64,000 nucleotides of DNA from contig PKUK01000007.1 in assembly GCA_002869535.1 (NCBI GenBank), positions 1 through 64,000 on the forward strand, in the 5' to 3' direction. The translations under genes were made by a program, and so were the position numbers. Source of the DNA: Arcobacter sp. (GTDB lineage: Bacteria; Campylobacterota; Campylobacteria; Campylobacterales; Arcobacteraceae). Below are positions 1 through 64,000 of the stretch, in pieces. The notes below the pieces were generated by a model. The model was not told where the DNA came from. It saw only the letters and a program-made list of their open reading frames with translations, and made no database searches. Each line of letters begins with the position of its first letter. The stretch's first letter is position 1.

Positions 1-91
1 CCACTATTAATCGTCTGTTTAAAAGATAATAGTAGACAAAAAAGGTTATGGGCAAAAAGACAAATATAAATTCATAGCTATTGAAAAGCAT
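1..91 (-). CDS. MBOAT-family O-acyltransferase, N-terminal fragment (runs off the window)
   Basis: The 91 bases at the window edge encode the first 30 residues of a protein starting MLFNSYEFIFVFLPIT, a strongly conserved opening of bacterial AlgI-type MBOAT acyltransferases. The ATG begins at position 91, directly after the TAA of the upstream ligase gene (92-94), so the two genes are translationally adjacent. In this family a polytopic inner-membrane protein moves an acyl group, usually acetyl, onto an exported polysaccharide. Its position at the end of the LPS operon suggests O-antigen or core acetylation (inference). The catalytic His lies outside the window, so the call rests on the N-terminus alone. 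Confidence 0.75.
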   Translation of the reverse strand, partial: MLFNSYEFIFVFLPITFFVYYYLLNRRLIV

Positions 92-1333
92 TTAGTTTAT
101 ATTCTTTTCAATTTTTTCAAAATAAGCTATCTTCATAAAAACTGAAGAGAATAGAACAAAAAAAACGAGAGATGTATTTAAATGAAAAGTCAAACCTATC
201 ATTGACCATAAAATATATACTCCTATAAATAATAATTTTAAATTAAAATAAACCCATGATTGAATTTTTATTTTTATAAAAAAATAAAAAATACTTAAAA
301 AAAGAAGAAATCCTACTATACCCAACTGAACTAAATATTGTACAAAGGCATTATGATAATCAACATAATGAAATACTCCATTGGTACTCATAAAGGATTC
401 TAACTGATATCTTTTTATATCTTCTTTTGAGTTCTGTGCTTCATCTCCAATCCCAGTCCCCATTAAAGGAGATGATAAAAAATTCTCACTTCCTATTTTC
501 CACAATGCAATTCTTGCAGGCAGTGAACCACGATAATTATTTTCATAAACCATTTTTTTCATATCAAGAAGTGCAGTATCCATTCTACTTTTAAATACTG
601 GACTTATATTATATGCAGCAATAAAAAAAAGTAGTGCCCCTAAAAGTGAAACAAATATTGCTCTAAATTTACATTTAATATTAAAAAAACCAATTATTAT
701 AATTCCAATAAAAAAAATTACTTGACCAGTTCGACCACCATTAATAAATAAATTTGAAACTGCTGTAAAAAAGTAAATTAAATAAAAAATACGCCATTTA
801 ATATTTGTTATTAACATAATTTTATACATTAGAATAAATATGGTGAATGCAAGTAATGCACTATAGCTGGTATGATCTAAAAAGGGGCTAGGGTCATTTG
901 GACTTACCCCTTCCTTTGTCCAAAATTCAAAGAAAATTCCATATGATATAATTTCACTAATAAACATACCTGCTAAAAAGCTAGAAAAGATATATTTAAT
1001 ATACTTTTTATCCAAAGAAGTATAAATAACAATAATAAGAAATAAATGCCAATATTTTTTTAAATAACTTAAAGCAAAAAAAGTATCAGAGCTCCAAAAA
1101 ACAGATAAAACACTAAAACTAATAAAAGCTATTAAAGATAGAATTAATGTATTGTTTTTTATTGCATAATACTTTTCTTTATAATTAGCATCAAGTAGCC
1201 AAAATAAGATAAGAAGACCACCAAAAAGTGAAATTCCAGCTTTTGAAATAGGTAAGCAAAAAGCATATGCAACAATAAAATAGTTTAATATAAATTTATA
1301 ATTTATTTTTCTTAATGTCAATGTTAAACTCAA
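92..1333 (-). CDS. O-antigen ligase / polymerase family membrane protein (Wzy_C)
   Basis: A 413-residue polytopic inner-membrane protein with about ten to twelve hydrophobic segments. A large periplasmic loop carries the family-typical stretch around residues 270-300 (ARIALWKIG, then PLMGTGIGDE) and a later YHNAFVQYLVQLG motif. This architecture fits the Wzy_C family, which includes WaaL ligases joining O-chains to lipid A-core and Wzy polymerases; sequence alone does not separate them. The start is a TTG immediately after the TAG of the upstream glycosyltransferase, with AAGG seven bases upstream. It belongs to the long minus-strand LPS operon. Confidence 0.8.
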   Translation of the reverse strand: MSLTLTLRKINYKFILNYFIVAYAFCLPISKAGISLFGGLLILFWLLDANYKEKYYAIKNNTLILSLIAFISFSVLSVFWSSDTFFALSYLKKYWHLFLIIVIYTSLDKKYIKYIFSSFLAGMFISEIISYGIFFEFWTKEGVSPNDPSPFLDHTSYSALLAFTIFILMYKIMLITNIKWRIFYLIYFFTAVSNLFINGGRTGQVIFFIGIIIIGFFNIKCKFRAIFVSLLGALLFFIAAYNISPVFKSRMDTALLDMKKMVYENNYRGSLPARIALWKIGSENFLSSPLMGTGIGDEAQNSKEDIKRYQLESFMSTNGVFHYVDYHNAFVQYLVQLGIVGFLLFLSIFYFFIKIKIQSWVYFNLKLLFIGVYILWSMIGLTFHLNTSLVFFVLFSSVFMKIAYFEKIEKNIN

Positions 1334-2182
1334 CTATTCACCTTCCTTATTAATACCATTTTTACAATAGAAAAAATTTTCTTTTTTATTCTTTTCCATA
1401 ATAGCTCTGTTTATTGCACCCTCATCATTACCAAATCTTTTTTTATGATAAATATGTGCAATATTAGCAACATTTCTACACGACTTTAATTCAACTCCAA
1501 CTTCTCTAAATCTCCAACTTGGGTCTACATCTTCCCCCTCACAAGGCAAAACAAATGTTTCATCAAAACCATTGATTTTTAAGAAGTCCTCTTTAAAACA
1601 AGAGAAGTTACACCCTACTATGTGTCTTACATATCTTTTATGGATTAATTTACTTATCCAGCTATTAGGAGAAAAAGTTAATCCATCTTCAGGATGCCGT
1701 ACATCATCTTTTAATAATGTAGGTAAATACCATAAAAAGTTTTTTCCAATTTTAGATACCTTTAATTCTCTCTGTTTTACTCTCTCACTTATCTTTTCAC
1801 CCATTTCAAACCGTTTACCACATAAAACCATGTTTTGCTGTGCACTTTTTAAATGTCCTTCAATAAATGTAGAGTAAGGAACACAATCACCATCAATAAA
1901 AATTAAATACTCATTTGACGCAGCAACAATCGCTCTGTTGAGAGCTCTGTTTTTTCTCCATCCTATATCTTCTTGAAATAAATGTTGTATATTTAAGTTT
2001 TCATATCTTTGTTGAGCAATAGGAATATACTCGGACATCTCTTTACTGTCACCATCTTCTGATACAATAACTTCATTAGGAACAATTGTTTGTTCAGATA
2101 AACTCTCTAAAATTATATCTAGACTTTTGGTATCTTTGTATACTGAAATTATTATGCTACATTTAGGTAAATTATTTTTCAT
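1334..2182 (-). CDS. Family 2 glycosyltransferase
   Basis: A soluble GT-A-fold enzyme of 282 residues that adds a sugar from a nucleotide donor to a polysaccharide acceptor on the cytoplasmic side. Visible motifs are the N-terminal SIIISVYKD strand (about residues 9-17), a metal-binding DGD at 97-99 in IFIDGDCVPY, and a downstream acidic GEDVD motif near the expected catalytic base. The C-terminal half resembles the galactosyltransferase-like Glyco_transf_7C region. I chose the ATG at 2182 because it opens directly on the GT2 strand and sits 10 bases after the methyltransferase stop; an upstream in-frame start would overlap that gene. Donor and acceptor are unknown. Confidence 0.85.
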   Translation of the reverse strand: MKNNLPKCSIIISVYKDTKSLDIILESLSEQTIVPNEVIVSEDGDSKEMSEYIPIAQQRYENLNIQHLFQEDIGWRKNRALNRAIVAASNEYLIFIDGDCVPYSTFIEGHLKSAQQNMVLCGKRFEMGEKISERVKQRELKVSKIGKNFLWYLPTLLKDDVRHPEDGLTFSPNSWISKLIHKRYVRHIVGCNFSCFKEDFLKINGFDETFVLPCEGEDVDPSWRFREVGVELKSCRNVANIAHIYHKKRFGNDEGAINRAIMEKNKKENFFYCKNGINKEGE

Positions 2183-2192
2183 CAATTCTCTT

Positions 2193-2858
2193 TTATTTAA
2201 CTTTTGCAGTAATACCAAATTGCCAGATATTAATAGATCTGAAAACTTTAGGTGTAATAAGATACCTTATTTTCTTCAAAACCCTTTTTAATGGTTTGTT
2301 TTTATAATCAACAGTATTTTCGATTTTTAAAACTTCATAACCACAATCAGCTAAAAGCTTTTTCATCGTTGTTTCTGTAAAAAATCGAATATGTGTAACA
2401 TCTAAAATTCCTTGATCTTTATATTCAAATTTATCTTTAAAAATCAAATCAATTAATACACTTCTATGTCTGATGTTAGGTAGTGAAACTACAATAATAC
2501 CATTTTCAGTTAATAACTCTTTAGTCATAATTAATACTTCCCAAGGATCATACATATGTTCTAATACATCATTAAAAACTATTAAGTCAAAATATTTTTT
2601 TGATAAGCCTGGCGTATCTGTAGTAAGATAATCATTAATAAAATAATCTAAATTAGTTTCTGCTTGTTTTATTAAGATTTCATTATTATCTGGTTCAATT
2701 CCCCATGTCTCTTTTAAAGAAGGAAATGTTTCTTTCAATAACTTCGAATGTTTAGCTTCTCTACAACCAACTTCAAGTGAAGTCTTTGGAGAATTAGTTA
2801 TAAATCTAATCATTTCATTACGATCTGCACCCTCGGAATATTGAGCTTTAATTAACAT
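2193..2858 (-). CDS. Class I SAM-dependent methyltransferase
   Basis: A 221-residue Rossmann methyltransferase. SAM-binding motif I appears as LEVGCREAKHS (about residues 28-38), lacking the usual second glycine of the GxGxG loop. A clear motif IV/post region VFNDVLEHMYDPWEVL follows, and LTENGIIVVSLPN is typical of UbiE/Methyltransf_23 enzymes. The gene overlaps the 3' end of rmlB by 7 bases. Within an rmlABCD and glycosyltransferase operon it probably methylates a sugar of the O-antigen, perhaps as a chain modifier or terminator; that role is inferred from context. The degenerate glycine loop is worth noting but is common in sugar methyltransferases. Confidence 0.8.
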   Translation of the reverse strand: MLIKAQYSEGADRNEMIRFITNSPKTSLEVGCREAKHSKLLKETFPSLKETWGIEPDNNEILIKQAETNLDYFINDYLTTDTPGLSKKYFDLIVFNDVLEHMYDPWEVLIMTKELLTENGIIVVSLPNIRHRSVLIDLIFKDKFEYKDQGILDVTHIRFFTETTMKKLLADCGYEVLKIENTVDYKNKPLKRVLKKIRYLITPKVFRSINIWQFGITAKVK

Positions 2859-3889
2859 AGTTTTCCTTTATATTTCTCCAAATACCACTCAATGGTTTTG
2901 ACAATTCCACTGTCAAAATTCTCATCTGCTTTCCAAGCAAGTTCATTTTCTAACTTCGTTGCATCAATTGCATAGCGTCTATCATGACCTGCTCTATCTT
3001 CTACGAATGTAATAAGCTTTTTATATGACTTCTCTGAAGGAACCTTTTCATCCAGTATTTCACAAATTTTATTTACAATTTGCAGATTTGTTCGCTCATT
3101 TCTTCCACCAATATTATAGGTTTCACTGTTTTTACCTGTATGATAAACCATATCAATCCCTTTACAATGATCAAGCACATACAACCAATCCCGTATATTT
3201 TTTCCATCACCATAAATTGGTATAGGTTCATTTGCCAATGCTTTTCTTATAATTGTAGGGATGAGTTTTTCATCATGTTGTTTTGGACCATAGTTATTTG
3301 AGCAATTTGTAATAACGGTATTTAACCCATACGTTTCATTATAGGCACGAATAATCATATCACTACTTGCTTTACTGGCACTGTAAGGGGAATTTGGAGC
3401 ATACGGTGTAGTTTCTGTAAATAACTCTTTTGGGTTTTCAGAAAGTGTCCCATACACTTCATCGGTTGAAATATGATGAAATCGACAATTTTTATATTGC
3501 TCGTTATAAATAAATGGCTTTTCCATCCAATATTTATATGCAACATCAATCAGGGTAAAAGTACCATTAACATTGGTTTGTACAAATATGCCTGGATTTT
3601 TAATAGAGTTATCAACATGAGATTCTGCTGCAAAGTGAATGACTCCTTGAATATTATATTCACTGAATATAAACTCCACGAGTTCACGGTTACAAATATC
3701 CCCTTTGATAAACTTATAACGTGCATTATCTTCACACTCTTTTAAATTTTCTAAGTCTCCTGCATAGGTGAGTAAATCTAAATTGATGATATTATAGTTT
3801 TTATATCTGTCTAAAAAGTATGGGACAAAGTTACTGCCAATAAAACCCGCACATCCTGTTACTAAAATTGATTTATTATTATCAAACAT
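2852..3889 (-). CDS. rmlB: dTDP-glucose 4,6-dehydratase
   Basis: A 345-residue short-chain dehydrogenase-fold enzyme catalysing the second step of dTDP-L-rhamnose synthesis, dTDP-glucose to dTDP-4-keto-6-deoxyglucose. It shows the NAD-binding GCAGFIGSNF near residue 12, the STDEVYG motif, the catalytic YSASK motif with NAPYSPYSASKA-type context near residue 170, and the substrate-binding NNYGPKQ stretch. Length matches the family. rmlA, rmlC and rmlD lie immediately upstream in the same operon, so the complete rhamnose donor pathway is encoded here. It starts 14 bases after the rmlD stop. Confidence 0.95.
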   Translation of the reverse strand: MFDNNKSILVTGCAGFIGSNFVPYFLDRYKNYNIINLDLLTYAGDLENLKECEDNARYKFIKGDICNRELVEFIFSEYNIQGVIHFAAESHVDNSIKNPGIFVQTNVNGTFTLIDVAYKYWMEKPFIYNEQYKNCRFHHISTDEVYGTLSENPKELFTETTPYAPNSPYSASKASSDMIIRAYNETYGLNTVITNCSNNYGPKQHDEKLIPTIIRKALANEPIPIYGDGKNIRDWLYVLDHCKGIDMVYHTGKNSETYNIGGRNERTNLQIVNKICEILDEKVPSEKSYKKLITFVEDRAGHDRRYAIDATKLENELAWKADENFDSGIVKTIEWYLEKYKGKLC

Positions 3890-3903
3890 TATTTGCTATA
3901 CTC

Positions 3904-4779
3904 CTACTTTCTCTCATTTAATCTTTTAAGGCAATCATCTAAACCATCTTTCCAAAAGGGAATTTCAATATCAAAAGTAGATTTTATCTTTGCTTTATTT
4001 AATACAGAATAATGAGGTCTTACAGCTTTAGTAGGATATTGATAAGTTTCAAGTGGTTTAATACCACATTTTATTTTGGCCATTTTCATAATCTCTTTAG
4101 CAAAATCATACCACGATAAGACACCTTCATTTGAATAATGGTATACCTCTACATTCTTATTTTTAATTTGGGGAAGAATATCTAAAATAGTTTTTGCCAA
4201 ATCTTTGGCATATGTTGGTGTTCCAACTTGATCAAATATTACACCTAAACCATCTCTCTGTTTTCCAAGTCTCAACATTGTTTTAACAAAATTATTCCCA
4301 TAAAAAGAGTAGACCCACGATGTTATTATAATAATAGAGTCTGAGGGATTCACTTCTTGCATTGCTTGTTCACCATCAAGTTTTGTTTTACCATACACTC
4401 CATTAGGATTAGTAGTATCACTCTCTTTATAAGGAGTGCAATTTGTTCCATCAAAGACATAGTCCGTTGAAATATGTATCAGGACAATACTCTTTTCTTT
4501 TGCAAGAGAAGCTAAGTTTTTAACAGCAAAATGATTTATTTCATCTGCTATTTCAAAATCATCTTCTGCATTATCAACTGCAGTATATGCGGCACAATTG
4601 ATAATAACTTCAATATTTTTTGCCTCTAAAAGTGCCTTCACATCTTCTTTATTTGATATGTCTAAGTCATCTTTAGAAGTAAAAAAGAAATTATATTTAT
4701 ATTGAGGTGCAAGTTCTTTAATTTCACTGCCAAGCTGTCCATTAGAACCTGTAACTAAAATATTTAAAACATCAGACAT
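3904..4779 (-). CDS. rmlD: dTDP-4-dehydrorhamnose reductase
   Basis: A 291-residue reductase for the last step of dTDP-L-rhamnose synthesis. The N-terminal ILVTGSNGQLGSE is the NADPH-binding glycine loop, ISTDYVFDG and YGKTKLDGE (the YxxxK catalytic pair) follow, and the C-terminal half carries the substrate domain. I place the start at the ATG at 4779, which overlaps the rmlC stop in the string ATGTCTGA; an upstream in-frame TTG-type extension would run into rmlC. The overlap implies translational coupling with rmlC. Confidence 0.94.
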   Translation of the reverse strand: MSDVLNILVTGSNGQLGSEIKELAPQYKYNFFFTSKDDLDISNKEDVKALLEAKNIEVIINCAAYTAVDNAEDDFEIADEINHFAVKNLASLAKEKSIVLIHISTDYVFDGTNCTPYKESDTTNPNGVYGKTKLDGEQAMQEVNPSDSIIIITSWVYSFYGNNFVKTMLRLGKQRDGLGVIFDQVGTPTYAKDLAKTILDILPQIKNKNVEVYHYSNEGVLSWYDFAKEIMKMAKIKCGIKPLETYQYPTKAVRPHYSVLNKAKIKSTFDIEIPFWKDGLDDCLKRLNERK

Positions 4780-5347
4780 AGTAATTAACTCCAAAGTCAA
4801 ATAAGTCATTGGTTTGACTTAACTTAGGTTGTACTCTATCTTTAGGAGACAACTGTAGCTCTTCATGTGGGATTCTCCAATCGATATTTAAATCACTGTC
4901 ATCAAAAGCAATTCCTCTGTCACACTCAGGACTGTAGTAGTTATCCACCTTATAAGCAAAGGTACACGTTTCACTTAAAACCACAAACCCATGAGCAAAG
5001 CCTCTTGGAATAAGAAGTTGTCGTTTATTTTCACCGCTTAACTCCACAGCCACATGTTGGCCGAAGGTTGAACTCTCTTTTCGTATATCCACAGCCACAT
5101 CTAAAACTTTTCCCTCAATTACTCGTACAAGTTTTGTTTGTGCATGAGGAGCCAATTGATAGTGTAAACCTCGTAAAACACCTCGTGAACTTTTAGATTC
5201 ATTGTCTTGAGAAAAGTTGATTGTATATCCTAAAAACTCTTCTAACTTATCTGATCGAAATGTTTCTACAAAGTATCCTCTCTCATCACCATGAACAATA
5301 GGTTCACAAATCACTACATCTGAAATTTCTGTTCGTATAAACTGCAC
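4772..5347 (-). CDS. rmlC: dTDP-4-dehydrorhamnose 3,5-epimerase
   Basis: A 191-residue cupin epimerase acting between RmlB and RmlD. Diagnostic segments are DERGYFVETF, the SSRGVLRGLHYQ motif containing the catalytic His, KLVRVIEGKVLDVAVDIR, and IPRGFAHGFVVLSE. The start is GTG at 5347, overlapping the TAG of rmlA as TAGTG, so the pair is translationally coupled. Arginine codons here are often CGA or CGT rather than the AGA of housekeeping neighbours, which fits an O-antigen cassette with separate history (inference). Confidence 0.95.
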   Translation of the reverse strand: MQFIRTEISDVVICEPIVHGDERGYFVETFRSDKLEEFLGYTINFSQDNESKSSRGVLRGLHYQLAPHAQTKLVRVIEGKVLDVAVDIRKESSTFGQHVAVELSGENKRQLLIPRGFAHGFVVLSETCTFAYKVDNYYSPECDRGIAFDDSDLNIDWRIPHEELQLSPKDRVQPKLSQTNDLFDFGVNYYV

Positions 5348-6237
5348 TACTTAATTCCTCGTCCTTGATTCGCCCGTGTAATTAAATACTGCCCATACTG
5401 ATTCTTTCTTAGTGGTTCTGCTAGTTCTAAAAGCTTCTCTTTTGTAATATATCCCATCTCATAAGCAATCTCTTCTAAACATGCCACTTTAAGGCTCTGT
5501 CTGTTTTCAATGGTTTGAATAAATGATGAGGCTTCAAGTAAGCTCTCATGAGTTCCTGTGTCCAACCATGCATACCCTCTTCCCATCAACTCTACTTTTA
5601 ATCGCTCTTCATTTAAATAGTCTTGATTCAAAGTTGTGATTTCTAACTCACCTCGTGCAGATGGCTTGACGTTTTTTGCTTTTTTAACCACATCATTAGG
5701 ATAAAAATATAGTCCTACAACTGCATAGTTTGATTTTGGTTCCTCAGGTTTTTCTTCAATAGAGATAACATCTCCATTTTCATTAAACTCTGCAACTCCA
5801 TATCGTTCAGGGTCTTTAACGTAGTACCCAAACACAGTTGCTTTGTTTTCATCTTTTACGTTTTGTACAGATTGTGCTAAAAGTTTTGTCATGCCATGAC
5901 CATAGAAAATATTATCACCTAGTACCAAGCAGGCATCATCACCATTTAAAAACTCTTCTCCTAAGATAAAGGCTTGTGCTAATCCATCAGGACTTGGCTG
6001 CTCTACATAAGAAAATTTCATTCCTAAGTTAGTTCCATTTCCTAAAAGGTCTTCAAATCGTGGTAAATCATGAGGTGTAGAGATGATAAGAATCTCTTTA
6101 ATTCCTGCAAGCATTAAAACTGAAAGTGGATAATATATCATAGGTTTATCATAAATAGGAACAAGTTGTTTTGATACACCTTTTGTAATTGGATACAATC
6201 GTGTACCGCTTCCACCTGCTAATATAATTCCCTTCAT
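5347..6237 (-). CDS. rmlA: Glucose-1-phosphate thymidylyltransferase
   Basis: A 296-residue nucleotidyltransferase joining glucose-1-phosphate to dTTP to form dTDP-glucose, the committed step of dTDP-rhamnose supply. The N-terminus [14 protein letters not shown] is the signature nucleotide loop, followed by [17 protein letters not shown], the metal-binding LGDN motif, and [19 protein letters not shown]. Length is standard for RmlA/RffH. The gene begins 33 bases after the stop of the heptosyltransferase gene and overlaps rmlC at its stop codon. Confidence 0.95.
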
Positions 6238-6270
6238 ATCTCTCTTCTTTCTTTTATATAGTTATTTATT

Positions 6271-7281
6271 TTATAATATGTTTGCTAAAGATAACCTATT
6301 AATGACTTTTTCAGGTGTAATTTTTTCCATACATTCATTAAATTGACACTCTTTCATTACTTCAGTTTTATAACATGGACTGCAAGGAAGATTTGCCTTA
6401 ATAACTTCAACTTGATTGAAGGGTGTTTTATATGGACCGGTTTCTTCACTTGGTGTAGGACCAATAAGACAAAAAACGGGTGTATTAACAGCTGATGCAA
6501 TATGAGCTGTCCCTGTATCTGTAACTACCAAAGCCTTTGCATGTTCTACCACGCTTATCATCATGGGAATACTCATTTTACTTACTAAATCTATCACATT
6601 CTTACTATATGGTTTTAAAGGTTCAAAAAAAGCCTCTTCTCCTTTAGCTCCAATTAATACAACTGGCATGTTATTGGGAACCAGCGACAAAAGTTTTTTC
6701 CAATGTTTATGAGGCCAGGCTCTATAGTTTAAGCCTTTTTTTCTGTTATGTGAATTACTAGGACTAAATACAAGATATTTATCAGGTAAATTAAACCTAT
6801 TTTTAACCTCTTCAAAATTAGCACCAAAAAGTTTTGGAAATGATTTATTCATATTTTCTTGGGAAATTGAACTTTTATAAAACTCTTTACAAATTTCAAC
6901 CATATGTGTTTTTGTAATATGGATTTCTTCAGAAAACCATCCTGATTTTTTTTTAGCTTCTACTTTTTCTACCAAAGACTTAAACTGTTTTCCCATCTCA
7001 AAATTAATCAAAAGATCATAAGGATAATTTCTAGAGTGCTTAATAAGTGCCTGTTTTTGAGGACTTAATAAAATAGGAAACTTTTTATGCTTTAAAAAAA
7101 ATAATTGATTAACCCGTGGATCGTTTTTAAATAATTGCGCATTTATAGGTGTTGTCAAAAAATCAATCTGTGTATTTTCTCCATACTCATAACGTAAAGC
7201 ATCGATGACTGAAGTAGAATAAACTAAATCACCTAAAGCTCCACATCTTATAATTAATACTTTTTTAATTTTTTGTTCCAT
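6271..7281 (-). CDS. GT9 heptosyltransferase (LPS core / WaaF-like)
   Basis: A 336-residue glycosyltransferase of family 9, the ADP-heptose:LPS heptosyltransferase family, acting at the inner face of the cytoplasmic membrane. It starts with IIRCGALGDLVYST (the GALGD motif), has a central hinge, and a C-terminal donor domain with VVTDTGTAHIASAVNTPVFCLIGPT. A cysteine-rich tail (CSPCYKTE, then CQFNECM) is typical of this family. It is distinct from WaaC encoded upstream and may add the second or a later heptose. I give no symbol because the acceptor cannot be decided from sequence. Confidence 0.88.
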   Translation of the reverse strand: MEQKIKKVLIIRCGALGDLVYSTSVIDALRYEYGENTQIDFLTTPINAQLFKNDPRVNQLFFLKHKKFPILLSPQKQALIKHSRNYPYDLLINFEMGKQFKSLVEKVEAKKKSGWFSEEIHITKTHMVEICKEFYKSSISQENMNKSFPKLFGANFEEVKNRFNLPDKYLVFSPSNSHNRKKGLNYRAWPHKHWKKLLSLVPNNMPVVLIGAKGEEAFFEPLKPYSKNVIDLVSKMSIPMMISVVEHAKALVVTDTGTAHIASAVNTPVFCLIGPTPSEETGPYKTPFNQVEVIKANLPCSPCYKTEVMKECQFNECMEKITPEKVINRLSLANIL

Positions 7282-7291
7282 TTTAACTCTT

Positions 7292-8062
7292 TTATAATGA
7301 TTTTAAAATTTTTAGAAGTTTGGAAAATCCTTTTACATCACTGCCCAATACTTTTTTTATAAACTTTAGTTCACTTAAATAGATTAAAAAAGAGGTTTTA
7401 TTAGCTATATTTTTCAATTTTTTAAGAACCTCTTTATTTCCACTTAACTCAACATACTTTCGAATAACATAATTATAATCCAAATCAAAGTTAACCCGTA
7501 TTTTTACAAAAGAGAGTAGTAAAAGTGTAAAGTCACGAAACTGTAAAACCTTTATGTCAATATTAGGATTAAAACTCTCTTCCAAGTCAATTGCATACAC
7601 TTTAGCCTCTTTATATGTAAAATTTCGAGTTTGTGCCCCTCCATGATACAGCCCTACTTTATGTATTTTTGCCAATTCAAAAAGTAGTTTATCCATATAA
7701 TAGTACATCTTCTCTTCACTAATAGATTTATCTCGTGTAAGTGTATTAAGTGTCTCGCCACAATCTTCTAAAATAAAAAACTCATCATTTTTATAAATAA
7801 CTGCAGGGGTATTGATGCCGTGTGCACGAAAGATATCAAGTTTTGAAGTTTCATGTTCAATACATTGAACTCCTGTTTTACTCTCTGAGGGTATCAAGGC
7901 ATCAAATGGAAATAGAAAATAAAAAAAGCGATGATTCCATTTTGATTGAGTAGCTCGTGCTTTTTTGACCCAATATTTCTCATTTTTATAAGTTATACTG
8001 AAAATTTCATGGGGATTTGTGATAACCTCTTCTTTTGCAACTTCAATCAATGACTTATGCAT
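7292..8062 (-). CDS. LPS-kinase-like protein (Kdo/WaaP/InaA-type fold)
   Basis: A 256-residue protein with features of the atypical Bud32/WaaP kinase fold: a lysine-rich N-lobe, EHETSKLDIFRAHGI, ILEDCGETL as hinge, a catalytic loop LYHGGAQTRNF, and a DFG-like AIDLEES with the metal-binding Asp. Related proteins phosphorylate Kdo or core heptose. I take the ATG at 8062, which overlaps the htrB stop as ATGCATAA, rather than an upstream start deep in htrB. Its place between htrB and a heptosyltransferase supports a role in LPS core decoration; the substrate is inferred. Confidence 0.78.
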   Translation of the reverse strand: MHKSLIEVAKEEVITNPHEIFSITYKNEKYWVKKARATQSKWNHRFFYFLFPFDALIPSESKTGVQCIEHETSKLDIFRAHGINTPAVIYKNDEFFILEDCGETLNTLTRDKSISEEKMYYYMDKLLFELAKIHKVGLYHGGAQTRNFTYKEAKVYAIDLEESFNPNIDIKVLQFRDFTLLLLSFVKIRVNFDLDYNYVIRKYVELSGNKEVLKKLKNIANKTSFLIYLSELKFIKKVLGSDVKGFSKLLKILKSL

Positions 8063-8972
8063 TTTGATTCTTTTTATACATATATTCATGATATTTCTTA
8101 AAACGTTTATGTTGCCAAAACCAAAAATCTGGCACTTCAAGAATTTGTTTACTTATTATATCTGTTTGCATTTGAGTAAGTTCATCTACATGATTATCTG
8201 TTTTAAACTCTAAAGTTCTTATATCAATAGGTTCGCATACCTTGATTGTATAGTTTCTAAAATCATTACACAATGTAAAAATAGGAATAATAATCGCATC
8301 AAACTTCAATGCCAATCGTGAGGTTACGTCCGTTGCTATATCTTTATGTCCCAAAAATTCAACTTCTGAACCACGACCAATGTGTTGATCAATTACTACT
8401 GTGACTGCTTTATTTTCTTTAAATGCTTTTATCATTCCTTTTGCAGCCTCTTTTTTTTCAAGCATAGTAATATTGTTTCGACCTCTAACTTCTTCATAGA
8501 GTTTGTGAATATTTGGATTATCCATTTTACGATTAACTACGGCTAGTTTTCCAAACTTCAAGGCAACATAAGGCAAAGACAATTCCCATCCCCCATAGTG
8601 TGCTGTCATATATATGATTTTTCTTTTATCTTTAATTGCTTTTTCAATAATTTCAGCATTGATAACATCTGCTTTCTCAAGTATCTTATCTTTTTTCAAT
8701 GTTTGATTTTCCATATACTCATACATATTAAAAATTAATGATTTATAAGAGTTGTAAAGAATCTCATGCTTTCTATTTATGTCTAAACTATCACCATAAA
8801 CTAAATCTAAATTAGCCATTGCTATTTGGTTGTGTTTTTTATTAAATTTAAAGACTAATGAAACTAATATTTCAAGAAGTTTTTTCATTACACATCTAGG
8901 CATAATTAAAAATATAAATTGAAATAATCGGTAAAGAAAATACCGAAAATAGTCCTTAATCTTACGCTTCAT
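8055..8972 (-). CDS. Lipid A biosynthesis acyltransferase (HtrB/LpxL family)
   Basis: A 305-residue inner-membrane acyltransferase that adds a secondary acyl chain to Kdo-lipid A. An N-terminal hydrophobic anchor (about residues 8-28) is followed by the HX4E catalytic motif in TAHYGGWELSLPY near residue 123, then RKMDNPNIHKLYEEVRGR and VIDQHIGRGSEVEF. These are typical of LpxL/LpxM. It overlaps the 3' end of waaC by 11 bases and the following kinase-like gene by 8, so three LPS core genes are translationally coupled. Which acyl position it modifies cannot be read from sequence. Confidence 0.9.
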   Translation of the reverse strand: MKRKIKDYFRYFLYRLFQFIFLIMPRCVMKKLLEILVSLVFKFNKKHNQIAMANLDLVYGDSLDINRKHEILYNSYKSLIFNMYEYMENQTLKKDKILEKADVINAEIIEKAIKDKRKIIYMTAHYGGWELSLPYVALKFGKLAVVNRKMDNPNIHKLYEEVRGRNNITMLEKKEAAKGMIKAFKENKAVTVVIDQHIGRGSEVEFLGHKDIATDVTSRLALKFDAIIIPIFTLCNDFRNYTIKVCEPIDIRTLEFKTDNHVDELTQMQTDIISKQILEVPDFWFWQHKRFKKYHEYMYKKNQNA

Positions 8973-9975
8973 TCAATAATCTCTTAACCATATTTATAAT
9001 CTTTTGTTCATCAATATCAATAATAGAAAAATCTTCCCTATTTAGTTTTAAAGGATTTACATCACTACTTGATTCAATAACTTTATTTATGTTTGTTTGA
9101 TATGTATTTCTATACCCTGGTGTATTTCCAAAAAGTGTTATAGAGGGTATATTTAATGCCCAAGCCATATGCGTAGGACCAGTATCGTTTCCTACAATTA
9201 AATCACACCTACTAACCAAAGCTTTTAAACTATTTAAATCCAATTTGGGAAGAACCTTTCCTTTTGAAATATTTGATATAAAACTTGCATTATTTTTTTC
9301 AGAATCACTTCCCCAAACAATTAAACAATTTTCATCTAAATTATCTATTATTTTAGCAAACTTTTCTTTAGGGTATATCTTACTTTGCCAACTTGCGCCA
9401 ATAACAAATAATATATTCTTCTTTTTATCATCTAAAAAATCATAAATAATAGGATCTTCATCTTTATAAAATAAAAAAGGCTCTTTTTCTAAAATCATTT
9501 TTGATCTTATATCAAAACCTAAAGGGTCAGATAACACTTTTACATTTCTATCAATTGTATTTTCATCATAAGCTATTGATACTTTTTTATTATAAAAAGT
9601 TGAGGCACATTTTTCTCTAATAGAGTTTTTATCAAAGCCTGCTACATTTTTACCTAGTAGTTTTGATACTATTGCTGATTTTATTAAACCTTGTGCATCT
9701 ATTACTAAGTCATAACTATTTTTTGAATAGTTTTTTATTAATTTTATTTGATTAAAAATTTCAAGTTTATTCTTTTTTATTGATTTTAGATTTACTTTAT
9801 ATATATTATTGATGTGAGGATTATTTTCTAAAACTTGTGCAAAGCTCTCTTCTACAAACCAATCTATCAAAATATCTGGATAGTTGTTTTTAATAAATTG
9901 TAAGGCAACCATAGAGTGAATAATATCACCCATTGCTGAGAGTTTTACAATTGCTAATCTTTTTATTTGATTCAT
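8962..9975 (-). CDS. waaC: LPS heptosyltransferase I
   Basis: A 337-residue GT9 enzyme that transfers the first L-glycero-D-manno-heptose to Kdo2-lipid A. The N-terminal IVKLSAMGDIIHSM and IDWFVEE (about residues 29-43) are characteristic of WaaC, as are DAQGLIKSA and the donor-domain GNDTGPTHMAWALNIPSITLFG. Position immediately after ppx and before htrB is a common Campylobacterota arrangement. Its acceptor requires Kdo, so it depends on the kdsA product, whose gene at 51.3-52.1 kb is interrupted in this sequence. Confidence 0.92.
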   Translation of the reverse strand: MNQIKRLAIVKLSAMGDIIHSMVALQFIKNNYPDILIDWFVEESFAQVLENNPHINNIYKVNLKSIKKNKLEIFNQIKLIKNYSKNSYDLVIDAQGLIKSAIVSKLLGKNVAGFDKNSIREKCASTFYNKKVSIAYDENTIDRNVKVLSDPLGFDIRSKMILEKEPFLFYKDEDPIIYDFLDDKKKNILFVIGASWQSKIYPKEKFAKIIDNLDENCLIVWGSDSEKNNASFISNISKGKVLPKLDLNSLKALVSRCDLIVGNDTGPTHMAWALNIPSITLFGNTPGYRNTYQTNINKVIESSSDVNPLKLNREDFSIIDIDEQKIINMVKRLLNEA

Positions 9976-9978
9976 AAA

Positions 9979-11448
9979 CTACTTTATTTTGATTTTTACA
10001 CCCTTAGGCATTTGCAATCTATCTAGTTCACTTTTAACTAAATAAATATCTTCTTGCATTTCAATATGTAGTTTACTATTTTTTAATTTATACTCTACTT
10101 TTGGAGAAGATAGGTCTTGATTTATTAGAAGATTTAAAGAGATCATAAAAGATAACCATTGCATTACTTCAAGGGAAGGAAGAAGTAACTCATATTTATG
10201 AATATCTGCTTGTAATGGCAATGATTTTTTTGAAAACTTTATAATATGTGCAACTATTATTCTAGAGCTATGTGAAATATCATAATTCAATCCATTTAAG
10301 ATAAAATCTGCTGTATTATCATTTCCCTTATAATAGTTTAAACTATTTCCAATTGAGTGTAATTTAGATGCAATTACAAGTAAAGTTCTATACTTATCAT
10401 CTAAATCATGAAGGGGCTTTAAGGCATCAAATATTTTTGAGGCATTAGAACCATTGTATGAACTTATTTTGCCATCAACTTCAAATCTATCTAACAGACT
10501 TCTAACACTTACATTAAAATTACTTGGAAACTTACAATTTGAGTTTCTTAATAAATCAGTTAAATAAACACCTTCTCTTACCCCTGCACCAGAAGTAATT
10601 ACTTGTTGGGTATTTAACTCATTTAAAATAGTACTAAATATGAAAGTTCCCTCTTTGATAGTATCAAATCTCTCTTTTTTTACACCAATTATTTTTAATG
10701 TATTAGTATTCTTTGCATTAAGTATAGAGTCAAATATATAGTTATTTATAGCAACATTATAAGTAAAGCCATGTATAACATCTAGTGGATAGCTACTTTT
10801 TTTCATTACTACTTTACTTAAAGCTCTTATACTACCTCCAATACCTATTACTGTGCTTGGTATTTCATAACCACAAGCTTTTAGCTCTTCTAGTTTATTT
10901 AGTATATACTTTTGTGCACCAGTAATATCATTTTTATTAAAGAATAATTCACTTAATCTTACTGTTCCTATATCCAAAGATATTACATGCTCAATATTTC
11001 TATTTTTTACTATTGCAAACTCTGTTGAACCACCACCAATATCAACTGTTACAAAATCATTGCAATCTATAAGGTTTAAAGCTGCCACTCCACCATAATA
11101 AGCCTCTTTAGCACCTTCAATTACTTTAATATCAAGACCTAATTCATTTTTTACTTTATTTACAAAAATTTTAGAGTTGGGGGCATCTCTCATAGCAGAG
11201 GTTGCTACGCAGAATATTTTTCTAGATTTTAAAGATTTTGAAATACTTAAAAATGATTTCAAAGCATTATATGCTCTTTGCATGGGAACTTCTTGTAGGT
11301 TCCCACCATTTTCATAAGAGCCTTCTGAAATCTTTACTCTAGCTTTTGTTTCATTTACAAGGTGAAAGGAGAATCGGCTGCTTTTTTCCATTACAACCAT
11401 ACGCATTGAGTTAGACCCAATGTCTATAACAGTTGTAACTTTAGCCAT
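9979..11448 (-). CDS. Exopolyphosphatase / guanosine pentaphosphatase (Ppx/GppA)
   Basis: A 489-residue ASKHA-fold phosphatase with the N-terminal phosphate loop IDIGSNSMRMVV, the second loop VTVDIGGGSTEFAIV (about residues 135-149), and IGIGGSIRALSKVV. An alpha-helical C-terminal domain follows, as in GppA/Ppx enzymes that degrade polyphosphate or convert pppGpp to ppGpp. It starts 3 bases after the ferredoxin stop and ends 3 bases before waaC, so it is part of the envelope operon. The window also encodes a PPK2 kinase, the opposite direction of polyphosphate metabolism. Confidence 0.9.
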   Translation of the reverse strand: MAKVTTVIDIGSNSMRMVVMEKSSRFSFHLVNETKARVKISEGSYENGGNLQEVPMQRAYNALKSFLSISKSLKSRKIFCVATSAMRDAPNSKIFVNKVKNELGLDIKVIEGAKEAYYGGVAALNLIDCNDFVTVDIGGGSTEFAIVKNRNIEHVISLDIGTVRLSELFFNKNDITGAQKYILNKLEELKACGYEIPSTVIGIGGSIRALSKVVMKKSSYPLDVIHGFTYNVAINNYIFDSILNAKNTNTLKIIGVKKERFDTIKEGTFIFSTILNELNTQQVITSGAGVREGVYLTDLLRNSNCKFPSNFNVSVRSLLDRFEVDGKISSYNGSNASKIFDALKPLHDLDDKYRTLLVIASKLHSIGNSLNYYKGNDNTADFILNGLNYDISHSSRIIVAHIIKFSKKSLPLQADIHKYELLLPSLEVMQWLSFMISLNLLINQDLSSPKVEYKLKNSKLHIEMQEDIYLVKSELDRLQMPKGVKIKIK

Positions 11449-11451
11449 TTG

Positions 11452-11733
<282 letters not shown>

Positions 11734-11853
11734 TTATGGAGTTATAACCTAATATTTATTAATAATTTCTTTAATTACAACAATATTTTATATAGTTTCA
11801 ATAATAATAAGAAATTTAAAGAGTTTTAAAGGTTGGGAACTATTTATTTTAGT

Positions 11854-11880
11854 ATATGAGAGTATTAAATACTCTCATAT
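11854..11880 (-). terminator. Hairpin downstream of gltD
   Basis: A 13-bp perfect inverted repeat with arms ATATGAGAGTATT and AATACTCTCATAT sits two bases after the gltD stop. The following minus-strand sequence is AT-rich but has only a poor U-tract, so it may act as a weak terminator or a 3'-end stabiliser. Confidence 0.55.
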
Positions 11881-11881
11881 T

Positions 11882-13255
11882 TTATGCAAGATTTGAAACA
11901 ATAACTTTTGCAGCTTCTCTACCATCAAGTGATGCTGTTACAGCTAAATGGGCACCTCTTTGACAATCACCACCTGCAAATACTTTTTTATTTGAGGTTA
12001 CGTAATTACTTGTATCTACGCCACCCCAAGAGTTTGTATTTACACCTAATTCATTAAAAAATGCAGGAACTTCTGGTTTAAAACCTAATGCAAGAATAAT
12101 TACATCAGCCTCTTCAAAATATTCACTACCTTCATTAATAACTACTTTTTGTCTTCCTGATTCATCAGGTTCACTCATTGATGTAGTTAATAATTCAATT
12201 TTAACGGCTTTTCCATCTTCAACCACAAAAGATTTAGGTGATACATTAAATAGATATTCTACACCCTCTTCTTTTGCATTTACAACCTCTTTTTTAGACC
12301 CAGGCATATTTGCTTCATCTCTTCGGTAAAGACATTTAACAGTTCTAGCACCTTCCCTAACAGATGTTCTCACACAGTCCATAGCAGTATCACCACCACC
12401 AATAACTATAACATTCTTATCAGTTACATCAATAAACTTTTCAGTTGTATTACCAAAGTTTCTTTTTTGAATACCTGTTAAAAAATCCATAGCCAAATGA
12501 ACATTAGAAGACTTTTCACCCTCTATTCCTATATAATTACCTAAAGTTGCTCCAACTCCTAAATAAATTGCATCAAACTCTTTTTCTAAATCTTTTGCAG
12601 CTTTATCTTTTCCAATTTCACAATTCAAGTGTAGTTTCATACCAGCACTAATTAGCCAGTCAACTCTTCTTTGAACTGCATTTTTGTCAAGTTTAAAACC
12701 TGGAATTCCATAAGTTAAAAGACCACCTGCTCTATCAGATCTTTCAAATAACTCTACACCAATACCACGTCTTAAAAGAAATGTTGCTGCAGATAATCCA
12801 CTAGGTCCTGAACCTATTATTGCTACTTTTTTATCACTTGTAACACCTGGATATTTTGGTTCCATTCCATTTTCAAAAGCTTTTTCACTAATATAAGTTT
12901 CAATAGCTCCAATAGATATTGCACCATGTCCAGTATTTAAAGAACAGGCACCTTCACATAAAACATCTTGTGGACAAATTTTTCCTAAAATTTCAGGAAA
13001 AGGAGATGTCTCATTAGATAAGGCAAATGCCAAGTCTAGATTTTTAGTTGCAGTTTGTTTTAGCCATGCAGGAATATAGTTTCCTAATGGACATCCTGTA
13101 TGACAATATGGATCTCCACACTGCATACATCTGTCAGCTTGCTCTCTTGCTTTAGTTTTTTCAAAAACTTCGTATATCTCACCAAAATCTTTTAATCTTT
13201 GTAAAACATCTCTTTTTTCAGGATTAATTCTTTCAAATTTTGTAAAGTTTAACAT
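11882..13255 (-). CDS. gltD: Glutamate synthase small subunit
   Basis: A 457-residue flavoprotein that feeds electrons from NAD(P)H to GltB in ammonium assimilation. The N-terminus binds Fe-S clusters through CMQCGDPYCHTGCPLGN (about residues 42-58) and a second set around ICPQDVLCEGAC. Two dinucleotide-binding loops follow, GSGPSGLSAA for FAD and GGGDTAMDCV for NAD(P), and the C-terminal GGDCQRGAHLAVTA closes the FAD site. It begins one base after the gltB stop, in the conserved gltB-gltD order. Length matches the family. Confidence 0.96.
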   Translation of the reverse strand: MLNFTKFERINPEKRDVLQRLKDFGEIYEVFEKTKAREQADRCMQCGDPYCHTGCPLGNYIPAWLKQTATKNLDLAFALSNETSPFPEILGKICPQDVLCEGACSLNTGHGAISIGAIETYISEKAFENGMEPKYPGVTSDKKVAIIGSGPSGLSAATFLLRRGIGVELFERSDRAGGLLTYGIPGFKLDKNAVQRRVDWLISAGMKLHLNCEIGKDKAAKDLEKEFDAIYLGVGATLGNYIGIEGEKSSNVHLAMDFLTGIQKRNFGNTTEKFIDVTDKNVIVIGGGDTAMDCVRTSVREGARTVKCLYRRDEANMPGSKKEVVNAKEEGVEYLFNVSPKSFVVEDGKAVKIELLTTSMSEPDESGRQKVVINEGSEYFEEADVIILALGFKPEVPAFFNELGVNTNSWGGVDTSNYVTSNKKVFAGGDCQRGAHLAVTASLDGREAAKVIVSNLA

Positions 13256-13256
13256 C

Positions 13257-16200
13257 TTAATCTCCCTTATCCGGATCTAATGGTAGCACTGTCATATTTT
13301 TTGGTTTTACAAGCCAAAAGTTTCTTATCTCTGCTCTATAGTTCTCTAAAATAAATTGAGTTCTCTCAGATTCAGTCTCGTTTTCATAATCCATTAATAA
13401 TCTTTTTAAATATAATCTTTCTCTCTCTGTATCATCAGTATCAATTCTAACAGCTTCAATTAACTCTTGATTCATTTTATCTACAAAAGCTTTTTGTGGG
13501 TCATATACAAATGCTAATCCACCTGTCATACCAGCACCAAAGTTGATACCTGTATCACCTAATATAACAACAATACCACCTGTCATATATTCACAGGCAT
13601 TATCTCCTGTTCCTTCTACAACTGCAATACATCCTGAGTTTCTAACTGCAAATCTTTCACCAGCAGCTGCTCTTACATAAAGCTTTCCACCAGTTGCACC
13701 ATATAAACATGTATTACCTGCACCTGCAAACTCTGGACCTTGGTGCGGAGTATTTACAATAATTTTCCCACCATTCATACCTTTACCAACATAATCATTT
13801 GCTGCACCATAAAGATTTAAGTTCATACCTTTTGATAATAAAGCTCCAAATGATTGTCCAGCAATTCCTGTAAGTTCAAAATTAATAGAGTTTTCAGGTA
13901 AACCTTTATCTCCATAATATTTTGCGATTTCACCAGAAATCAAAGTACCAAATGATCTATTTAAGTTACAAATAGTCTCTTTAATTTTTATTGGCATTTT
14001 AGGATTTTCTATTGTTCTATGTACTTTTTTAAGTAGCTCTTTTTCAAACTCATTTTTATCATATGGTTCATTTTTTTCTTTTTGACAAGTATCAATTCCA
14101 TCAATTCTTCTTAAAACATTTTGGAAGTCAAATTTTTGTGCAAACTCATCATCAATAATTTTTAATAAATCACTTCTACCAACAATCTCTTCAACAGATT
14201 TATAACCCAATGTAGCAAGTATATTTCTTACATCTTCAGCTATAAATGTAAAATAAGAGATAAGTCTTTCAACTGTACCTGTAAAGTGAGCTCTTAAATC
14301 TTCATCTTGAGTAGCAACACCAACAGAACATTTATTTGTATGACATATTCTTAAAATCTTACAACCAAGAAGAGTAAGAGCCGCTGTACCAAAACCATAT
14401 GACTCAGCACCTAACATCGCAGCTTTTACAACATCAAGACCAGTTTTTAAACCACCATCAGTTTGAAGATGCACAGACTCTCTTAAGCTGTTAGCTTTTA
14501 AAGCATTGTGAGCTTCAGAAAGTCCCATTTCCCAAGGATTACCCGTATGCTTAATAGATGTAAGAGGAGCAGCTCCTGTTCCACCATCAGCACCAGAGAT
14601 TACAATTCTATCTGCATATGCTTTTGCAACACCCGCAGCAATTGTTCCAACACCTATAGTTGATACTAATTTAACTGTGATTTTTGCTTCTGTATTAATT
14701 TGTTTTAAATCAAATATTAACTGAGCTAAATCCTCAATAGAGTAAATATCATGGTGAGGAGGAGGTGAAATAAGAGTAACACCTGCAACAGTATGTCTCA
14801 ATGATGCAATTAATGGAGTTACCTTATGACCTGGAAGTTGTCCACCCTCACCTGGTTTTGCACCCTGTGCAACTTTAATTTGAATCTCTTCAGCACTTCT
14901 TAAATAACCTGGTGTTACACCAAATCTACCAGAAGCAACTTGTTTGATTTTAGAGTTTTTAATTGTTCCAAATCTTTTTTGGTCTTCACCACCCTCACCT
15001 GAGTTACTCATACCACCAATTGTATTCATGGCAGTTGCCATTGCTTCATGAGCTTCAGGAGAGATAGAACCTAAAGACATTGCAGCAGTTGCAAATCTCT
15101 TAAATACATCTGCTAAAGGCTCAACTTCACTAATATCAATTGACTTTTTATCTGAATTGAATTCAAAGAAATCTCTAATAAATTTTTTATCTCTTTTATT
15201 TACCAATTCTCTTAATTTATCAAAATCGGTAATCTCTTCTTTTTCACTTGCTTGTTTATTGTGCATTGCAAGAGTAGTAGCAGGACCATAATCATGATAT
15301 TCACCACCATTGATATATTTATAAAAACCACCTAAATTTAGAGGGAACATATAAGTATCATCATAATATGCATTAAAATGAATTTTTTCAATTCTCTCTT
15401 CTATATCATCATATGTAAGACCACATAAGTCCGAATGGCTTCCATGGAAACAATCATTGATAATTTCATCACTTAAACCAATTACATCAAATAGTGTAGA
15501 GTTTCTGTATGATGCAATCGTACATATACCCATTTTAGACATAATTTTTAATAATCCAGAATTTACAGATTTCTGAGTATTTTTAAGTAATCTTTGCATC
15601 TCATATTTTGTAATTTCTTTTCTACCAAAAAGTGAAACAACAGAAGCATACATCATGTATGGATAAATAGCAGTAACACCATATGCAATAAGAACTGCAG
15701 CCATATGAGCATCATAAACTTCACCAGTTACAGCTACTATTGATACTTGATGTCTAATTCCTACTTCTAAAAGTCTTTTATTTAAATATCCAACTGCCAT
15801 AGCTGCTGGAATTATTTTATTATCTTTAGTACCTTTTCTATCATCCAATATTACAACAGATGTATTATCTTCATTTACAGATTTAATAACTTTTAATGCT
15901 AAAACTTCCAATGAAGCTTTTAAATCTTTTTTAAATACTGTTGAGAAAACCTTATTTTTATAATAAGAGTTATATCTTGGGTTTGTATTATCCCCAAAAG
16001 ATCTCAATACATCATATTTTTCTTTCATTAAAATAGGACTTGCTACTTTTAATCTTTTTGCATATTCTGGTTTCTCATCCAAAATATTATGAATAGGTCC
16101 AAATCCTGTCTCTAAAGACATCACAACTTTTTCTCTATAAGGGTCAATTGGAGGATTTGTTACTTGTGCAAATTTTTGTCTAAAATAATCAGTAAAATTT

Positions 16201-17693
16201 CTATTTACTTTTGAAAAACATGCCATTGGAGTATCATCACCCATAGATCCAACTGGTTCTTTACCATCATTTGCCATTGGCTCAATTACTTGGTCTAATA
16301 CTTCATATGTAATATTAAAATATTTTTGTTTTGTTTCAAGCTCTTTGACTTTATAATCTGTTGTATCTAAGAAAGATTCATCGATATACTCTTGCAAATA
16401 TTCCATATCTTTAGTTAACCATTGAACATAGTTTTGAGAAGATTTTAGATAATCATTAATATCATCCTCTTTTAAAACTTTTCCATGATTTAAATCTAAA
16501 CCAATCATTTGACCTGATTGTAATCTACCTCTCTCTAAGATATTATTTTCATCAATTTCTAATGTACCATACTCAGAAGTAATATACATCTTGTGACTTT
16601 TTGTAATCACATATTTTGCTGGTCTTAATCCATTTCTATCAATTAAACATCCAATATGTCTACCATCTGTTAAAGATACTGCTGCTGGTCCATCCCAAGC
16701 TTCCATTGCAGTAGATACATATTCATAAAATGCTCTTAAATCTGAATCCATTTGTGGTGCATTTTGCCAAGGTGCAGTAACTAACGAACGTGCAGCTTTG
16801 AAAAAGTCAACACCATTTGCAATTAAAAATTCAAACATATTATCTAAAGAAGCAGAATCAGATGAACCTATTTGTAAAATAGGTAATATTCTTTGAATCT
16901 CTTCATCACTAAATACTTCAGATTTTATTAGTTCTGATTTAACTTCTACATTAAATCTATTTGCTTCAACTGAGTTAATTTCACCATTGTGAGCAATAGA
17001 TCTAAATGGCTGCGCTAATTTCCATTTTGGAAGAGTATTTGTTGAAAATCTTTGATGAAATAGTGCAAATGAAATTTGAAAGTCTTCATCTCTTAAATCA
17101 ATATAAAAATGCTTGATATGAGTAGGCATAATCAGCCCTTTATAAGCAATCACTTTTGATGAAAAAGTTGGAATATAAAAATCTTTTTTATCTCTTAATT
17201 TATGTTCACACTCTTTTCGTGTAAGATATAGCATAGCATCAAATCTTTTTGATGACATTAAGCTATTTGGTCGCACAAATACTTGTATTATATTTGGTAA
17301 ACTCTCTAATGCTTGTTCTCCAAGAGCTTCTGTATCAACAGGAACTTTTCTAGTTAATAATACTTTTAAATCATTTTTTTCACAAAAATCTATAAATACA
17401 TCTAACTCAGAATCTTCTTGCGAAAATATCATAGCTACAGCATAAGATTCTGGTAAATCGATTCCTTCATTAAAAGCAATCTTTCTCATAAATTTATCAG
17501 GCATAGATAATAATAAACCAGACCCATCTCCAGTTTTACCATCAGCTGCCACTGCACCTCTGTGCATCATTCGTTCTAGCGAATGGATAGCATCTTCTAA
17601 GTTACCATGACTTGGTCTATTTTTTAAATCAGCCATTAAACCAAAACCACAGTTGTCTTTAAAAGATGTTAGTAAATCTAAATTACAACCCAT
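13257..17693 (-). CDS. gltB: Glutamate synthase large subunit
   Basis: A 1478-residue enzyme that makes two glutamates from glutamine and 2-oxoglutarate. Domains in order: class II glutaminase, whose nucleophile is the Cys in KDNCGFGLMADL after a short propeptide; central domain; FMN-binding synthase domain with GEGGEDQKRFG and SGADGGTGAAPLTS; a 3Fe-4S site in CKILRICHTNKCSVG; and the C-terminal GXGXG beta-helix. I start it at 17693 because AAAAGGA lies five bases upstream of this ATG; the alternative ATG 36 bases upstream lacks comparable support. Cys is then residue 15, giving a propeptide of usual size. Confidence 0.96.
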   Translation of the reverse strand: MGCNLDLLTSFKDNCGFGLMADLKNRPSHGNLEDAIHSLERMMHRGAVAADGKTGDGSGLLLSMPDKFMRKIAFNEGIDLPESYAVAMIFSQEDSELDVFIDFCEKNDLKVLLTRKVPVDTEALGEQALESLPNIIQVFVRPNSLMSSKRFDAMLYLTRKECEHKLRDKKDFYIPTFSSKVIAYKGLIMPTHIKHFYIDLRDEDFQISFALFHQRFSTNTLPKWKLAQPFRSIAHNGEINSVEANRFNVEVKSELIKSEVFSDEEIQRILPILQIGSSDSASLDNMFEFLIANGVDFFKAARSLVTAPWQNAPQMDSDLRAFYEYVSTAMEAWDGPAAVSLTDGRHIGCLIDRNGLRPAKYVITKSHKMYITSEYGTLEIDENNILERGRLQSGQMIGLDLNHGKVLKEDDINDYLKSSQNYVQWLTKDMEYLQEYIDESFLDTTDYKVKELETKQKYFNITYEVLDQVIEPMANDGKEPVGSMGDDTPMACFSKVNRNFTDYFRQKFAQVTNPPIDPYREKVVMSLETGFGPIHNILDEKPEYAKRLKVASPILMKEKYDVLRSFGDNTNPRYNSYYKNKVFSTVFKKDLKASLEVLALKVIKSVNEDNTSVVILDDRKGTKDNKIIPAAMAVGYLNKRLLEVGIRHQVSIVAVTGEVYDAHMAAVLIAYGVTAIYPYMMYASVVSLFGRKEITKYEMQRLLKNTQKSVNSGLLKIMSKMGICTIASYRNSTLFDVIGLSDEIINDCFHGSHSDLCGLTYDDIEERIEKIHFNAYYDDTYMFPLNLGGFYKYINGGEYHDYGPATTLAMHNKQASEKEEITDFDKLRELVNKRDKKFIRDFFEFNSDKKSIDISEVEPLADVFKRFATAAMSLGSISPEAHEAMATAMNTIGGMSNSGEGGEDQKRFGTIKNSKIKQVASGRFGVTPGYLRSAEEIQIKVAQGAKPGEGGQLPGHKVTPLIASLRHTVAGVTLISPPPHHDIYSIEDLAQLIFDLKQINTEAKITVKLVSTIGVGTIAAGVAKAYADRIVISGADGGTGAAPLTSIKHTGNPWEMGLSEAHNALKANSLRESVHLQTDGGLKTGLDVVKAAMLGAESYGFGTAALTLLGCKILRICHTNKCSVGVATQDEDLRAHFTGTVERLISYFTFIAEDVRNILATLGYKSVEEIVGRSDLLKIIDDEFAQKFDFQNVLRRIDGIDTCQKEKNEPYDKNEFEKELLKKVHRTIENPKMPIKIKETICNLNRSFGTLISGEIAKYYGDKGLPENSINFELTGIAGQSFGALLSKGMNLNLYGAANDYVGKGMNGGKIIVNTPHQGPEFAGAGNTCLYGATGGKLYVRAAAGERFAVRNSGCIAVVEGTGDNACEYMTGGIVVILGDTGINFGAGMTGGLAFVYDPQKAFVDKMNQELIEAVRIDTDDTERERLYLKRLLMDYENETESERTQFILENYRAEIRNFWLVKPKNMTVLPLDPDKGD

Positions 17694-17909
17694 TATTGTC
17701 CTTTTAAAATTTTTCCATTTATATTCCATAAAAAGTGGGCTATTGTATAAAATAAATGTTTAAAAAATGGTTAAAATAGACTTTAGAGGGCTAGTATAAA
17801 GATGTGTAGAAGTTTTTACTTAATATGTATATAAACAAAATATTCATTTTTTACAAATGCTATTTTATTGCTACGCTAACTTAAAATTTGTTGAATTTAT
17901 AGGATTAAT

Positions 17910-17941
17910 TACATAACTTTTACATAACTTTTAATTATACT
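17910..17941 (+). promoter_or_regulatory. Tandem 11-bp operator plus -10 box for dctP1
   Basis: Two head-to-tail copies of TACATAACTTT occupy 17910-17920 and 17921-17931, one helical turn apart. A -10-like TATACT starts four bases later at 17936. This is the layout used by OmpR/PhoB-family activators, whose sites replace the -35 element. The same arrangement recurs before dctP2. The adjacent OmpR-type regulator (23775-24458) is the obvious candidate protein (inference). Confidence 0.7.
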
Positions 17942-17971
17942 TTTTCTAACTACAAAAACCAAGGAGAATAA

Positions 17972-18967
17972 ATGAAAAAATTAGTAATGAGTGCAGTTGC
18001 AACTGCAGTACTAGCAACTTCGGGATTAGCAGCTGAATATACACTTAAGTTTTCACATGTTGTAAGCCCAAATACACCAAAAGGAAAAGCAGCAGACTTT
18101 TTTGAAAAAAGATTAGAAGAGCTTTCAGGTGGTAAAATTGATGTTCAAGTTTATCCATCTTCTCAACTTTATAAAGATAATGCTGTTTTAAAAGCTTTAA
18201 CTTTAAACTCTGTTCAAATGGCAGCTCCATCTTTTTCTAAATTTGGTAAAATTGTTCCTCAATTAGCTCTATTTGATTTACCTTTTCTTTTTAATGATAT
18301 AGATCATTTACATAGAGTACAAGATAGTCAAGTTGGTAAAAAACTAAAAGGTCTAGTTACAGCAAAAGGATATGTTGCACTATCATTTTGGGATAATGGA
18401 TTTAAACAATTATCATCTTCTGAAAAACCTTTAATTAAACCTGCTGATGCAGAAGGACAAAAATTTAGAATTATGTCTTCAAAAGTACTTGAAGCTCAAT
18501 TCCATGCAGTTGGTGCAAACCCTCAAATGATGCCTTTCTCTGAAGTTTATTCTGGTTTACAACAAGGTGTTATTGATGGTCAAGAAAACACTATTTCTAA
18601 TATCTATACTAAAAAATTCCATGAAGTTCAAAAATATCTAACTATTTCTAACCATTGTTATTTAGGTTATTTAGTTGTTGTTTCTAAAAAATTCTGGGAA
18701 TCATTACCTTCAGAGTTAAGAAAAGATGTTGCACAAGCTATGATTGAAGCAACTAAAAAAGAAAGAGAATATGCTCAAGAGTTAAATGATTCACAATTTG
18801 ACAAAATTAAAGAGTATGCAAAAACTACTGGAAAACTTGAAATTTTTGAGTTAACTACAGAACAAAGAAATGATTGGAAAAAAGCAGTTAGTAAAATTTA
18901 CCCTGAATTTTACGACGAAGATTTAATTGGTAAAGACTTAATTGAAGGTGCTCTTAGCACTAAATAA
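17972..18967 (+). CDS. dctP: TRAP transporter solute-binding protein, periplasmic (DctP)
   Basis: A 331-residue periplasmic binding protein that delivers C4-dicarboxylates or similar acids to the DctQM permease. It has a Sec signal peptide ending LATSGLAA, probably cleaved after residue 21. Family landmarks are LKFSHVVSPNTPKGKAA, PQLALFDLPFLF, the substrate-carboxylate Arg in GQKFRIMSSKV, and GVIDGQENTISNIYTKKF. SD AAGGAG lies six bases before the ATG. It is nearly identical to dctP2 from mature residue 1 on, a recent duplication. One oddity: the usually glycine-containing SNHGYLG motif reads SNHCYLG here. Confidence 0.93.
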   Translation: MKKLVMSAVATAVLATSGLAAEYTLKFSHVVSPNTPKGKAADFFEKRLEELSGGKIDVQVYPSSQLYKDNAVLKALTLNSVQMAAPSFSKFGKIVPQLALFDLPFLFNDIDHLHRVQDSQVGKKLKGLVTAKGYVALSFWDNGFKQLSSSEKPLIKPADAEGQKFRIMSSKVLEAQFHAVGANPQMMPFSEVYSGLQQGVIDGQENTISNIYTKKFHEVQKYLTISNHCYLGYLVVVSKKFWESLPSELRKDVAQAMIEATKKEREYAQELNDSQFDKIKEYAKTTGKLEIFELTTEQRNDWKKAVSKIYPEFYDEDLIGKDLIEGALSTK

Positions 18968-18987
18968 GAACTTCCTCTTATATCTTC

Positions 18988-19016
18988 ATGTATCATCGGT
19001 ATAACCGATGATACAT
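18988..19016 (+). promoter_or_regulatory. Hairpin between the two dctP genes
   Basis: A 13-bp perfect stem (ATGTATCATCGGT with ACCGATGATACAT, loop ATA) lies 20 bases after the dctP1 stop. No T-run follows on either strand, so it looks more like an mRNA 3'-end stabiliser or processing site than a classic terminator. It could set the ratio between abundant binding protein and downstream genes. Confidence 0.5.
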
Positions 19017-19070
19017 CTACTTAAAAAACTCTACAATTATTACAAAATATTATAAATTTCTATCCCAGAA

Positions 19071-19102
19071 TACATAACATCTACACAACTTTTTATTATA
19101 AT
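19071..19102 (+). promoter_or_regulatory. Tandem 11-bp operator plus -10 box for dctP2QM
   Basis: Two adjoining 11-mers, TACATAACATC (19071-19081) and TACACAACTTT (19082-19092), match the dctP1 operator units at most positions. TATAAT begins at 19097, again exactly four bases after the second unit. This indicates a second regulated promoter driving dctP2 and the permease genes. Confidence 0.68.
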
Positions 19103-19128
19103 TTATATATACTATATAAGGAGATAAA

Positions 19129-20187
19129 ATGAAAATTGCTATGAAAAGTTTTGTAAGTATTGCAACTGTTACTTCTTTACTTTTACTCACAGGGTGTGGA
19201 GATAGTAAAGTAAATGATTCTAAAGATACGTCTAAAGTAGAATCAAGTACATCTCAATACGTGCTTAAATTTTCACACGTTGTAAGCCCAAATACACCAA
19301 AAGGGAAAGCTGCAAACTTTTTTGAAAAAAGGTTAGAAGAGCTTTCAGAGGGGAAGATTGATGTTCAAGTTTATCCATCTTCTCAACTTTATAAAGATAA
19401 TGCTGTTTTAAAAGCTTTAACTTTAAATTCTGTTCAAATGGCAGCTCCATCTTTTTCTAAGTTTGGTAAAATTGTTCCTCAATTAGCTCTATTTGACTTA
19501 CCTTTTCTTTTCAATGATATGGGGCACTTACATAGAGTTCAGGATAGTCAAGTAGGAGATAAATTAAAAGATATGATTAATGCAAAAGGTTATGTAGCAC
19601 TTAACTTTTGGGATAATCACTTTAAACAATTATCATCTTCAAAAAAACCTTTAATTAATCCAGAAGATGCTGCTGGTCAAAAATTTAGAATTATGTCTTC
19701 AAAAGTACTTGAAGAACAATTCCATGCTCTTGATGCAAATCCTCAGATGATGCCTTTTTCTGAAGTTTATTCTGGTTTACAACAAGGTGTTATAGATGCA
19801 GCTGAAAATCCAATTTCTAACATCTATACAAAAAAATTCCACGAAGTTCAAAAATATCTAACTATTTCAAATCATGGTTATTTAGGTTACCTTGTAGTGA
19901 TGTCTAAAAAATTCTGGGAAACATTACCTGAAGATTTACAAAAAGATGTTGTTCAAGCAATGAATGAAGCAACACAACAAGAGAGAATCTGGGCTCAAGA
20001 ATTAAATGATGAGCAATTTGCCTTAATCAAAGATTATGCAAAAAGTACTGGTAAACTTGAAATTTTCAAGTTAACACCTGAACAAAGAGCTGCTTGGAAA
20101 AAGGCTGTTAGTAAAATCTATCCTAAATTTTATGATGATAATTTAATTGGAGAAGATTTAATTAACGGTGCTCTTAACACAAAATAA
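19129..20187 (+). CDS. dctP: TRAP transporter solute-binding lipoprotein (second DctP)
   Basis: A 352-residue paralogue of dctP1. Instead of a cleaved signal peptide it has a lipobox LLTGC with the acylated Cys at 23 and a Ser/Asp/Lys-rich linker before the shared domain, so it should be a membrane-anchored lipoprotein. The ligand-region motif reads GVIDAAENPISN instead of GVIDGQENTISN, replacing a Gln that is usual in C4-dicarboxylate binding proteins, while the Arg motif GQKFRIMSSKV is kept. It is followed after 12 bases by dctQ. The change suggests altered ligand range (inference). SD AAGGAG is present. Confidence 0.92.
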   Translation: MKIAMKSFVSIATVTSLLLLTGCGDSKVNDSKDTSKVESSTSQYVLKFSHVVSPNTPKGKAANFFEKRLEELSEGKIDVQVYPSSQLYKDNAVLKALTLNSVQMAAPSFSKFGKIVPQLALFDLPFLFNDMGHLHRVQDSQVGDKLKDMINAKGYVALNFWDNHFKQLSSSKKPLINPEDAAGQKFRIMSSKVLEEQFHALDANPQMMPFSEVYSGLQQGVIDAAENPISNIYTKKFHEVQKYLTISNHGYLGYLVVMSKKFWETLPEDLQKDVVQAMNEATQQERIWAQELNDEQFALIKDYAKSTGKLEIFKLTPEQRAAWKKAVSKIYPKFYDDNLIGEDLINGALNTK

Positions 20188-20199
20188 GGGGGAGATACA

Positions 20200-20823
20200 A
20201 TGATAAAACTTTTAAGCAAAATCATAGGTCATATTAACCAAAAGATTGCTGCTTTTGGTATAGCAGCAGGAGTTGTTATTGCATTTACTAATGTTATAGC
20301 GAGATATGTTTTTGATGCATCATTAACGTGGGCAACAGAACTAACTATTTATCTATTTTTATGGAGTGTTTTTTTTGCAGCAGCATATTGTTTCAAAAAA
20401 GATGCACACATTGCAGTTACAATAGTATTAGATAACGTGCCTTCTAGAGTTGCTAAGGGGATGTTGATACTTTCACATACAGCAACATTTATATTTTTAG
20501 TAGCGGTTTCATATTATGGAATTCTATATATTACTGAAGTAATTATTCCTTTAGATGAAAGATCTATTGATTTATGGAATATGCCTATGTGGATAATATA
20601 TCTTGTTATTCCTATTTCATTTGCTTTTGGTGCATTTAGAGTTGCAGAAAGAATTCATGCAATACTTTCTACAAATCATGAAAGAATCCTAAAAGAGAGT
20701 GAAGCGGAACAAGTTTTAGCTGGTATGGGAATGGGTGCTAAAGAGAATAAAGACAATGAAAACGTTAAACATCTAAATGAGATGGTTAAAGAAGTAGAAA
20801 AGAAAACAGGAGGAATGCTATGA
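20200..20823 (+). CDS. dctQ: TRAP transporter small permease (DctQ)
   Basis: A 207-residue inner-membrane protein with four hydrophobic helices and the family motif ATELTIYLFLWSVFFAAAY around residues 42-60, followed by KKDAHIAVTIV. It partners DctM in sodium-driven uptake of the ligand carried by DctP. The C-terminal 45 residues are a charged cytoplasmic tail rich in Glu and Lys, longer than in many DctQ proteins. A GGGGGAG ribosome binding site precedes the ATG and the gene overlaps dctM by four bases (ATGA). Confidence 0.93.
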   Translation: MIKLLSKIIGHINQKIAAFGIAAGVVIAFTNVIARYVFDASLTWATELTIYLFLWSVFFAAAYCFKKDAHIAVTIVLDNVPSRVAKGMLILSHTATFIFLVAVSYYGILYITEVIIPLDERSIDLWNMPMWIIYLVIPISFAFGAFRVAERIHAILSTNHERILKESEAEQVLAGMGMGAKENKDNENVKHLNEMVKEVEKKTGGML

Positions 20824-22103
20824 GTGTAGCTGTATTATTTGGATTATTTTTCTTTTTAGTAATAATTGGAGCTCCAATTGCTATTTGTTTAGGAGCTGCA
20901 ACATTTACTACTATGATGCTATTTACTCCTATTTCTCCTATTGAAATCTCTTCAATGATATTTGAAAAAGTTGAGCATTATTCACTAATGGCTATTCCAA
21001 TGTTTATTTTAGCTGGTAACTTGCTAAGTAAAGGAAGTGCCGCACAAAGAATTATTGAATTTGCTAAATCAATTGTTGGACACTTACCTGGTGGATTACC
21101 AATTTCTGCAATTTTTGCATCTATTATATTTGCTGCAGTTTCAGGAAGTTCTCCTGCAACAGTTGTTGCTATTGGTTCTATTATGTTTGGTGCAATTATG
21201 CAAGCTGGTTATCCTAAAAAATATGCTGTTGGTACAATTGCAACTGCTGGTTCGTTAGGGATTTTAATTCCACCTTCTATTGTATTAATCGTATATGGAG
21301 TTACTGCTGAAGTTTCTATTGGAAGATTGTTTATGGCAGGTGTTGTTCCTGGTATCATGTTAGGTATTATGATGATGGTTGTAACATATATTGGAGCTGT
21401 AAGATTAGGATTTAAAAGAAGTGAGCCAGCACCATTCAAAGAAAGATTACAAAAAATGAAAGACGCTTCATGGGGTCTTATGACAATTGTAATTGTTATT
21501 GGTGGTATCTATGGTGGTATATTTACTCCTACTGAAGCTGCTGCAGTTGCTGCTATTTGGGCATTTTTCATCTCTGTATTTGTTTACAAAGATATAAAAC
21601 TAACTGAGTTTTATACAACTGCTTTAGAATCAGCAAAAACAACTGCAATGATTATGTTTATTATTGCAAATGCTATGTTATTTGCTCACTTCTTAACAAT
21701 TGAAAATATTCCACAAGGAATCACAGAAGCATTAATTGAAGCAAATGTTGATAAATATATGTTCCTACTTATGGTAAATATTCTGTTAATCATTGCAGGG
21801 TCATTTATGGAGCCATCAGCAATTATTATGATTATGGTACCTCTTTTACTTCCTGTTGCTGTTGCTTTAGGAATCGACCCTATTCACTTTGGTATTGTAA
21901 TTACTATCAATATGGAGTTAGGAATGGTTTCGCCACCTGTTGGACTAAACCTATTTGTAACCTCTGGACTTACAGGGATGTCCATAAAAGATGTTATTGT
22001 AGCAACATTGCCTTGGACATTGACAATCTTAGTGGGACTATTATTAGTTACTTATATTCCACAAATAGCTCTATTCTTACCAGACTTAATGTTTGCAGGA
22101 TAA
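20820..22103 (+). CDS. dctM: TRAP transporter large permease (DctM)
   Basis: A 427-residue inner-membrane transport subunit of about 12 helices from the ion transporter superfamily. Typical stretches are LMAIPMFILAGNLLSKG, FAAVSGSSPATVVAIGSIM, GSLGILIPPSI, GIFTPTEAAAVAA and PPVGLNLFVTSG. It is translationally coupled to dctQ through an ATGA overlap. A strong bidirectional terminator follows, separating it from the convergent sensor kinase. Length and motifs are standard. Confidence 0.96.
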   Translation: MSVAVLFGLFFFLVIIGAPIAICLGAATFTTMMLFTPISPIEISSMIFEKVEHYSLMAIPMFILAGNLLSKGSAAQRIIEFAKSIVGHLPGGLPISAIFASIIFAAVSGSSPATVVAIGSIMFGAIMQAGYPKKYAVGTIATAGSLGILIPPSIVLIVYGVTAEVSIGRLFMAGVVPGIMLGIMMMVVTYIGAVRLGFKRSEPAPFKERLQKMKDASWGLMTIVIVIGGIYGGIFTPTEAAAVAAIWAFFISVFVYKDIKLTEFYTTALESAKTTAMIMFIIANAMLFAHFLTIENIPQGITEALIEANVDKYMFLLMVNILLIIAGSFMEPSAIIMIMVPLLLPVAVALGIDPIHFGIVITINMELGMVSPPVGLNLFVTSGLTGMSIKDVIVATLPWTLTILVGLLLVTYIPQIALFLPDLMFAG

Positions 22104-22119
22104 TTGAACTATTGAAAAT

Positions 22120-22158
22120 AAAAAAGGGTGATAAGATATTTCTTATCACCCTTTTTTT
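22120..22158. terminator. Bidirectional intrinsic terminator between dctM and the sensor kinase
   Basis: A 17-bp perfect stem, AAAAAAGGGTGATAAGA pairing with TCTTATCACCCTTTTTT across a TATT loop, with A- and T-runs at its ends. It can end both the plus-strand TRAP operon and the minus-strand kinase transcript. Confidence 0.9.
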
Positions 22159-22162
22159 ATAT

Positions 22163-23716
22163 CTATGCAGGAACACTAATTACGAACTTAGCTCCATCTT
22201 TTGTATTACGAACTCTTAATTTACCTTTCATGTTTTTATCAATAATTATTTTTGACATATATAATCCAATACCAGTTCCATCACTATCACCTTTTGTTGT
22301 AAAATAAGGTTCAAATATTTTACTTTTTGGATTTACTTCAACCCCACCTGCGTTATCTTCTATATATAAGATGATATTATTTTCCTGTTTTTCTGCAAAT
22401 ATTTTTATTAAAGGATTTTCAATATTATTTTGAATCAAAATATCTTTTGCGTTTGAGATTATATTTAATAGTACTTGTTCATACTCATTTATATAAGTAT
22501 TTAATTTTAATTTCTCATCAACTGTTACCACTACTTTTATGTTATTAAACTCCAAGGCTGAAGATATAATTGTCATTACAGATTTAATTGCATCAATTAT
22601 ATAAAACTCTTCTTTGTCTTTTTTGGGTAAAAAAAAGTTTCTAAAATAATCTATTGTATGAGACATGTAGTCTATTACTACTTCTGCTTCTTTTGATTTT
22701 TTATCCATAGACTCTTTATCTAGTTTTTCCATGCTATGTTTAAATTTTATGTTCATCAAAATCGATGAGAGTTCAGAAAGGGGTTGTCTCCATTGGTGAG
22801 CAATATTAGATATCATTTCACCCAAAGCTATAAGTCTTGATTTTTGTACTAGTAACTGTTCTTGTTCTCTATTTCTTTCAATCTCTTCTGAAACTCTTTT
22901 TTCTAATGTCTCATTTAATTCAATTAGGGCATCTGATTTTGCTTTTACCGCTAATCGGTACTCTTTAAAAAACTCATCTATTCTTTCACTTAAAAGTATA
23001 GTCAAAACTATCCCAATAGATAAAAATAGTATAAATAAAAATATGGTTTGAATAGTTTGTGTTTTTACTTTTCTTTTTAAATCTTCTTTTTTTATAGCAA
23101 TATCATTTTCAATATCGTCAATATAAACCCCTACTGCAATAACCCAGTTCCAATTTTCATAAAGTTTAAAGTATGAGAGTTTCTGATTTATTTGAGGGGA
23201 TAAATATTTTTTATATGCATATTGGGTAAAAGACTCACCTTTTGTTCTTATATCATTTAAAAAATCTTCTCTAAATTTTTTTCCATTTGCATCTTCATAA
23301 TTTGTAGAAATTACAGTACCTACCAAATCTAGTCTGTTAGGGTTAACTAATAATTTAGCAAACTTATCGCCACCATTCATATCTAAAATTTCATAAACAA
23401 AAATATAGTTACCCCTTGAAGTTTCAAAGGATATATTATTTAAAAGTCGTATTGTTTCATTTTTTAACTCTTGCTCCGTACTACCACTTTTTGTAGCATT
23501 ATATTTTATGATATCATTTACAACATCTATTTGTTTTTTCAGAAGTGCTTTTTGATTAGAATAGTAGTCATTTACGAACTTATTAAGCTCTATTTCAAAA
23601 TCTGAATAAGTGTTTTTTACGTAAAAATATGATATAAGTGATATCATAGTTATCATAATTACTATGAAAACATATATGATTATTTTGGATATATTTTTTT
23701 CGGTTACTAAAGGCAA
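22163..23716 (-). CDS. Cache-domain sensor histidine kinase (TRAP-associated)
   Basis: A membrane kinase of 517 residues. A transmembrane helix near the N-terminus is followed by a periplasmic Cache domain (about 35-215; GNYIFVYEI, KLSYFKLYENWNWVIAVGVYID), a second helix, a coiled coil, the H-box GEMISNIAHQWRQPLSE, and an ATPase domain with ISNAKD (N-box), DNAGGVE and GTGIGLYMSK. I prefer a TTG start at 23716, five bases after GGAG, over an ATG 36 bases further upstream. It is divergent from an OmpR-type regulator 58 bases away and convergent with dctM, so it probably senses the transporter substrate, as DctS-like kinases do. Confidence 0.9.
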   Translation of the reverse strand: MPLVTEKNISKIIIYVFIVIMITMISLISYFYVKNTYSDFEIELNKFVNDYYSNQKALLKKQIDVVNDIIKYNATKSGSTEQELKNETIRLLNNISFETSRGNYIFVYEILDMNGGDKFAKLLVNPNRLDLVGTVISTNYEDANGKKFREDFLNDIRTKGESFTQYAYKKYLSPQINQKLSYFKLYENWNWVIAVGVYIDDIENDIAIKKEDLKRKVKTQTIQTIFLFILFLSIGIVLTILLSERIDEFFKEYRLAVKAKSDALIELNETLEKRVSEEIERNREQEQLLVQKSRLIALGEMISNIAHQWRQPLSELSSILMNIKFKHSMEKLDKESMDKKSKEAEVVIDYMSHTIDYFRNFFLPKKDKEEFYIIDAIKSVMTIISSALEFNNIKVVVTVDEKLKLNTYINEYEQVLLNIISNAKDILIQNNIENPLIKIFAEKQENNIILYIEDNAGGVEVNPKSKIFEPYFTTKGDSDGTGIGLYMSKIIIDKNMKGKLRVRNTKDGAKFVISVPA

Positions 23717-23774
23717 GTTAACTCCATTTATAATAATTATATATTTTAACATATCTTTTATTACAAGGTATCCA

Positions 23775-24458
23775 ATGGATTATACTCTAGTAAATCAACT
23801 AAGAAGTTTTACCCTGCTTTATGCAGAAGATGAAGCTGGTATTCAAAATAATATTTTTGAAATTCTTGATTGTATGTTTAAAGACATATACTTAGCTAAA
23901 GATGGCGAAGAAGCTTATAAATTATATTTAGAAAAGAAACCTGATTTAATTATTACAGATATAAAAATGCCAAAAATGAATGGACTTGAACTAGTTAAAA
24001 AAATAAGAGAAACAAATCCAAAGGTTCGAGTTATAATAACTTCTGCACATACTGATTTAGATTATTTATTAGATGCTACAGAACTTCACTTAGTAAAATA
24101 TATAGTAAAACCAATCACAGAAGAGAAATTAACCCTTGCATTTAAAGCATTTATTGATAGTTTTGAAAATAGCACTATTTTTAATCTTATTCCATCATGG
24201 ATTTATGACGAAAGTAAAGCTTTAATAAAAGGCCCAAATGAAGAATTTATTCTTACAAAAAAAGAGAATGTATTTTTAAAAATGCTTATTGTAAAAGGGC
24301 GAATAATAACATACCATGAAATAGAAAATATCCTTTGGGAAGAGACCTCTGTCATGACACAAAATGCCCTAAGACTCTTTATTAAAAACTTACGAAAGAA
24401 GCTTCCAAAAGATATATTAAAAAATATTCAAGGCACAGGATATCGCTTAAATATCTAG
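23775..24458 (+). CDS. OmpR-family response regulator (TRAP-associated)
   Basis: A 227-residue regulator: receiver domain with YAEDEAG (acidic pocket), the phosphorylation Asp in PDLIITDIKMPKMNG (about residue 60), conserved Thr/Ser in VIITSAH and Lys in YIVKPIT, then a winged-helix Trans_reg_C domain ending ILKNIQGTGYRLNI. The ATG at 23775 follows AAGG at six bases and opens directly on the receiver fold; an upstream in-frame ATG would run through the kinase promoter. OmpR-type proteins bind tandem 11-bp direct repeats, exactly what precedes both dctP genes. It overlaps the next convergent gene by 12 bases. Confidence 0.92.
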   Translation: MDYTLVNQLRSFTLLYAEDEAGIQNNIFEILDCMFKDIYLAKDGEEAYKLYLEKKPDLIITDIKMPKMNGLELVKKIRETNPKVRVIITSAHTDLDYLLDATELHLVKYIVKPITEEKLTLAFKAFIDSFENSTIFNLIPSWIYDESKALIKGPNEEFILTKKENVFLKMLIVKGRIITYHEIENILWEETSVMTQNALRLFIKNLRKKLPKDILKNIQGTGYRLNI

Positions 24459-25235
24459 CCTATTTTGTCTTATCTTTTCTAACTCTACAAAATATGCATT
24501 TGTTAAATAAACAACATAAAATACCGTAGAAAAAAGTGTTATAAAAGGTATCATAGAGATTAAATATAATGCTAAAGTTCTAGTTCTAAATAGATTCTTT
24601 TTATTTCTATATATCTCTTTATATTCAGCAGAACTAAGCATCGTAGAAGTTATATCAAAATTCAAAAGCTTATGAAAAAAGTAATATATTGGTAAATTAA
24701 AAGCAACTATATTTACTAAAGGTATAAAATAAAAAGGTATAAAAAGTATAAATAAAAATAGCATAACAACTATACTTTTAACTGCCACCCAAATAGGTGA
24801 AATGATTGAGCCATGAGCTTTTAAATCCATATTTGGATAGTTTCTTTTTCTCAAAGTTTCTATTATCATTGGAGTTAAAAATCCAATAATAATCAAAGTT
24901 GTAAAAATAGAAAAGAATAATATAAATAGTGTACCAATAGTAAAAAGTAAAAAACCTGCTAACCAAGCTGTAATTGAATATTGTAAAAGAAAGGTCAAAA
25001 CATTAACTGCCCAAACATAATAAAATGGTGCATTGGGATCAACTGTAAACTCTTCTCCATTTTGTACTTGAATTATAACTTGATCAAGTGAAGATAGACT
25101 ATAATCCGCAAGTCCCATAAAAAATACAATCATTACAAAGACAGTAATAAGAAGTGGAATAATAGCAATCTTTAATATTGCAGGTGTAAAAAAATCACCT
25201 AAACTCTTTTTTACTAACTCTATTTCACCCAACAT
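24447..25235 (-). CDS. EI24/CysZ-like membrane protein
   Basis: A 262-residue inner-membrane protein with about six hydrophobic segments. It matches the pattern of the EI24 domain family, which includes the sulfate transporter CysZ: an N-terminal amphipathic LVKKSLGDFFTP, a pair of long membrane helices, FLTPMIIETLRKRNYP, and IYYFFHKLLNFD near the middle. Substrate is unknown; sulfate is possible but no cys genes are nearby. It starts six bases after the radical SAM stop and runs convergently into the response regulator, overlapping its 3' end. Confidence 0.7.
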   Translation of the reverse strand: MLGEIELVKKSLGDFFTPAILKIAIIPLLITVFVMIVFFMGLADYSLSSLDQVIIQVQNGEEFTVDPNAPFYYVWAVNVLTFLLQYSITAWLAGFLLFTIGTLFILFFSIFTTLIIIGFLTPMIIETLRKRNYPNMDLKAHGSIISPIWVAVKSIVVMLFLFILFIPFYFIPLVNIVAFNLPIYYFFHKLLNFDITSTMLSSAEYKEIYRNKKNLFRTRTLALYLISMIPFITLFSTVFYVVYLTNAYFVELEKIRQNRLDI

Positions 25236-25241
25236 AAGTCC

Positions 25242-26117
25242 TTATTTATCAAATCTTGTTCTATATGAACACTTTTGGCAAAGTTCTTCAATTACCTCGC
25301 CATTTTTAAAACCATCTTTTATATCTATTACTCTTTTTGATTTCAAAATATTTTCCAATCCATCTTCAAATACATTGCCTAAGTTTATGCAAGCATCTTT
25401 GTCCAAACAACAAGGAACAACATCACCATTAGCTAATATTCCAAAGTGAGAATCTAAACCATAACAAAAACCTTTGTTTGATACAAACTCATTTTCTAAG
25501 CTTGGCCATTCAAAATAATCATCAAAATTAAAAAATATTTTTCTTGCAACTCTTATATTTTTAGGTTTTGCCACATAAAATTGGTCAATATCTAAACTTA
25601 TATCAAAATACTCAAAGGCTTTTTTAAAAACCTCACGATTAAACTCTTTTGCGCTTTTTGCATCATCAAAATTCCAAACTCTAAGATTTATGAAAAAATC
25701 AACTTCTTTTTCTAAAGCATATTTACAAAAGTCAAAAATAGGAGTTAAATACTCATCTAAACTATTTTTATGACTATTTCCATTGTATGAATTTACAGAA
25801 AAATTTATTTGTCTAATTGCATCATTTGTTAAAGTTTCATATTGTTCTTCTTTTAGGTTATATCCTGTGGTTGTAAGATTTACTTTAAGGGCATATTTTT
25901 TACTAATATCTAAATAATCATTTAAATTTGAAAGTACTAGTGGATCCCCTACTACATGATATGCTAGCTCTTTTGTAACATTTACTAACTCTTTATTTAG
26001 TAAGTCAAACTTATCTAAAGGCATTGTAACATTTGGTAGGGTTTTTGGAGGACAAAATGAACATTTTAGATTACAAATATTTGTTATTTCTACGTGAACT
26101 TTCTTAAACTTTTTGAT
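25242..26117 (-). CDS. Radical SAM protein (SPASM-like C-terminus), start codon reads ATC
   Basis: A radical SAM enzyme of 291 residues whose catalytic cluster motif CNLKCSFC lies upstream of the first ATG (26024). Extending the frame gives KKFKKVHVEITNICNLKC. A stop at 26121-26123 bounds it, and the only codon positioned after the ribosome binding site (AAGG at 26124-26127, six-base gap) is ATC at 26115-26117. So either AUC is used or an ATG has been changed. The protein continues with YHVVGDPLVL, INLRVWNF, and a C-terminal cysteine set (GFCYGLDSHFGILANGDVVPCCLD, ending ELCQKCSY as separate segments) like SPASM domains. Specific substrate unknown. Confidence 0.82.
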   Translation of the reverse strand: MKKFKKVHVEITNICNLKCSFCPPKTLPNVTMPLDKFDLLNKELVNVTKELAYHVVGDPLVLSNLNDYLDISKKYALKVNLTTTGYNLKEEQYETLTNDAIRQINFSVNSYNGNSHKNSLDEYLTPIFDFCKYALEKEVDFFINLRVWNFDDAKSAKEFNREVFKKAFEYFDISLDIDQFYVAKPKNIRVARKIFFNFDDYFEWPSLENEFVSNKGFCYGLDSHFGILANGDVVPCCLDKDACINLGNVFEDGLENILKSKRVIDIKDGFKNGEVIEELCQKCSYRTRFDK

Positions 26118-26207
26118 ACTTTACCTTTTCTTGATAGTTAAAATTGAGATATTATACACTATTTGATATAATCACTCTTTTAAAATATAAAACTAAAAGG
26201 AATTGTT

Positions 26208-27515
26208 ATCAAAACATTCAACACTATGAACCTTTGTGCACAAATACAAAAAGCTCTTGAAGAAGAAGGATATGAAAATCCAACTGATATTCAAGAAAAA
26301 GCAATACCTGTTTTACTTAAAAACAGTGATGTAATTGCAACTGCACAAAGTGGTACAGGAAAAACTGCTGCCTTTGTACTTCCTATTTTACAAAAACTTT
26401 TTGAGACAAAAGATGCAGACCCTAGTAAAAAAAGAGTTTTAAGAAGTCTGATTTTAGTTCCAACAAGAGAATTAGCAAAACAAATAGAAAAAAGTATCTC
26501 ATATTATGGAAGACATTTAGATATTAAACAAACTATTGTTGTGGGAGGATTAAGTCATAAAGAACAGATAAGAAAAATAGAGTCTGGGATTGATGTACTT
26601 GTTGCAACACCTGGAAGACTAATTGACCATATAAATACAAAATCTGTAGACTTGTCAAGTATAAACAATCTAGTTCTTGATGAAGCAGATACTATGCTTG
26701 AAATGGGATTTTTAAAAGAGATTGAACTAATATTCTCTAACTGTGCAAAAACAAGACAAATATCTATGTTCTCTGCAACTATAAACCAAAACATAAAAAA
26801 ACTTGCAAAAGAGTTTTTACATAAACCTGTAGTAATAGAAGTTTCATCTCAACGTTCAAGCGTAGATATAATTGACCAACAAATATATTTAATGGATGAA
26901 GATAAAAAAGTAGAATTTTTATCATATTTAATTGGCTCAGAGAATTGGGAACAAGTGCTAGTATTTGTAAATACAAAAGCAAAAGCCGATGAAATAACTG
27001 AACAATTTAATCTAGATGGATTAAAGACTGCTTGTATTCATGGAGATATAAAACAGCCAGTTCGTGCAAGAGCTCTTGAAGGATTTAAAACTAAAACATT
27101 AAGAGTTCTAGTTGCTACAGATATTGCAGCACGTTGTATTGATATAGAGCTACTTCCAAATGTTGTAAACTTTGAACTACCAGAAACAGTAGTTGATTAT
27201 ACACACAGAATAGGAAGAACAGGAAGAGCAGGAAACCCAGGCGTTGCTACAACACTTTTATGTGTAAAAGAGTACAAACAGATGGCTGAAATCGAAAAAG
27301 AGCTAATCATAAATATACCAAGACTTACCCACGATGAATATGAACTAACAGAAAAACAACCTAGAGTTGCAAGGTTTAAAGCTAAACCTCTTAGTCAGAA
27401 GAAAGGTTTAAGAGATAAATTTAAAAAGCCTAAAGATAAGGCTCAACTGCCAAAAAAAGCAGCAAAAAAGAAAAAAACAACAAAAAGAGATACTAATAGA
27501 AGCTTCGGGAGATAA
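26208..27515 (+). CDS. DEAD-box RNA helicase, start codon reads ATC
   Basis: An ATP-dependent RNA helicase of 435 residues, cytoplasmic, acting in RNA unwinding during ribosome assembly or decay. Motifs seen are the Q-motif GYENPTDIQ, Walker A AQSGTGKT, PTRELAKQ, TPGRL, DEAD, SAT and HRIGRTGRAG, then a Lys-rich tail of about 60 residues. The conserved Phe that lies 17 residues before the Q-motif Gly is in KTFNTMNL, upstream of or abutting the first ATG at 26226. The ribosome binding site AAAAGGA (195-201 of this kb) is six bases before an in-frame ATC at 26208 but 24 before the ATG. I therefore place the start at the ATC, with 26226 as alternative. Confidence 0.9.
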   Translation: MKTFNTMNLCAQIQKALEEEGYENPTDIQEKAIPVLLKNSDVIATAQSGTGKTAAFVLPILQKLFETKDADPSKKRVLRSLILVPTRELAKQIEKSISYYGRHLDIKQTIVVGGLSHKEQIRKIESGIDVLVATPGRLIDHINTKSVDLSSINNLVLDEADTMLEMGFLKEIELIFSNCAKTRQISMFSATINQNIKKLAKEFLHKPVVIEVSSQRSSVDIIDQQIYLMDEDKKVEFLSYLIGSENWEQVLVFVNTKAKADEITEQFNLDGLKTACIHGDIKQPVRARALEGFKTKTLRVLVATDIAARCIDIELLPNVVNFELPETVVDYTHRIGRTGRAGNPGVATTLLCVKEYKQMAEIEKELIINIPRLTHDEYELTEKQPRVARFKAKPLSQKKGLRDKFKKPKDKAQLPKKAAKKKKTTKRDTNRSFGR

Positions 27516-27518
27516 GAT

Positions 27519-27848
27519 ATGATGGAAATGATTTTAAACAAAAATGATTTAGTAGTAGGTGCAAGTTTTGAAAATGGAACTATTCAAGACTATGTTGATG
27601 AATCAAACACTTATGGACTAATTAGAATCGAAGATACAACAGTAAATTGGTTCTTGTTTAATAAAGATGATTCTACAGAAGATATGCAAGAACTTTATGA
27701 GAAAGTTACAAAAGATGAAAATCATTTTATCAAAAATGATTTTGGAGAAGAAGTTGTACTTTTTGATAAAAAAGGAACTGTTTCATTTGAAGACTTTATT
27801 GAAAAAGTAGATGAGTATTTTGATGTTGAATTAGTAAATGCTTTATAG
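27519..27848 (+). CDS. Small acidic protein of unknown function
   Basis: A 109-residue protein I do not recognise. It starts three bases after the helicase stop with a GGGAGA ribosome binding site, so it is probably co-transcribed. It is acidic (many Asp and Glu), has no signal peptide or membrane segment, and has an alternating strand-like first half (DLVVGASFENGTIQDYVDE, TYGLIRIEDTTVNWFLF) with a helical end. The last codons form one arm of a terminator hairpin shared with the convergent exonuclease gene. Confidence 0.75.
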   Translation: MMEMILNKNDLVVGASFENGTIQDYVDESNTYGLIRIEDTTVNWFLFNKDDSTEDMQELYEKVTKDENHFIKNDFGEEVVLFDKKGTVSFEDFIEKVDEYFDVELVNAL

Positions 27849-27865
27849 TCATTTACTAATTTTTC
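27829..27865 (+). terminator. Terminator hairpin built from two convergent gene ends
   Basis: AATTAGTAAATG (27829-27840) pairs perfectly with CATTTACTAATT (27850-27861), followed by more T residues on the plus strand. The left arm encodes the last residues of the small protein and the right arm the last residues of the exonuclease, whose stop codons abut with no spacer. Confidence 0.75.
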
Positions 27866-28379
27866 TTTTCATTCTTTTTAAAATCTCATAGGTTTTAGTT
27901 ACATCATATGTGGCACTATGATGTTTATCTTCATCAAAATCAATTCCATAATAAAAACAGACCTCATCCAATGTAGGGTTTTTAATCTGTCCATTTTTAT
28001 TTAAGGCTTTTACAAATTGTTTATTCTCTTTCATAGTACAAATATGATTTTGAAACTTTACAATATCTCTTAAATGACGAAGCTCAAAACTTATATTATG
28101 GGCCACCAAAGTCTTAACTCCAGAGCAAAACTCAACAAAATCTTCATCTTCTTTAAAATAAGAAGCATAATTTGACTTTTTACGTATATTTAAAATAGCT
28201 TCAGGAGTAAGCTTATGCACTTCATAGGAGTATTGGTTTACAGGATAACGAGAAAGGTAATATCTATGAAACTTATCCTTTAGTACATATTCTCCATCAA
28301 TTAGCTCTAAGCGTACAGCTGCTGCTTCTATTACATCATGTTCATTATGGGAGTTTGTTTCAAAGTCTAAAATTATCAT
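27849..28379 (-). CDS. DEDDh 3'-5' exonuclease (DnaQ-like)
   Basis: A 176-residue nuclease of the DnaQ/RNase T fold. The three exonuclease motifs are visible: ILDFETNS with Asp and Glu at the N-terminus, TLVAHNISFELRHL in the middle with the second Asp position occupied by Glu (NISFE), and HHSATYDVTKT at the C-terminus with His and Asp. The Glu at motif II is a slight departure from the DEDD consensus. It could be a proofreading-type or repair exonuclease, or an RNase. It starts five bases after the GGDEF-EAL gene stop and may be co-transcribed. Confidence 0.82.
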   Translation of the reverse strand: MIILDFETNSHNEHDVIEAAAVRLELIDGEYVLKDKFHRYYLSRYPVNQYSYEVHKLTPEAILNIRKKSNYASYFKEDEDFVEFCSGVKTLVAHNISFELRHLRDIVKFQNHICTMKENKQFVKALNKNGQIKNPTLDEVCFYYGIDFDEDKHHSATYDVTKTYEILKRMKRKISK

Positions 28380-28384
28380 GCTTA

Positions 28385-30289
28385 TTAACTTTTTTCATAG
28401 GCAGTTGGCTTAGAGAAATGATATCCTTGAGAGTACTCAATTCCTAAAGATTCAACTTTCTCAAAAATCTCTTTACTACATACATACTCTGCTACAAGTT
28501 TTATTTTCGCTTCTTTTGCAAAAGCAACAATACTTTTTACCAATAAAAATGAAACTTCATCTTCAAGTATCTTTTTTATAATAGTGCCATCTATTTTAAT
28601 ATAGTCAGTTTTTATTTCAGTAAGATAAATAAAGTTTGAATATCCACTTCCAAAGTCATCAATAAAGATCTTATATTCTAAGTTTTTAAGCATAAGAAGG
28701 TTTTCTTTGGCATCTTCACAAAGCATTATATCTTCACTCTCAACAACTTCTAAACCTAATCTATTAGCAATATTTTTGTCGTTTGCATAATTTTTTAAAA
28801 TAGTTAAAATAGAGTCATTTATAATATCTTGTGGATTGATATTTACATTAATTTTTATTTTATCATCTTCTAAAAGTCTTTTATAACAAATATCTAGAAC
28901 ATATTTTGTAATATTTCTTAAAATAAATGTTCCTTTTATCACTGGTAAAATTTTATCAGGTGTTATTATCGTCCCATCATTTGCTACTATTCGTAAAAGT
29001 GCTTCATAATGTGAGACCTCTTTTGTTTTTGTATCAACAATTGCTTGATAAAAACAAACTACCCTATCCTCTTCCATAGCCTCTTTTATCTCATTTATAG
29101 AAAGACAAGCATTATTAATATTTTCTTTCTCGTCATAGATTTCAATAGTATTTCTACCCTTATTTTTTGCATTATATAGTGCAATGTCTGCCAACTTAAA
29201 AGCATCAGAAAAGTTTTTTGATTTTTGTGGTACGAGATTAACTCCAATTGAAACAGTAACATCAATGTAGTCTTTTTTGCTTATATAAAACTTTTTATTT
29301 TGAATATTTGTAAAAACTCTCTCAATTACATTAAGTGCACTCAGGTGTTCATCCCTTGATACTTTTGCTAAAATTACAAACTCTTCTCCACCATACCTAA
29401 TGGTAATATCATCTTTACTTCTAATAGTAAGTAAAATTGTATTTGCAACTTCTCTTAATATTTTATCCCCTATATCATGACCATAGGTATCATTAACTTT
29501 TTTAAAATAGTCAATATCTAAAGTTGCCAAGATATAATCATCTAGATTAATGAAGTCTTCCAACTCTTGTAAATAGTTTCTATTGTATACATTAGTTAGT
29601 TTATCTATATATGCTGTTTTTTTAACTGCTGCATATTTTATTGTTTGAATAATAAGAATAATTAAAAATATTGAAGCAATAAATATTATTCCTAATATAC
29701 CATTTTTCATTAGTCGAATTATATTATTAATATCTTCAACTTTTTTAATTGAAAAATCAATTGATAAAATCATTTTCACTTCATTTTTATAAAAAACTGG
29801 AACTAAATAGGTAATAGATAACTCATGTAAAACATCATGTTCTATAACTTGAGGCTCTTTTTTATCAAATATCTCAAGCCATTTTTTATCATCAACATCA
29901 AACTTTTGATTAAAAAATGCTTTTTCTTCAGGCTTTGAACCATCTGCTAAAAATCTAAATATTCCTTTATCATCCCTATATAATAAATATGCATATTTTA
30001 TATTTTTTGTTAGTAGCGTTCTTAAGTTTGTTTCAATTCTTTTTTGTAAAGATTCATTTTCTTTTATATCTTTTACATAATCATTACTATTTTTAAAATA
30101 CTCTTCGATTTCGTGGGCATTGTTTTTAGCGATTGAGATGACATCAAAAGTAGAAATATTTAGCATCTTTTTTTCTATTTTTTCTTCTAATTTTATAGTT
30201 CCATATAATAACAAGGCAAGGACACAAGATACTAAAATAGTCAGGAGTATTATTTGTAAAGGATTCTTTATAAAAGAGTTATCTTTCAT
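28385..30289 (-). CDS. Membrane GGDEF-EAL protein (c-di-GMP synthesis/breakdown)
   Basis: A 634-residue inner-membrane protein. A first transmembrane helix (about 10-30) leads to a periplasmic Cache-like sensor domain (about 30-190; YLLYRDDKGIFRF, SITYLVPVFYKNEVKMILSID), a second helix, a GGDEF domain with intact RYGGEEFVI, and an EAL domain with YEALLRI, DDFGSGYSN and YIKIDGTII. Both domains keep catalytic residues, so it may be bifunctional. I use the ATG at 30289, overlapping the upstream stop as ATGAAAGATAA; a longer start would extend into that gene. It is the third gene of an overlapping receptor-periplasmic protein-GGDEF module. Confidence 0.92.
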   Translation of the reverse strand: MKDNSFIKNPLQIILLTILVSCVLALLLYGTIKLEEKIEKKMLNISTFDVISIAKNNAHEIEEYFKNSNDYVKDIKENESLQKRIETNLRTLLTKNIKYAYLLYRDDKGIFRFLADGSKPEEKAFFNQKFDVDDKKWLEIFDKKEPQVIEHDVLHELSITYLVPVFYKNEVKMILSIDFSIKKVEDINNIIRLMKNGILGIIFIASIFLIILIIQTIKYAAVKKTAYIDKLTNVYNRNYLQELEDFINLDDYILATLDIDYFKKVNDTYGHDIGDKILREVANTILLTIRSKDDITIRYGGEEFVILAKVSRDEHLSALNVIERVFTNIQNKKFYISKKDYIDVTVSIGVNLVPQKSKNFSDAFKLADIALYNAKNKGRNTIEIYDEKENINNACLSINEIKEAMEEDRVVCFYQAIVDTKTKEVSHYEALLRIVANDGTIITPDKILPVIKGTFILRNITKYVLDICYKRLLEDDKIKINVNINPQDIINDSILTILKNYANDKNIANRLGLEVVESEDIMLCEDAKENLLMLKNLEYKIFIDDFGSGYSNFIYLTEIKTDYIKIDGTIIKKILEDEVSFLLVKSIVAFAKEAKIKLVAEYVCSKEIFEKVESLGIEYSQGYHFSKPTAYEKS

Positions 30290-30743
30290 CAAAGTCCTCA
30301 ACAAACTGCTTATAATCACTTGGTAATTTTATATTTCTTTGTTTAAGTCTTGTTTTTATAAAAACAATATTAGGTCTACTCTTATTCCAAAAGAATGCTC
30401 CGTAAAATCTCTTATCAGATAACAATCTTCTGTAATTATTTGTAAAAAATAGTTTATTATTTTCAGAACATAAACTATCAGTACTAATTACTTTTTTAAC
30501 AAATACAAAGTTTTAACTTTCACAACTTTCACTTAGTGTAAAATATTTTGAATAAATATTTTTTTCCATATCTGAAATATTTGGAATAAAAAGTTTTATT
30601 TCATCTTTTATAGAGTTTTTTGCAATCTTAACTATTATCTTAGCTTCAAGGTCTATTTCTTTATCATACTCTTTTACTAAAAAAGTATATTGGGAAGAAA
30701 AAGCCAATGATATAAATGCAAGTGTTAATATTATAATTCTCAT
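30279..30743 (-). pseudogene. Small periplasmic protein (YfiR-like position), interrupted by one in-frame TAA
   Basis: The frame from the ATG at 30743 encodes a signal peptide (MRIIILTLAFISLAFS) and about 60 more residues, then TAA at 30513-30515. The same frame stays open for a further 77 codons (NFVFVKKVISTD, FFTNNYRRLL, YGAFFWNKSRPNIVFIK) to a TAA at 30279 that overlaps the GGDEF-EAL start. That downstream coding stretch, and the overlaps at both ends, show one 154-residue gene with a nonsense codon at position 77. I do not recognise the family with certainty. Size, secretion and place next to a membrane GGDEF protein recall YfiR, the periplasmic repressor of YfiN; that is inference. Confidence 0.78.
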
Positions 30744-32644
30744 TAGAATACCCACTTCATTGTTAAGCTAACACTTCTACCATAATCTTTTGTAGCAAAA
30801 GTCTCACTTGTTGTTCCATCTACATTTAGGGATTGAGTAGATTTATCAAGAAGGTTTTCACCTTTTAAACTCAAAGTTAAATCTTTTGTTATGTTATAAG
30901 TTGACCCAACACTTAAATCAAAGGCACTACTAACATGAACATTTTTATAATCAAAAGCACTTTTATAATTTAAAGATGTAAAGTATTGAAACTTGTTATA
31001 TTCACCCATGTACTTTGCATATCCACCTCTTTGTGAATTGTTTGGTATTTCACTCAAATTAGTTAGATAATAGTTTAGTTTAAGTTTGTTTTCTTCAGAA
31101 AATTTGTACTCATAATCAAAAATCACACCTTCTGTTTTTATTGTATGATCTACATTTACATATCCCACAGAAGCTAAATATATAAAATCATCTATATTTA
31201 CATGGTCATAAGTAATCCCAAATTTTGAATTTTCTGTAGTAAAGACTCCTTCAACAGTATAAATTTCATATTTTTGATCTTTTAAATTTTTATTTGTGGG
31301 TAATGCAAAATCCACATTAGAAAAGAGTTGAGGCACTGTAGTTTTTGTATAAAAACTTTTTAATCCAAAGTTTTCAAATGGAGTATAAATTGTCCCTACT
31401 CTGTAAAGATTATAGGTATTATCACTTACAAGACCACTTCTTTTATACTGATCAACTTTAACATTTCCAATTAGTATCAAGTCATCTTTTACTTTGTAAT
31501 CATCTTGTAGTAAAAAGGAACGAACACTTTCTTTATCAAAATCATTTAATTGTCCAATGTCAACAAAAGTCCCTGCATTAACTATTGTTCTATTTTTTAC
31601 TTCATATTTTTTATTTTCCACACTAATTGCTGCTAAAATATTATTTTTTTTGTATTCAAAAGATTTAGAAAGGTATGCATTTGTTTTTGTAAACTCTAGC
31701 TTCTCATTAACCTTTGTTATATTTGGGTAAAGATTAGGAGGCATATTAAATGGAATTAGTGATATTTTTTCATCATTTATTTCACTATATTCTCTTGTTT
31801 GTTTTCCTATAGAAACGCTAGCTTTTATTGACTTATCATCAAGAAAATATTTTGTCACTCCTAAAAAATAATCCTTAGATAAAAGTTCACCACTATTTGG
31901 AACTACATCTTTTGATTGTCCCATATAATTATCTTTTTTCACATCTGAATATCCAAAGTTAACAGTTGTAGTATCATTTTGAACATCTAAGTATAGATAT
32001 CTTCTATGGGTATCATTATAAAGCTTTCTATTTTTATAGGTTGAATCATCTTTTAATTTTGTATTATTAGCATATAACAAATATGACCAATCATTTCCAA
32101 GTTGTGAGGAGTATGTAAAACCATTGGAATGAGAGCTACTGTTAGATACGGTAGATGTTAGTTCAGCACCGTTTTCTTTTAAAGGTGATTTTGTATAAAG
32201 CCTTATAAAATATATCCCACTATCATTACCTAAAGCAAATGAGCTTTCACCATAATATATCTCAATATGGTCTATGAAATCTAAAGGTAAATCACCCCAA
32301 GAAAGAAATGGTGATTTGCTATACGCAGAGCTAATTTCATGGTCGTCAATAAAAAATCTAAAAAAACCACTAGTTGTAGTCTTACTTCCAGCAAGTGAGG
32401 GATTATATACTCCATAACGATTTTTATTTAGAGTAAAAAGAGGAAGTTCTTTTAAGATATCACTTAACTTATTATATTGCATTAGCTGAATATCTTTTTG
32501 TGAGTAGATGTAAACATGTCCCATCTTCTCATCTACTGTTTTCAAAGATTTTTCGGTAGTTGTTTCATAATCATGAAGTAGTGATTCTAGAGTATCAGAT
32601 AACAAAGTTGCAAAAAGTAAACAAAATAGTATTATCAGTCTCAT
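30743..32644 (-). CDS. TonB-dependent-receptor-like outer-membrane protein
   Basis: A 633-residue outer-membrane protein with a short signal peptide (about residues 1-16), a plug-like domain (IYSQKDIQLMQYNKLSDILKE, then DFIDHIEIYYG, typical plug strands), and a long beta-barrel rich in aromatic strand ends, finishing with LTMKWVF, a C-terminal Phe as in barrel proteins. I see no convincing TonB box. The stop overlaps the start of the small periplasmic gene as TAATG. The linkage to a periplasmic protein and a GGDEF-EAL protein suggests a signalling role rather than simple uptake; ligand unknown. Confidence 0.85.
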   Translation of the reverse strand: MRLIILFCLLFATLLSDTLESLLHDYETTTEKSLKTVDEKMGHVYIYSQKDIQLMQYNKLSDILKELPLFTLNKNRYGVYNPSLAGSKTTTSGFFRFFIDDHEISSAYSKSPFLSWGDLPLDFIDHIEIYYGESSFALGNDSGIYFIRLYTKSPLKENGAELTSTVSNSSSHSNGFTYSSQLGNDWSYLLYANNTKLKDDSTYKNRKLYNDTHRRYLYLDVQNDTTTVNFGYSDVKKDNYMGQSKDVVPNSGELLSKDYFLGVTKYFLDDKSIKASVSIGKQTREYSEINDEKISLIPFNMPPNLYPNITKVNEKLEFTKTNAYLSKSFEYKKNNILAAISVENKKYEVKNRTIVNAGTFVDIGQLNDFDKESVRSFLLQDDYKVKDDLILIGNVKVDQYKRSGLVSDNTYNLYRVGTIYTPFENFGLKSFYTKTTVPQLFSNVDFALPTNKNLKDQKYEIYTVEGVFTTENSKFGITYDHVNIDDFIYLASVGYVNVDHTIKTEGVIFDYEYKFSEENKLKLNYYLTNLSEIPNNSQRGGYAKYMGEYNKFQYFTSLNYKSAFDYKNVHVSSAFDLSVGSTYNITKDLTLSLKGENLLDKSTQSLNVDGTTSETFATKDYGRSVSLTMKWVF

Positions 32645-32729
32645 TTATATCCAATATATTAATTAAAGGTTATATTTTATCAAAGATAACTTTAATTTAG
32701 CTCATATAATAATTGTAATAATTTTGTAC

Positions 32730-34172
32730 TTATCTAGCATCAAAAGCTGATAAAACCTTATATTCATTATAAGCAAAATCATCTGTCATGCCTGTAACAT
32801 AATCAATAATAAGTCTTGTTCTATAATACCACTCTTCTAACTTATACTTTTCAATATCCTCTTTTGATAGTTTTGCTGTTGCACTTTTATATGCAACAAT
32901 ATGTTTTGAAGACAACCTTTTAATAAGTCGTTGAGACATAAAACAAGATATTCTTTTGTCATCCACTAAATCTTCAAATTCACTAAAGTCAAGTTTTAAT
33001 AAGGCAGAATAAGTATCTAAAAGTGTAGTTAGTATTTTATGTCCCTTTAACTCTAAAGTCTGAACATCTTTATTATTGTAAATATATTTCACAGAGATAT
33101 TTTGTAAAACTGTTATTGCTTTTGTATATTTGCTTTGTTTATCAAACTCCAATAAAGCACTATCAAATCTACCTGCAAAAATATCCTCATGGTTATTTAG
33201 ATATACACTTGAAACATGTTCCACTAAAGCATGGGTTAGTTTAGCTCTTGTTAAAGTCCAAAAAAGATTGAATTGATAAGGTTCATCCTCTTTGTCTTTT
33301 GCTTTTTTATAAAAAACATCTACAAGGTCTAACAAATAAGTTTCATCTAATTCTTCACACTCTTTTTTTATGAGATTGTATATTTGTTCAAAGTCTAATA
33401 TCCCCTTATCAACAGCATCCTCTAAATCTGCATTTAAGTAGCTTATATAATCAGCAGCTTCCATAATATAAGTTATAGGAAAACGATGCCCTATATTAGT
33501 ATCTAATGCTTCATAAATATTTTCCACAAGCTCTTTTTCACTGTAATAAAAGCCTGGTTTCTTTTTTATATAATATAACTCTTCATCTTTTGTAGGTTTT
33601 GGTTCAAATGCACCTCTTGTATACTTTATCACTGATGCCATTTGAGAATAAGATAGATTTAGTCTTTGAAGTTTTGATATTACTCTTATAGCTTGTGCAT
33701 TTCCATCATAGTTGCAAATATCTCTTACTAACATCTCTTTAAAAGACCTATTTTTATCCCCTACTTCAATCAAATTATCTAAAATCTTAACTCCACTATT
33801 TTGCATCCAAGAGTTTATTGCAACTTCGGCAAAGTGTCCAAAGGGAGGATTGCCAATATCATGTAGTAAACTTGTCATTTCAGCAGTGGATATAAAAACA
33901 TCTTTTAACTCATCTAATCCATACTTCCCTTCACACTTTTTTATAATTGTTTTCGCAATAAATCTAGCAGATTGGGATACTTCTAAAGAGTGTGTTAGCC
34001 TACTTCGTACAGCTGCATTTAACTCTAATGGAAAAACTTGTGTTTTCTTTTGCAATCTTCTAAGAGCGGGGGCTGATAGTATTCGTCCTCTGTCACTTTC
34101 AGTTGAAATATCAATATCACTCATGGGATAGAGTTCTCTGTGTAAAGTTAATTTTTTATTATAATCTATCAT
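32730..34172 (-). CDS. dgt: dGTP triphosphohydrolase (HD domain)
   Basis: A 480-residue HD-superfamily enzyme that hydrolyses dGTP to deoxyguanosine and triphosphate. Signature elements are SDRGRILSAPALRRLQKKTQVFPL, RSRLTHSLEVSQSARFI containing the first His, and the HD pair in TSLLHDIGNPPFGHFAE, then a later IMEAADYISYLNADLEDAVDKG with the last Asp. Its length suits the longer dGTPase class. It is divergent from the DJ-1 gene and lies 85 bases upstream of the receptor gene on the same strand. Confidence 0.93.
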   Translation of the reverse strand: MIDYNKKLTLHRELYPMSDIDISTESDRGRILSAPALRRLQKKTQVFPLELNAAVRSRLTHSLEVSQSARFIAKTIIKKCEGKYGLDELKDVFISTAEMTSLLHDIGNPPFGHFAEVAINSWMQNSGVKILDNLIEVGDKNRSFKEMLVRDICNYDGNAQAIRVISKLQRLNLSYSQMASVIKYTRGAFEPKPTKDEELYYIKKKPGFYYSEKELVENIYEALDTNIGHRFPITYIMEAADYISYLNADLEDAVDKGILDFEQIYNLIKKECEELDETYLLDLVDVFYKKAKDKEDEPYQFNLFWTLTRAKLTHALVEHVSSVYLNNHEDIFAGRFDSALLEFDKQSKYTKAITVLQNISVKYIYNNKDVQTLELKGHKILTTLLDTYSALLKLDFSEFEDLVDDKRISCFMSQRLIKRLSSKHIVAYKSATAKLSKEDIEKYKLEEWYYRTRLIIDYVTGMTDDFAYNEYKVLSAFDAR

Positions 34173-34240
34173 CTATATTTATCTTTTAATTTTATTTTTT
34201 TTATTATATCTTTTTTAAGATTTTATGCAAAATAGTATTG

Positions 34241-34261
34241 TAGTTGCACAATATGCAACTA
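34241..34261. promoter_or_regulatory. 21-bp palindrome upstream of the DJ-1/PfpI gene
   Basis: TAGTTGCA and TGCAACTA form perfect 8-bp arms around CAATA, about 80 bases before the DJ-1-family start. A dyad of this size suits a dimeric repressor. The IclR-type gene just downstream of the DJ-1 gene is the natural candidate regulator (inference). Confidence 0.45.
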
Positions 34262-34339
34262 GAAAAAACTAATCCAAAAATAAATTAATTATTAAAATTT
34301 AATGCTATAAAATTAAAAAATTAACAAAAAGGAGATTTT

Positions 34340-34903
34340 ATGTCAAAAAAAATACTTATTATTGCTGGGGATTTTGTTGAAGATTATGAAATGATGGTTC
34401 CATTTCAATGTCTTTTAATGTTAGGTCATAGTGTTGATGTTGTTTGTCCTAATAAAAAAGAAGGGGAACAAATCAAAACTGCAATTCATGATTTTGAAGG
34501 TGATCAAACCTATAGTGAAAAACCTGGTCATAATTTTACATTAAATGCTACTTTTGATGAGATTGATGAAAATAGCTATGATGCACTTTTGATTCCTGGT
34601 GGACGAGCTCCTGAATACATAAGATTAACCCCAAGAGTTTTAGAGATAGTTCAAAACTTCAACTCAAAAAATAAACCTATAGCTTCTGTTTGTCATGGAG
34701 TTCAAGTATTAGTTGCAGCGGGAATTGTTAAAGATAGAACTTGTTCTTGTTATCCAGCTTGTGCACCTGATCTTACTACAAATGGTGGAAAATGGGCAGA
34801 TATTGGCTTTGAAGATGCATATGTGGATGGAAACTTAGTAACAGCTGCTGCTTGGCCAGCACATCCAAAATGGCTTGCAAAATTCAACGAACTTCTTGTT
34901 TAA
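34340..34903 (+). CDS. DJ-1/PfpI family protein
   Basis: A 187-residue class I amidotransferase-like protein of the DJ-1/PfpI superfamily, whose members act as glyoxalases, chaperones or proteases. The nucleophile elbow is [14 protein letters not shown] with the conserved Cys followed by His, and the conserved acidic residue is in [11 protein letters not shown] near the N-terminus. [10 protein letters not shown] supplies the usual third motif. A strong AAGGAGA site precedes the ATG. An interrupted IclR-type regulator gene follows after 64 bases, separated by a hairpin. Confidence 0.9.
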
Positions 34904-34909
34904 AACTTT

Positions 34910-34940
34910 ATAACAGAACTGCAAAAGTAGTTCTGTTATT
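34910..34940 (+). terminator. Hairpin between the DJ-1 gene and the IclR-type gene
   Basis: An 11-bp perfect stem (ATAACAGAACT with AGTTCTGTTAT) and an 8-base loop start six bases after the stop codon, followed by TTTGATATAATAAATT. It may end the DJ-1 transcript partially; the TATAAT just behind it could be a -10 box for the regulator gene. Confidence 0.5.
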
Positions 34941-34967
34941 TGATATAATAAATTAAAAAGAGTTATT

Positions 34968-35699
34968 ATGTCAACTAACAAATCTTTTACAAAAGGTTTA
35001 CACGTTTACAAGACAATAGTAAATCATGGTAAACCTATCTTAGCAAAACAGTTATGTGAAAAATTAAACATAGAAAAAAGCACCATGTCAAGACTTCTAA
35101 AAACTCTCTATGAAGAAGGCTTTATAACATATTTAGAAAAATCAAATGAAATCATAGCTACAGATATAAATAGCTCTACAAACAATAAAACAAGAATAGA
35201 ACTTATGGTAAAAAAAACAAAAGCTTTACTAGAATAGATCTACTCCATCACAAATGAGTGCTCATATTTAGGTATCTTTGATAATTACAAGATTTTATAT
35301 CTAAATCAATTTGATAACTCAGATAGGAAAATAAAAACAAGAAATAAAATAGGACTACAAGCTCCTCTACACACCAACGCCTTAGGAAAATCCATCCTAG
35401 CTTTTGGAAACTATGATTTACAAAAAATAAAACTAAACTCATACACACATAACACCATCACAAATATTGCAAGTCTAGAAAACATCTTAAATGATGTGAG
35501 AGAAAAAGGTTACTCAATAGATGACAAAGAGTATCAAGATGGGATGAGATGTGTTGCTGTTCCCCTATTCAATCATCAAAATATACTTATAGGTGCAGTT
35601 GGAATATCTGGCACAAAAGATAGATTGACTCTTGAAAAGTCCCATGAGTCTGGGGAGATGCTTTTGGATATTGTTAATAAGTATTCTATTGTTTTGTGA
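34968..35699 (+). pseudogene. IclR-family transcriptional regulator, interrupted by one in-frame TAG
   Basis: The first 89 codons encode an IclR-type winged helix (SFTKGLHVYKTIVNHGKPILAKQL as two parts, then TMSRLLKTLYEEGFI). TAG at 35235-35237 stops the frame, which then stays open for 153 codons in the same register to TGA at 35697-35699 and encodes the effector domain: LGIFDNYKILYLNQ, APLHTNALGKSILAF (the typical IclR pocket motif), DGMRCVAVPLFN and GAVGISGTKDRL. Total 243 residues fits the family. A single substitution (for example GAG to TAG) explains it. Without readthrough only the DNA-binding part would be made. Confidence 0.88.
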
Positions 35700-36121
35700 A
35701 ACATTCTCTTGAAAAGCAAAGCTTTCCGCTTTCTCACTTTTTAGTTGTAAAAAGTAAGACAAAAAGCAACCAGACGAGTTGATGAAGGCAAAGTCTGTAA
35801 AGAATTAAAGTTTGAACTATCGTATGTAAATTTAGCAAATAGAAATTACAAATCTAGACAAATCAAAAATGCAAATGTCATTATCCCACCTTTGATTTCC
35901 AACATTTGCAAAAGCCGAGCGTTTATTTTTCTCTTTTCTAAACAAGATTGGAAACTGTTTGAGTGTTTAAAAGTTGCTAAGTGCAAGTTTTAATAAATGA
36001 GTTTTGCCAAGCAGAAAAGATAAAAATAATAAGTGAGGGAACCCAAAGGGCTTTGAAACTCTGTTGGTGGCTTTCTTGTTTCTTCTTTGCCATCAAAGAA
36101 GAAAAGTGCCAAAACCTTTAA
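35700..36121. repeat. Non-coding 420-bp block with inverted repeats, repeat-like
   Basis: No frame is open across this stretch and composition differs from its neighbours, with more GC and purine/pyrimidine runs. It contains a perfect 11-bp inverted repeat TTTCTTCTTTG/CAAAGAAGAAA around CCAT at 36079-36104, flanked by GGC and GCC, and an 8-bp pair GCAAATGT/ACATTTGC at 35871-35878 and 35902-35909. The segment near 36040-36115 (GGCACTTTTCTTCTTTG on the minus strand) looks like a dispersed intergenic repeat seen in many genomes, though I cannot test copy number here. The hairpin could terminate mgtC transcription. Confidence 0.5.
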
Positions 36122-36553
36122 TTATGAGTACTTCTTCTTAAACGGTTTGGCAAAATTAAAAATAAGAAAGCCTACAAGAGACAATACAATAGCGATTTCA
36201 TAACGACTATAGGCTACTGATATTCCAATAGCCCCAGTAATCCATAAACCTGCTGCTGTTGCAGTACCCTGTGTGCCTTCTTTACTTTTAAAGATAGCTC
36301 CACCACCAATAAAGCCCATACCAGTGATGATACCATACATTACTCTTGCCTCAGCATCAGAACCTTCATACACACTCATACCAACAAGCATAAAGGCACA
36401 TGATGAAATAGCTACCAGAGGAAAAGTTCTCAACCCTGCACCTCGATCATTTAATTCTCGATTGAGAGCTATGGGAAGTGCTAGTAAAAATGTAGCTCCC
36501 AACTGAAATAAATGAAATATGATTAAATCTAGCTCTAATTGCATATTAAACAT
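36122..36553 (-). CDS. MgtC/SapB family membrane protein
   Basis: A 143-residue inner-membrane protein with four to five hydrophobic helices. Family hallmarks are PIALNRELNDRGAGLRTFPLVAISSC and GIITGMGFIGGGAIFK, followed by GTATAAGLWITGAIG. MgtC-type proteins influence magnesium adaptation and membrane ATPase activity; the short form here lacks the C-terminal cytoplasmic domain of Salmonella MgtC and is more like SapB/YhiD. AGGAG lies seven bases before the ATG. Arginine codons include CGA, unusual among immediate neighbours. Confidence 0.92.
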   Translation of the reverse strand: MFNMQLELDLIIFHLFQLGATFLLALPIALNRELNDRGAGLRTFPLVAISSCAFMLVGMSVYEGSDAEARVMYGIITGMGFIGGGAIFKSKEGTQGTATAAGLWITGAIGISVAYSRYEIAIVLSLVGFLIFNFAKPFKKKYS

Positions 36554-36662
36554 AATTAGGCTCCTTTTTCATAACTGTCATTAATAATATATTTTATATA
36601 AAACAGCCTTAAATTAGTAATACAATATACAAAAAAAGAGTTTTAAAGGAAAATGAGATTTG

Positions 36663-36998
36663 TTAAGAGTATATTTTTTCTGCTTTTGATAAATGATTTT
36701 TCTTACAGGTTTTACATATTAGATGAAATACTGCTTCATTTTCTTCACAACTAACACAAGGATTAGAAAGGGATGGCGAGTCTTTAAATGATATTTTCTT
36801 TTTTGCATTTTTATTTGCCATAAATGCTACATTTAAGATGGGGTCTAATTGTAGTTTTTTTAAAACTTTTTGAGAAGTATACAAGTTCCTAGATACTGCT
36901 CTTCTTACCTTATAGTGCGATGACTTTGAGAGTTTTTTCAACTCTTTTGAATCTACACTTTTATTAGCTAATTCAATATCTTTAATAAGTTTTTTCAT
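36663..36998 (-). CDS. Small protein with LRV-like helical repeats and a C-terminal Cys4 knuckle
   Basis: A 111-residue basic protein. Its middle (ELKKLSKSSHYKVRRAVSRN, then SQKVLKKLQLDP and AFMANKN) resembles variant leucine-rich/HEAT-like repeats of the type that read LAxDxxxxVRxAVAxNP. The C-terminus has two CxxC pairs (PCVSCEENEAVFHLICKTCKKN, about residues 77-98), a likely zinc site. I use the ATG at 36998 because AGAGGA precedes it. No function is known to me; a nucleic-acid or protein-binding adaptor is possible. Confidence 0.7.
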   Translation of the reverse strand: MKKLIKDIELANKSVDSKELKKLSKSSHYKVRRAVSRNLYTSQKVLKKLQLDPILNVAFMANKNAKKKISFKDSPSLSNPCVSCEENEAVFHLICKTCKKNHLSKAEKIYS

Positions 36999-37084
36999 TT
37001 TATTTTTTCCTCTTTTATCAACTAGTGCCATTTTAAATTAAAATGGTATCAATATAGTGACAAGAGAAAAATTTATACAAAGAT

Positions 37085-37112
37085 GATAAAAGGAGCTAAT
37101 ACTCCTTTTATC
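37085..37112 (-). terminator. Terminator hairpin at the uraA stop
   Basis: GATAAAAGGAG and CTCCTTTTATC form a perfect 11-bp stem around CTAATA. The upstream arm overlaps the last base of the uraA stop codon. The T-run is inside the 3' arm, so efficiency is uncertain. Confidence 0.6.
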
Positions 37113-38362
37113 TAAATAATATGGTCTTCTTTTCGTGGCTGTGGAAGAATAAGATTTAAAAATATACCAGTGATTGCTCCAAGCCCAATTCCTGAAAATG
37201 AAACACCCCAGAAATTAAATGTCATACCACCTATTGAGAAAACTAAAATCATAGAAACAATAACTAAGTTTCTAGGACAGTTGAAGTCGATATTTGCTCG
37301 CACTAGCGTAGATATACCTACACTTGCAATAATTCCAAAAAGTAATAACATAATCCCACCCATAACTGGAACTGGAATAGTTGCTAATACACCACCTAGT
37401 TTTCCAACAAAGGCTAAAATAATTGCTGCAATTGCTGCCCAAGTCATAATTGCAGGATTAAATGCTTTTGTAACTGTAACAGCCCCTGTTACTTCTGAGT
37501 ATGTTGTATTTGGTGGACCACCAAAAAGTGAAGCAACTGATGTTGCTAAACCATCACCTAAAAGAGTGTTTTTTAGTCCTGGTTTTTTAAGATAATCAAC
37601 TTTTGTAACATTTGAGATAGCTAACATATCTCCGATGTGTTCAATTGCAGGTGCAATTGCTATTGGAAGTATGAAAATAATAGCTTGCCAGTTAAACTCT
37701 GGTGCTGTAAAGTTTGGTATTGCAAACCAAGAGGCTTTTGCAACTATTGAAAAATCAACTATACCAAAAAATACTGAGACAATATATCCTACTATTATGG
37801 CACCTAAAATAGGAATTAATCTAAACACACCTTTTCCTAAAAGTGAAATAAATACCATAGTAAAAAGTGAAATCATAGAGATAATAATTGCTGTGTCAAA
37901 AGGAACTAATGCAATAGCTCCATCACCAGTTTTCCCCATGGCCATATTTACAGCAACAGGAGATAAAATAAGTCCAATAGAGATAATTACAGGACCAACC
38001 ACCACTGCTGGTAAAAGTTTATGAATAAAACCATCACCTTTTAATCTAATTATAAAACTAAGAATCAGATAAAATAAACCAGCAACAACAAGACCTGACA
38101 TAGTTGCAGCGATTCCCCATGTTTTTACACCATATGAAATAGGAGCGATAAAAGCAAAAGATGAAGCTAAAAATATAGGAGGTACAGCACCTCTGTTTAC
38201 CAATTGAAATACTAAAGTACCAATTCCAGCAGTAAAAAGTGCAACATTGGCATCAAGTCCTGTTAAAATTGGTACAAGAACAAGTGCACCAAAAGCAACA
38301 AATAAAAACTGTATACCTAAAATAGAATCTTTTATCCTAAAATTATAATCTGTGGGTTTCAT
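37112..38362 (-). CDS. uraA: Uracil/xanthine permease (NCS2 family, UraA-like)
   Basis: A 416-residue inner-membrane symporter with about 14 hydrophobic segments. Recognisable features are FGALVLVPILTGLDANVALFTAG, the PIFLASSFAFIAPI region, the conserved acidic helix IAIAPAIEHIGDMLAIS, and LGDGLATSVASLFGGPPNTTYSEV. The divergent neighbour is upp, so uracil uptake and its conversion to UMP are encoded back to back with a 133-base shared control region. Uracil rather than xanthine is inferred from this pairing. Confidence 0.93.
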   Translation of the reverse strand: MKPTDYNFRIKDSILGIQFLFVAFGALVLVPILTGLDANVALFTAGIGTLVFQLVNRGAVPPIFLASSFAFIAPISYGVKTWGIAATMSGLVVAGLFYLILSFIIRLKGDGFIHKLLPAVVVGPVIISIGLILSPVAVNMAMGKTGDGAIALVPFDTAIIISMISLFTMVFISLLGKGVFRLIPILGAIIVGYIVSVFFGIVDFSIVAKASWFAIPNFTAPEFNWQAIIFILPIAIAPAIEHIGDMLAISNVTKVDYLKKPGLKNTLLGDGLATSVASLFGGPPNTTYSEVTGAVTVTKAFNPAIMTWAAIAAIILAFVGKLGGVLATIPVPVMGGIMLLLFGIIASVGISTLVRANIDFNCPRNLVIVSMILVFSIGGMTFNFWGVSFSGIGLGAITGIFLNLILPQPRKEDHII

Positions 38363-38396
38363 TCATCCTCTTTTTTGTTAAAATTACTGAGTATAA

Positions 38397-38413
38397 TAAC
38401 CAAACATTGGTTA
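38397..38413. promoter_or_regulatory. Palindrome in the uraA-upp control region
   Basis: TAACCAA and TTGGTTA are perfect 7-bp arms around ACA, midway between the divergent uraA and upp starts. A second short palindrome ACAATTGT lies at 38425-38432. Either could bind a regulator of pyrimidine salvage. Confidence 0.35.
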
Positions 38414-38495
38414 ATACTTTGTGAACAATTGTCTATATTATAAGTAGTTTTTAGATAAAATCCTACCTATATAATAAAATAAATTAGGATAAAAA

Positions 38496-39119
38496 ATGTA
38501 CCAAGAAAGTACCAATATACTTGTAAAACACCTTATAAATAGACTTAGAGATGTAAGAACTGCATCAAATGAATTTAGACTTACAATTGAAGAAATTTCA
38601 AGAATAATAGTAGCAGAAGCCTTAGCTGATTTTAAAACTGTAACACAAAATATCAATACATGGCAAGGTCCTTTAGATGTACAAATGATAGAAGTTCAAA
38701 AATTAGTATTAGTTCCTATTTTAAGAGCTGGGGAACCTATGTTAACAGGTATTTTAAGAACTCTACCATATGCAAGAAGTGGTTTTTTGGCTATGAAAAG
38801 AGATGAAGAGACAGCCCTATCAAAACTATTTTATGAAAATATCCCAGAACTTGATGATAAAACAGTATTACTACTTGACCCAATGATAGCAACGGGCGGA
38901 TCTTTAATAGATGGAATTACTTATTTAAAAAGTAAAGGTGCAAAAAGAATTATCTCTTTAAATATCCTAGGAGCACCAGAAGGTATAAAAGCAGTTCAAG
39001 AAGCACATCCTGATGTTGATATCTATATTGCTCAAATTGATGAAAGATTAGATGATAATAAATATATCAGACCAGGTCTTGGTGATGCTGGTGATAGAGC
39101 ATTTTATACACATGAGTAA
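38496..39119 (+). CDS. upp: Uracil phosphoribosyltransferase
   Basis: A 207-residue enzyme forming UMP from uracil and PRPP. The PRPP-binding loop is LLDPMIATGGSLIDGI (about residues 128-143), preceded by LVPILRAGEPMLTG and followed by the uracil-binding C-terminus YIRPGLGDAGDRAFYT. Length and motifs are standard. AGGAT lies before the ATG. A Nudix hydrolase gene follows after nine bases, probably in the same transcript. Confidence 0.97.
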   Translation: MYQESTNILVKHLINRLRDVRTASNEFRLTIEEISRIIVAEALADFKTVTQNINTWQGPLDVQMIEVQKLVLVPILRAGEPMLTGILRTLPYARSGFLAMKRDEETALSKLFYENIPELDDKTVLLLDPMIATGGSLIDGITYLKSKGAKRIISLNILGAPEGIKAVQEAHPDVDIYIAQIDERLDDNKYIRPGLGDAGDRAFYTHE

Positions 39120-39128
39120 AATAAAACA

Positions 39129-39539
39129 ATGATAAAAACACCCCATTTAACAGTTGATGGCATTATCAAACTCTATGATGAAAAAGATAACTTTAGAGGT
39201 ATCATTTTAATTGAGAGATTAAACAAACCTTTAGGGATTGCTTTACCTGGAGGTTTTGTTGATATTGGGGAAACAGTTGAAACTGCACTTATACGAGAGA
39301 TGAAAGAGGAAACATCTTTGGATGTTACTATTGAATTACTACTTGGTGTTTATTCTGACCCAAAAAGAGATGAAAGATTTCATACTGTATCTCTTGTATA
39401 TATTTGCAAAGCTTATGGAGAGCCACTTGCCCAAGATGATGCAAAAGATGTTTTTATTTATAAAAAAGATGAAATACCACTTGATAAACTAGTCTTTGAC
39501 CATAAGAAAATAATCAAAGATTTTTTAAAGGCACAATAA
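39129..39539 (+). CDS. Nudix hydrolase
   Basis: A 136-residue Nudix protein. The Nudix box is readable as GFVDIGETVETALIREMKEE followed by TSL: the REXXEE metal site is intact, but the terminal EExG glycine is Ser. The start strand HLTVDGIIKLYDE and IILIERLNKPLGIALPGG are typical of ADP-ribose or oxidised-nucleotide hydrolases. It follows upp by nine bases. Substrate cannot be read from sequence. Confidence 0.9.
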   Translation: MIKTPHLTVDGIIKLYDEKDNFRGIILIERLNKPLGIALPGGFVDIGETVETALIREMKEETSLDVTIELLLGVYSDPKRDERFHTVSLVYICKAYGEPLAQDDAKDVFIYKKDEIPLDKLVFDHKKIIKDFLKAQ

Positions 39540-39584
39540 TTGTAAGTAAATTACAATATACAATTTATCAAAGGCTAATTACTT

Positions 39585-40520
39585 ATGCACTCTCTAGATA
39601 ACTGGACACATTCTCACAAATACAACTTAGATAATAACAAAGCAAAAAAAAGAACATACTATGTACTAATATTAACAGCCATTACTATGGTTATAGAAAT
39701 AGTGGCAGGAACAATTTATGGCTCTATGGCATTGCTTGCAGATGGCTGGCATATGGGTACTCATGTCACAGCCTTTATGATAACTATTTTTGCATACTCT
39801 TATGCAAAAAAGTATGAAAATGATGATAGATACTCTTTTGGTACGGGTAAGGTTAATGTACTTGCGGGATTTACAAGTGCTATTGCACTTGGAATTGTTG
39901 CCCTTCTTATTATAATAGAGTCAATTTTTCGTTTATATGAACCCCAATCTATTCATTTCAATGAAGCTATTCTTGTAGCCGTAATTGGATTAGTTGTAAA
40001 TGTTGCTAGTATGTTTATACTACATGACCATGAGCACCACCATCATGGAGAAGAACATCATGAGCATCACCATTAACACCACCATGACCACAATATAAAA
40101 GCAGCATATTTTCATGTTTTGGCAGATGCATTAACTTCACTTTTTGCTATTTTTGCTCTTTTACTTGGAAAATATTATGGATGGAACTGGCTAGATCCTG
40201 TTATGGGTATAGTAGGTGGAATTATTATTACTAAATGGTCAATAGGATTAGTAAAAGAGACAAGTCCTATTTTATTGGATGAAAATATTAATAAAAAGTA
40301 TCAAGAAAAAATAAAAGAAAAAATCGAAAATGATTCAGACAATCTTATTAGTGATATTCATATTTGGAAAGTAAGTGCAAATCATTATGCAGCAATAATC
40401 TCAATTGTTACACACTCTGCTAAACCAACTGATTATTACAAAGAGTTACTTCAAGACTTTCATAAATTATCCCATATAACTATTGAAGTAAATGAGTGTC
40501 AAAATGAAGAATGTAAGTAA
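39585..40520 (+). pseudogene. DmeF-type CDF metal exporter, interrupted by one in-frame TAA
   Basis: The first 163 codons encode cation diffusion facilitator helices 1-4 (ALLADGWHMGTHVTAFMI with the metal-site Asp and His, then RYSFGTGKVNVLAGF) and a His-rich loop. TAA at 40074-40076 interrupts that loop, after which the same frame continues HHHDHNIKAAYFHVLADALTS (helix 5 metal site), WLDPVMGIVGG and the cytoplasmic domain SDIHIWKVSANHYAAI, to 40520. GHMATH/YSFGTGK-type motifs and the N-terminal HSHKYN match DmeF-like Co/Ni/Zn exporters. A single change, perhaps GAA to TAA, would explain it; otherwise the transporter is lost. Confidence 0.88.
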
Positions 40521-40598
40521 TTAAACTCCACCACTAAAATAATTTAATAGCTAATTTATTTCATATAATTGCATTTTTAATACAACTTTTATTTATTA

Positions 40599-40604
40599 TA
40601 TAAT
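40599..40604 (+). promoter_or_regulatory. -10 box upstream of the HD-GYP gene
   Basis: A consensus TATAAT lies 41 bases before the HD-GYP start, with a TACAAC-like element about 13-18 bases further upstream. It is the only strong -10 match in this gap. Confidence 0.4.
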
Positions 40605-40645
40605 ACTATTTATTACTTTTACACTTAAACTAAATAGGTATTATT

Positions 40646-41617
40646 ATGAGCATGTCTGAATATAAAATGAATACAAATACATATTATCTTGTAAATAAGG
40701 TAATAATAGATGAAAATGTTGAATTCTTTTTCAATTTATATGGAAAAAAATCTAAAGAAGAGGATCTCTCTTTACTCTCAATAAAAGGCAGAAAACTCGT
40801 AAAATATGATATTGAAAATCTATTGGATTACAATTATTTATATGTACACGAAGATGAAAAAGAGTTTTATGAAAATCATTATAATGATTTTATGAGATTA
40901 AAGCTTATACCAGAAAATATGAAAAGTTTTTACTCAACTGTAGGGAATACAGTAAATAAAATGTTTGAAAATCCTCAATCTTTGAAAAATGTAACAGAAG
41001 TTGAAACTATTGTAAATGATATGGTATCTACAATTTTACATGATAATTTTTCAGTTAGCTCTTTTATAACTATTCTTGCAAGTGATTATTATACACATAC
41101 TCACTCTTTAAATGTAACTGTTTATGCCTTATGCCTTGGAAAACATATGGGAATGAGCAAAAAAGATTTGGAAGATCTTGGAGTATCTGCTTTATTACAT
41201 GATTTAGGAAAAAGCAAAATCAGTGATAGTATCATCAATAAAAATGGTTTATTGTCAGAACATGAATTTAATGAAGTTAAAAAACATCCTATGTATGGTT
41301 GGGCATTAGCAAGACAATTAGGAATAACAAACAAAAGTATATTGGCAGGAATAAAAAATCATCATGAACGAGTAGATGGTACAGGATATCCTGACAAGTT
41401 AATAGATGAACAAATAGATATATTCGCAAAAATTATTGGAATATGTGACGTATTTGATGCTTTAACAACAAATAAAAGTTATAAAAACTCAACAGGTACC
41501 TTTAACACATTGGTTATGATGAAAAAGGATATGTCAAAACATTTAGATGGAAAGATTGTAAATCATTTCATTGGTGTATTTAAAGAAGAGATGAATAAAG
41601 TACAACAAAACAACTAA
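40646..41617 (+). CDS. HD-GYP domain protein (c-di-GMP phosphodiesterase)
   Basis: A 323-residue cytoplasmic protein. An N-terminal half of about 130 residues of unknown fold is followed by an HD-GYP domain: HTHSLNVTVYALCLG, the metal-binding pair in LLHDLGKSKISD, MYGWALARQL, and HHERVDGTGYPDKL containing the GYP, then GICDVFDALTTNKSYK. All listed metal and GYP residues are intact, so it should hydrolyse c-di-GMP, opposing the GGDEF-EAL protein at 28-30 kb. It ends 16 bases from the convergent DUF2780 gene. AGG precedes the ATG by seven bases. Confidence 0.93.
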   Translation: MSMSEYKMNTNTYYLVNKVIIDENVEFFFNLYGKKSKEEDLSLLSIKGRKLVKYDIENLLDYNYLYVHEDEKEFYENHYNDFMRLKLIPENMKSFYSTVGNTVNKMFENPQSLKNVTEVETIVNDMVSTILHDNFSVSSFITILASDYYTHTHSLNVTVYALCLGKHMGMSKKDLEDLGVSALLHDLGKSKISDSIINKNGLLSEHEFNEVKKHPMYGWALARQLGITNKSILAGIKNHHERVDGTGYPDKLIDEQIDIFAKIIGICDVFDALTTNKSYKNSTGTFNTLVMMKKDMSKHLDGKIVNHFIGVFKEEMNKVQQNN

Positions 41618-41633
41618 ATATACATACTACTTT

Positions 41634-42095
41634 CTATACTAAACCTTTTAAAGCATTTGTTAATATTGAAGAAGAATCTACCCCACCTACACTTTTAGCA
41701 TAATCTATAATTAAAGGCACAAATTGTGAGATTAGACTTGGGTCAAGTCCTAATGTTTTAAAAGCAGTTTGAACTGATTCAAGAGAAGTTATACTTCCTA
41801 ATAAACTATCAGTTAAAGATGAACTATTTAAGTTAGATAAAGCAGGAACCTCTTTTAATACAGTTTCATAATCAGTATTTGGCATTTGAGTTTTTGCATA
41901 CTGTAAAATAGTTGCAACACCACTTGTTGCTTGTGTTGGAGTTATATCAATGTTTTTTGTTATTGAAGTCATTAAATTATTTTCACTTACTGTTTTTGAA
42001 GTTTCCTTTGAAACTATATCTGTAAGTTGGTCAAACATACCAGCTTGAGAATAAGTTATTGATAAAAATATTGCTGATACTAAAAGTTTTTTCAT
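41634..42095 (-). CDS. Secreted DUF2780-like protein
   Basis: A 153-residue protein with a clear signal peptide (MKKLLVSAIFLSITYSQA, cleavage near residue 19) and a helical, Ser/Thr/Leu-rich body with repeated LxxxxPxLSxL-like segments (VPALSNLNSSSLTDS, LGLDPSLISQFVPLIIDYAKS). This resembles DUF2780 (VcgC/VcgE) proteins, periplasmic or surface proteins with no assigned function. It is transcribed alone, downstream of a sensor kinase gene but separated from it by a terminator hairpin. Confidence 0.7.
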   Translation of the reverse strand: MKKLLVSAIFLSITYSQAGMFDQLTDIVSKETSKTVSENNLMTSITKNIDITPTQATSGVATILQYAKTQMPNTDYETVLKEVPALSNLNSSSLTDSLLGSITSLESVQTAFKTLGLDPSLISQFVPLIIDYAKSVGGVDSSSILTNALKGLV

Positions 42096-42153
42096 TTTAA
42101 GTCCTTAAAAAATTTGTGAATTATATCATAATATAGAAGTTAAGAAGAAGAAG

Positions 42154-42208
42154 AAAAAAAGGTTTAAGCACAAAATGACGGAGAATCAAAAAACTTAAAA
42201 CCTTTTTT
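42154..42208 (-). terminator. Terminator of the triple-sensor kinase gene
   Basis: On the minus strand AAAAAAGGTTTTAAG pairs with CTTAAACCTTTTTTT with one bulged base and a 25-base loop, ending in seven T residues. It lies about 90 bases after the kinase stop and before the DUF2780 gene. Confidence 0.65.
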
Positions 42209-42296
42209 AATGAATAAATGAAATTACATAAAATAATTATATCAATATATAAAACTCTTTGATTAAACTTATTGTATAAAAAATAAACAATTTGTA

Positions 42297-45200
42297 TTAT
42301 AAGGGCAAGGTTATAATAAACTTCGCTCCAGTGTAATTTTTATCATTATATTTATAGGTTTCATTTATGGCTCTTATTTCGCCTTTTAAGTGCTTGGTTA
42401 TGATTTGATTTGACATATATAGTCCAATACCTGTACCTACAGACTTATGTTTGGTAGTAAAATATGGCTCAAATATTTTCTCAATATTATCTTTATCAAT
42501 TCCTCCTGCACTATCTTTAAAGGTTACAATTACATGGTCTTTATCTTTTTTTATACTTGAAAAGAAGTATCTGTCATCTGTACTTACATTTTTTTCTATA
42601 AAAGCATCTTTTGAGTTATTATATATATTTATAAAAGCTTGAATTAAAATATTTTCATTTAATTGAATATTTATATCCTCATCTATTTGATTGATAATTT
42701 TAATAAAGTTATTAGCATATGTAACTTTTATTAAATCGTCTAGCTTGAAAAAGATATCTTTTAAATTATAAACTTGCTTTGAACTAGAATCAGATGTAAA
42801 AAAATTTCTAAAATCATCTATAGTTTTAGATAAATAATTTGCTTGTTGCATAATACTAGAACTATATTCAAGTAACTCTTCATCAGATATTCTTTTACCA
42901 ACATCTAATAATAATCCTATAGAAGAGGCTTGCGTAGTTATTACAGACAGAGGTTGTCTCCATTGGTGTGAAATATTACCCAACATCTCTCCCATAGCTG
43001 CTATTTTTGATTGATTTAATAACAGTTGTTGTTGTTTTAGTTGTTCATTTTCTAACTTCTTAATTGTAGATATATCATGAGCAATAATTAAAATTAACTT
43101 TTCACCCTTTTCATTTGTAAAAGGTTTTTTTGTAGTAATATAATGCTGTGTTTTATTAAAATCTTCATATGAAATCTCTGTCTTATTTTTATCAATTATT
43201 TGTTTGATATTTTTATTAAAAAAGTCTGACATTCGTTTAGCATATTTAAAATCACTATCATATTTACCAATCATATCATCTACCGTTGTATGATATAATT
43301 TTGCAACTGCTTTATTTACTAATAAAAACTTTCCTTCATAATCTTTTATAATAATTAAATCTGGACTCTCATCTAAAACAGACTCTAAGAAGTTTTTAGC
43401 ATCATTTACTTCTATATTTTTATGCTCCAATTTACCTTGAGCATCTTGCAATTGGTTTAAAGCATCTTTTGTTCTATCTTTTTCTGTAGCTATTTTTCTA
43501 TTCCACCACAAAATCCATAAGATAATAAAAGCAGCTACCGCCACTACTTTCCAAATAAGTGAATAGTTTACCCTATCTACAGTTTGAAGAGAGAACCATC
43601 TTTGCTGTATACCAGTATGTTCAATTGGAGTTATTTGATTAAAGCCTTTTGATAAGATGGAAGCTAGTTCTGGCCACTCTTTTGGTGCAATAAAACTAAA
43701 CTCAATGTTTCCATAACCTGATGGTGCTGCAACTTTTAGATTATTTAAATCACCAAATACACTTAAATAATTAGCAACTGCAAGATTACCTACATATGCA
43801 TCTACTTTATTATTATCTAAGTTGGTTAAAGCATCTTTTGTATTGTTATAATTGATAATCTTGATTTCAGGATAATCTCTTTTTATCCATTTATTAGTCA
43901 AATAATTCTTTTCAATAGCCACTTTTTTACCTGACAAATCTTTCATTGAGCCAATATATGGAGAATCTTTATGTTTTATAATCATCATGGGATAAGATAG
44001 ATATGCGGTTCCATAAGAAAACTTTTCTGCTCTATCATTATTTTTGACACTAAATAAAATAGTGTCAAATTTATCTCTTGAAGTTTCAATTGTATTATAT
44101 GCATTTGCCATTGGCATTTTACTATTTATAAACTCAACAGCAAGGCCCACATTTTTTGCACTCTTTTTTATATATTCAACTGCAATACCCGATGCTTTGC
44201 CATTTTGTATAAACTCAAAAGGTGGTCTATTAGAAGCAACACCAAATCTAATCTTTTGATGTTTAATAATAAACTCTTTTTCATTATCACTAAGTAAACT
44301 TTGATTTTCTTTATCACTGTTATAGGGTTCACGTACCCACTTGAGAAGTATGTTATTCATCTCTTCTCTTGATATACTGTCTAAACCTTTTTGTAAAATT
44401 CTTTGAAGTGTAGGTTTTCTTTTATTGGAGAGAAAATGAATTGATACAGCTTTTAAATCATTTTGAGCAATATCTTTTAATCCTACAATTGAATTATCAC
44501 GAATGTAATTTTCAACAACTAAATGGTAGTCAACCAAAGCATCAACTTCCCCATTTAAAACTTTACTTGTAGATTCACCTAATCCCGAAGTTTTAATAAT
44601 ATCAATTTTTGGAAATTTTGTTCTAATTTTATCTATGGTTGCATACCCTTTTGTAATAGCAACTTTTTTCCCTTCCAAGTCCTTAAAGTTTCCTATCTTT
44701 TCATTTTTATTTGAAACATAAATATATTCTCTAACTTTATAGAATTCATAACTAAAAAGTCCAAATTTTTCCCGCTCTTTAGAATAAAAAGTTGCAGGAA
44801 GTAAATCAATTTTTTCATTCTTAAACTCATCTAATAGTTTTGCCCAAGAAGAATGCACATAATCAACTTTTAATCCAGTTTTTTCTAAAACCTTTTGTAA
44901 TATATCATAGTACAAACCATTATTTGAACTTTTTTTACTATCATAATATATATATGGTTTTGCGGGTTCAATCCCAACAGATACTCTATTTTTATCAATA
45001 CATTTTTTCTCTTCTTTAGTTAAGGAAATATTTGATTTATTTAAATTAAAAATCCAATCTCTTTTAAGATTACTCATTGTTGAATAAGGTATTGAATCAA
45101 GTGTTTTATTTATTATGGAATCTAGTATTGGATTTTCTTTTTGTATCCCAAACCTTAAGTCTTCACTTTTTGCATCGGAATGAACAAATCTACCTGCAAG

Positions 45201-45809
45201 TTTTAGTTTTGGCAAAACTAAATCTTCAAGCTTATAAATACTTAAAATATTTGTAATGATTGCATCTATTTTCTTTTCATCAAGTGCCAAAAATCTTTCA
45301 TCTGAATCATCAAATTCAACTACATCAATATTTTCTTTTTGTAAAATATCGATTATAAATGTATTTTTAACAACTCCAACTTTTTTATTTCTTAAACTCT
45401 CTATTCCATTATAATTTCCAAAGTCTTTTCTAGTGAAAACTCCAATTGGTATGACATAATATGGTGATGAAAAAAGTGTAAAAGGAAGCCTCTCTTGTCT
45501 ATATGAAACCTCTGAAATCATATCTATTTGTTTATTATAAAATAAATCATATATTTCAGGCCAAGAACCGCTAACTATTTTAAATTTTAAACCACTTTTT
45601 TGAGCTAGTATATCTATGAGGTCTTGTGTGAATCCAACTATTTTTCCATCTTTAGTAAAACTAAAGGGAGTGAAACTATTCATAGTACCTATAGTGATAT
45701 CTGGAGAATTTTTTATATATTCTTTTTCTTCTTGAGTAAAATTCAAATTTGAAGCAAATAGTGAATTAAGAGAATATAAAAATAATATATAAATAATAAT
45801 CTTTTTCAT
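42297..45809 (-). CDS. Sensor histidine kinase with three periplasmic amino-acid-binding-type domains
   Basis: A large kinase of 1170 residues. Signal/anchor helix at 1-20, then three tandem SBP_bac_3 domains (about 25-250, 265-490, 515-745), each opening with a related phrase such as ITIGTMNSFTPFSF, VSVGIEPAKPYIYY and IRFGVASNRPPFEF. A transmembrane helix near 760, a PAS domain (SPDLIIIKDYEGKFLLVNK), the H-box GEMLGNISHQWRQPLS, and an ATPase domain with YNNSKDAF, DSAGGID and GTGIGLYMSNQI follow. I use the ATG at 45809 for a standard signal sequence. It is divergent from a second kinase. BvgS/EvgS-like sensing of small ligands is likely; no regulator gene is adjacent. Confidence 0.92.
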   Translation of the reverse strand: MKKIIIYILFLYSLNSLFASNLNFTQEEKEYIKNSPDITIGTMNSFTPFSFTKDGKIVGFTQDLIDILAQKSGLKFKIVSGSWPEIYDLFYNKQIDMISEVSYRQERLPFTLFSSPYYVIPIGVFTRKDFGNYNGIESLRNKKVGVVKNTFIIDILQKENIDVVEFDDSDERFLALDEKKIDAIITNILSIYKLEDLVLPKLKLAGRFVHSDAKSEDLRFGIQKENPILDSIINKTLDSIPYSTMSNLKRDWIFNLNKSNISLTKEEKKCIDKNRVSVGIEPAKPYIYYDSKKSSNNGLYYDILQKVLEKTGLKVDYVHSSWAKLLDEFKNEKIDLLPATFYSKEREKFGLFSYEFYKVREYIYVSNKNEKIGNFKDLEGKKVAITKGYATIDKIRTKFPKIDIIKTSGLGESTSKVLNGEVDALVDYHLVVENYIRDNSIVGLKDIAQNDLKAVSIHFLSNKRKPTLQRILQKGLDSISREEMNNILLKWVREPYNSDKENQSLLSDNEKEFIIKHQKIRFGVASNRPPFEFIQNGKASGIAVEYIKKSAKNVGLAVEFINSKMPMANAYNTIETSRDKFDTILFSVKNNDRAEKFSYGTAYLSYPMMIIKHKDSPYIGSMKDLSGKKVAIEKNYLTNKWIKRDYPEIKIINYNNTKDALTNLDNNKVDAYVGNLAVANYLSVFGDLNNLKVAAPSGYGNIEFSFIAPKEWPELASILSKGFNQITPIEHTGIQQRWFSLQTVDRVNYSLIWKVVAVAAFIILWILWWNRKIATEKDRTKDALNQLQDAQGKLEHKNIEVNDAKNFLESVLDESPDLIIIKDYEGKFLLVNKAVAKLYHTTVDDMIGKYDSDFKYAKRMSDFFNKNIKQIIDKNKTEISYEDFNKTQHYITTKKPFTNEKGEKLILIIAHDISTIKKLENEQLKQQQLLLNQSKIAAMGEMLGNISHQWRQPLSVITTQASSIGLLLDVGKRISDEELLEYSSSIMQQANYLSKTIDDFRNFFTSDSSSKQVYNLKDIFFKLDDLIKVTYANNFIKIINQIDEDINIQLNENILIQAFINIYNNSKDAFIEKNVSTDDRYFFSSIKKDKDHVIVTFKDSAGGIDKDNIEKIFEPYFTTKHKSVGTGIGLYMSNQIITKHLKGEIRAINETYKYNDKNYTGAKFIITLPL

Positions 45810-46018
45810 GATTATATAATACAATTAATTTCCTTACAAATATATCTCTGAAAAAGTTAGTTTTTTCTTTATAAATTATTAGATAAGTTATTTAATTTTT
45901 GCTATTTATCTAAAATTTAGATAAGATGACATTATACTAAAAAATTATTAGCTTTTAAAATAGTTGAATTATTTATTCTCTACTTTATAAGTAAAAATAA
46001 TATTTCAAAAGTGAAACA

Positions 46019-47563
46019 ATGAACAAAAATGATTTTATATTTAAAAATAGAGTATATATTTTCTCTTTCCTACTATTCATACTACTTAATATATCTTTTT
46101 TTTATTTGACAAGATACTACTCTTTTCACAAAGCAGAAGAGAAGGTTGAAGATTTCTTGCTCAATGTAAAAGCATTAAGAAACTTTGTAAGTCATGGACA
46201 AAAAAATGAAATTTACTCTTTAAAAGAGCAAAATATTTTAGAGAAAGGTTTTTTTAGTCCAGTATTAATGTCTTCAACTTATATATCAGCTAGAGTAAAT
46301 GAAGAGTATAATGAGCTTTTAAAAAATATAAATCGTCCACCTATTAAGATAAGATTTTCTAGTATAAACCCAAGAAATCCCAACAATAAAGCAAGTGATT
46401 TAGAAGCAGATTTATTAAAAAAGTTTAATAAAAAAGAGTTATCAGTTTATAAAGAAGTTGTTAAAACAGAGTATGGTGATGCTCTTTATTATGCAGTACC
46501 AACAAAAATCACAACTGATGCTTGTATGAGATGTCACTCTGACCCAAAAATTGCTCCAACGGGGCTAATAGAAATATATGGAAACAAAGCTGGCTTTTAT
46601 GAGCACAAAGGAGATATCAGAGCAATGTTATCAACTCTTTATCCAATGGAAGCAGAATATAAAGACTCTGCAATGTTATTTTTGATTTTACTTTGTTCTT
46701 CTTTTATTATATTTTCACTCATAATTATATTCTTTAATAAATATACTAAAATCTTACACAAAAACAATAGTTTACTTAAAGAAAGAATTGACCTTGAAGT
46801 TTCTAATAATAAAGAAAAAGATTTACTAATATTACAACAATCAAAAATGGCTTCTATGGGCGAAATGATTGAAAATATAACGCACCAATGGAAACAGCCA
46901 CTGTCAGCAATGATGACTCAATCAACAGGTACACTACTTCAAAAAGAGCTAGGAATAGTAGATGAAAAAGCATATGTTAAAACACTGGAAAATGTAGTTT
47001 CAAATGTCAATTATCTATCTACTACAATTTATTTTTTTAAAGAGTTTTTCACAGGAGAAAGAGAAAAAAAAGTATTACAGCCAAAAATACTTATAGAAAA
47101 AGTATGTAATGTTATTATTTCAAGTATAAAAAGACATAGTATACAAATAGAAAATAATATTGATGCTTCAATAAAAATCAAATCATATGAAAATGAACTA
47201 ATACAAGTATTTCTAAATATTATTAATAATGCAAAAGATGCCCTTGTAGAACAAGATAATGCAAAAACTAGATACATAATAATTGATGCTACTGATACTG
47301 AAGATTATCTTGAAATCTCTATAAAAGACAATGCAGGTGGAATAAAAGAAGAGTATTTAAAAAAAATATTCTGACAATATTTTACAACAAAAGAAAAAAA
47401 TGAGGGAACAGGGATTGGATTGTATATGTCTAAAGAGATAGTTGAAAAACATCTTAAAGGAACACTAGCAGTAGATAACACTCACTATGAATACAAACAA
47501 ATGCAACATTTTGGAGCGAAGTTTATCATCACTCTTTATAAAAAAGAATCACCTTCTCTTTAA
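46019..47563 (+). pseudogene. Heme-c sensor histidine kinase (Tll0287/DUF3365 type), interrupted by TGA
   Basis: The frame encodes a membrane helix, a periplasmic Tll0287-like domain with a CxxCH heme c site (DACMRCHSDPKIAP, about residues 170-183), a second helix near 225, the H-box GEMIENITHQWKQPLS and part of the ATPase domain up to KEEYLKKIF. TGA at 47372-47374 (codon 452) replaces the Glu of the usual IFEPYFTTK; the same frame continues QYFTTKEKNEGTGIGLYMSK and ends at TAA 47561-47563. GAA cannot become TGA by one substitution; a nearby insertion and deletion would do it. Without readthrough the ATP lid and G2 box are lost. Confidence 0.85.
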
Positions 47564-47567
47564 TAGC

Positions 47568-47644
47568 TGGAGCGGGAGACGAGACTCGAACTCGCGACAA
47601 TCTGCTTGGAAGGCAGAAGCTCTAGCCAACTGAGCTACTCCCGC
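47568..47644 (-). tRNA. tRNA-Gly (anticodon TCC), copy 1
   Basis: A 77-base cloverleaf with encoded CCA. Acceptor arms GCGGGAG and CTCCCGC pair fully, D-arm AGCTCAGTTGGCTAGAGC, anticodon loop CTTCCAA in a five-pair stem (TCTGC/GCAGA), T-arm GCGAGTTCGAGTCTCGT. Discriminator U fits glycine. It lies four bases after the interrupted kinase gene, antisense to it. The sequence is identical to the copy at 49218-49294. Confidence 0.96.
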
Positions 47645-47745
47645 AACAAAAAAATTCTACCAAAAAAAACTTTTTTTTACAATAAAGCAATAATATCCTA
47701 TTTAAGTTTTTTATTAATATCCATTCAACACGTTCTGTATCAATG

Positions 47746-47800
47746 TTTTATTTGTATATATTAACAATAATTTGAAAATATACAAATAAAATATTATAAT
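47746..47800. promoter_or_regulatory. 14-bp inverted repeat and -10 box before the coiled-coil gene
   Basis: TTTTATTTGTATAT (47746-47759) and ATATACAAATAAAA (47778-47791) are perfect inverted copies separated by 18 bases. TATAAT follows at 47795-47800. The right arm covers the expected -35 region, so the pair could be an operator; as RNA it could also form a hairpin. Confidence 0.5.
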
Positions 47801-47834
47801 ATACATATTACTATTTTAATCAAAAGGAACTATT

Positions 47835-48107
47835 ATGAATAATATAGAACTATACCTACAAACAAAACAAGCTCAATTAAAAGAGTATGAATTAAAGTTA
47901 AAAGCCTTAAAAGAGAAAATATCTTCATCAAATGAAGAGGCTAAGAGTGAAATAGACAAACGAATTCAAGCTGTAGAAATGAAGATTAAAGATGGAAAAG
48001 AGAAGTTAGATGCAGCTAGTAAAGCTAGCAAGGATGAGATTGAGTCTCACAAAAAAGCAATTGATGATGTTTTTATGGCAATAAATACTCATTTGGCAAT
48101 GAGTTAA
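47835..48107 (+). CDS. Small coiled-coil protein, stress-response-like
   Basis: A 90-residue protein that is almost entirely heptad-patterned and charged (QTKQAQLKEYELKLKALKEK, then EIDKRIQAVEMKIKDGKEK), with no signal peptide or membrane segment. It resembles the short coiled-coil proteins annotated as sll1863-type stress-response proteins, but low-complexity similarity is weak evidence. AAAGGA precedes the ATG. It is followed by ppk2 140 bases on, and both lie between identical tRNA-Gly genes. Confidence 0.7.
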   Translation: MNNIELYLQTKQAQLKEYELKLKALKEKISSSNEEAKSEIDKRIQAVEMKIKDGKEKLDAASKASKDEIESHKKAIDDVFMAINTHLAMS

Positions 48108-48246
48108 GATTATCTTAGAAACAAAACTCTTTCATATAAAGAAAATAGAGTCATTATTAGTAATAAACTACAAAAATGGCTCTTTTGTATTTAGCATATT
48201 AGATACCACAAAACTTATATAACTCTGTAATAGTGAAAGGATAAAG

Positions 48247-49131
48247 ATGAAAATAAAATCAAAAGATTTTCGTATTCCTGAAGGCAAAAAAGTTGAACTT
48301 GATAAATGGCCCACTAAAATTAAACCCGCATATAAATCTAAGAAAAAATATAAAAAATATTTAAAAAAAAATATTAAGAAATTAAGTAATCAACAGCAAT
48401 TACTTTATGCATCAAATAGCTACTCTGTATTATTAATATTTCAAGCTATGGATGCAGCAGGGAAAGATGGTGCCATAAGGCATGTACTCTCTGGTATAAA
48501 CCCTCAAGGATGTCAAGTATTCAGCTTCAAGCATCCAAGTGCAAAAGAGTTAGAGCATGATTTTCTATGGCGTACTACACAGGCTCTACCTGAGCGTGGT
48601 CGAATTGGTATTTTCAACCGCTCTTATTATGAAGAGGTATTAATTGTACGTGTACATCCTAAAATTTTAGAAAGCGAAGATATCCCAGAAGCCCTATTAA
48701 ACAAAAAAACTATCTGGCAAGAACGTTTTCAATCTATTCAAAATATGGAAAAACATCTACATAGAAATGGTACGCGGATAATTAAGTTCTTTTTACATCT
48801 ATCAAAAGAGGAACAGTGCAAAAGATTTTTAAAACGAATTGATAATACCAAAAAAAATTGGAAGTTAAGCCTTGCAGATATAGAGGAGCGTAAATTCTGG
48901 GAACAATATACATATGCCTACGAAGAGTGTTTAAGTGCTACGAGCACAGAAAAATCACCTTGGTACGTGGTGCCAGCTGATGACAAAAAAAATGCTAGAC
49001 TTATTATTTCAAAAATTGTTCTAAATACTCTCAAGTCACTACAACTTAGCTATCCAAAATCTAGTGAAGAACATCGTCAAGAGTTACGCTCCATACGAGA
49101 ACAACTAACAAGAGAAAATAGCAATAGATAA
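48247..49131 (+). CDS. ppk2: Polyphosphate kinase 2
   Basis: A 294-residue P-loop kinase transferring phosphate between polyphosphate and nucleotides. Walker A is [16 protein letters not shown] (about residues 66-81), the lid-region [25 protein letters not shown] is cut by [16 protein letters not shown], the Walker B region, and [20 protein letters not shown] follows. Single-domain length fits class I or III PPK2. Arginine is often CGT, CGA or CGC here (for example in [11 protein letters not shown]), unlike the AGA-dominated neighbours, which suggests horizontal origin. It sits between duplicate tRNA-Gly genes and ends before a strong bidirectional terminator. Confidence 0.94.
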
Positions 49132-49166
49132 ACTTTTTTAATATTGATGTAAAAAATATAGAAATA

Positions 49167-49215
49167 AAAAAAGCCCTATGAAAAAGAATCAAATTCTCAT
49201 TCATAGGGCTTTTTT
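49167..49215. terminator. Strong bidirectional terminator between ppk2 and tRNA-Gly
   Basis: A perfect 16-bp stem, AAAAAAGCCCTATGAA with TTCATAGGGCTTTTTT, with a 17-base loop. A-runs and T-runs at both ends allow it to stop ppk2 mRNA on the plus strand and the tRNA transcript on the minus strand. Confidence 0.92.
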
Positions 49216-49217
49216 AT

Positions 49218-49294
49218 TGGAGCGGGAGACGAGACTCGAACTCGCGACAATCTGCTTGGAAGGCAGAAGCTCTAGCCAACTGAGCTACTCCCGC
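49218..49294 (-). tRNA. tRNA-Gly (anticodon TCC), copy 2
   Basis: Identical in all 77 bases to the copy at 47568-47644, including CCA; similarity ends almost exactly at the gene borders. It is the last member of a minus-strand tRNA group (Ser, CAT, Gly) that stops at the bidirectional terminator three bases downstream. Confidence 0.96.
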
Positions 49295-49390
49295 AATAAA
49301 AGTGTTACCCAAGGTGTTACCTATGTAAACCTTAAAATAGTAACTTAAAATATTAAATACCTATAAGTACCATCAAATGGTGCTTAGAAG

Positions 49391-49467
49391 TGGTGGGTCT
49401 ACTGTGACTCGAACACAGGACCACTCGGTTATGAGCCGAGTGCTCTAACCAACTGAGCTATAGACCC
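49391..49467 (-). tRNA. tRNA with anticodon CAT (elongator Met or Ile2)
   Basis: A 77-base tRNA with encoded CCA: acceptor GGGTCTA/TAGACCC, D-arm AGCTCAGTTGGTTAGAGC, anticodon loop CTCATAA within CTCGG/CCGAG, T-arm CTGTGTTCGAGTCACAG, discriminator A. The absence of three G:C pairs next to the anticodon loop argues against initiator tRNA. CAT could be elongator Met or lysidine-modified Ile; the sequence does not decide this securely. Confidence 0.93.
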
Positions 49468-49481
49468 GACTAATTCAATAG

Positions 49482-49572
49482 TGGCGGACAGTGAGAGATT
49501 CGAACTCTCGGTACCGTTGCCAGTACGCATCCTTAGCAGGGATGTGGTTTCAGCCAGCTCACCCAACTGTCC
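49482..49572 (-). tRNA. tRNA-Ser (anticodon GCT)
   Basis: A 91-base class II tRNA with encoded CCA and discriminator G. Acceptor GGACAG pairs with CTGTCC, the anticodon loop is CTGCTAA in CATCC/GGATG, and there is a long variable arm (GTACTGGCAACGGTAC). It reads AGC/AGT serine codons. It is the first tRNA of the group; an AT-rich 100-base spacer upstream, with TAAAAT at 49592-49597 on the minus strand, may hold the promoter. Confidence 0.95.
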
Positions 49573-49674
49573 TCTTTGAATTAGGACTGTGATTTTAGAC
49601 AAATAAAGTTAAAAAATCGCTTAATTTTTACTATTTTTTTACTTTATTTATAAATTTTTTTTCATTGAAAAGAT

Positions 49675-50361
49675 TTAAATATTTTCTAAAATTTTTTTAA
49701 CTACATCTTTAGGGTTAGTATCTTTATATATTGGTCTTCCAACTACTATAAAATCAACTGAGTTTTCTTTTGCAAATGGAATATCTGCTACTCTTTTTTG
49801 ATCTCCTACTTCTTCTCCAAAAGGTCTAATTCCAGGACAAAGGGTAATAAAGTTATCAGAAGTATTCTTTTTAATATCTAAACTTTCAAAGACAGAACAA
49901 ACAACACCATCAACACCTGAATTGAAAGTATCTTTTGCAAACTTAATCGCTTTTGTTGATATTGTTTCATTATAAATAGCCATGAAACTTGCATTGTCAA
50001 AAGAAGTAAGAGCTGTAACGGCCAAAACTAAAGGTCTATTTGGGATATCTTTAATTCTTTGCATTACTGTATGCATTGCATCTACTCCAGCACTTGCATG
50101 GACATTAAACATATCTACAAGTCCAAAGTTTGATATCTCTTCTGCTGCATCTGCCATAGTATTTGGTATATCATAAAGTTTCAAATCCAAAAAAATCTTG
50201 AAATTGGGATTTAAAGCTTTTAAATCTTCTAAAAACTCTTTACCATCTCTTATATATGACCTAAACCCTACTTTTAACCATACATCAAAATCTTTTACTT
50301 CTTTTGCTAAAGCAAGGTTTTCATGTGAACTTGGCAAATCCAGAGAAATACAAAGTTTCAT
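49675..50361 (-). CDS. pyrF: Orotidine 5'-phosphate decarboxylase
   Basis: A 228-residue TIM-barrel enzyme making UMP from OMP, the last step of pyrimidine synthesis. The catalytic segment FLDLKLYDIPNTM (about residues 58-70) carries the Asp-Lys-Asp set, with VDGVVCSVFE and VDFIVVGRPIYK as phosphate-binding strands. Its ATG overlaps the nusB stop as TAATG, so it is coupled to the kdsA-ribH-nusB operon. Length is standard for the bacterial group I enzyme. Confidence 0.96.
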   Translation of the reverse strand: MKLCISLDLPSSHENLALAKEVKDFDVWLKVGFRSYIRDGKEFLEDLKALNPNFKIFLDLKLYDIPNTMADAAEEISNFGLVDMFNVHASAGVDAMHTVMQRIKDIPNRPLVLAVTALTSFDNASFMAIYNETISTKAIKFAKDTFNSGVDGVVCSVFESLDIKKNTSDNFITLCPGIRPFGEEVGDQKRVADIPFAKENSVDFIVVGRPIYKDTNPKDVVKKILENI

Positions 50362-50759
50362 TAGGCTTCCTTAGTAACTTTATCAAGTACACCATTTATA
50401 AATTTTGGTGCACCATCACTTGCTAATCTTTTTGATAATTCAATTGCTTCATTTATTATAATAGCTCTATCAAGTGATTCATATAGTATTTCATAAATAG
50501 CAAGTCTTAAAATAGATTTTTCAACAGAACCAATATCTTTAATAGTCCCTTGATTAAGGTGGGAAATAATATGTTCATTAATAACTGTATAGTTATTTAC
50601 TACACCATTAAATAAATTTAGTGCAAACTCTTTTTGCTTATTTCTTATTTTTTTATCTTCAAGAATCTCATCAACGAATTTTACAATACCTTCATTTCCT
50701 AAATCATATGCATATAAAAGGCCTATTACAGACTCTCTTGCTTGTGTTCTTGTTGCCAA
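50361..50759 (-). CDS. nusB: Transcription antitermination factor NusB
   Basis: A 132-residue all-helical protein that binds boxA RNA with S10 during rRNA transcription. The start RTQARESVIGLLYAYDLG and the C-terminal motif EIELSKRLASDGAPKFINGVL, broken as AIELSKRLA and DGAPKFINGVLDKV, are diagnostic. It begins one base after the ribH stop and overlaps pyrF. The ribH-nusB pairing is widely conserved. Confidence 0.95.
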   Translation of the reverse strand: MATRTQARESVIGLLYAYDLGNEGIVKFVDEILEDKKIRNKQKEFALNLFNGVVNNYTVINEHIISHLNQGTIKDIGSVEKSILRLAIYEILYESLDRAIIINEAIELSKRLASDGAPKFINGVLDKVTKEA

Positions 50760-50760
50760 T

Positions 50761-51231
50761 CTATTTTCCCATCTCTTTATATAAATCTAACATCTCAATG
50801 ATAGTAATCATAGCTTCAGCACCTTTGTTTCCAGCTTTACTTCCAGCTCGCTCTATTGCTTGCTCGATAGTATCAGTTGTTAAAACACCATTTGCAACAG
50901 GTTTACCTGATTTGATACCAACAGTTGCGATACCTTTTGTAGCCTCAGCAGAGATATAATCAAAATGAGGAGTTGCCCCTCTTATAACTGCACCTACACA
51001 ACAAACAGCATCATATTTGTCAGAAGCCAGTGCTTTTTCAAGAGCAAAAGGAATCTCAAATGCACCAGGAACTAAAACTAAATCAAGGTTTGATTCGTTT
51101 CCACCATGTCTAACAAAGGCATCTTTTGCACCTTCAACTAATCTATCAGTAATAATATGATTAAATCTTCCATTTATAATAAGAACTTTTTCGCTACCGT
51201 CAAGTCTTAATTTACCTTCAATAATATTCAT
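50761..51231 (-). CDS. ribH: 6,7-dimethyl-8-ribityllumazine synthase
   Basis: A 156-residue lumazine synthase, the penultimate enzyme of riboflavin synthesis. It shows [49 protein letters not shown] with the catalytic His, and [23 protein letters not shown]. Length matches the family. The gene starts 31 bases downstream of the interrupted kdsA gene and is probably in its transcript, so polar effects of the kdsA stops would reach ribH, nusB and pyrF. Confidence 0.96.
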
Positions 51232-51262
51232 TTAAATTTCTCCGAAAATTTTATATAAGGGG

Positions 51263-52059
<797 letters not shown>

Positions 52060-52063
<4 letters not shown>

Positions 52064-53751
52064 TTAAATATCCTTTTCAAAATTGTTCTTTTCTCTTTTC
52101 CACTATGGGCATAATAAAACTCATAAATATTTTGTGCGATATATTGCATATCATATCTTGCATATTCATCACAAGCAAAAAGGACTTTATCCTTTTTCTG
52201 TAAGTTCATATCCCATTCAGGAATTAGGTACTTTTCATCACCTCTTATTAAGACTAAGGGTACTACATTATTGTTTAATTCTCGGTTATGCAAAGAGGTT
52301 CTAAATATCTCTAATTTCAACTCTTCTCCACTATCTAGGTGCTTGTAAATTTCTGGTGAATCATAAATATTTATATCTACTTCTTCTAATAAAGGAGCTT
52401 CATCTATGGTTTGTGTAAGTCTTGCCACTAGATTGGAAGCCCAAGTTTCATCTTTGTTTATCATCTCTTGTATAAAAATATTTGAGAGTGGATTTATTAG
52501 AGCATTTGTAGTTTTGTTTATTAAAATATTTGCAGGTAAAAATACATGATCAATTTTAGAATTTTCAAACATAGAGACATGCCCAAGGTCATTCTCCCTT
52601 GCTATTGTCATGATTTTTGGATTTAATCTTTTAGCACTACTTAAAATAGATAAGTTTGTTGTATCATCATTTGTTGCAGCAATTATCGCAACACTTTCAC
52701 TAATACCTGCTCTTGTTAACATCTCTTTATCATCAGCATCACCAATGATTATTTTAGAGACACTGTCTGCTTTATAGTTTATTAGTTTATTTTCATCTAA
52801 CTCTATAAAAACAAGTTCTATGCCATTGTCACTTAGTCTTCTATGAAGATAACTTCCCATACGACCAAAACCACAAATTATATACTTACCAACTGGAAAT
52901 CTAGGTGTATGTCCATTTAAAGTATCTATTTTATAAATCCATTTTTCTAGTTTAAGTATATTTGGTGCTTTAAATGCAACATCTATCTCTTTTGAGATAA
53001 TTGAAAATGGATTTGCAATAATATCAACTCCAAGATCGGTTAAGTTTTCAGCTTGATTTACTGTTGTTGCTTTTACTACAAGCTTTAGATTTTTGTTTAA
53101 TAGTTTTGCCATAACAGCTATTTTTAGATTTAACTTATCATCACTAAAAAGAGATACTAAACCTCTACAATGACTTTTTGTTATTCCTGCATTTTCTAAA
53201 ACTTTTGGTGAGTTTGCTTCAGAGAGTAAAATTGGAACATAGGGGGTATAATTTTCTAAAAGTAGTTCATTTACCCTACTTTCATCTGATTCAATAACTA
53301 CTGTTCTTATATCAAATTCTAAGGCTTTTTTTATTATTGCAGAAGTAATAGAGTTATAACCCAAAACAATAATAAAACCTTGTCTTAAAGTTTTAACATT
53401 TCTTTTAAATTTAGCTCTTCTTAACTCCTCCAAAAGAAGCTTATCTTGTACTAAAGATACAAGGGTTCCAATACCATAAAACCACCCAAGAACAGTAAGA
53501 TAAATAGAAAAACTAACCCAAAGTTTTTGAGGATAAGTAAAAGCATAGGGACTTTCGCCAAAGCCAATTGTAGTTGCGGTATAAGTAATAAAATAAAAAG
53601 CATCAAAAATAGTCATATGATAAATATTACCTTTATCATCCATCCCATCTATTAATAAAAGACCTAATATAGCAATAGTATATGTAACTATTATTACTAT
53701 AAAAGGCATTCTCATTCTAAGAAGAACTATCCACAATGTACTATTTGACAA
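52060..53751 (-). CDS. Potassium channel with two RCK (TrkA-N) domains
   Basis: A 563-residue inner-membrane channel subunit: helix 1 at about 16-34, a pore loop with the selectivity-filter sequence TATTIGFGE (about 58-66), helix 2 at about 75-98, then two cytoplasmic Rossmann RCK domains opening with [15 protein letters not shown] and [17 protein letters not shown], each followed by TrkA-C-like regions. GYN in the first domain departs from the usual GxGxxG, suggesting only the second binds nucleotide fully. It precedes kdsA with a GTGA overlap. Role: K+ conductance or sensing. Confidence 0.9.
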
Positions 53752-53785
53752 AACTCAACCTAACCTATTTTTAAAAACGCTTTTA

Positions 53786-54163
53786 CTAACGTCTTGATTT
53801 TAATGTATCTCCAACATATAACAAAACAGAAACAACATTTGCTAACAATGCCCCAGCTGAAAGTGAAATTACAGTTGTTATAATTTCAGAATCAACAACA
53901 CTTGCATAAGTTGCTATTGTCCAAACTGTTGCGGCTGCTATTAACTGAATATCAGCTACAAGAGAAGTTGCTAAAAGAACAGAACCAACCTGTGTTCTAT
54001 CTCCAAGTTTAAGTACTGTTGCAATTACATTTATTACAATAGCAGCAAAAAGTTCATATTTACTATGATGGGCTAATGTATCCAAATCACCATAAACAAA
54101 ACCAAAGTTTACTGTCATCGCTAAAATTATAAAAAATCCGGAAATAACTTTATCTAGATTCAT
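53786..54163 (-). CDS. Small membrane protein (DUF6394-like)
   Basis: A 125-residue protein with four hydrophobic helices (VISGFFIILAMTVNFGFVYG, ELFAAIVINVIATVLKLGD and two more) and a short charged end. It resembles the DUF6394 group that I associate with Campylobacterota; function unknown. I choose the ATG at 54163, which has GGAGG upstream and overlaps the end of the glutamate synthase-like gene by 14 bases, over an upstream start. The overlap suggests coupling between the two membrane proteins. Confidence 0.75.
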   Translation of the reverse strand: MNLDKVISGFFIILAMTVNFGFVYGDLDTLAHHSKYELFAAIVINVIATVLKLGDRTQVGSVLLATSLVADIQLIAAATVWTIATYASVVDSEIITTVISLSAGALLANVVSVLLYVGDTLKSRR

Positions 54164-55892
54164 GATACTCATCCTCCATATCTCTTCCAATTTTTAGTTT
54201 TCTTTTAAATACGTCATCAATATTATCATAAACTTTTGCATCTTTATCAACAAATATAAGTCTATGTATATTTAGTTGTTCAATACTCTTAAGTCCCATA
54301 ATTGCTAACATACCCTTTACACTTTTTAATAAGTTTTTATGGTAGTTACTTACTTTCTTAGCTTGTTTATGCACAAAATATTTTTTTCTTTTTGATTTAT
54401 TTTGAGTAGCAAGTCCAACTGGACAATCATGCCCTGTAGTACCAGAACAATATCTAGCTCTTATACATCCTGCACTCATCATAAATCCACGTGCTATTTG
54501 AATAAAATCAGCCCCTATTGACATAAGAATAATAATATCGTCAGGTGTTAATACTTTTCCACTAGCAATAAGTTTAACCTCATCTCTAACTCCAAACTCT
54601 TTTAAAACCTTATCAACTAAATAGATTGAATCTCTTATATCAAGACCAACCCTTTCCATCATCTCAATTGGAGCAGTTGCACTTCCACCACTACCTCCAT
54701 CAATTGATATGAAATCAGGAACGGCATCATTTCCTGCATCTACTCTTTTTTTAATCTCTTTTGCATATGGCTCTATATTTTCTAAATCTGAAATTACAAT
54801 TTTAATACCAACTGGTTTATCAGATAATTTATGAAGTTCTCCTATAAAATCAAAAAGTTCTTCAATTGTGTTTGCATATGGAAATCTATTAGGTGAAAAA
54901 ACATCATTGTATGCTTGAACATTTCTATAATAAGCAATTGCAGGAGTTACTTTATGACCAGCTAACTTTCCACCAGTTTGTTTAGCTCCTTGCGCCATCT
55001 TTATCTCTGTCATACGACAAAACTTCATAACTTTTGAGAATCTTACAGGATCAAACTTACCATCTTTATCTCTAGCTCCATATAGACCTGAACTTATTTG
55101 AAATGTAATATCAGGCATATCTTCAGGAACATCTTCTGGAAAACTCTCAATTGGTGCATCCCAATTTACCCTATGAAAAAGTTTTGACTTTAAATCAAAT
55201 ACATAAGTTTCGGCTTCCAAATCTTTCCCAAAAACCAACTTTCTATAAACATCAGCAGCCATGGCTCCATTAAAAAAGAACTGTACAATATCTTTTATCT
55301 TTTTTTCAAAATTTGTACCATGTATTACTTTCATATAGTCAGCTTTATAGTCTTGATGGGTAACAAAAAAGTTTGATGTTATTCCACCCTCACCTGAGTT
55401 TATTGGAAAACCACCATCATATGCACCTTTTACAAAGGCTCTTGTTCCCTCAGGAGAGATAGAACCATCACTCATAGCAGACCTACCAATTATTGTCTTT
55501 GCTGTATATGGTTTTTTTCTTTTTGCTCCAAAAGTAACTTCGAATTTTCCATCTACTTCATCATCATTTAAAACAATATTCGCATGTCTTATCATAAATT
55601 TTGGATTTGGTAGTGGTTGACTTGGAGAAAATGAAGCATAATTTGGCAAGTCTCTACAAGCTTTATTAAGCCAATCTAACTTATCTTTTGATTCATAAAA
55701 CTTTTCATCACCAAAATATTGTCTAAATGGTTCTCTTGCCTCTTCAAATACATATCTTAAACGTCCAATTATTGGATAATTAACTAATAACTGATGATCT
55801 CTTTGTACATATCTATCATGTACATACCAAGCAATTATTACTATCCAAAATATACTCCACTCTATTATCGTAAGCTCTAAATCCCAATCCAC
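54150..55892 (-). CDS. Membrane-tethered FMN-binding glutamate synthase-like protein
   Basis: A 580-residue protein with an N-terminal membrane helix (about residues 8-24) followed by a glutamate synthase FMN domain alone, without glutaminase or GXGXG parts. Motifs are SISPEGTRAFVKGAYDGG, NSGEGGITSNF, KMAQGAKQTGGKLAGHKV, SIDGGSGGSATAPIEMME and a cysteine set CIRARYCSGTTGHDCPVGLATQ (split CIRARYCSG and HDCPVGLAT) matching the 3Fe-4S site. Such stand-alone proteins (YerD-like, archaeal GltB-like) have no firmly established reaction. It begins two bases after the DMT transporter stop. Confidence 0.85.
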   Translation of the reverse strand: MDWDLELTIIEWSIFWIVIIAWYVHDRYVQRDHQLLVNYPIIGRLRYVFEEAREPFRQYFGDEKFYESKDKLDWLNKACRDLPNYASFSPSQPLPNPKFMIRHANIVLNDDEVDGKFEVTFGAKRKKPYTAKTIIGRSAMSDGSISPEGTRAFVKGAYDGGFPINSGEGGITSNFFVTHQDYKADYMKVIHGTNFEKKIKDIVQFFFNGAMAADVYRKLVFGKDLEAETYVFDLKSKLFHRVNWDAPIESFPEDVPEDMPDITFQISSGLYGARDKDGKFDPVRFSKVMKFCRMTEIKMAQGAKQTGGKLAGHKVTPAIAYYRNVQAYNDVFSPNRFPYANTIEELFDFIGELHKLSDKPVGIKIVISDLENIEPYAKEIKKRVDAGNDAVPDFISIDGGSGGSATAPIEMMERVGLDIRDSIYLVDKVLKEFGVRDEVKLIASGKVLTPDDIIILMSIGADFIQIARGFMMSAGCIRARYCSGTTGHDCPVGLATQNKSKRKKYFVHKQAKKVSNYHKNLLKSVKGMLAIMGLKSIEQLNIHRLIFVDKDAKVYDNIDDVFKRKLKIGRDMEDEYHESR

Positions 55893-55894
55893 AT

Positions 55895-56782
55895 CTATTC
55901 CTTATTTTTACTTGAAGCTAAAACTCCACTAATAACAATTAAAATTATACCTAATATTATCCAAATATCTGGGAATTTATCCCCTAGTATCATTCCAAGT
56001 GCAATTGCAAAAATTAAAGTACTATAAGAAATAGTTCCAACAATCCCAGCTTTTGCACTTGCATAGGCTTTTGTCATAAAAATCTGTGCAAAAGTTGCAG
56101 TAGTTCCCATAAGTATTATAAAGAGCCAATTACTTAAACTAGGAACAGTAAACTCTCCAAATAAAAAATCAAAAGTATAGTTTGTATAAAAACTTCCTAT
56201 AAACATCAAAATAGCAGGACCAATTGAGCCAATGGTCATAAAAGATAATACAATTACCCTAGTATCATAGTATGTTCTTAACTCTCGAACTGATGTATAA
56301 GCAAGTCCTGCTCCAACTCCTGTCAAAATACCAAGCCAATCTGTTTTTTCTAGTGTTCCACCATCAAACTTTGTAATAAAAACTATTCCTATAAAACCTA
56401 TAAAAATCCCAATCCATCCCTTTAAGCCTAGTTTTTCTTTTATAAAAATATATGCAAATAGTGCAGTAAAGATTGTAGAAGTTTTTGAGAATGTCATTGC
56501 TTGTGCTAAAGAGATATTTGAAATATTGTAAAAAAACATTAATAGTGCAGCAAATCCTACAAAACCTCTAAAAAATAGTAGCCATGGCTTACAACCTTTT
56601 TGCATTATAGGTTTTTTGTATAAAGAGAAAGTTATTAGTACTACACCAAATATGTTTCTAAAAAAAACCACTTCCACAGAACTCATAGAAGAGCTTAACT
56701 CTTTTGCAAAAGCTCCCATAAAAGCAAATAAAAGTGATGCAAGAAGCATAAACTTTATGCCCTGTGAAGTTTCTGTGTCCAT
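55895..56782 (-). CDS. DMT-superfamily transporter (EamA domains)
   Basis: A 295-residue inner-membrane protein with ten predicted helices forming two EamA repeats: LLASLLFAFMGAFAKELS, VVFFRNIFGVVLI and AQAMTFSKTSTIFTALFAYIF in the first, then GVGAGLAYTSVRELR and GTTATFAQIFMTKAYASAKAG in the second. Members export metabolites or amino acids; substrate is unknown. I use the ATG at 56782, with AGGAG four bases before it. It is divergent from murA across 119 bases and leads a four-gene run down to kdsA. Confidence 0.88.
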   Translation of the reverse strand: MDTETSQGIKFMLLASLLFAFMGAFAKELSSSMSSVEVVFFRNIFGVVLITFSLYKKPIMQKGCKPWLLFFRGFVGFAALLMFFYNISNISLAQAMTFSKTSTIFTALFAYIFIKEKLGLKGWIGIFIGFIGIVFITKFDGGTLEKTDWLGILTGVGAGLAYTSVRELRTYYDTRVIVLSFMTIGSIGPAILMFIGSFYTNYTFDFLFGEFTVPSLSNWLFIILMGTTATFAQIFMTKAYASAKAGIVGTISYSTLIFAIALGMILGDKFPDIWIILGIILIVISGVLASSKNKE

Positions 56783-56901
56783 TTTGCTCCTAAGGTGTAA
56801 AAACCGAATTTTAATCAATCTTTTGTTAAAATCCGGTTATTTTCAATAAGTAACAAATAGTTTTAATAACTTAAACCATGAAATAAGCCAATAGGAACAA
56901 A

Positions 56902-58167
56902 ATGAAATATTTAAAATTACAAACTTCTAAAAATCTACAAGGAGAAATAAGAATTTCAGGTGCTAAAAATGCTACTTTACCACTACTTGCTTCAACAATA
57001 CTTGCAAGCAATGAAATAAATATTGGAAACCTTCCTGATGTTGTAGATATTAATACCATGTTAAAACTTCTAGAAATGCTAGGAGCTAACTATTCAAAAG
57101 AAAAAAACCAAATCAAAATCTCTACACAAAACCTAAAAGAGACAAAAGCAACTTACGATATTGTAAAGACAATGAGAGCTTCAATTTTGGTATTAGGACC
57201 ACTATTATCTAGATTTGGACATTGTGAAGTTTCTCTTCCTGGTGGTTGTGCTATTGGACAAAGACCTGTTGACTTACACTTAAAAGCTATGGAAGCTATG
57301 GGTGCAGTTATTGAAATAAAAGCTGGATATATAAAAGCAACTGCTCCAAATGGCTTAAAGGGTGCAAAAATAGTTTTTGATAAAGTTACTGTGGGTGGAA
57401 CAGAAAATGCAATAATGGCAGCAGCACTAGCACAAGGAAAAACACAAATTATAAATAGTGCAAAAGAGCCAGAGATAGTACAACTGTGTGAAGTTCTAAA
57501 AAATGCTGGTTTAAAAATAGAAGGAATTGGTAGTTCTGATATAACTATTGAGGGTACAGATGGAAAACTTTTGGAATTTAAAGATTTTGACATAATCCCA
57601 GATAGAATTGAAGCTGGTACATATATGTGTGCAGCAGCTATTACAAACTCTAAATTAACAATTACTCATGTTGAGCCATTACATTTAGAAGCTGTAATTT
57701 CAAAACTTGAAGAGATGAACTTTAAAGTTGAAACAAAAAAAAGTGAACTTACTATATTTCCAAGTAGTAACATAAAACCTGTAAATATAATCACAACAGA
57801 GTATCCAGGTTTTCCAACTGATATGCAAGCTCAGTTTATGGCACTAGCAACCCAAGCAAATGGGACAAGTACTATTGATGAGAGACTGTTTGAAAACAGA
57901 TATATGCACGTAAGTGAGCTTCTTAGAATGGGTGCGGATATTCATTTAAATGGAAATATTGCTTCAATAACTGGAACGCCTAACAAATTGAATGGTACAG
58001 ATGTTATGGCTACAGATTTACGAGCTAGTTCTGCGTTGGTTCTTGCAGCTTTGGTTGCTGTAGGAGAGACTAATATTCATAGAATTTATCATTTAGATAG
58101 GGGATATGAAGATTTAGAAGGAAAGTTGTCAAATATAGGTGTTAATATAAAAAGCTTCAATGAGTAG
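56902..58167 (+). CDS. murA: UDP-N-acetylglucosamine 1-carboxyvinyltransferase
   Basis: A 421-residue EPSP-synthase-fold enzyme catalysing the first committed step of peptidoglycan synthesis. The N-terminal [19 protein letters not shown] contains the Lys-Asn pair, the flexible loop [16 protein letters not shown] holds the catalytic Cys (about residue 115) that fosfomycin alkylates, and [30 protein letters not shown] and [15 protein letters not shown] are all conserved. AGGA precedes the ATG. The next gene follows after 73 bases. Confidence 0.97.
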
Positions 58168-58240
58168 TAATTGTCTAAAAATTATACATCATTAAGAAAT
58201 ATTTAACTAAAATAAATTAAAACAAATTTAAGGTACAAAT

Positions 58241-59356
58241 ATGAAACTTGATATCTCTTTATTTAGATTTGATTGTAAATCTGATTATTTACCATATTAC
58301 ACTAAACACTTTGTAAATGTGGAAGAGAACAATACTATTTTAACTATTTTAAACAGACTTAATAGTGAAAATGAATTTTCTTTTGAAAATGATCAAAAAA
58401 CTTACGTTGTTGTAAACGGAGTTTACATGAATGTAATGACTACTTGCAAACAAATCAAAACAACTTTTGGTACAGATATAAAAATTGAGCCATTAAGCAT
58501 AAGAAGAGTAAACAAAGATTTTATTATGAATGAAGATGACTTCAATTCTAAACTTTCAATTTTAGCTGAGTTTATTAGTTCAGATATTTTAAGTACTCAA
58601 ATAGATAAAGAGTTTAAAGAACTTTATCTCTCATACAAACCTTATTTTTATGCTTCAAACACTCTAAATGTAGAATATGATTATATTGGAGATGCAATAC
58701 TATTATTGGCATCACAGTTAATAGAAAAATTTCCTAATAAAGAAAAAGCTATTTTAAATAGAATCAAAGAGTGTGAATATGGAATAGAGTACCATACAAG
58801 CTTGAGTAATAGAATTTTAAATTTTGATCAAACTCTTGAGGATAAAATTGTTAGTTTAAAAAACAAATTAAATATCTCAAAACCAATAGACAAGCAAAAG
58901 TTTAATACATCTAAGTCAATTGATTTTGGTAGTTTTAAAAACTCATCTGAAATCAAACATTCATTTGAAGATTTTAACTTTGCCTATTTAAAATCAGATG
59001 ATTCACAAGAAAAATCAAATTTAATCTCTAGCTTAAAAGCAAAAGTATTAAATCTTCAAACATTAGATCAAGATTTAGCAAAAGATACTTTTCACATAAA
59101 TCCAGAATTAACATATAAAATAACTTCAAACTTAATGCTTGATGCTTATGATAGTGGAGCTGATTTTATAGTTGTTGATAATGACCAAGATTTTTATTTA
59201 CTTGACTCAAATAGAAAAAACATGGAAAGAGTAATTGGAAGAGAGATAAATATCCCAGTACTTCATATCAATGAGTTAGAAAACCTAGCCATTGGTGAAC
59301 ATGAAATAGCAAGAAATACTTTAAAAAAACATATCGTCGACCCCGAAATAATATAA
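58241..59356 (+). CDS. Campylobacterota protein with SdhB/FrdB-like N-terminus (DUF5644/HdrB-like)
   Basis: A 371-residue soluble protein. The first 90 residues (DISLFRFDCKSDYLPYYTKH, then ILTILNRLN, KTYVVVNGVYMNV) have the strand pattern of the SdhB/FrdB ferredoxin domain but lack its four cluster cysteines. The middle is helical and Ser/Lys-rich, and the C-terminal 90 residues (YDSGADFIVVDNDQDFYLLD, PVLHINELENLAIG) recall the end of HdrB-like proteins with the Cys residues missing. I associate it with DUF5644 proteins found near murA in this phylum. It has evidently lost Fe-S binding; function unknown. Confidence 0.75.
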   Translation: MKLDISLFRFDCKSDYLPYYTKHFVNVEENNTILTILNRLNSENEFSFENDQKTYVVVNGVYMNVMTTCKQIKTTFGTDIKIEPLSIRRVNKDFIMNEDDFNSKLSILAEFISSDILSTQIDKEFKELYLSYKPYFYASNTLNVEYDYIGDAILLLASQLIEKFPNKEKAILNRIKECEYGIEYHTSLSNRILNFDQTLEDKIVSLKNKLNISKPIDKQKFNTSKSIDFGSFKNSSEIKHSFEDFNFAYLKSDDSQEKSNLISSLKAKVLNLQTLDQDLAKDTFHINPELTYKITSNLMLDAYDSGADFIVVDNDQDFYLLDSNRKNMERVIGREINIPVLHINELENLAIGEHEIARNTLKKHIVDPEII

Positions 59357-59366
59357 AGGAGCTAAT

Positions 59367-59981
59367 ATGATTCTTGGCTTGGATTATACGATTCTTTCAT
59401 TAATCATAGTTTCCTTTTTATTACCTTTTTATATCTATAGAAAAAGAGTATTTAAATTCTATTATAATAAAAATAATGGTGCCTATTTCCTAAAAGATTT
59501 ACAAATATACTTAAAAAACAACCATCCTAAAATAAACTTTGATTTTTCAAAAATAGATAAAATTAATAAATCAAACCCAGCCAATCTTTCAACTCTATTG
59601 GTTTTAGAAAATGTTGCTGAACAATTTATAAACTTCGAATATATAAAAAGAACTCAAAAAGCTGTATCAAAAGATATTTTATGGGGAAGTTATGAAAAAG
59701 AATCTAATCCAAAAAATAGTACTGCAAATAATCTTCTACGAAGAAAAGAGATTGTTCTAAGAAGAGATAGCTACAAATGTAATAGATGTGGAAAACCAAT
59801 AAAACTAGATACCTCTATGTTACTTCTCATAAAAGATATAGAAGATGGTGGAACATATCATTTTGAAAACTTAACTGTTCTTTGTATTGACTGCAATAAA
59901 GTAATACATAGTCAAAACCCTGAAAGATTAATCAAAGATCTAAATATATTTTATACTCTAAAGAAAAAATATCTAAAATAA
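59367..59981 (+). CDS. Membrane-anchored HNH-like protein with degenerate catalytic site
   Basis: A 204-residue protein with one N-terminal membrane helix (about 7-24), a linker, and a C-terminal HNH-type domain: RDSYKCNRCGKPI and LTVLCIDCNKVIHSQ give the zinc-binding CxxC pairs and the last His, and EDGGTYHFENL the Asn. The stretch that normally reads HVDHIIPxxxGG reads MLLLIKDIEDGG, so the two catalytic His positions are Met and Leu. It is therefore probably not an active nuclease. It starts 10 bases after the previous gene, with AAGGAG, and is likely co-transcribed with it. Confidence 0.8.
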   Translation: MILGLDYTILSLIIVSFLLPFYIYRKRVFKFYYNKNNGAYFLKDLQIYLKNNHPKINFDFSKIDKINKSNPANLSTLLVLENVAEQFINFEYIKRTQKAVSKDILWGSYEKESNPKNSTANNLLRRKEIVLRRDSYKCNRCGKPIKLDTSMLLLIKDIEDGGTYHFENLTVLCIDCNKVIHSQNPERLIKDLNIFYTLKKKYLK

Positions 59982-60854
59982 TTAGTAATTAATAGATACA
60001 TAAAAGCTCAAATCAAACTCATTGTCTTCATCTAAAAAGTTGTTTTTTCTGTATATTACATATGAGGGTTTTGTTGTTGTTTCATATTCACTTTTTGGTA
60101 ACCACTCATGATAAACCCAGTGAATAAACTTCAAAATATCTCCTTGCCTACCTACTAAATCAAACTTTGCATAAACACCCTTTGATATCTTAAAGTTTGG
60201 CAACCTATCACTTTTAATATCTTTATCATCAGTTACAATACAAGCAATATATTGACACTCATTAAGTGGTGTGATTGTAGGGTTATCATGAAAAAGTGCA
60301 ATTTCTTGATACTCTTTTATATCATTTGATAAAATCCAAGTTTGGAGTTTCTGCCAAGCCTCTTTTATATTTGCATTGTAACCATTATTTCTAATATAAA
60401 AACTTTCAAAAGTTGGCATTTTTACTATTGTTGGTTTCATATTGGAAAAGTCAGCAGTTGACTGCATGGCCTTTTGTGATTGTTGTAATATTTTTGAAGA
60501 GTAGGCTTTATAACCTGTATTTCTCCACTCTTTTGGCGTCATTTCAAATCTCTGTTTAAAACTCTTTATAAAAGAGGATTGGGAAGAGTAACCACATTGA
60601 TTTACAATATTTGAAATTGTCGAATATTTATTTGTTAAAAGCAGATTTGATGCTTTTTGAAGACGAATAGATTTGATGCTTTCATAAATATTTTTTCCAA
60701 AGGCATCTTTGAAGATTCTATGCATATGAAACTTGCTTACTTTTAAATCTATACTCAACTCTTCTATATCAATATGAGTATCAATATGAGTATAAATATA
60801 ATACATAATATCATTTGCAATTTTTGTTCTTTTTTGTAGTGTCTCTTTTTTCAT
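59982..60854 (-). CDS. AraC-family regulator with GyrI-like effector domain
   Basis: A 290-residue regulator. The N-terminal AraC DNA-binding domain has two helix-turn-helices (IDIEELSIDLKVSKFHMHRIFK and ISNIVNQCGYSSQSSFIKSFK, each about 20 residues) and the end motif MTPKEWRNTGY. The C-terminal 160 residues form a GyrI/Rob-like ligand domain (KMPTFESFYIRNNGYNANIKEAWQKL region, PSYVIYRKN). The layout matches MarA/Rob-type multidrug regulators. It is convergent with the HNH-like gene, the stops abutting, and divergent from an unknown gene. Confidence 0.92.
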   Translation of the reverse strand: MKKETLQKRTKIANDIMYYIYTHIDTHIDIEELSIDLKVSKFHMHRIFKDAFGKNIYESIKSIRLQKASNLLLTNKYSTISNIVNQCGYSSQSSFIKSFKQRFEMTPKEWRNTGYKAYSSKILQQSQKAMQSTADFSNMKPTIVKMPTFESFYIRNNGYNANIKEAWQKLQTWILSNDIKEYQEIALFHDNPTITPLNECQYIACIVTDDKDIKSDRLPNFKISKGVYAKFDLVGRQGDILKFIHWVYHEWLPKSEYETTTKPSYVIYRKNNFLDEDNEFDLSFYVSINY

Positions 60855-60976
60855 AAAGTATTATAGCAAAAATAAACTATAAAATTAGCACTATTTGATA
60901 ATATACTTAGCACATAAAAAGAAGAATTATTCTTATTTTTCTCCTAAAATTGAGTCATATAAAAATTAGGGTATTT

Positions 60977-61660
60977 ATGGACAAGAATGAACAGCTAAAA
61001 TTAGTTTTACAGCACTGTAACTCTTTTAATTTAAAGAAGCTAAAAGTTGATACACTTTTATTAATAATTCACTCTTTATTATGTGATTATGAAAAAATTG
61101 ATATAAAAGATGAATCTAAAAAAAATATCTTACCAATAAACTCTTATGAAATAGAGTTTATAAATAGAAGTGTACATAATCTTAAAAACTATTTAGAAAA
61201 TAATATAGTAGTAAATGAAACATTTTTATATATATTCAAAAATAAAAATCAATCACCCCTATTTTTAAAGATTGCAAAAAACTTAGAGCCAATGCGAGTA
61301 TATTACCAATACCTGACGTCACTCTTTTCAAATAAAATTACAAAAGGTTCTTTTTGGATTCCAGAATTATTAGCATTTTCATTAATTCATTATTTTAAAA
61401 AAGAGTACCAAAAATCCTTTATCAATCATCCTTTAATAGAGGACTTCCCCACAGAAAAGCTTTTAAATATATACAATAAAAACAATATAGAGATAAAAAA
61501 ACATATCTCTAAAAGTGAAGATATCAACTCTTGGAAAGTAAAAACAAATCTAGATGAAATGTATGATTTATCAGAGTTTATGATAAAAAAGTATTTAGAG
61601 TTTAATTACAAAATCAATGAAAAAAGAGTATCAAAAGTAAGAACAAAAAGGAAAAAATAA
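60977..61660 (+). CDS. Protein of unknown function
   Basis: A 227-residue basic, helical, probably cytoplasmic protein I do not recognise. There is no signal peptide, membrane helix or cysteine motif. Segments such as EFINRSVHNLKNYLENN and FWIPELLAFSLIHYFKKEYQ suggest a helical bundle; the C-terminus is a Lys/Arg tail (VSKVRTKRKK) that could bind nucleic acid. I use the ATG at 60977, five bases after AGGG, rather than a TTG upstream. It is divergent from the AraC-type regulator across about 120 bases, so it could be its target. Confidence 0.65.
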   Translation: MDKNEQLKLVLQHCNSFNLKKLKVDTLLLIIHSLLCDYEKIDIKDESKKNILPINSYEIEFINRSVHNLKNYLENNIVVNETFLYIFKNKNQSPLFLKIAKNLEPMRVYYQYLTSLFSNKITKGSFWIPELLAFSLIHYFKKEYQKSFINHPLIEDFPTEKLLNIYNKNNIEIKKHISKSEDINSWKVKTNLDEMYDLSEFMIKKYLEFNYKINEKRVSKVRTKRKK

Positions 61661-61798
61661 ATTCTAATTTTGAGGTCGTTTAGAGTTTTGTGTCAGGAAC
61701 CAATAGCCATTAACATTATATTATAGTTCAACAATTTAATTTGAAACTTAGAGAAAGTTCCAAAACCACTTTATCTGAATCTTTTAGACTATCAGGTA

Positions 61799-64000
61799 TC
61801 ACATTTCATTTATGGAGATAGGAAGAGTTGTCTTAAATTCAGCCCCGTTATATTCTTCATCATTATATTTATATTTAACATTACGTACTATAACAGTTCC
61901 ATGCATAGATGTAATAAGATCATGTGTAATATGAAGTCCCAAACCTGTACCCTGAGATTGATGTTTAGTTGTAAAGTATGGTTCAAATACTTTAGTTATT
62001 ATCTGTTTTGGGATACCATTTGCATTATCTCTTATTATAATTTCTACGTTATTATCTATAATATTAGTTGAAATAAAAATATATTTTTTCTCTATATTAT
62101 TATCTCGTAATGCATCCTTAGCATTATTAACAATATTAATTAGACACTGAACTAATTGATTTTGGTAGCCATTAACTGTAATATCTACTTCATTATTTAA
62201 AATAATCTTAATATCATACTTTTTAAGAGAGCCTTCTAGTAAATGTAAAAAATTTACAATACAGTCTTTTAAGTTAAAAGCTAAAGGAGCATCCTGATTT
62301 TTAATAAAGTTTGTAAAATCATTAATAGTTTTTGAAAGATATTGAGCATTATCATTTATACAATCACAGAAAGATACTAAATCTTTTTGTTCAAATAGTC
62401 CACATTCAAATTGTAGTTTCATACCTGTACTTGCAGATGAAATAACTGAAAGTGGTTGCCTCCACTGATGTGCAATATTCCCAATCATCTGACCCATTGA
62501 AGCTAGTTTTGCTTGCTCATTAATAATATTTTCGTGTTCTTTATGCTCTGTTATATCATGAATTATTGAGTAAAGTAGTTGTTTTTTTCCAAGAGTAATA
62601 GGGCCACTAAGAACTTCAACAGATTTTATTGTATTATTTTTTAATCTATGTTCAAAATAAAAATGATTTCTTTTTTCTTGATTTGCCATTTCTATCTCAT
62701 TTTGAATTTCATTATTAGATAAGATATTAATATCATTAATCTTCATAGATAATAACTCTTTACGTGAAAATCCATAAAAATCAATAGCTGCCTTATTGAC
62801 ATCAACAATTTTACCGTTCTTAGGATCTATTAATAACATCACAGCTCTATTTTGTTCAAATAGGTACTTATATTGTGTAATATCTTCATATGCATTTTCA
62901 AGTAATATAGTTCTTTCTTTTACTTTTTCTTCAAGTTGGTTATTTACATTATTTAATTCATTTTTTGATTTTAAAAGTTCTTTTTCTACTTTTTTCTTCT
63001 GTTTTATTGTATAAAGTAAAAATAGGATAATCATTAAAAGTACCAAAATAACAATACTAGTAACTTGTATTATCATTTTATGTTTTTCATAAAATGTAAC
63101 AGGACGATTAATAATCAATGAATTTTCAGGAAGTAAATCTAGACTAATGTCTTTTTTCTTTAAACTCTTGTAATCAAATATAAAACTAGTGATTCCTTTC
63201 TTTTTTATAGGAATATCTGATGCAGATACTCCATCCAGAATCATTTTTCCAATTTCAGATTGAAGCTTACCTTGCTGATATCCACTAATTAGATCTCCGC
63301 CAAGAACATCTCCCTTTAGATTGAATTTTAAAAGACAAAATGTAGGAGCATTTGAACTTTTAGTAATAAGGTTACCTATCTTTTCATATGTTACGTATGT
63401 CCCATCTTTATCTTTAAAGTATACTCCTAAAAGTACAAGTGTATTTTTAGATAATTTCTTTAAATCTTCTTGTAACTCACTTAGACTACTATTTGGTGCA
63501 AATTGAAGATTTACTTTAAAATCTTTTAATTGCCTTTTCATAGTTTGTGTCCAGGCTTTTCCTGTAGTAAGATAGTCATTAATAATATAAATCGTTTCTG
63601 TTTTAGGGAAGATTTTAAGGGCAGCTTTAATTGTTAATTTTGCATCAATAATCTCTACAGCTCCAGTAAAGTTTGTTAGTCCATTTAATGAAAAGTCTTT
63701 AAAATTATTAACTCCACTAAAAGACACAGGAACATCTCCAAAAATATCATCTCTATTCTTACGAAGAAAATCAAAAGCATTATTATCACTAGATAAAATT
63801 AAATCAAATTTTATATCTTTGTATTTAAGATAATATGTTTTTTTGAGAGTATTTAAATAGCTTTGTGAGAATATTCTTTTTGTATCCATATATTCTGTAT
63901 GTATTAGATAGTTGTTTTCAATGGGCTTTAACGTATCATAAATTGCTTGTTCAATATTATTTACCCAATTCATCGATTTGTGGTACGAATGTAAGATAAG
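61799..64000 (-). CDS. Sensor histidine kinase with ABC-substrate-binding-type sensor, 5' end beyond the window
   Basis: The reading frame remains open to the window edge, and the nine codons before the first ATG (63973) read LILHSYHKS, matching the conserved NSYHxG opening of ABC_sub_bind sensor domains, so the start lies outside. Visible parts: periplasmic sensor domain (to about residue 280), a membrane helix (MIIQVTSIVILVLLMIILF), coiled coil, PAS domain (AVMLLIDPKNGKIVDVNKAA), H-box GQMIGNIAHQWRQPLS, and ATPase motifs NNAKDAL, DNANGIP and GTGLGLHIT. DNANGI has Asn in place of the second Gly. No regulator gene is next to it in the window. Confidence 0.9.
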   Translation of the reverse strand, partial: LILHSYHKSMNWVNNIEQAIYDTLKPIENNYLIHTEYMDTKRIFSQSYLNTLKKTYYLKYKDIKFDLILSSDNNAFDFLRKNRDDIFGDVPVSFSGVNNFKDFSLNGLTNFTGAVEIIDAKLTIKAALKIFPKTETIYIINDYLTTGKAWTQTMKRQLKDFKVNLQFAPNSSLSELQEDLKKLSKNTLVLLGVYFKDKDGTYVTYEKIGNLITKSSNAPTFCLLKFNLKGDVLGGDLISGYQQGKLQSEIGKMILDGVSASDIPIKKKGITSFIFDYKSLKKKDISLDLLPENSLIINRPVTFYEKHKMIIQVTSIVILVLLMIILFLLYTIKQKKKVEKELLKSKNELNNVNNQLEEKVKERTILLENAYEDITQYKYLFEQNRAVMLLIDPKNGKIVDVNKAAIDFYGFSRKELLSMKINDINILSNNEIQNEIEMANQEKRNHFYFEHRLKNNTIKSVEVLSGPITLGKKQLLYSIIHDITEHKEHENIINEQAKLASMGQMIGNIAHQWRQPLSVISSASTGMKLQFECGLFEQKDLVSFCDCINDNAQYLSKTINDFTNFIKNQDAPLAFNLKDCIVNFLHLLEGSLKKYDIKIILNNEVDITVNGYQNQLVQCLINIVNNAKDALRDNNIEKKYIFISTNIIDNNVEIIIRDNANGIPKQIITKVFEPYFTTKHQSQGTGLGLHITHDLITSMHGTVIVRNVKYKYNDEEYNGAEFKTTLPISINEM

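Follow-up and report, generated by a model that had tools for sequence, protein, structure and literature searches.

Two neighbouring, divergently oriented genes in the 64,000-nucleotide stretch of Arcobacter sp. DNA analysed here (the window) carry ATC where a start codon is expected, at 26208-26210 on the plus strand in a DEAD-box RNA helicase gene and at 26115-26117 on the minus strand in a radical SAM gene. The question raised by this locus is whether AUC serves as a start codon in both genes, or whether the genes have lost their starts or been misread. The original prediction left three options standing, namely rare AUC initiation, two start-loss mutations and two base-call errors, and called for a comparison with relatives. 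That comparison was performed and finds ATA, ATC or ATT at the corresponding position.

ATC codons at the start positions of the two genes

The DEAD-box gene (26208..27515, plus strand, 435 codons from the ATC) was identified by matches to Pfam and NCBIfam profiles. Both Pfam domains of its product, DEAD (2.5e-47) and Helicase_C (1.2e-29), are over the Pfam cut-offs, and the best NCBIfam model is RhlE (PRK10590), for which the score is 443 bits and the cut-off 743. Because this score is under the curated cut-off, the protein is named RhlE-like only. On the plus strand, the Shine-Dalgarno site AAAAGGA (26195-26201) is followed by six bases and then by ATC AAA ACA TTC from position 26208. Further upstream is a promoter-like sequence, TTGAGA-17-TATAAT with TG before the -10 element (26144..26172, plus strand), which has 11 of 12 consensus matches and is identical in both congeners; it rests on the consensus match only, and a transcript starting from it would have a leader of approximately 28 nt. 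A search for a structured RNA leader gave no Rfam match.

In the open reading frame listing, the sole possible start of the DEAD-box gene is the ATG at 26226..26228 (plus strand), the first canonical codon of the frame. Starting there would lose the IKTF segment that precedes the Q motif, at the start of the helicase domain, and this ATG is replaced by ATA in both congeners, where the start is also ATC and the Shine-Dalgarno site is the same. The claim that the gene needs an upstream start therefore held. Paralogous DEAD-box genes in the same genomes have ATG starts, and the corresponding genes of other Campylobacterales families begin with ATG-TCA-TTT.

The second gene (25242..26117, minus strand, 291 codons plus stop from the ATC) encodes a radical SAM/SPASM protein with Pfam matches to SPASM (4.4e-13) and Radical_SAM (7.9e-10), both over the Pfam cut-offs, and has orthologues of 85-86% identity in the congeners. 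Read on the minus strand, the Shine-Dalgarno site AAAAGG (26129-26124) is followed by an in-frame TAA (26123-26121), AGT, and ATC AAA AAG TTT from 26117 downward. The only start offered by the open reading frame listing is the ATG at 26022..26024 (minus strand), again the first canonical codon of the frame, which lies downstream of the CxxxCxxC iron-sulphur cluster motif, read here as CNLKCSFC, and would delete it; the need for an upstream start to include this motif, as originally argued, was thus confirmed. The start codon of this gene is ATC in the studied genome, ATA in one congener (G002) and ATT in the other (G001).

In both genes an in-frame stop is found shortly upstream of the ATC, a Shine-Dalgarno site is placed 6-8 bases before it, and no ATG, GTG or TTG occurs in frame between the ATC and the upstream stop. 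The original description of the two sites, with ATC at both starts, AAAAGGA six bases from the ATC at 26208 and AAA as the codon following each ATC, was correct.

Start codons across the Arcobacteraceae

In a family sample of 104 genomes, the DEAD-box start could be read in 78 (13 genera) and the radical SAM start in 73. Every one of the 78 DEAD-box loci has AUA, AUC or AUU (hereafter AUH) at the same place (ATC 36, ATA 23, ATT 19), none has a canonical start, and in 54 of them no ATG, GTG or TTG is found from the upstream stop to codon 12. The radical SAM starts are more varied, with ATA in 37, ATT in 15, ATC in 3, ATG in 14, GTG and TTG in one each, and two unread, so that AUH accounts for 55 of 71 readable starts. 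The 16 canonical starts, 14 of them ATG, belong to other, mostly early-branching genera (g6, g7, g8, g11 and g12), apart from the lone TTG (G064), which falls within an AUH clade. The register is uncertain for two of the three ATC starts of the radical SAM gene, both in genus g20, and one of these has an in-frame ATG nine codons upstream.

A Shine-Dalgarno 4-mer is present at -14..-4 in all 78 DEAD-box loci and, among the 53 strictly aligned radical SAM loci with AUH on which the recurrence and Shine-Dalgarno counts are based, in 52, with almost constant spacing. The first two positions of the start codon are A and T without exception in both genes, and the third is A, C or T, never G. Invariant A and T with a free third base is what pairing of a CAU initiator tRNA at the first two bases predicts. 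The recurrence of codon, spacing and Shine-Dalgarno site in 78/78 DEAD-box and 53 radical SAM loci shows that ATC at both sites is more than chance. Two criteria for a near-cognate AUN start are met, a codon other than AUG, GUG or UUG at the only possible start position and evolutionary conservation (78/78 and 55/71, respectively).

On a tree built from the N-terminal parts of both proteins, which are short segments giving moderate support, the DEAD-box codon has undergone 15 or more changes among ATA, ATC and ATT and none to a canonical codon, and the radical SAM start has switched between the AUH and canonical classes at least three times. The presence of ATG or GTG in early-branching genera and of AUH in others shows an evolutionary switch in the radical SAM gene. 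We considered the absence of G at the third base as proof of selection against AUG and dropped this argument, since, with G at a mere 4% of four-fold sites, 15 changes would all miss G with a probability of about 0.54, and the pattern is not significant alone.

The two genes are adjacent and divergent here, as originally noted, but they are separated in most other genera, so AUH starts are not specific to the divergent pair and a tie between start codon and gene arrangement was rejected. Taken across the family, AUA, AUC and AUU very likely serve a small number of Arcobacteraceae genes as stable start codons, initiation itself being inferred from sequence. The option of rare AUC initiation was accordingly supported in substance, with "rare" amended to a conserved family trait involving several genes.

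Outside the family, the DEAD-box start is also ATC in one genome of another Campylobacterales family (f14; L197 / L039). It is possible that the AUH start of this gene reaches past Arcobacteraceae, or that it was acquired there by transfer.

Further AUH-start genes and known near-cognate starts

To find other such genes, we scanned about one third of the studied genome (approximately 864 kb of 2.68 Mb, comprising the window, C5:1-400000 and C9:1-400000; 821 putative genes) for cases in which an AUH codon preceded by a Shine-Dalgarno site is the best start, and checked the candidates in relatives. Conserved AUH starts were found in 6 of the 821: the DEAD-box and radical SAM genes and four others which, from reading their translations and not from a family search, we take to be uvrB, tatD, ftsK and an N-acetylmuramoyl-alanine amidase gene. 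The uvrB start is ATA in the genus and AUH in 10 of the 23 family genomes where it could be read, the rest having mainly ATG; tatD has AUH in 22 of 24 family genomes, and in the other families of Campylobacterales that were read it has ATG or TTG. In all three congeners ftsK begins with ATA and the amidase gene with ATT. Extrapolation from six genes in about 864 kb gives a rough estimate of some 20 AUH-start genes per genome; the figure is rough as the scan is blind to genes that have an in-frame canonical codon farther upstream and relies on mechanical gene calling. Genes taken, on the same basis, to be cbpA, yqiA and pyrH were rejected as further members, because their ATT is private to the studied genome and the congeners have ATG.

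The uvrB genes differ in their upstream regions. Those with AUH have a Shine-Dalgarno site, and those with ATG in other genera (L342, L346, L350, L353) often have a TATAAT-like box only about 6 nt before the start and no Shine-Dalgarno site, as if leaderless.

The closest known case is the AUU start of infC in E. coli and other bacteria, where a housekeeping gene likewise has a near-cognate AUN start that is conserved and preceded by a Shine-Dalgarno site. The Arcobacteraceae cases concern different genes and include AUA and AUC besides AUU, and autocontrol, as in infC, is not shown for them. A second chromosomal example in E. coli is the AUU start of pcnB (Binns and Masters 2002, cited in PMC9410913 and PMC5601948), a gene that is likewise RNA-related and whose near-cognate start is taken to hold expression down; infC and pcnB are the only E. 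coli AUU starts cited in PMC9410913, whereas here six genes were found in about a third of one genome and two were followed across a family. In Vibrio fischeri, ainS was proposed from strain comparison to start at a conserved ATT; its ribosome-binding site is conserved too, whereas no canonical start is (PMC5601948). That proposal concerns one gene in three strains, as against several genes and a family here. GUG and UUG, also non-AUG starts read by the initiator tRNA, are ordinary and mismatch the first base, in contrast to AUH, which mismatches the third; a study of start-codon selection (PMC5622118) deals with AUG, GUG and UUG. No earlier report of AUH starts in Arcobacter was found in the open-access literature searched, which does not prove absence, subscription papers being mostly outside the search. 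The start codons described here are of this known kind, but in other genes, with all three AUH codons and family-wide.

Gene callers restricted to ATG, GTG and TTG would truncate or drop such proteins, at the cost of the cluster motif of the radical SAM protein, the N-terminal end of the helicase before the Q motif and, for FtsK and UvrB, 37-47 N-terminal residues or more. Arcobacteraceae also offer a natural system for testing the effects of AUH codons, and IF3 discrimination as a means of regulation beyond infC.

Initiation mechanism and rival explanations

No reading other than AUH initiation fits the frames, and both genes are very likely translated from AUC, an inference from sequence without peptide, profiling or reporter data. 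On this inference the strong Shine-Dalgarno site puts AUC in the P site, where the ordinary CAU initiator tRNA pairs with A and U and the mismatch at the third base is tolerated, the protein presumably starting with formyl-Met. A strong, fixed Shine-Dalgarno site is the expected support for a weak codon. The initiation rate, and with it expression, is inferred to be low and perhaps adjustable, because IF3 of E. coli discriminates against codons of this type. In that case IF3 or the condition of the 30S subunit would set the output, on the model of infC and pcnB, a step that is plausible and no more than proposed.

The initiation machinery offers no obvious cause. Three initiator-like tRNA sequences were read, each with a CAU anticodon, a GGG/CCC anticodon stem and a C1-A72 mismatch; an initiator tRNA with an altered anticodon was rejected, as all initiator-like genes among the tRNA loci read (30 of 46) have CAU. 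IF3 is single-copy, with no obvious family-specific change in the alignment with other Campylobacterales, and given this normal alignment a broken or family-specific IF3 was likewise rejected. Its gene, infC, starts with TTG (UUG) throughout the family sample, in a conserved AATTTGAGT-like context, which excluded it as a sister AUH gene. The AUH habit is therefore not explained by any visible change in the machinery, as far as tRNA and IF3 sequences can tell.

The position and conservation of the AUH starts, the lack of alternatives and their spread are shown by sequence, which cannot decide between low expression, coupling to IF3 and mere tolerance. Tolerance and IF3-linked regulation, two readings within genuine AUH initiation, stand at similar odds, and we lean slightly against each. 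Under tolerance, AUH starts would be near-neutral, some feature of initiation making AUH nearly as good as AUG without any regulation. In its favour, the third base of the radical SAM start (ATA 37, ATT 15, ATC 3) tracks the strong A/T bias of four-fold sites in the genome and looks like mutational drift, and the AUH genes are functionally mixed. Against it, AUG is still kept elsewhere, ATG making up about 77% of canonical starts preceded by a Shine-Dalgarno site (484/625, sampled stretches); ATC reaches 46% in the DEAD-box gene against 5% C at four-fold sites, which speaks for some constraint on that codon; and neither the initiator tRNA nor IF3 was seen to be altered.

Under the second reading, the AUH genes would form a regulon, translated more strongly when there is little IF3 per 30S subunit, e.g. 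when ribosome assembly stalls, and less when IF3 is plentiful. This is suggested by analogy with infC and pcnB (PMC9410913), and one of the genes encodes an RNA helicase, an enzyme class with a role in ribosome assembly. There is no direct evidence for it, though, the remaining members have no common link to the ribosome, infC itself uses UUG here and not AUU, and IF3 shows no obvious family-specific change. A bolder version, in which some 20 AUH genes per genome act as a translational regulon reporting the IF3/30S ratio or 30S quality, is possible.

The two remaining options of the original prediction both failed against the homologous ATA, ATC and ATT codons of the congeners and the family. 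Two recent start losses, with genes decaying or giving shorter products, could be argued from the downstream ATGs at 26226 and 26024. This is nearly ruled out, since the frames are intact, with 85-91% identity in the congeners, the first of these ATGs is ATA there, the second would remove the radical SAM cluster motif, and conserved AUH starts are found across the rest of the family. Base-call errors at both ATC sites might be suspected in an assembly with private changes in conserved genes (ATT in cbpA, yqiA and pyrH against ATG in congeners; in-frame stops in selB and an IclR-type gene where congeners have Glu), but they are virtually excluded by AUH at the same place in independently sequenced genomes of the congeners and many further genera, and a general G-to-T excess from damage or a mutator, tested in the 64-kb window, was not found.

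The private changes deserve mention in their own right. The ATT starts of the cbpA-, yqiA- and pyrH-like genes (G000:C9:230476-231381, minus strand; C9:87518-88075, plus strand; C5:344109-344828, plus strand) are either private AUU starts or errors, because pyrH is normally essential. A gene at 34969-35699 (plus strand) of the window, which we take to encode an IclR-like regulator from reading the sequence and not from a family search, has an in-frame TAG at 35235-35237 where both congeners have GAG, by nonsense mutation or sequencing error. Similarly, a gene which we take from its translation to be selB (L300, G000:C5:288006-289736, minus strand) has an in-frame TAA (DDTN*EKERGIT) in place of GAA in both congeners. 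Five further conserved-looking genes with an in-frame stop (G000:C5:89224-89739, C9:43136-44188, C9:36065-36439 and C9:94315-94557, all on the minus strand, and C5:271963-272874 on the plus strand), among them a chemotaxis receptor (LNAAV*AATAGEAG), may be pseudogenes or assembly errors.
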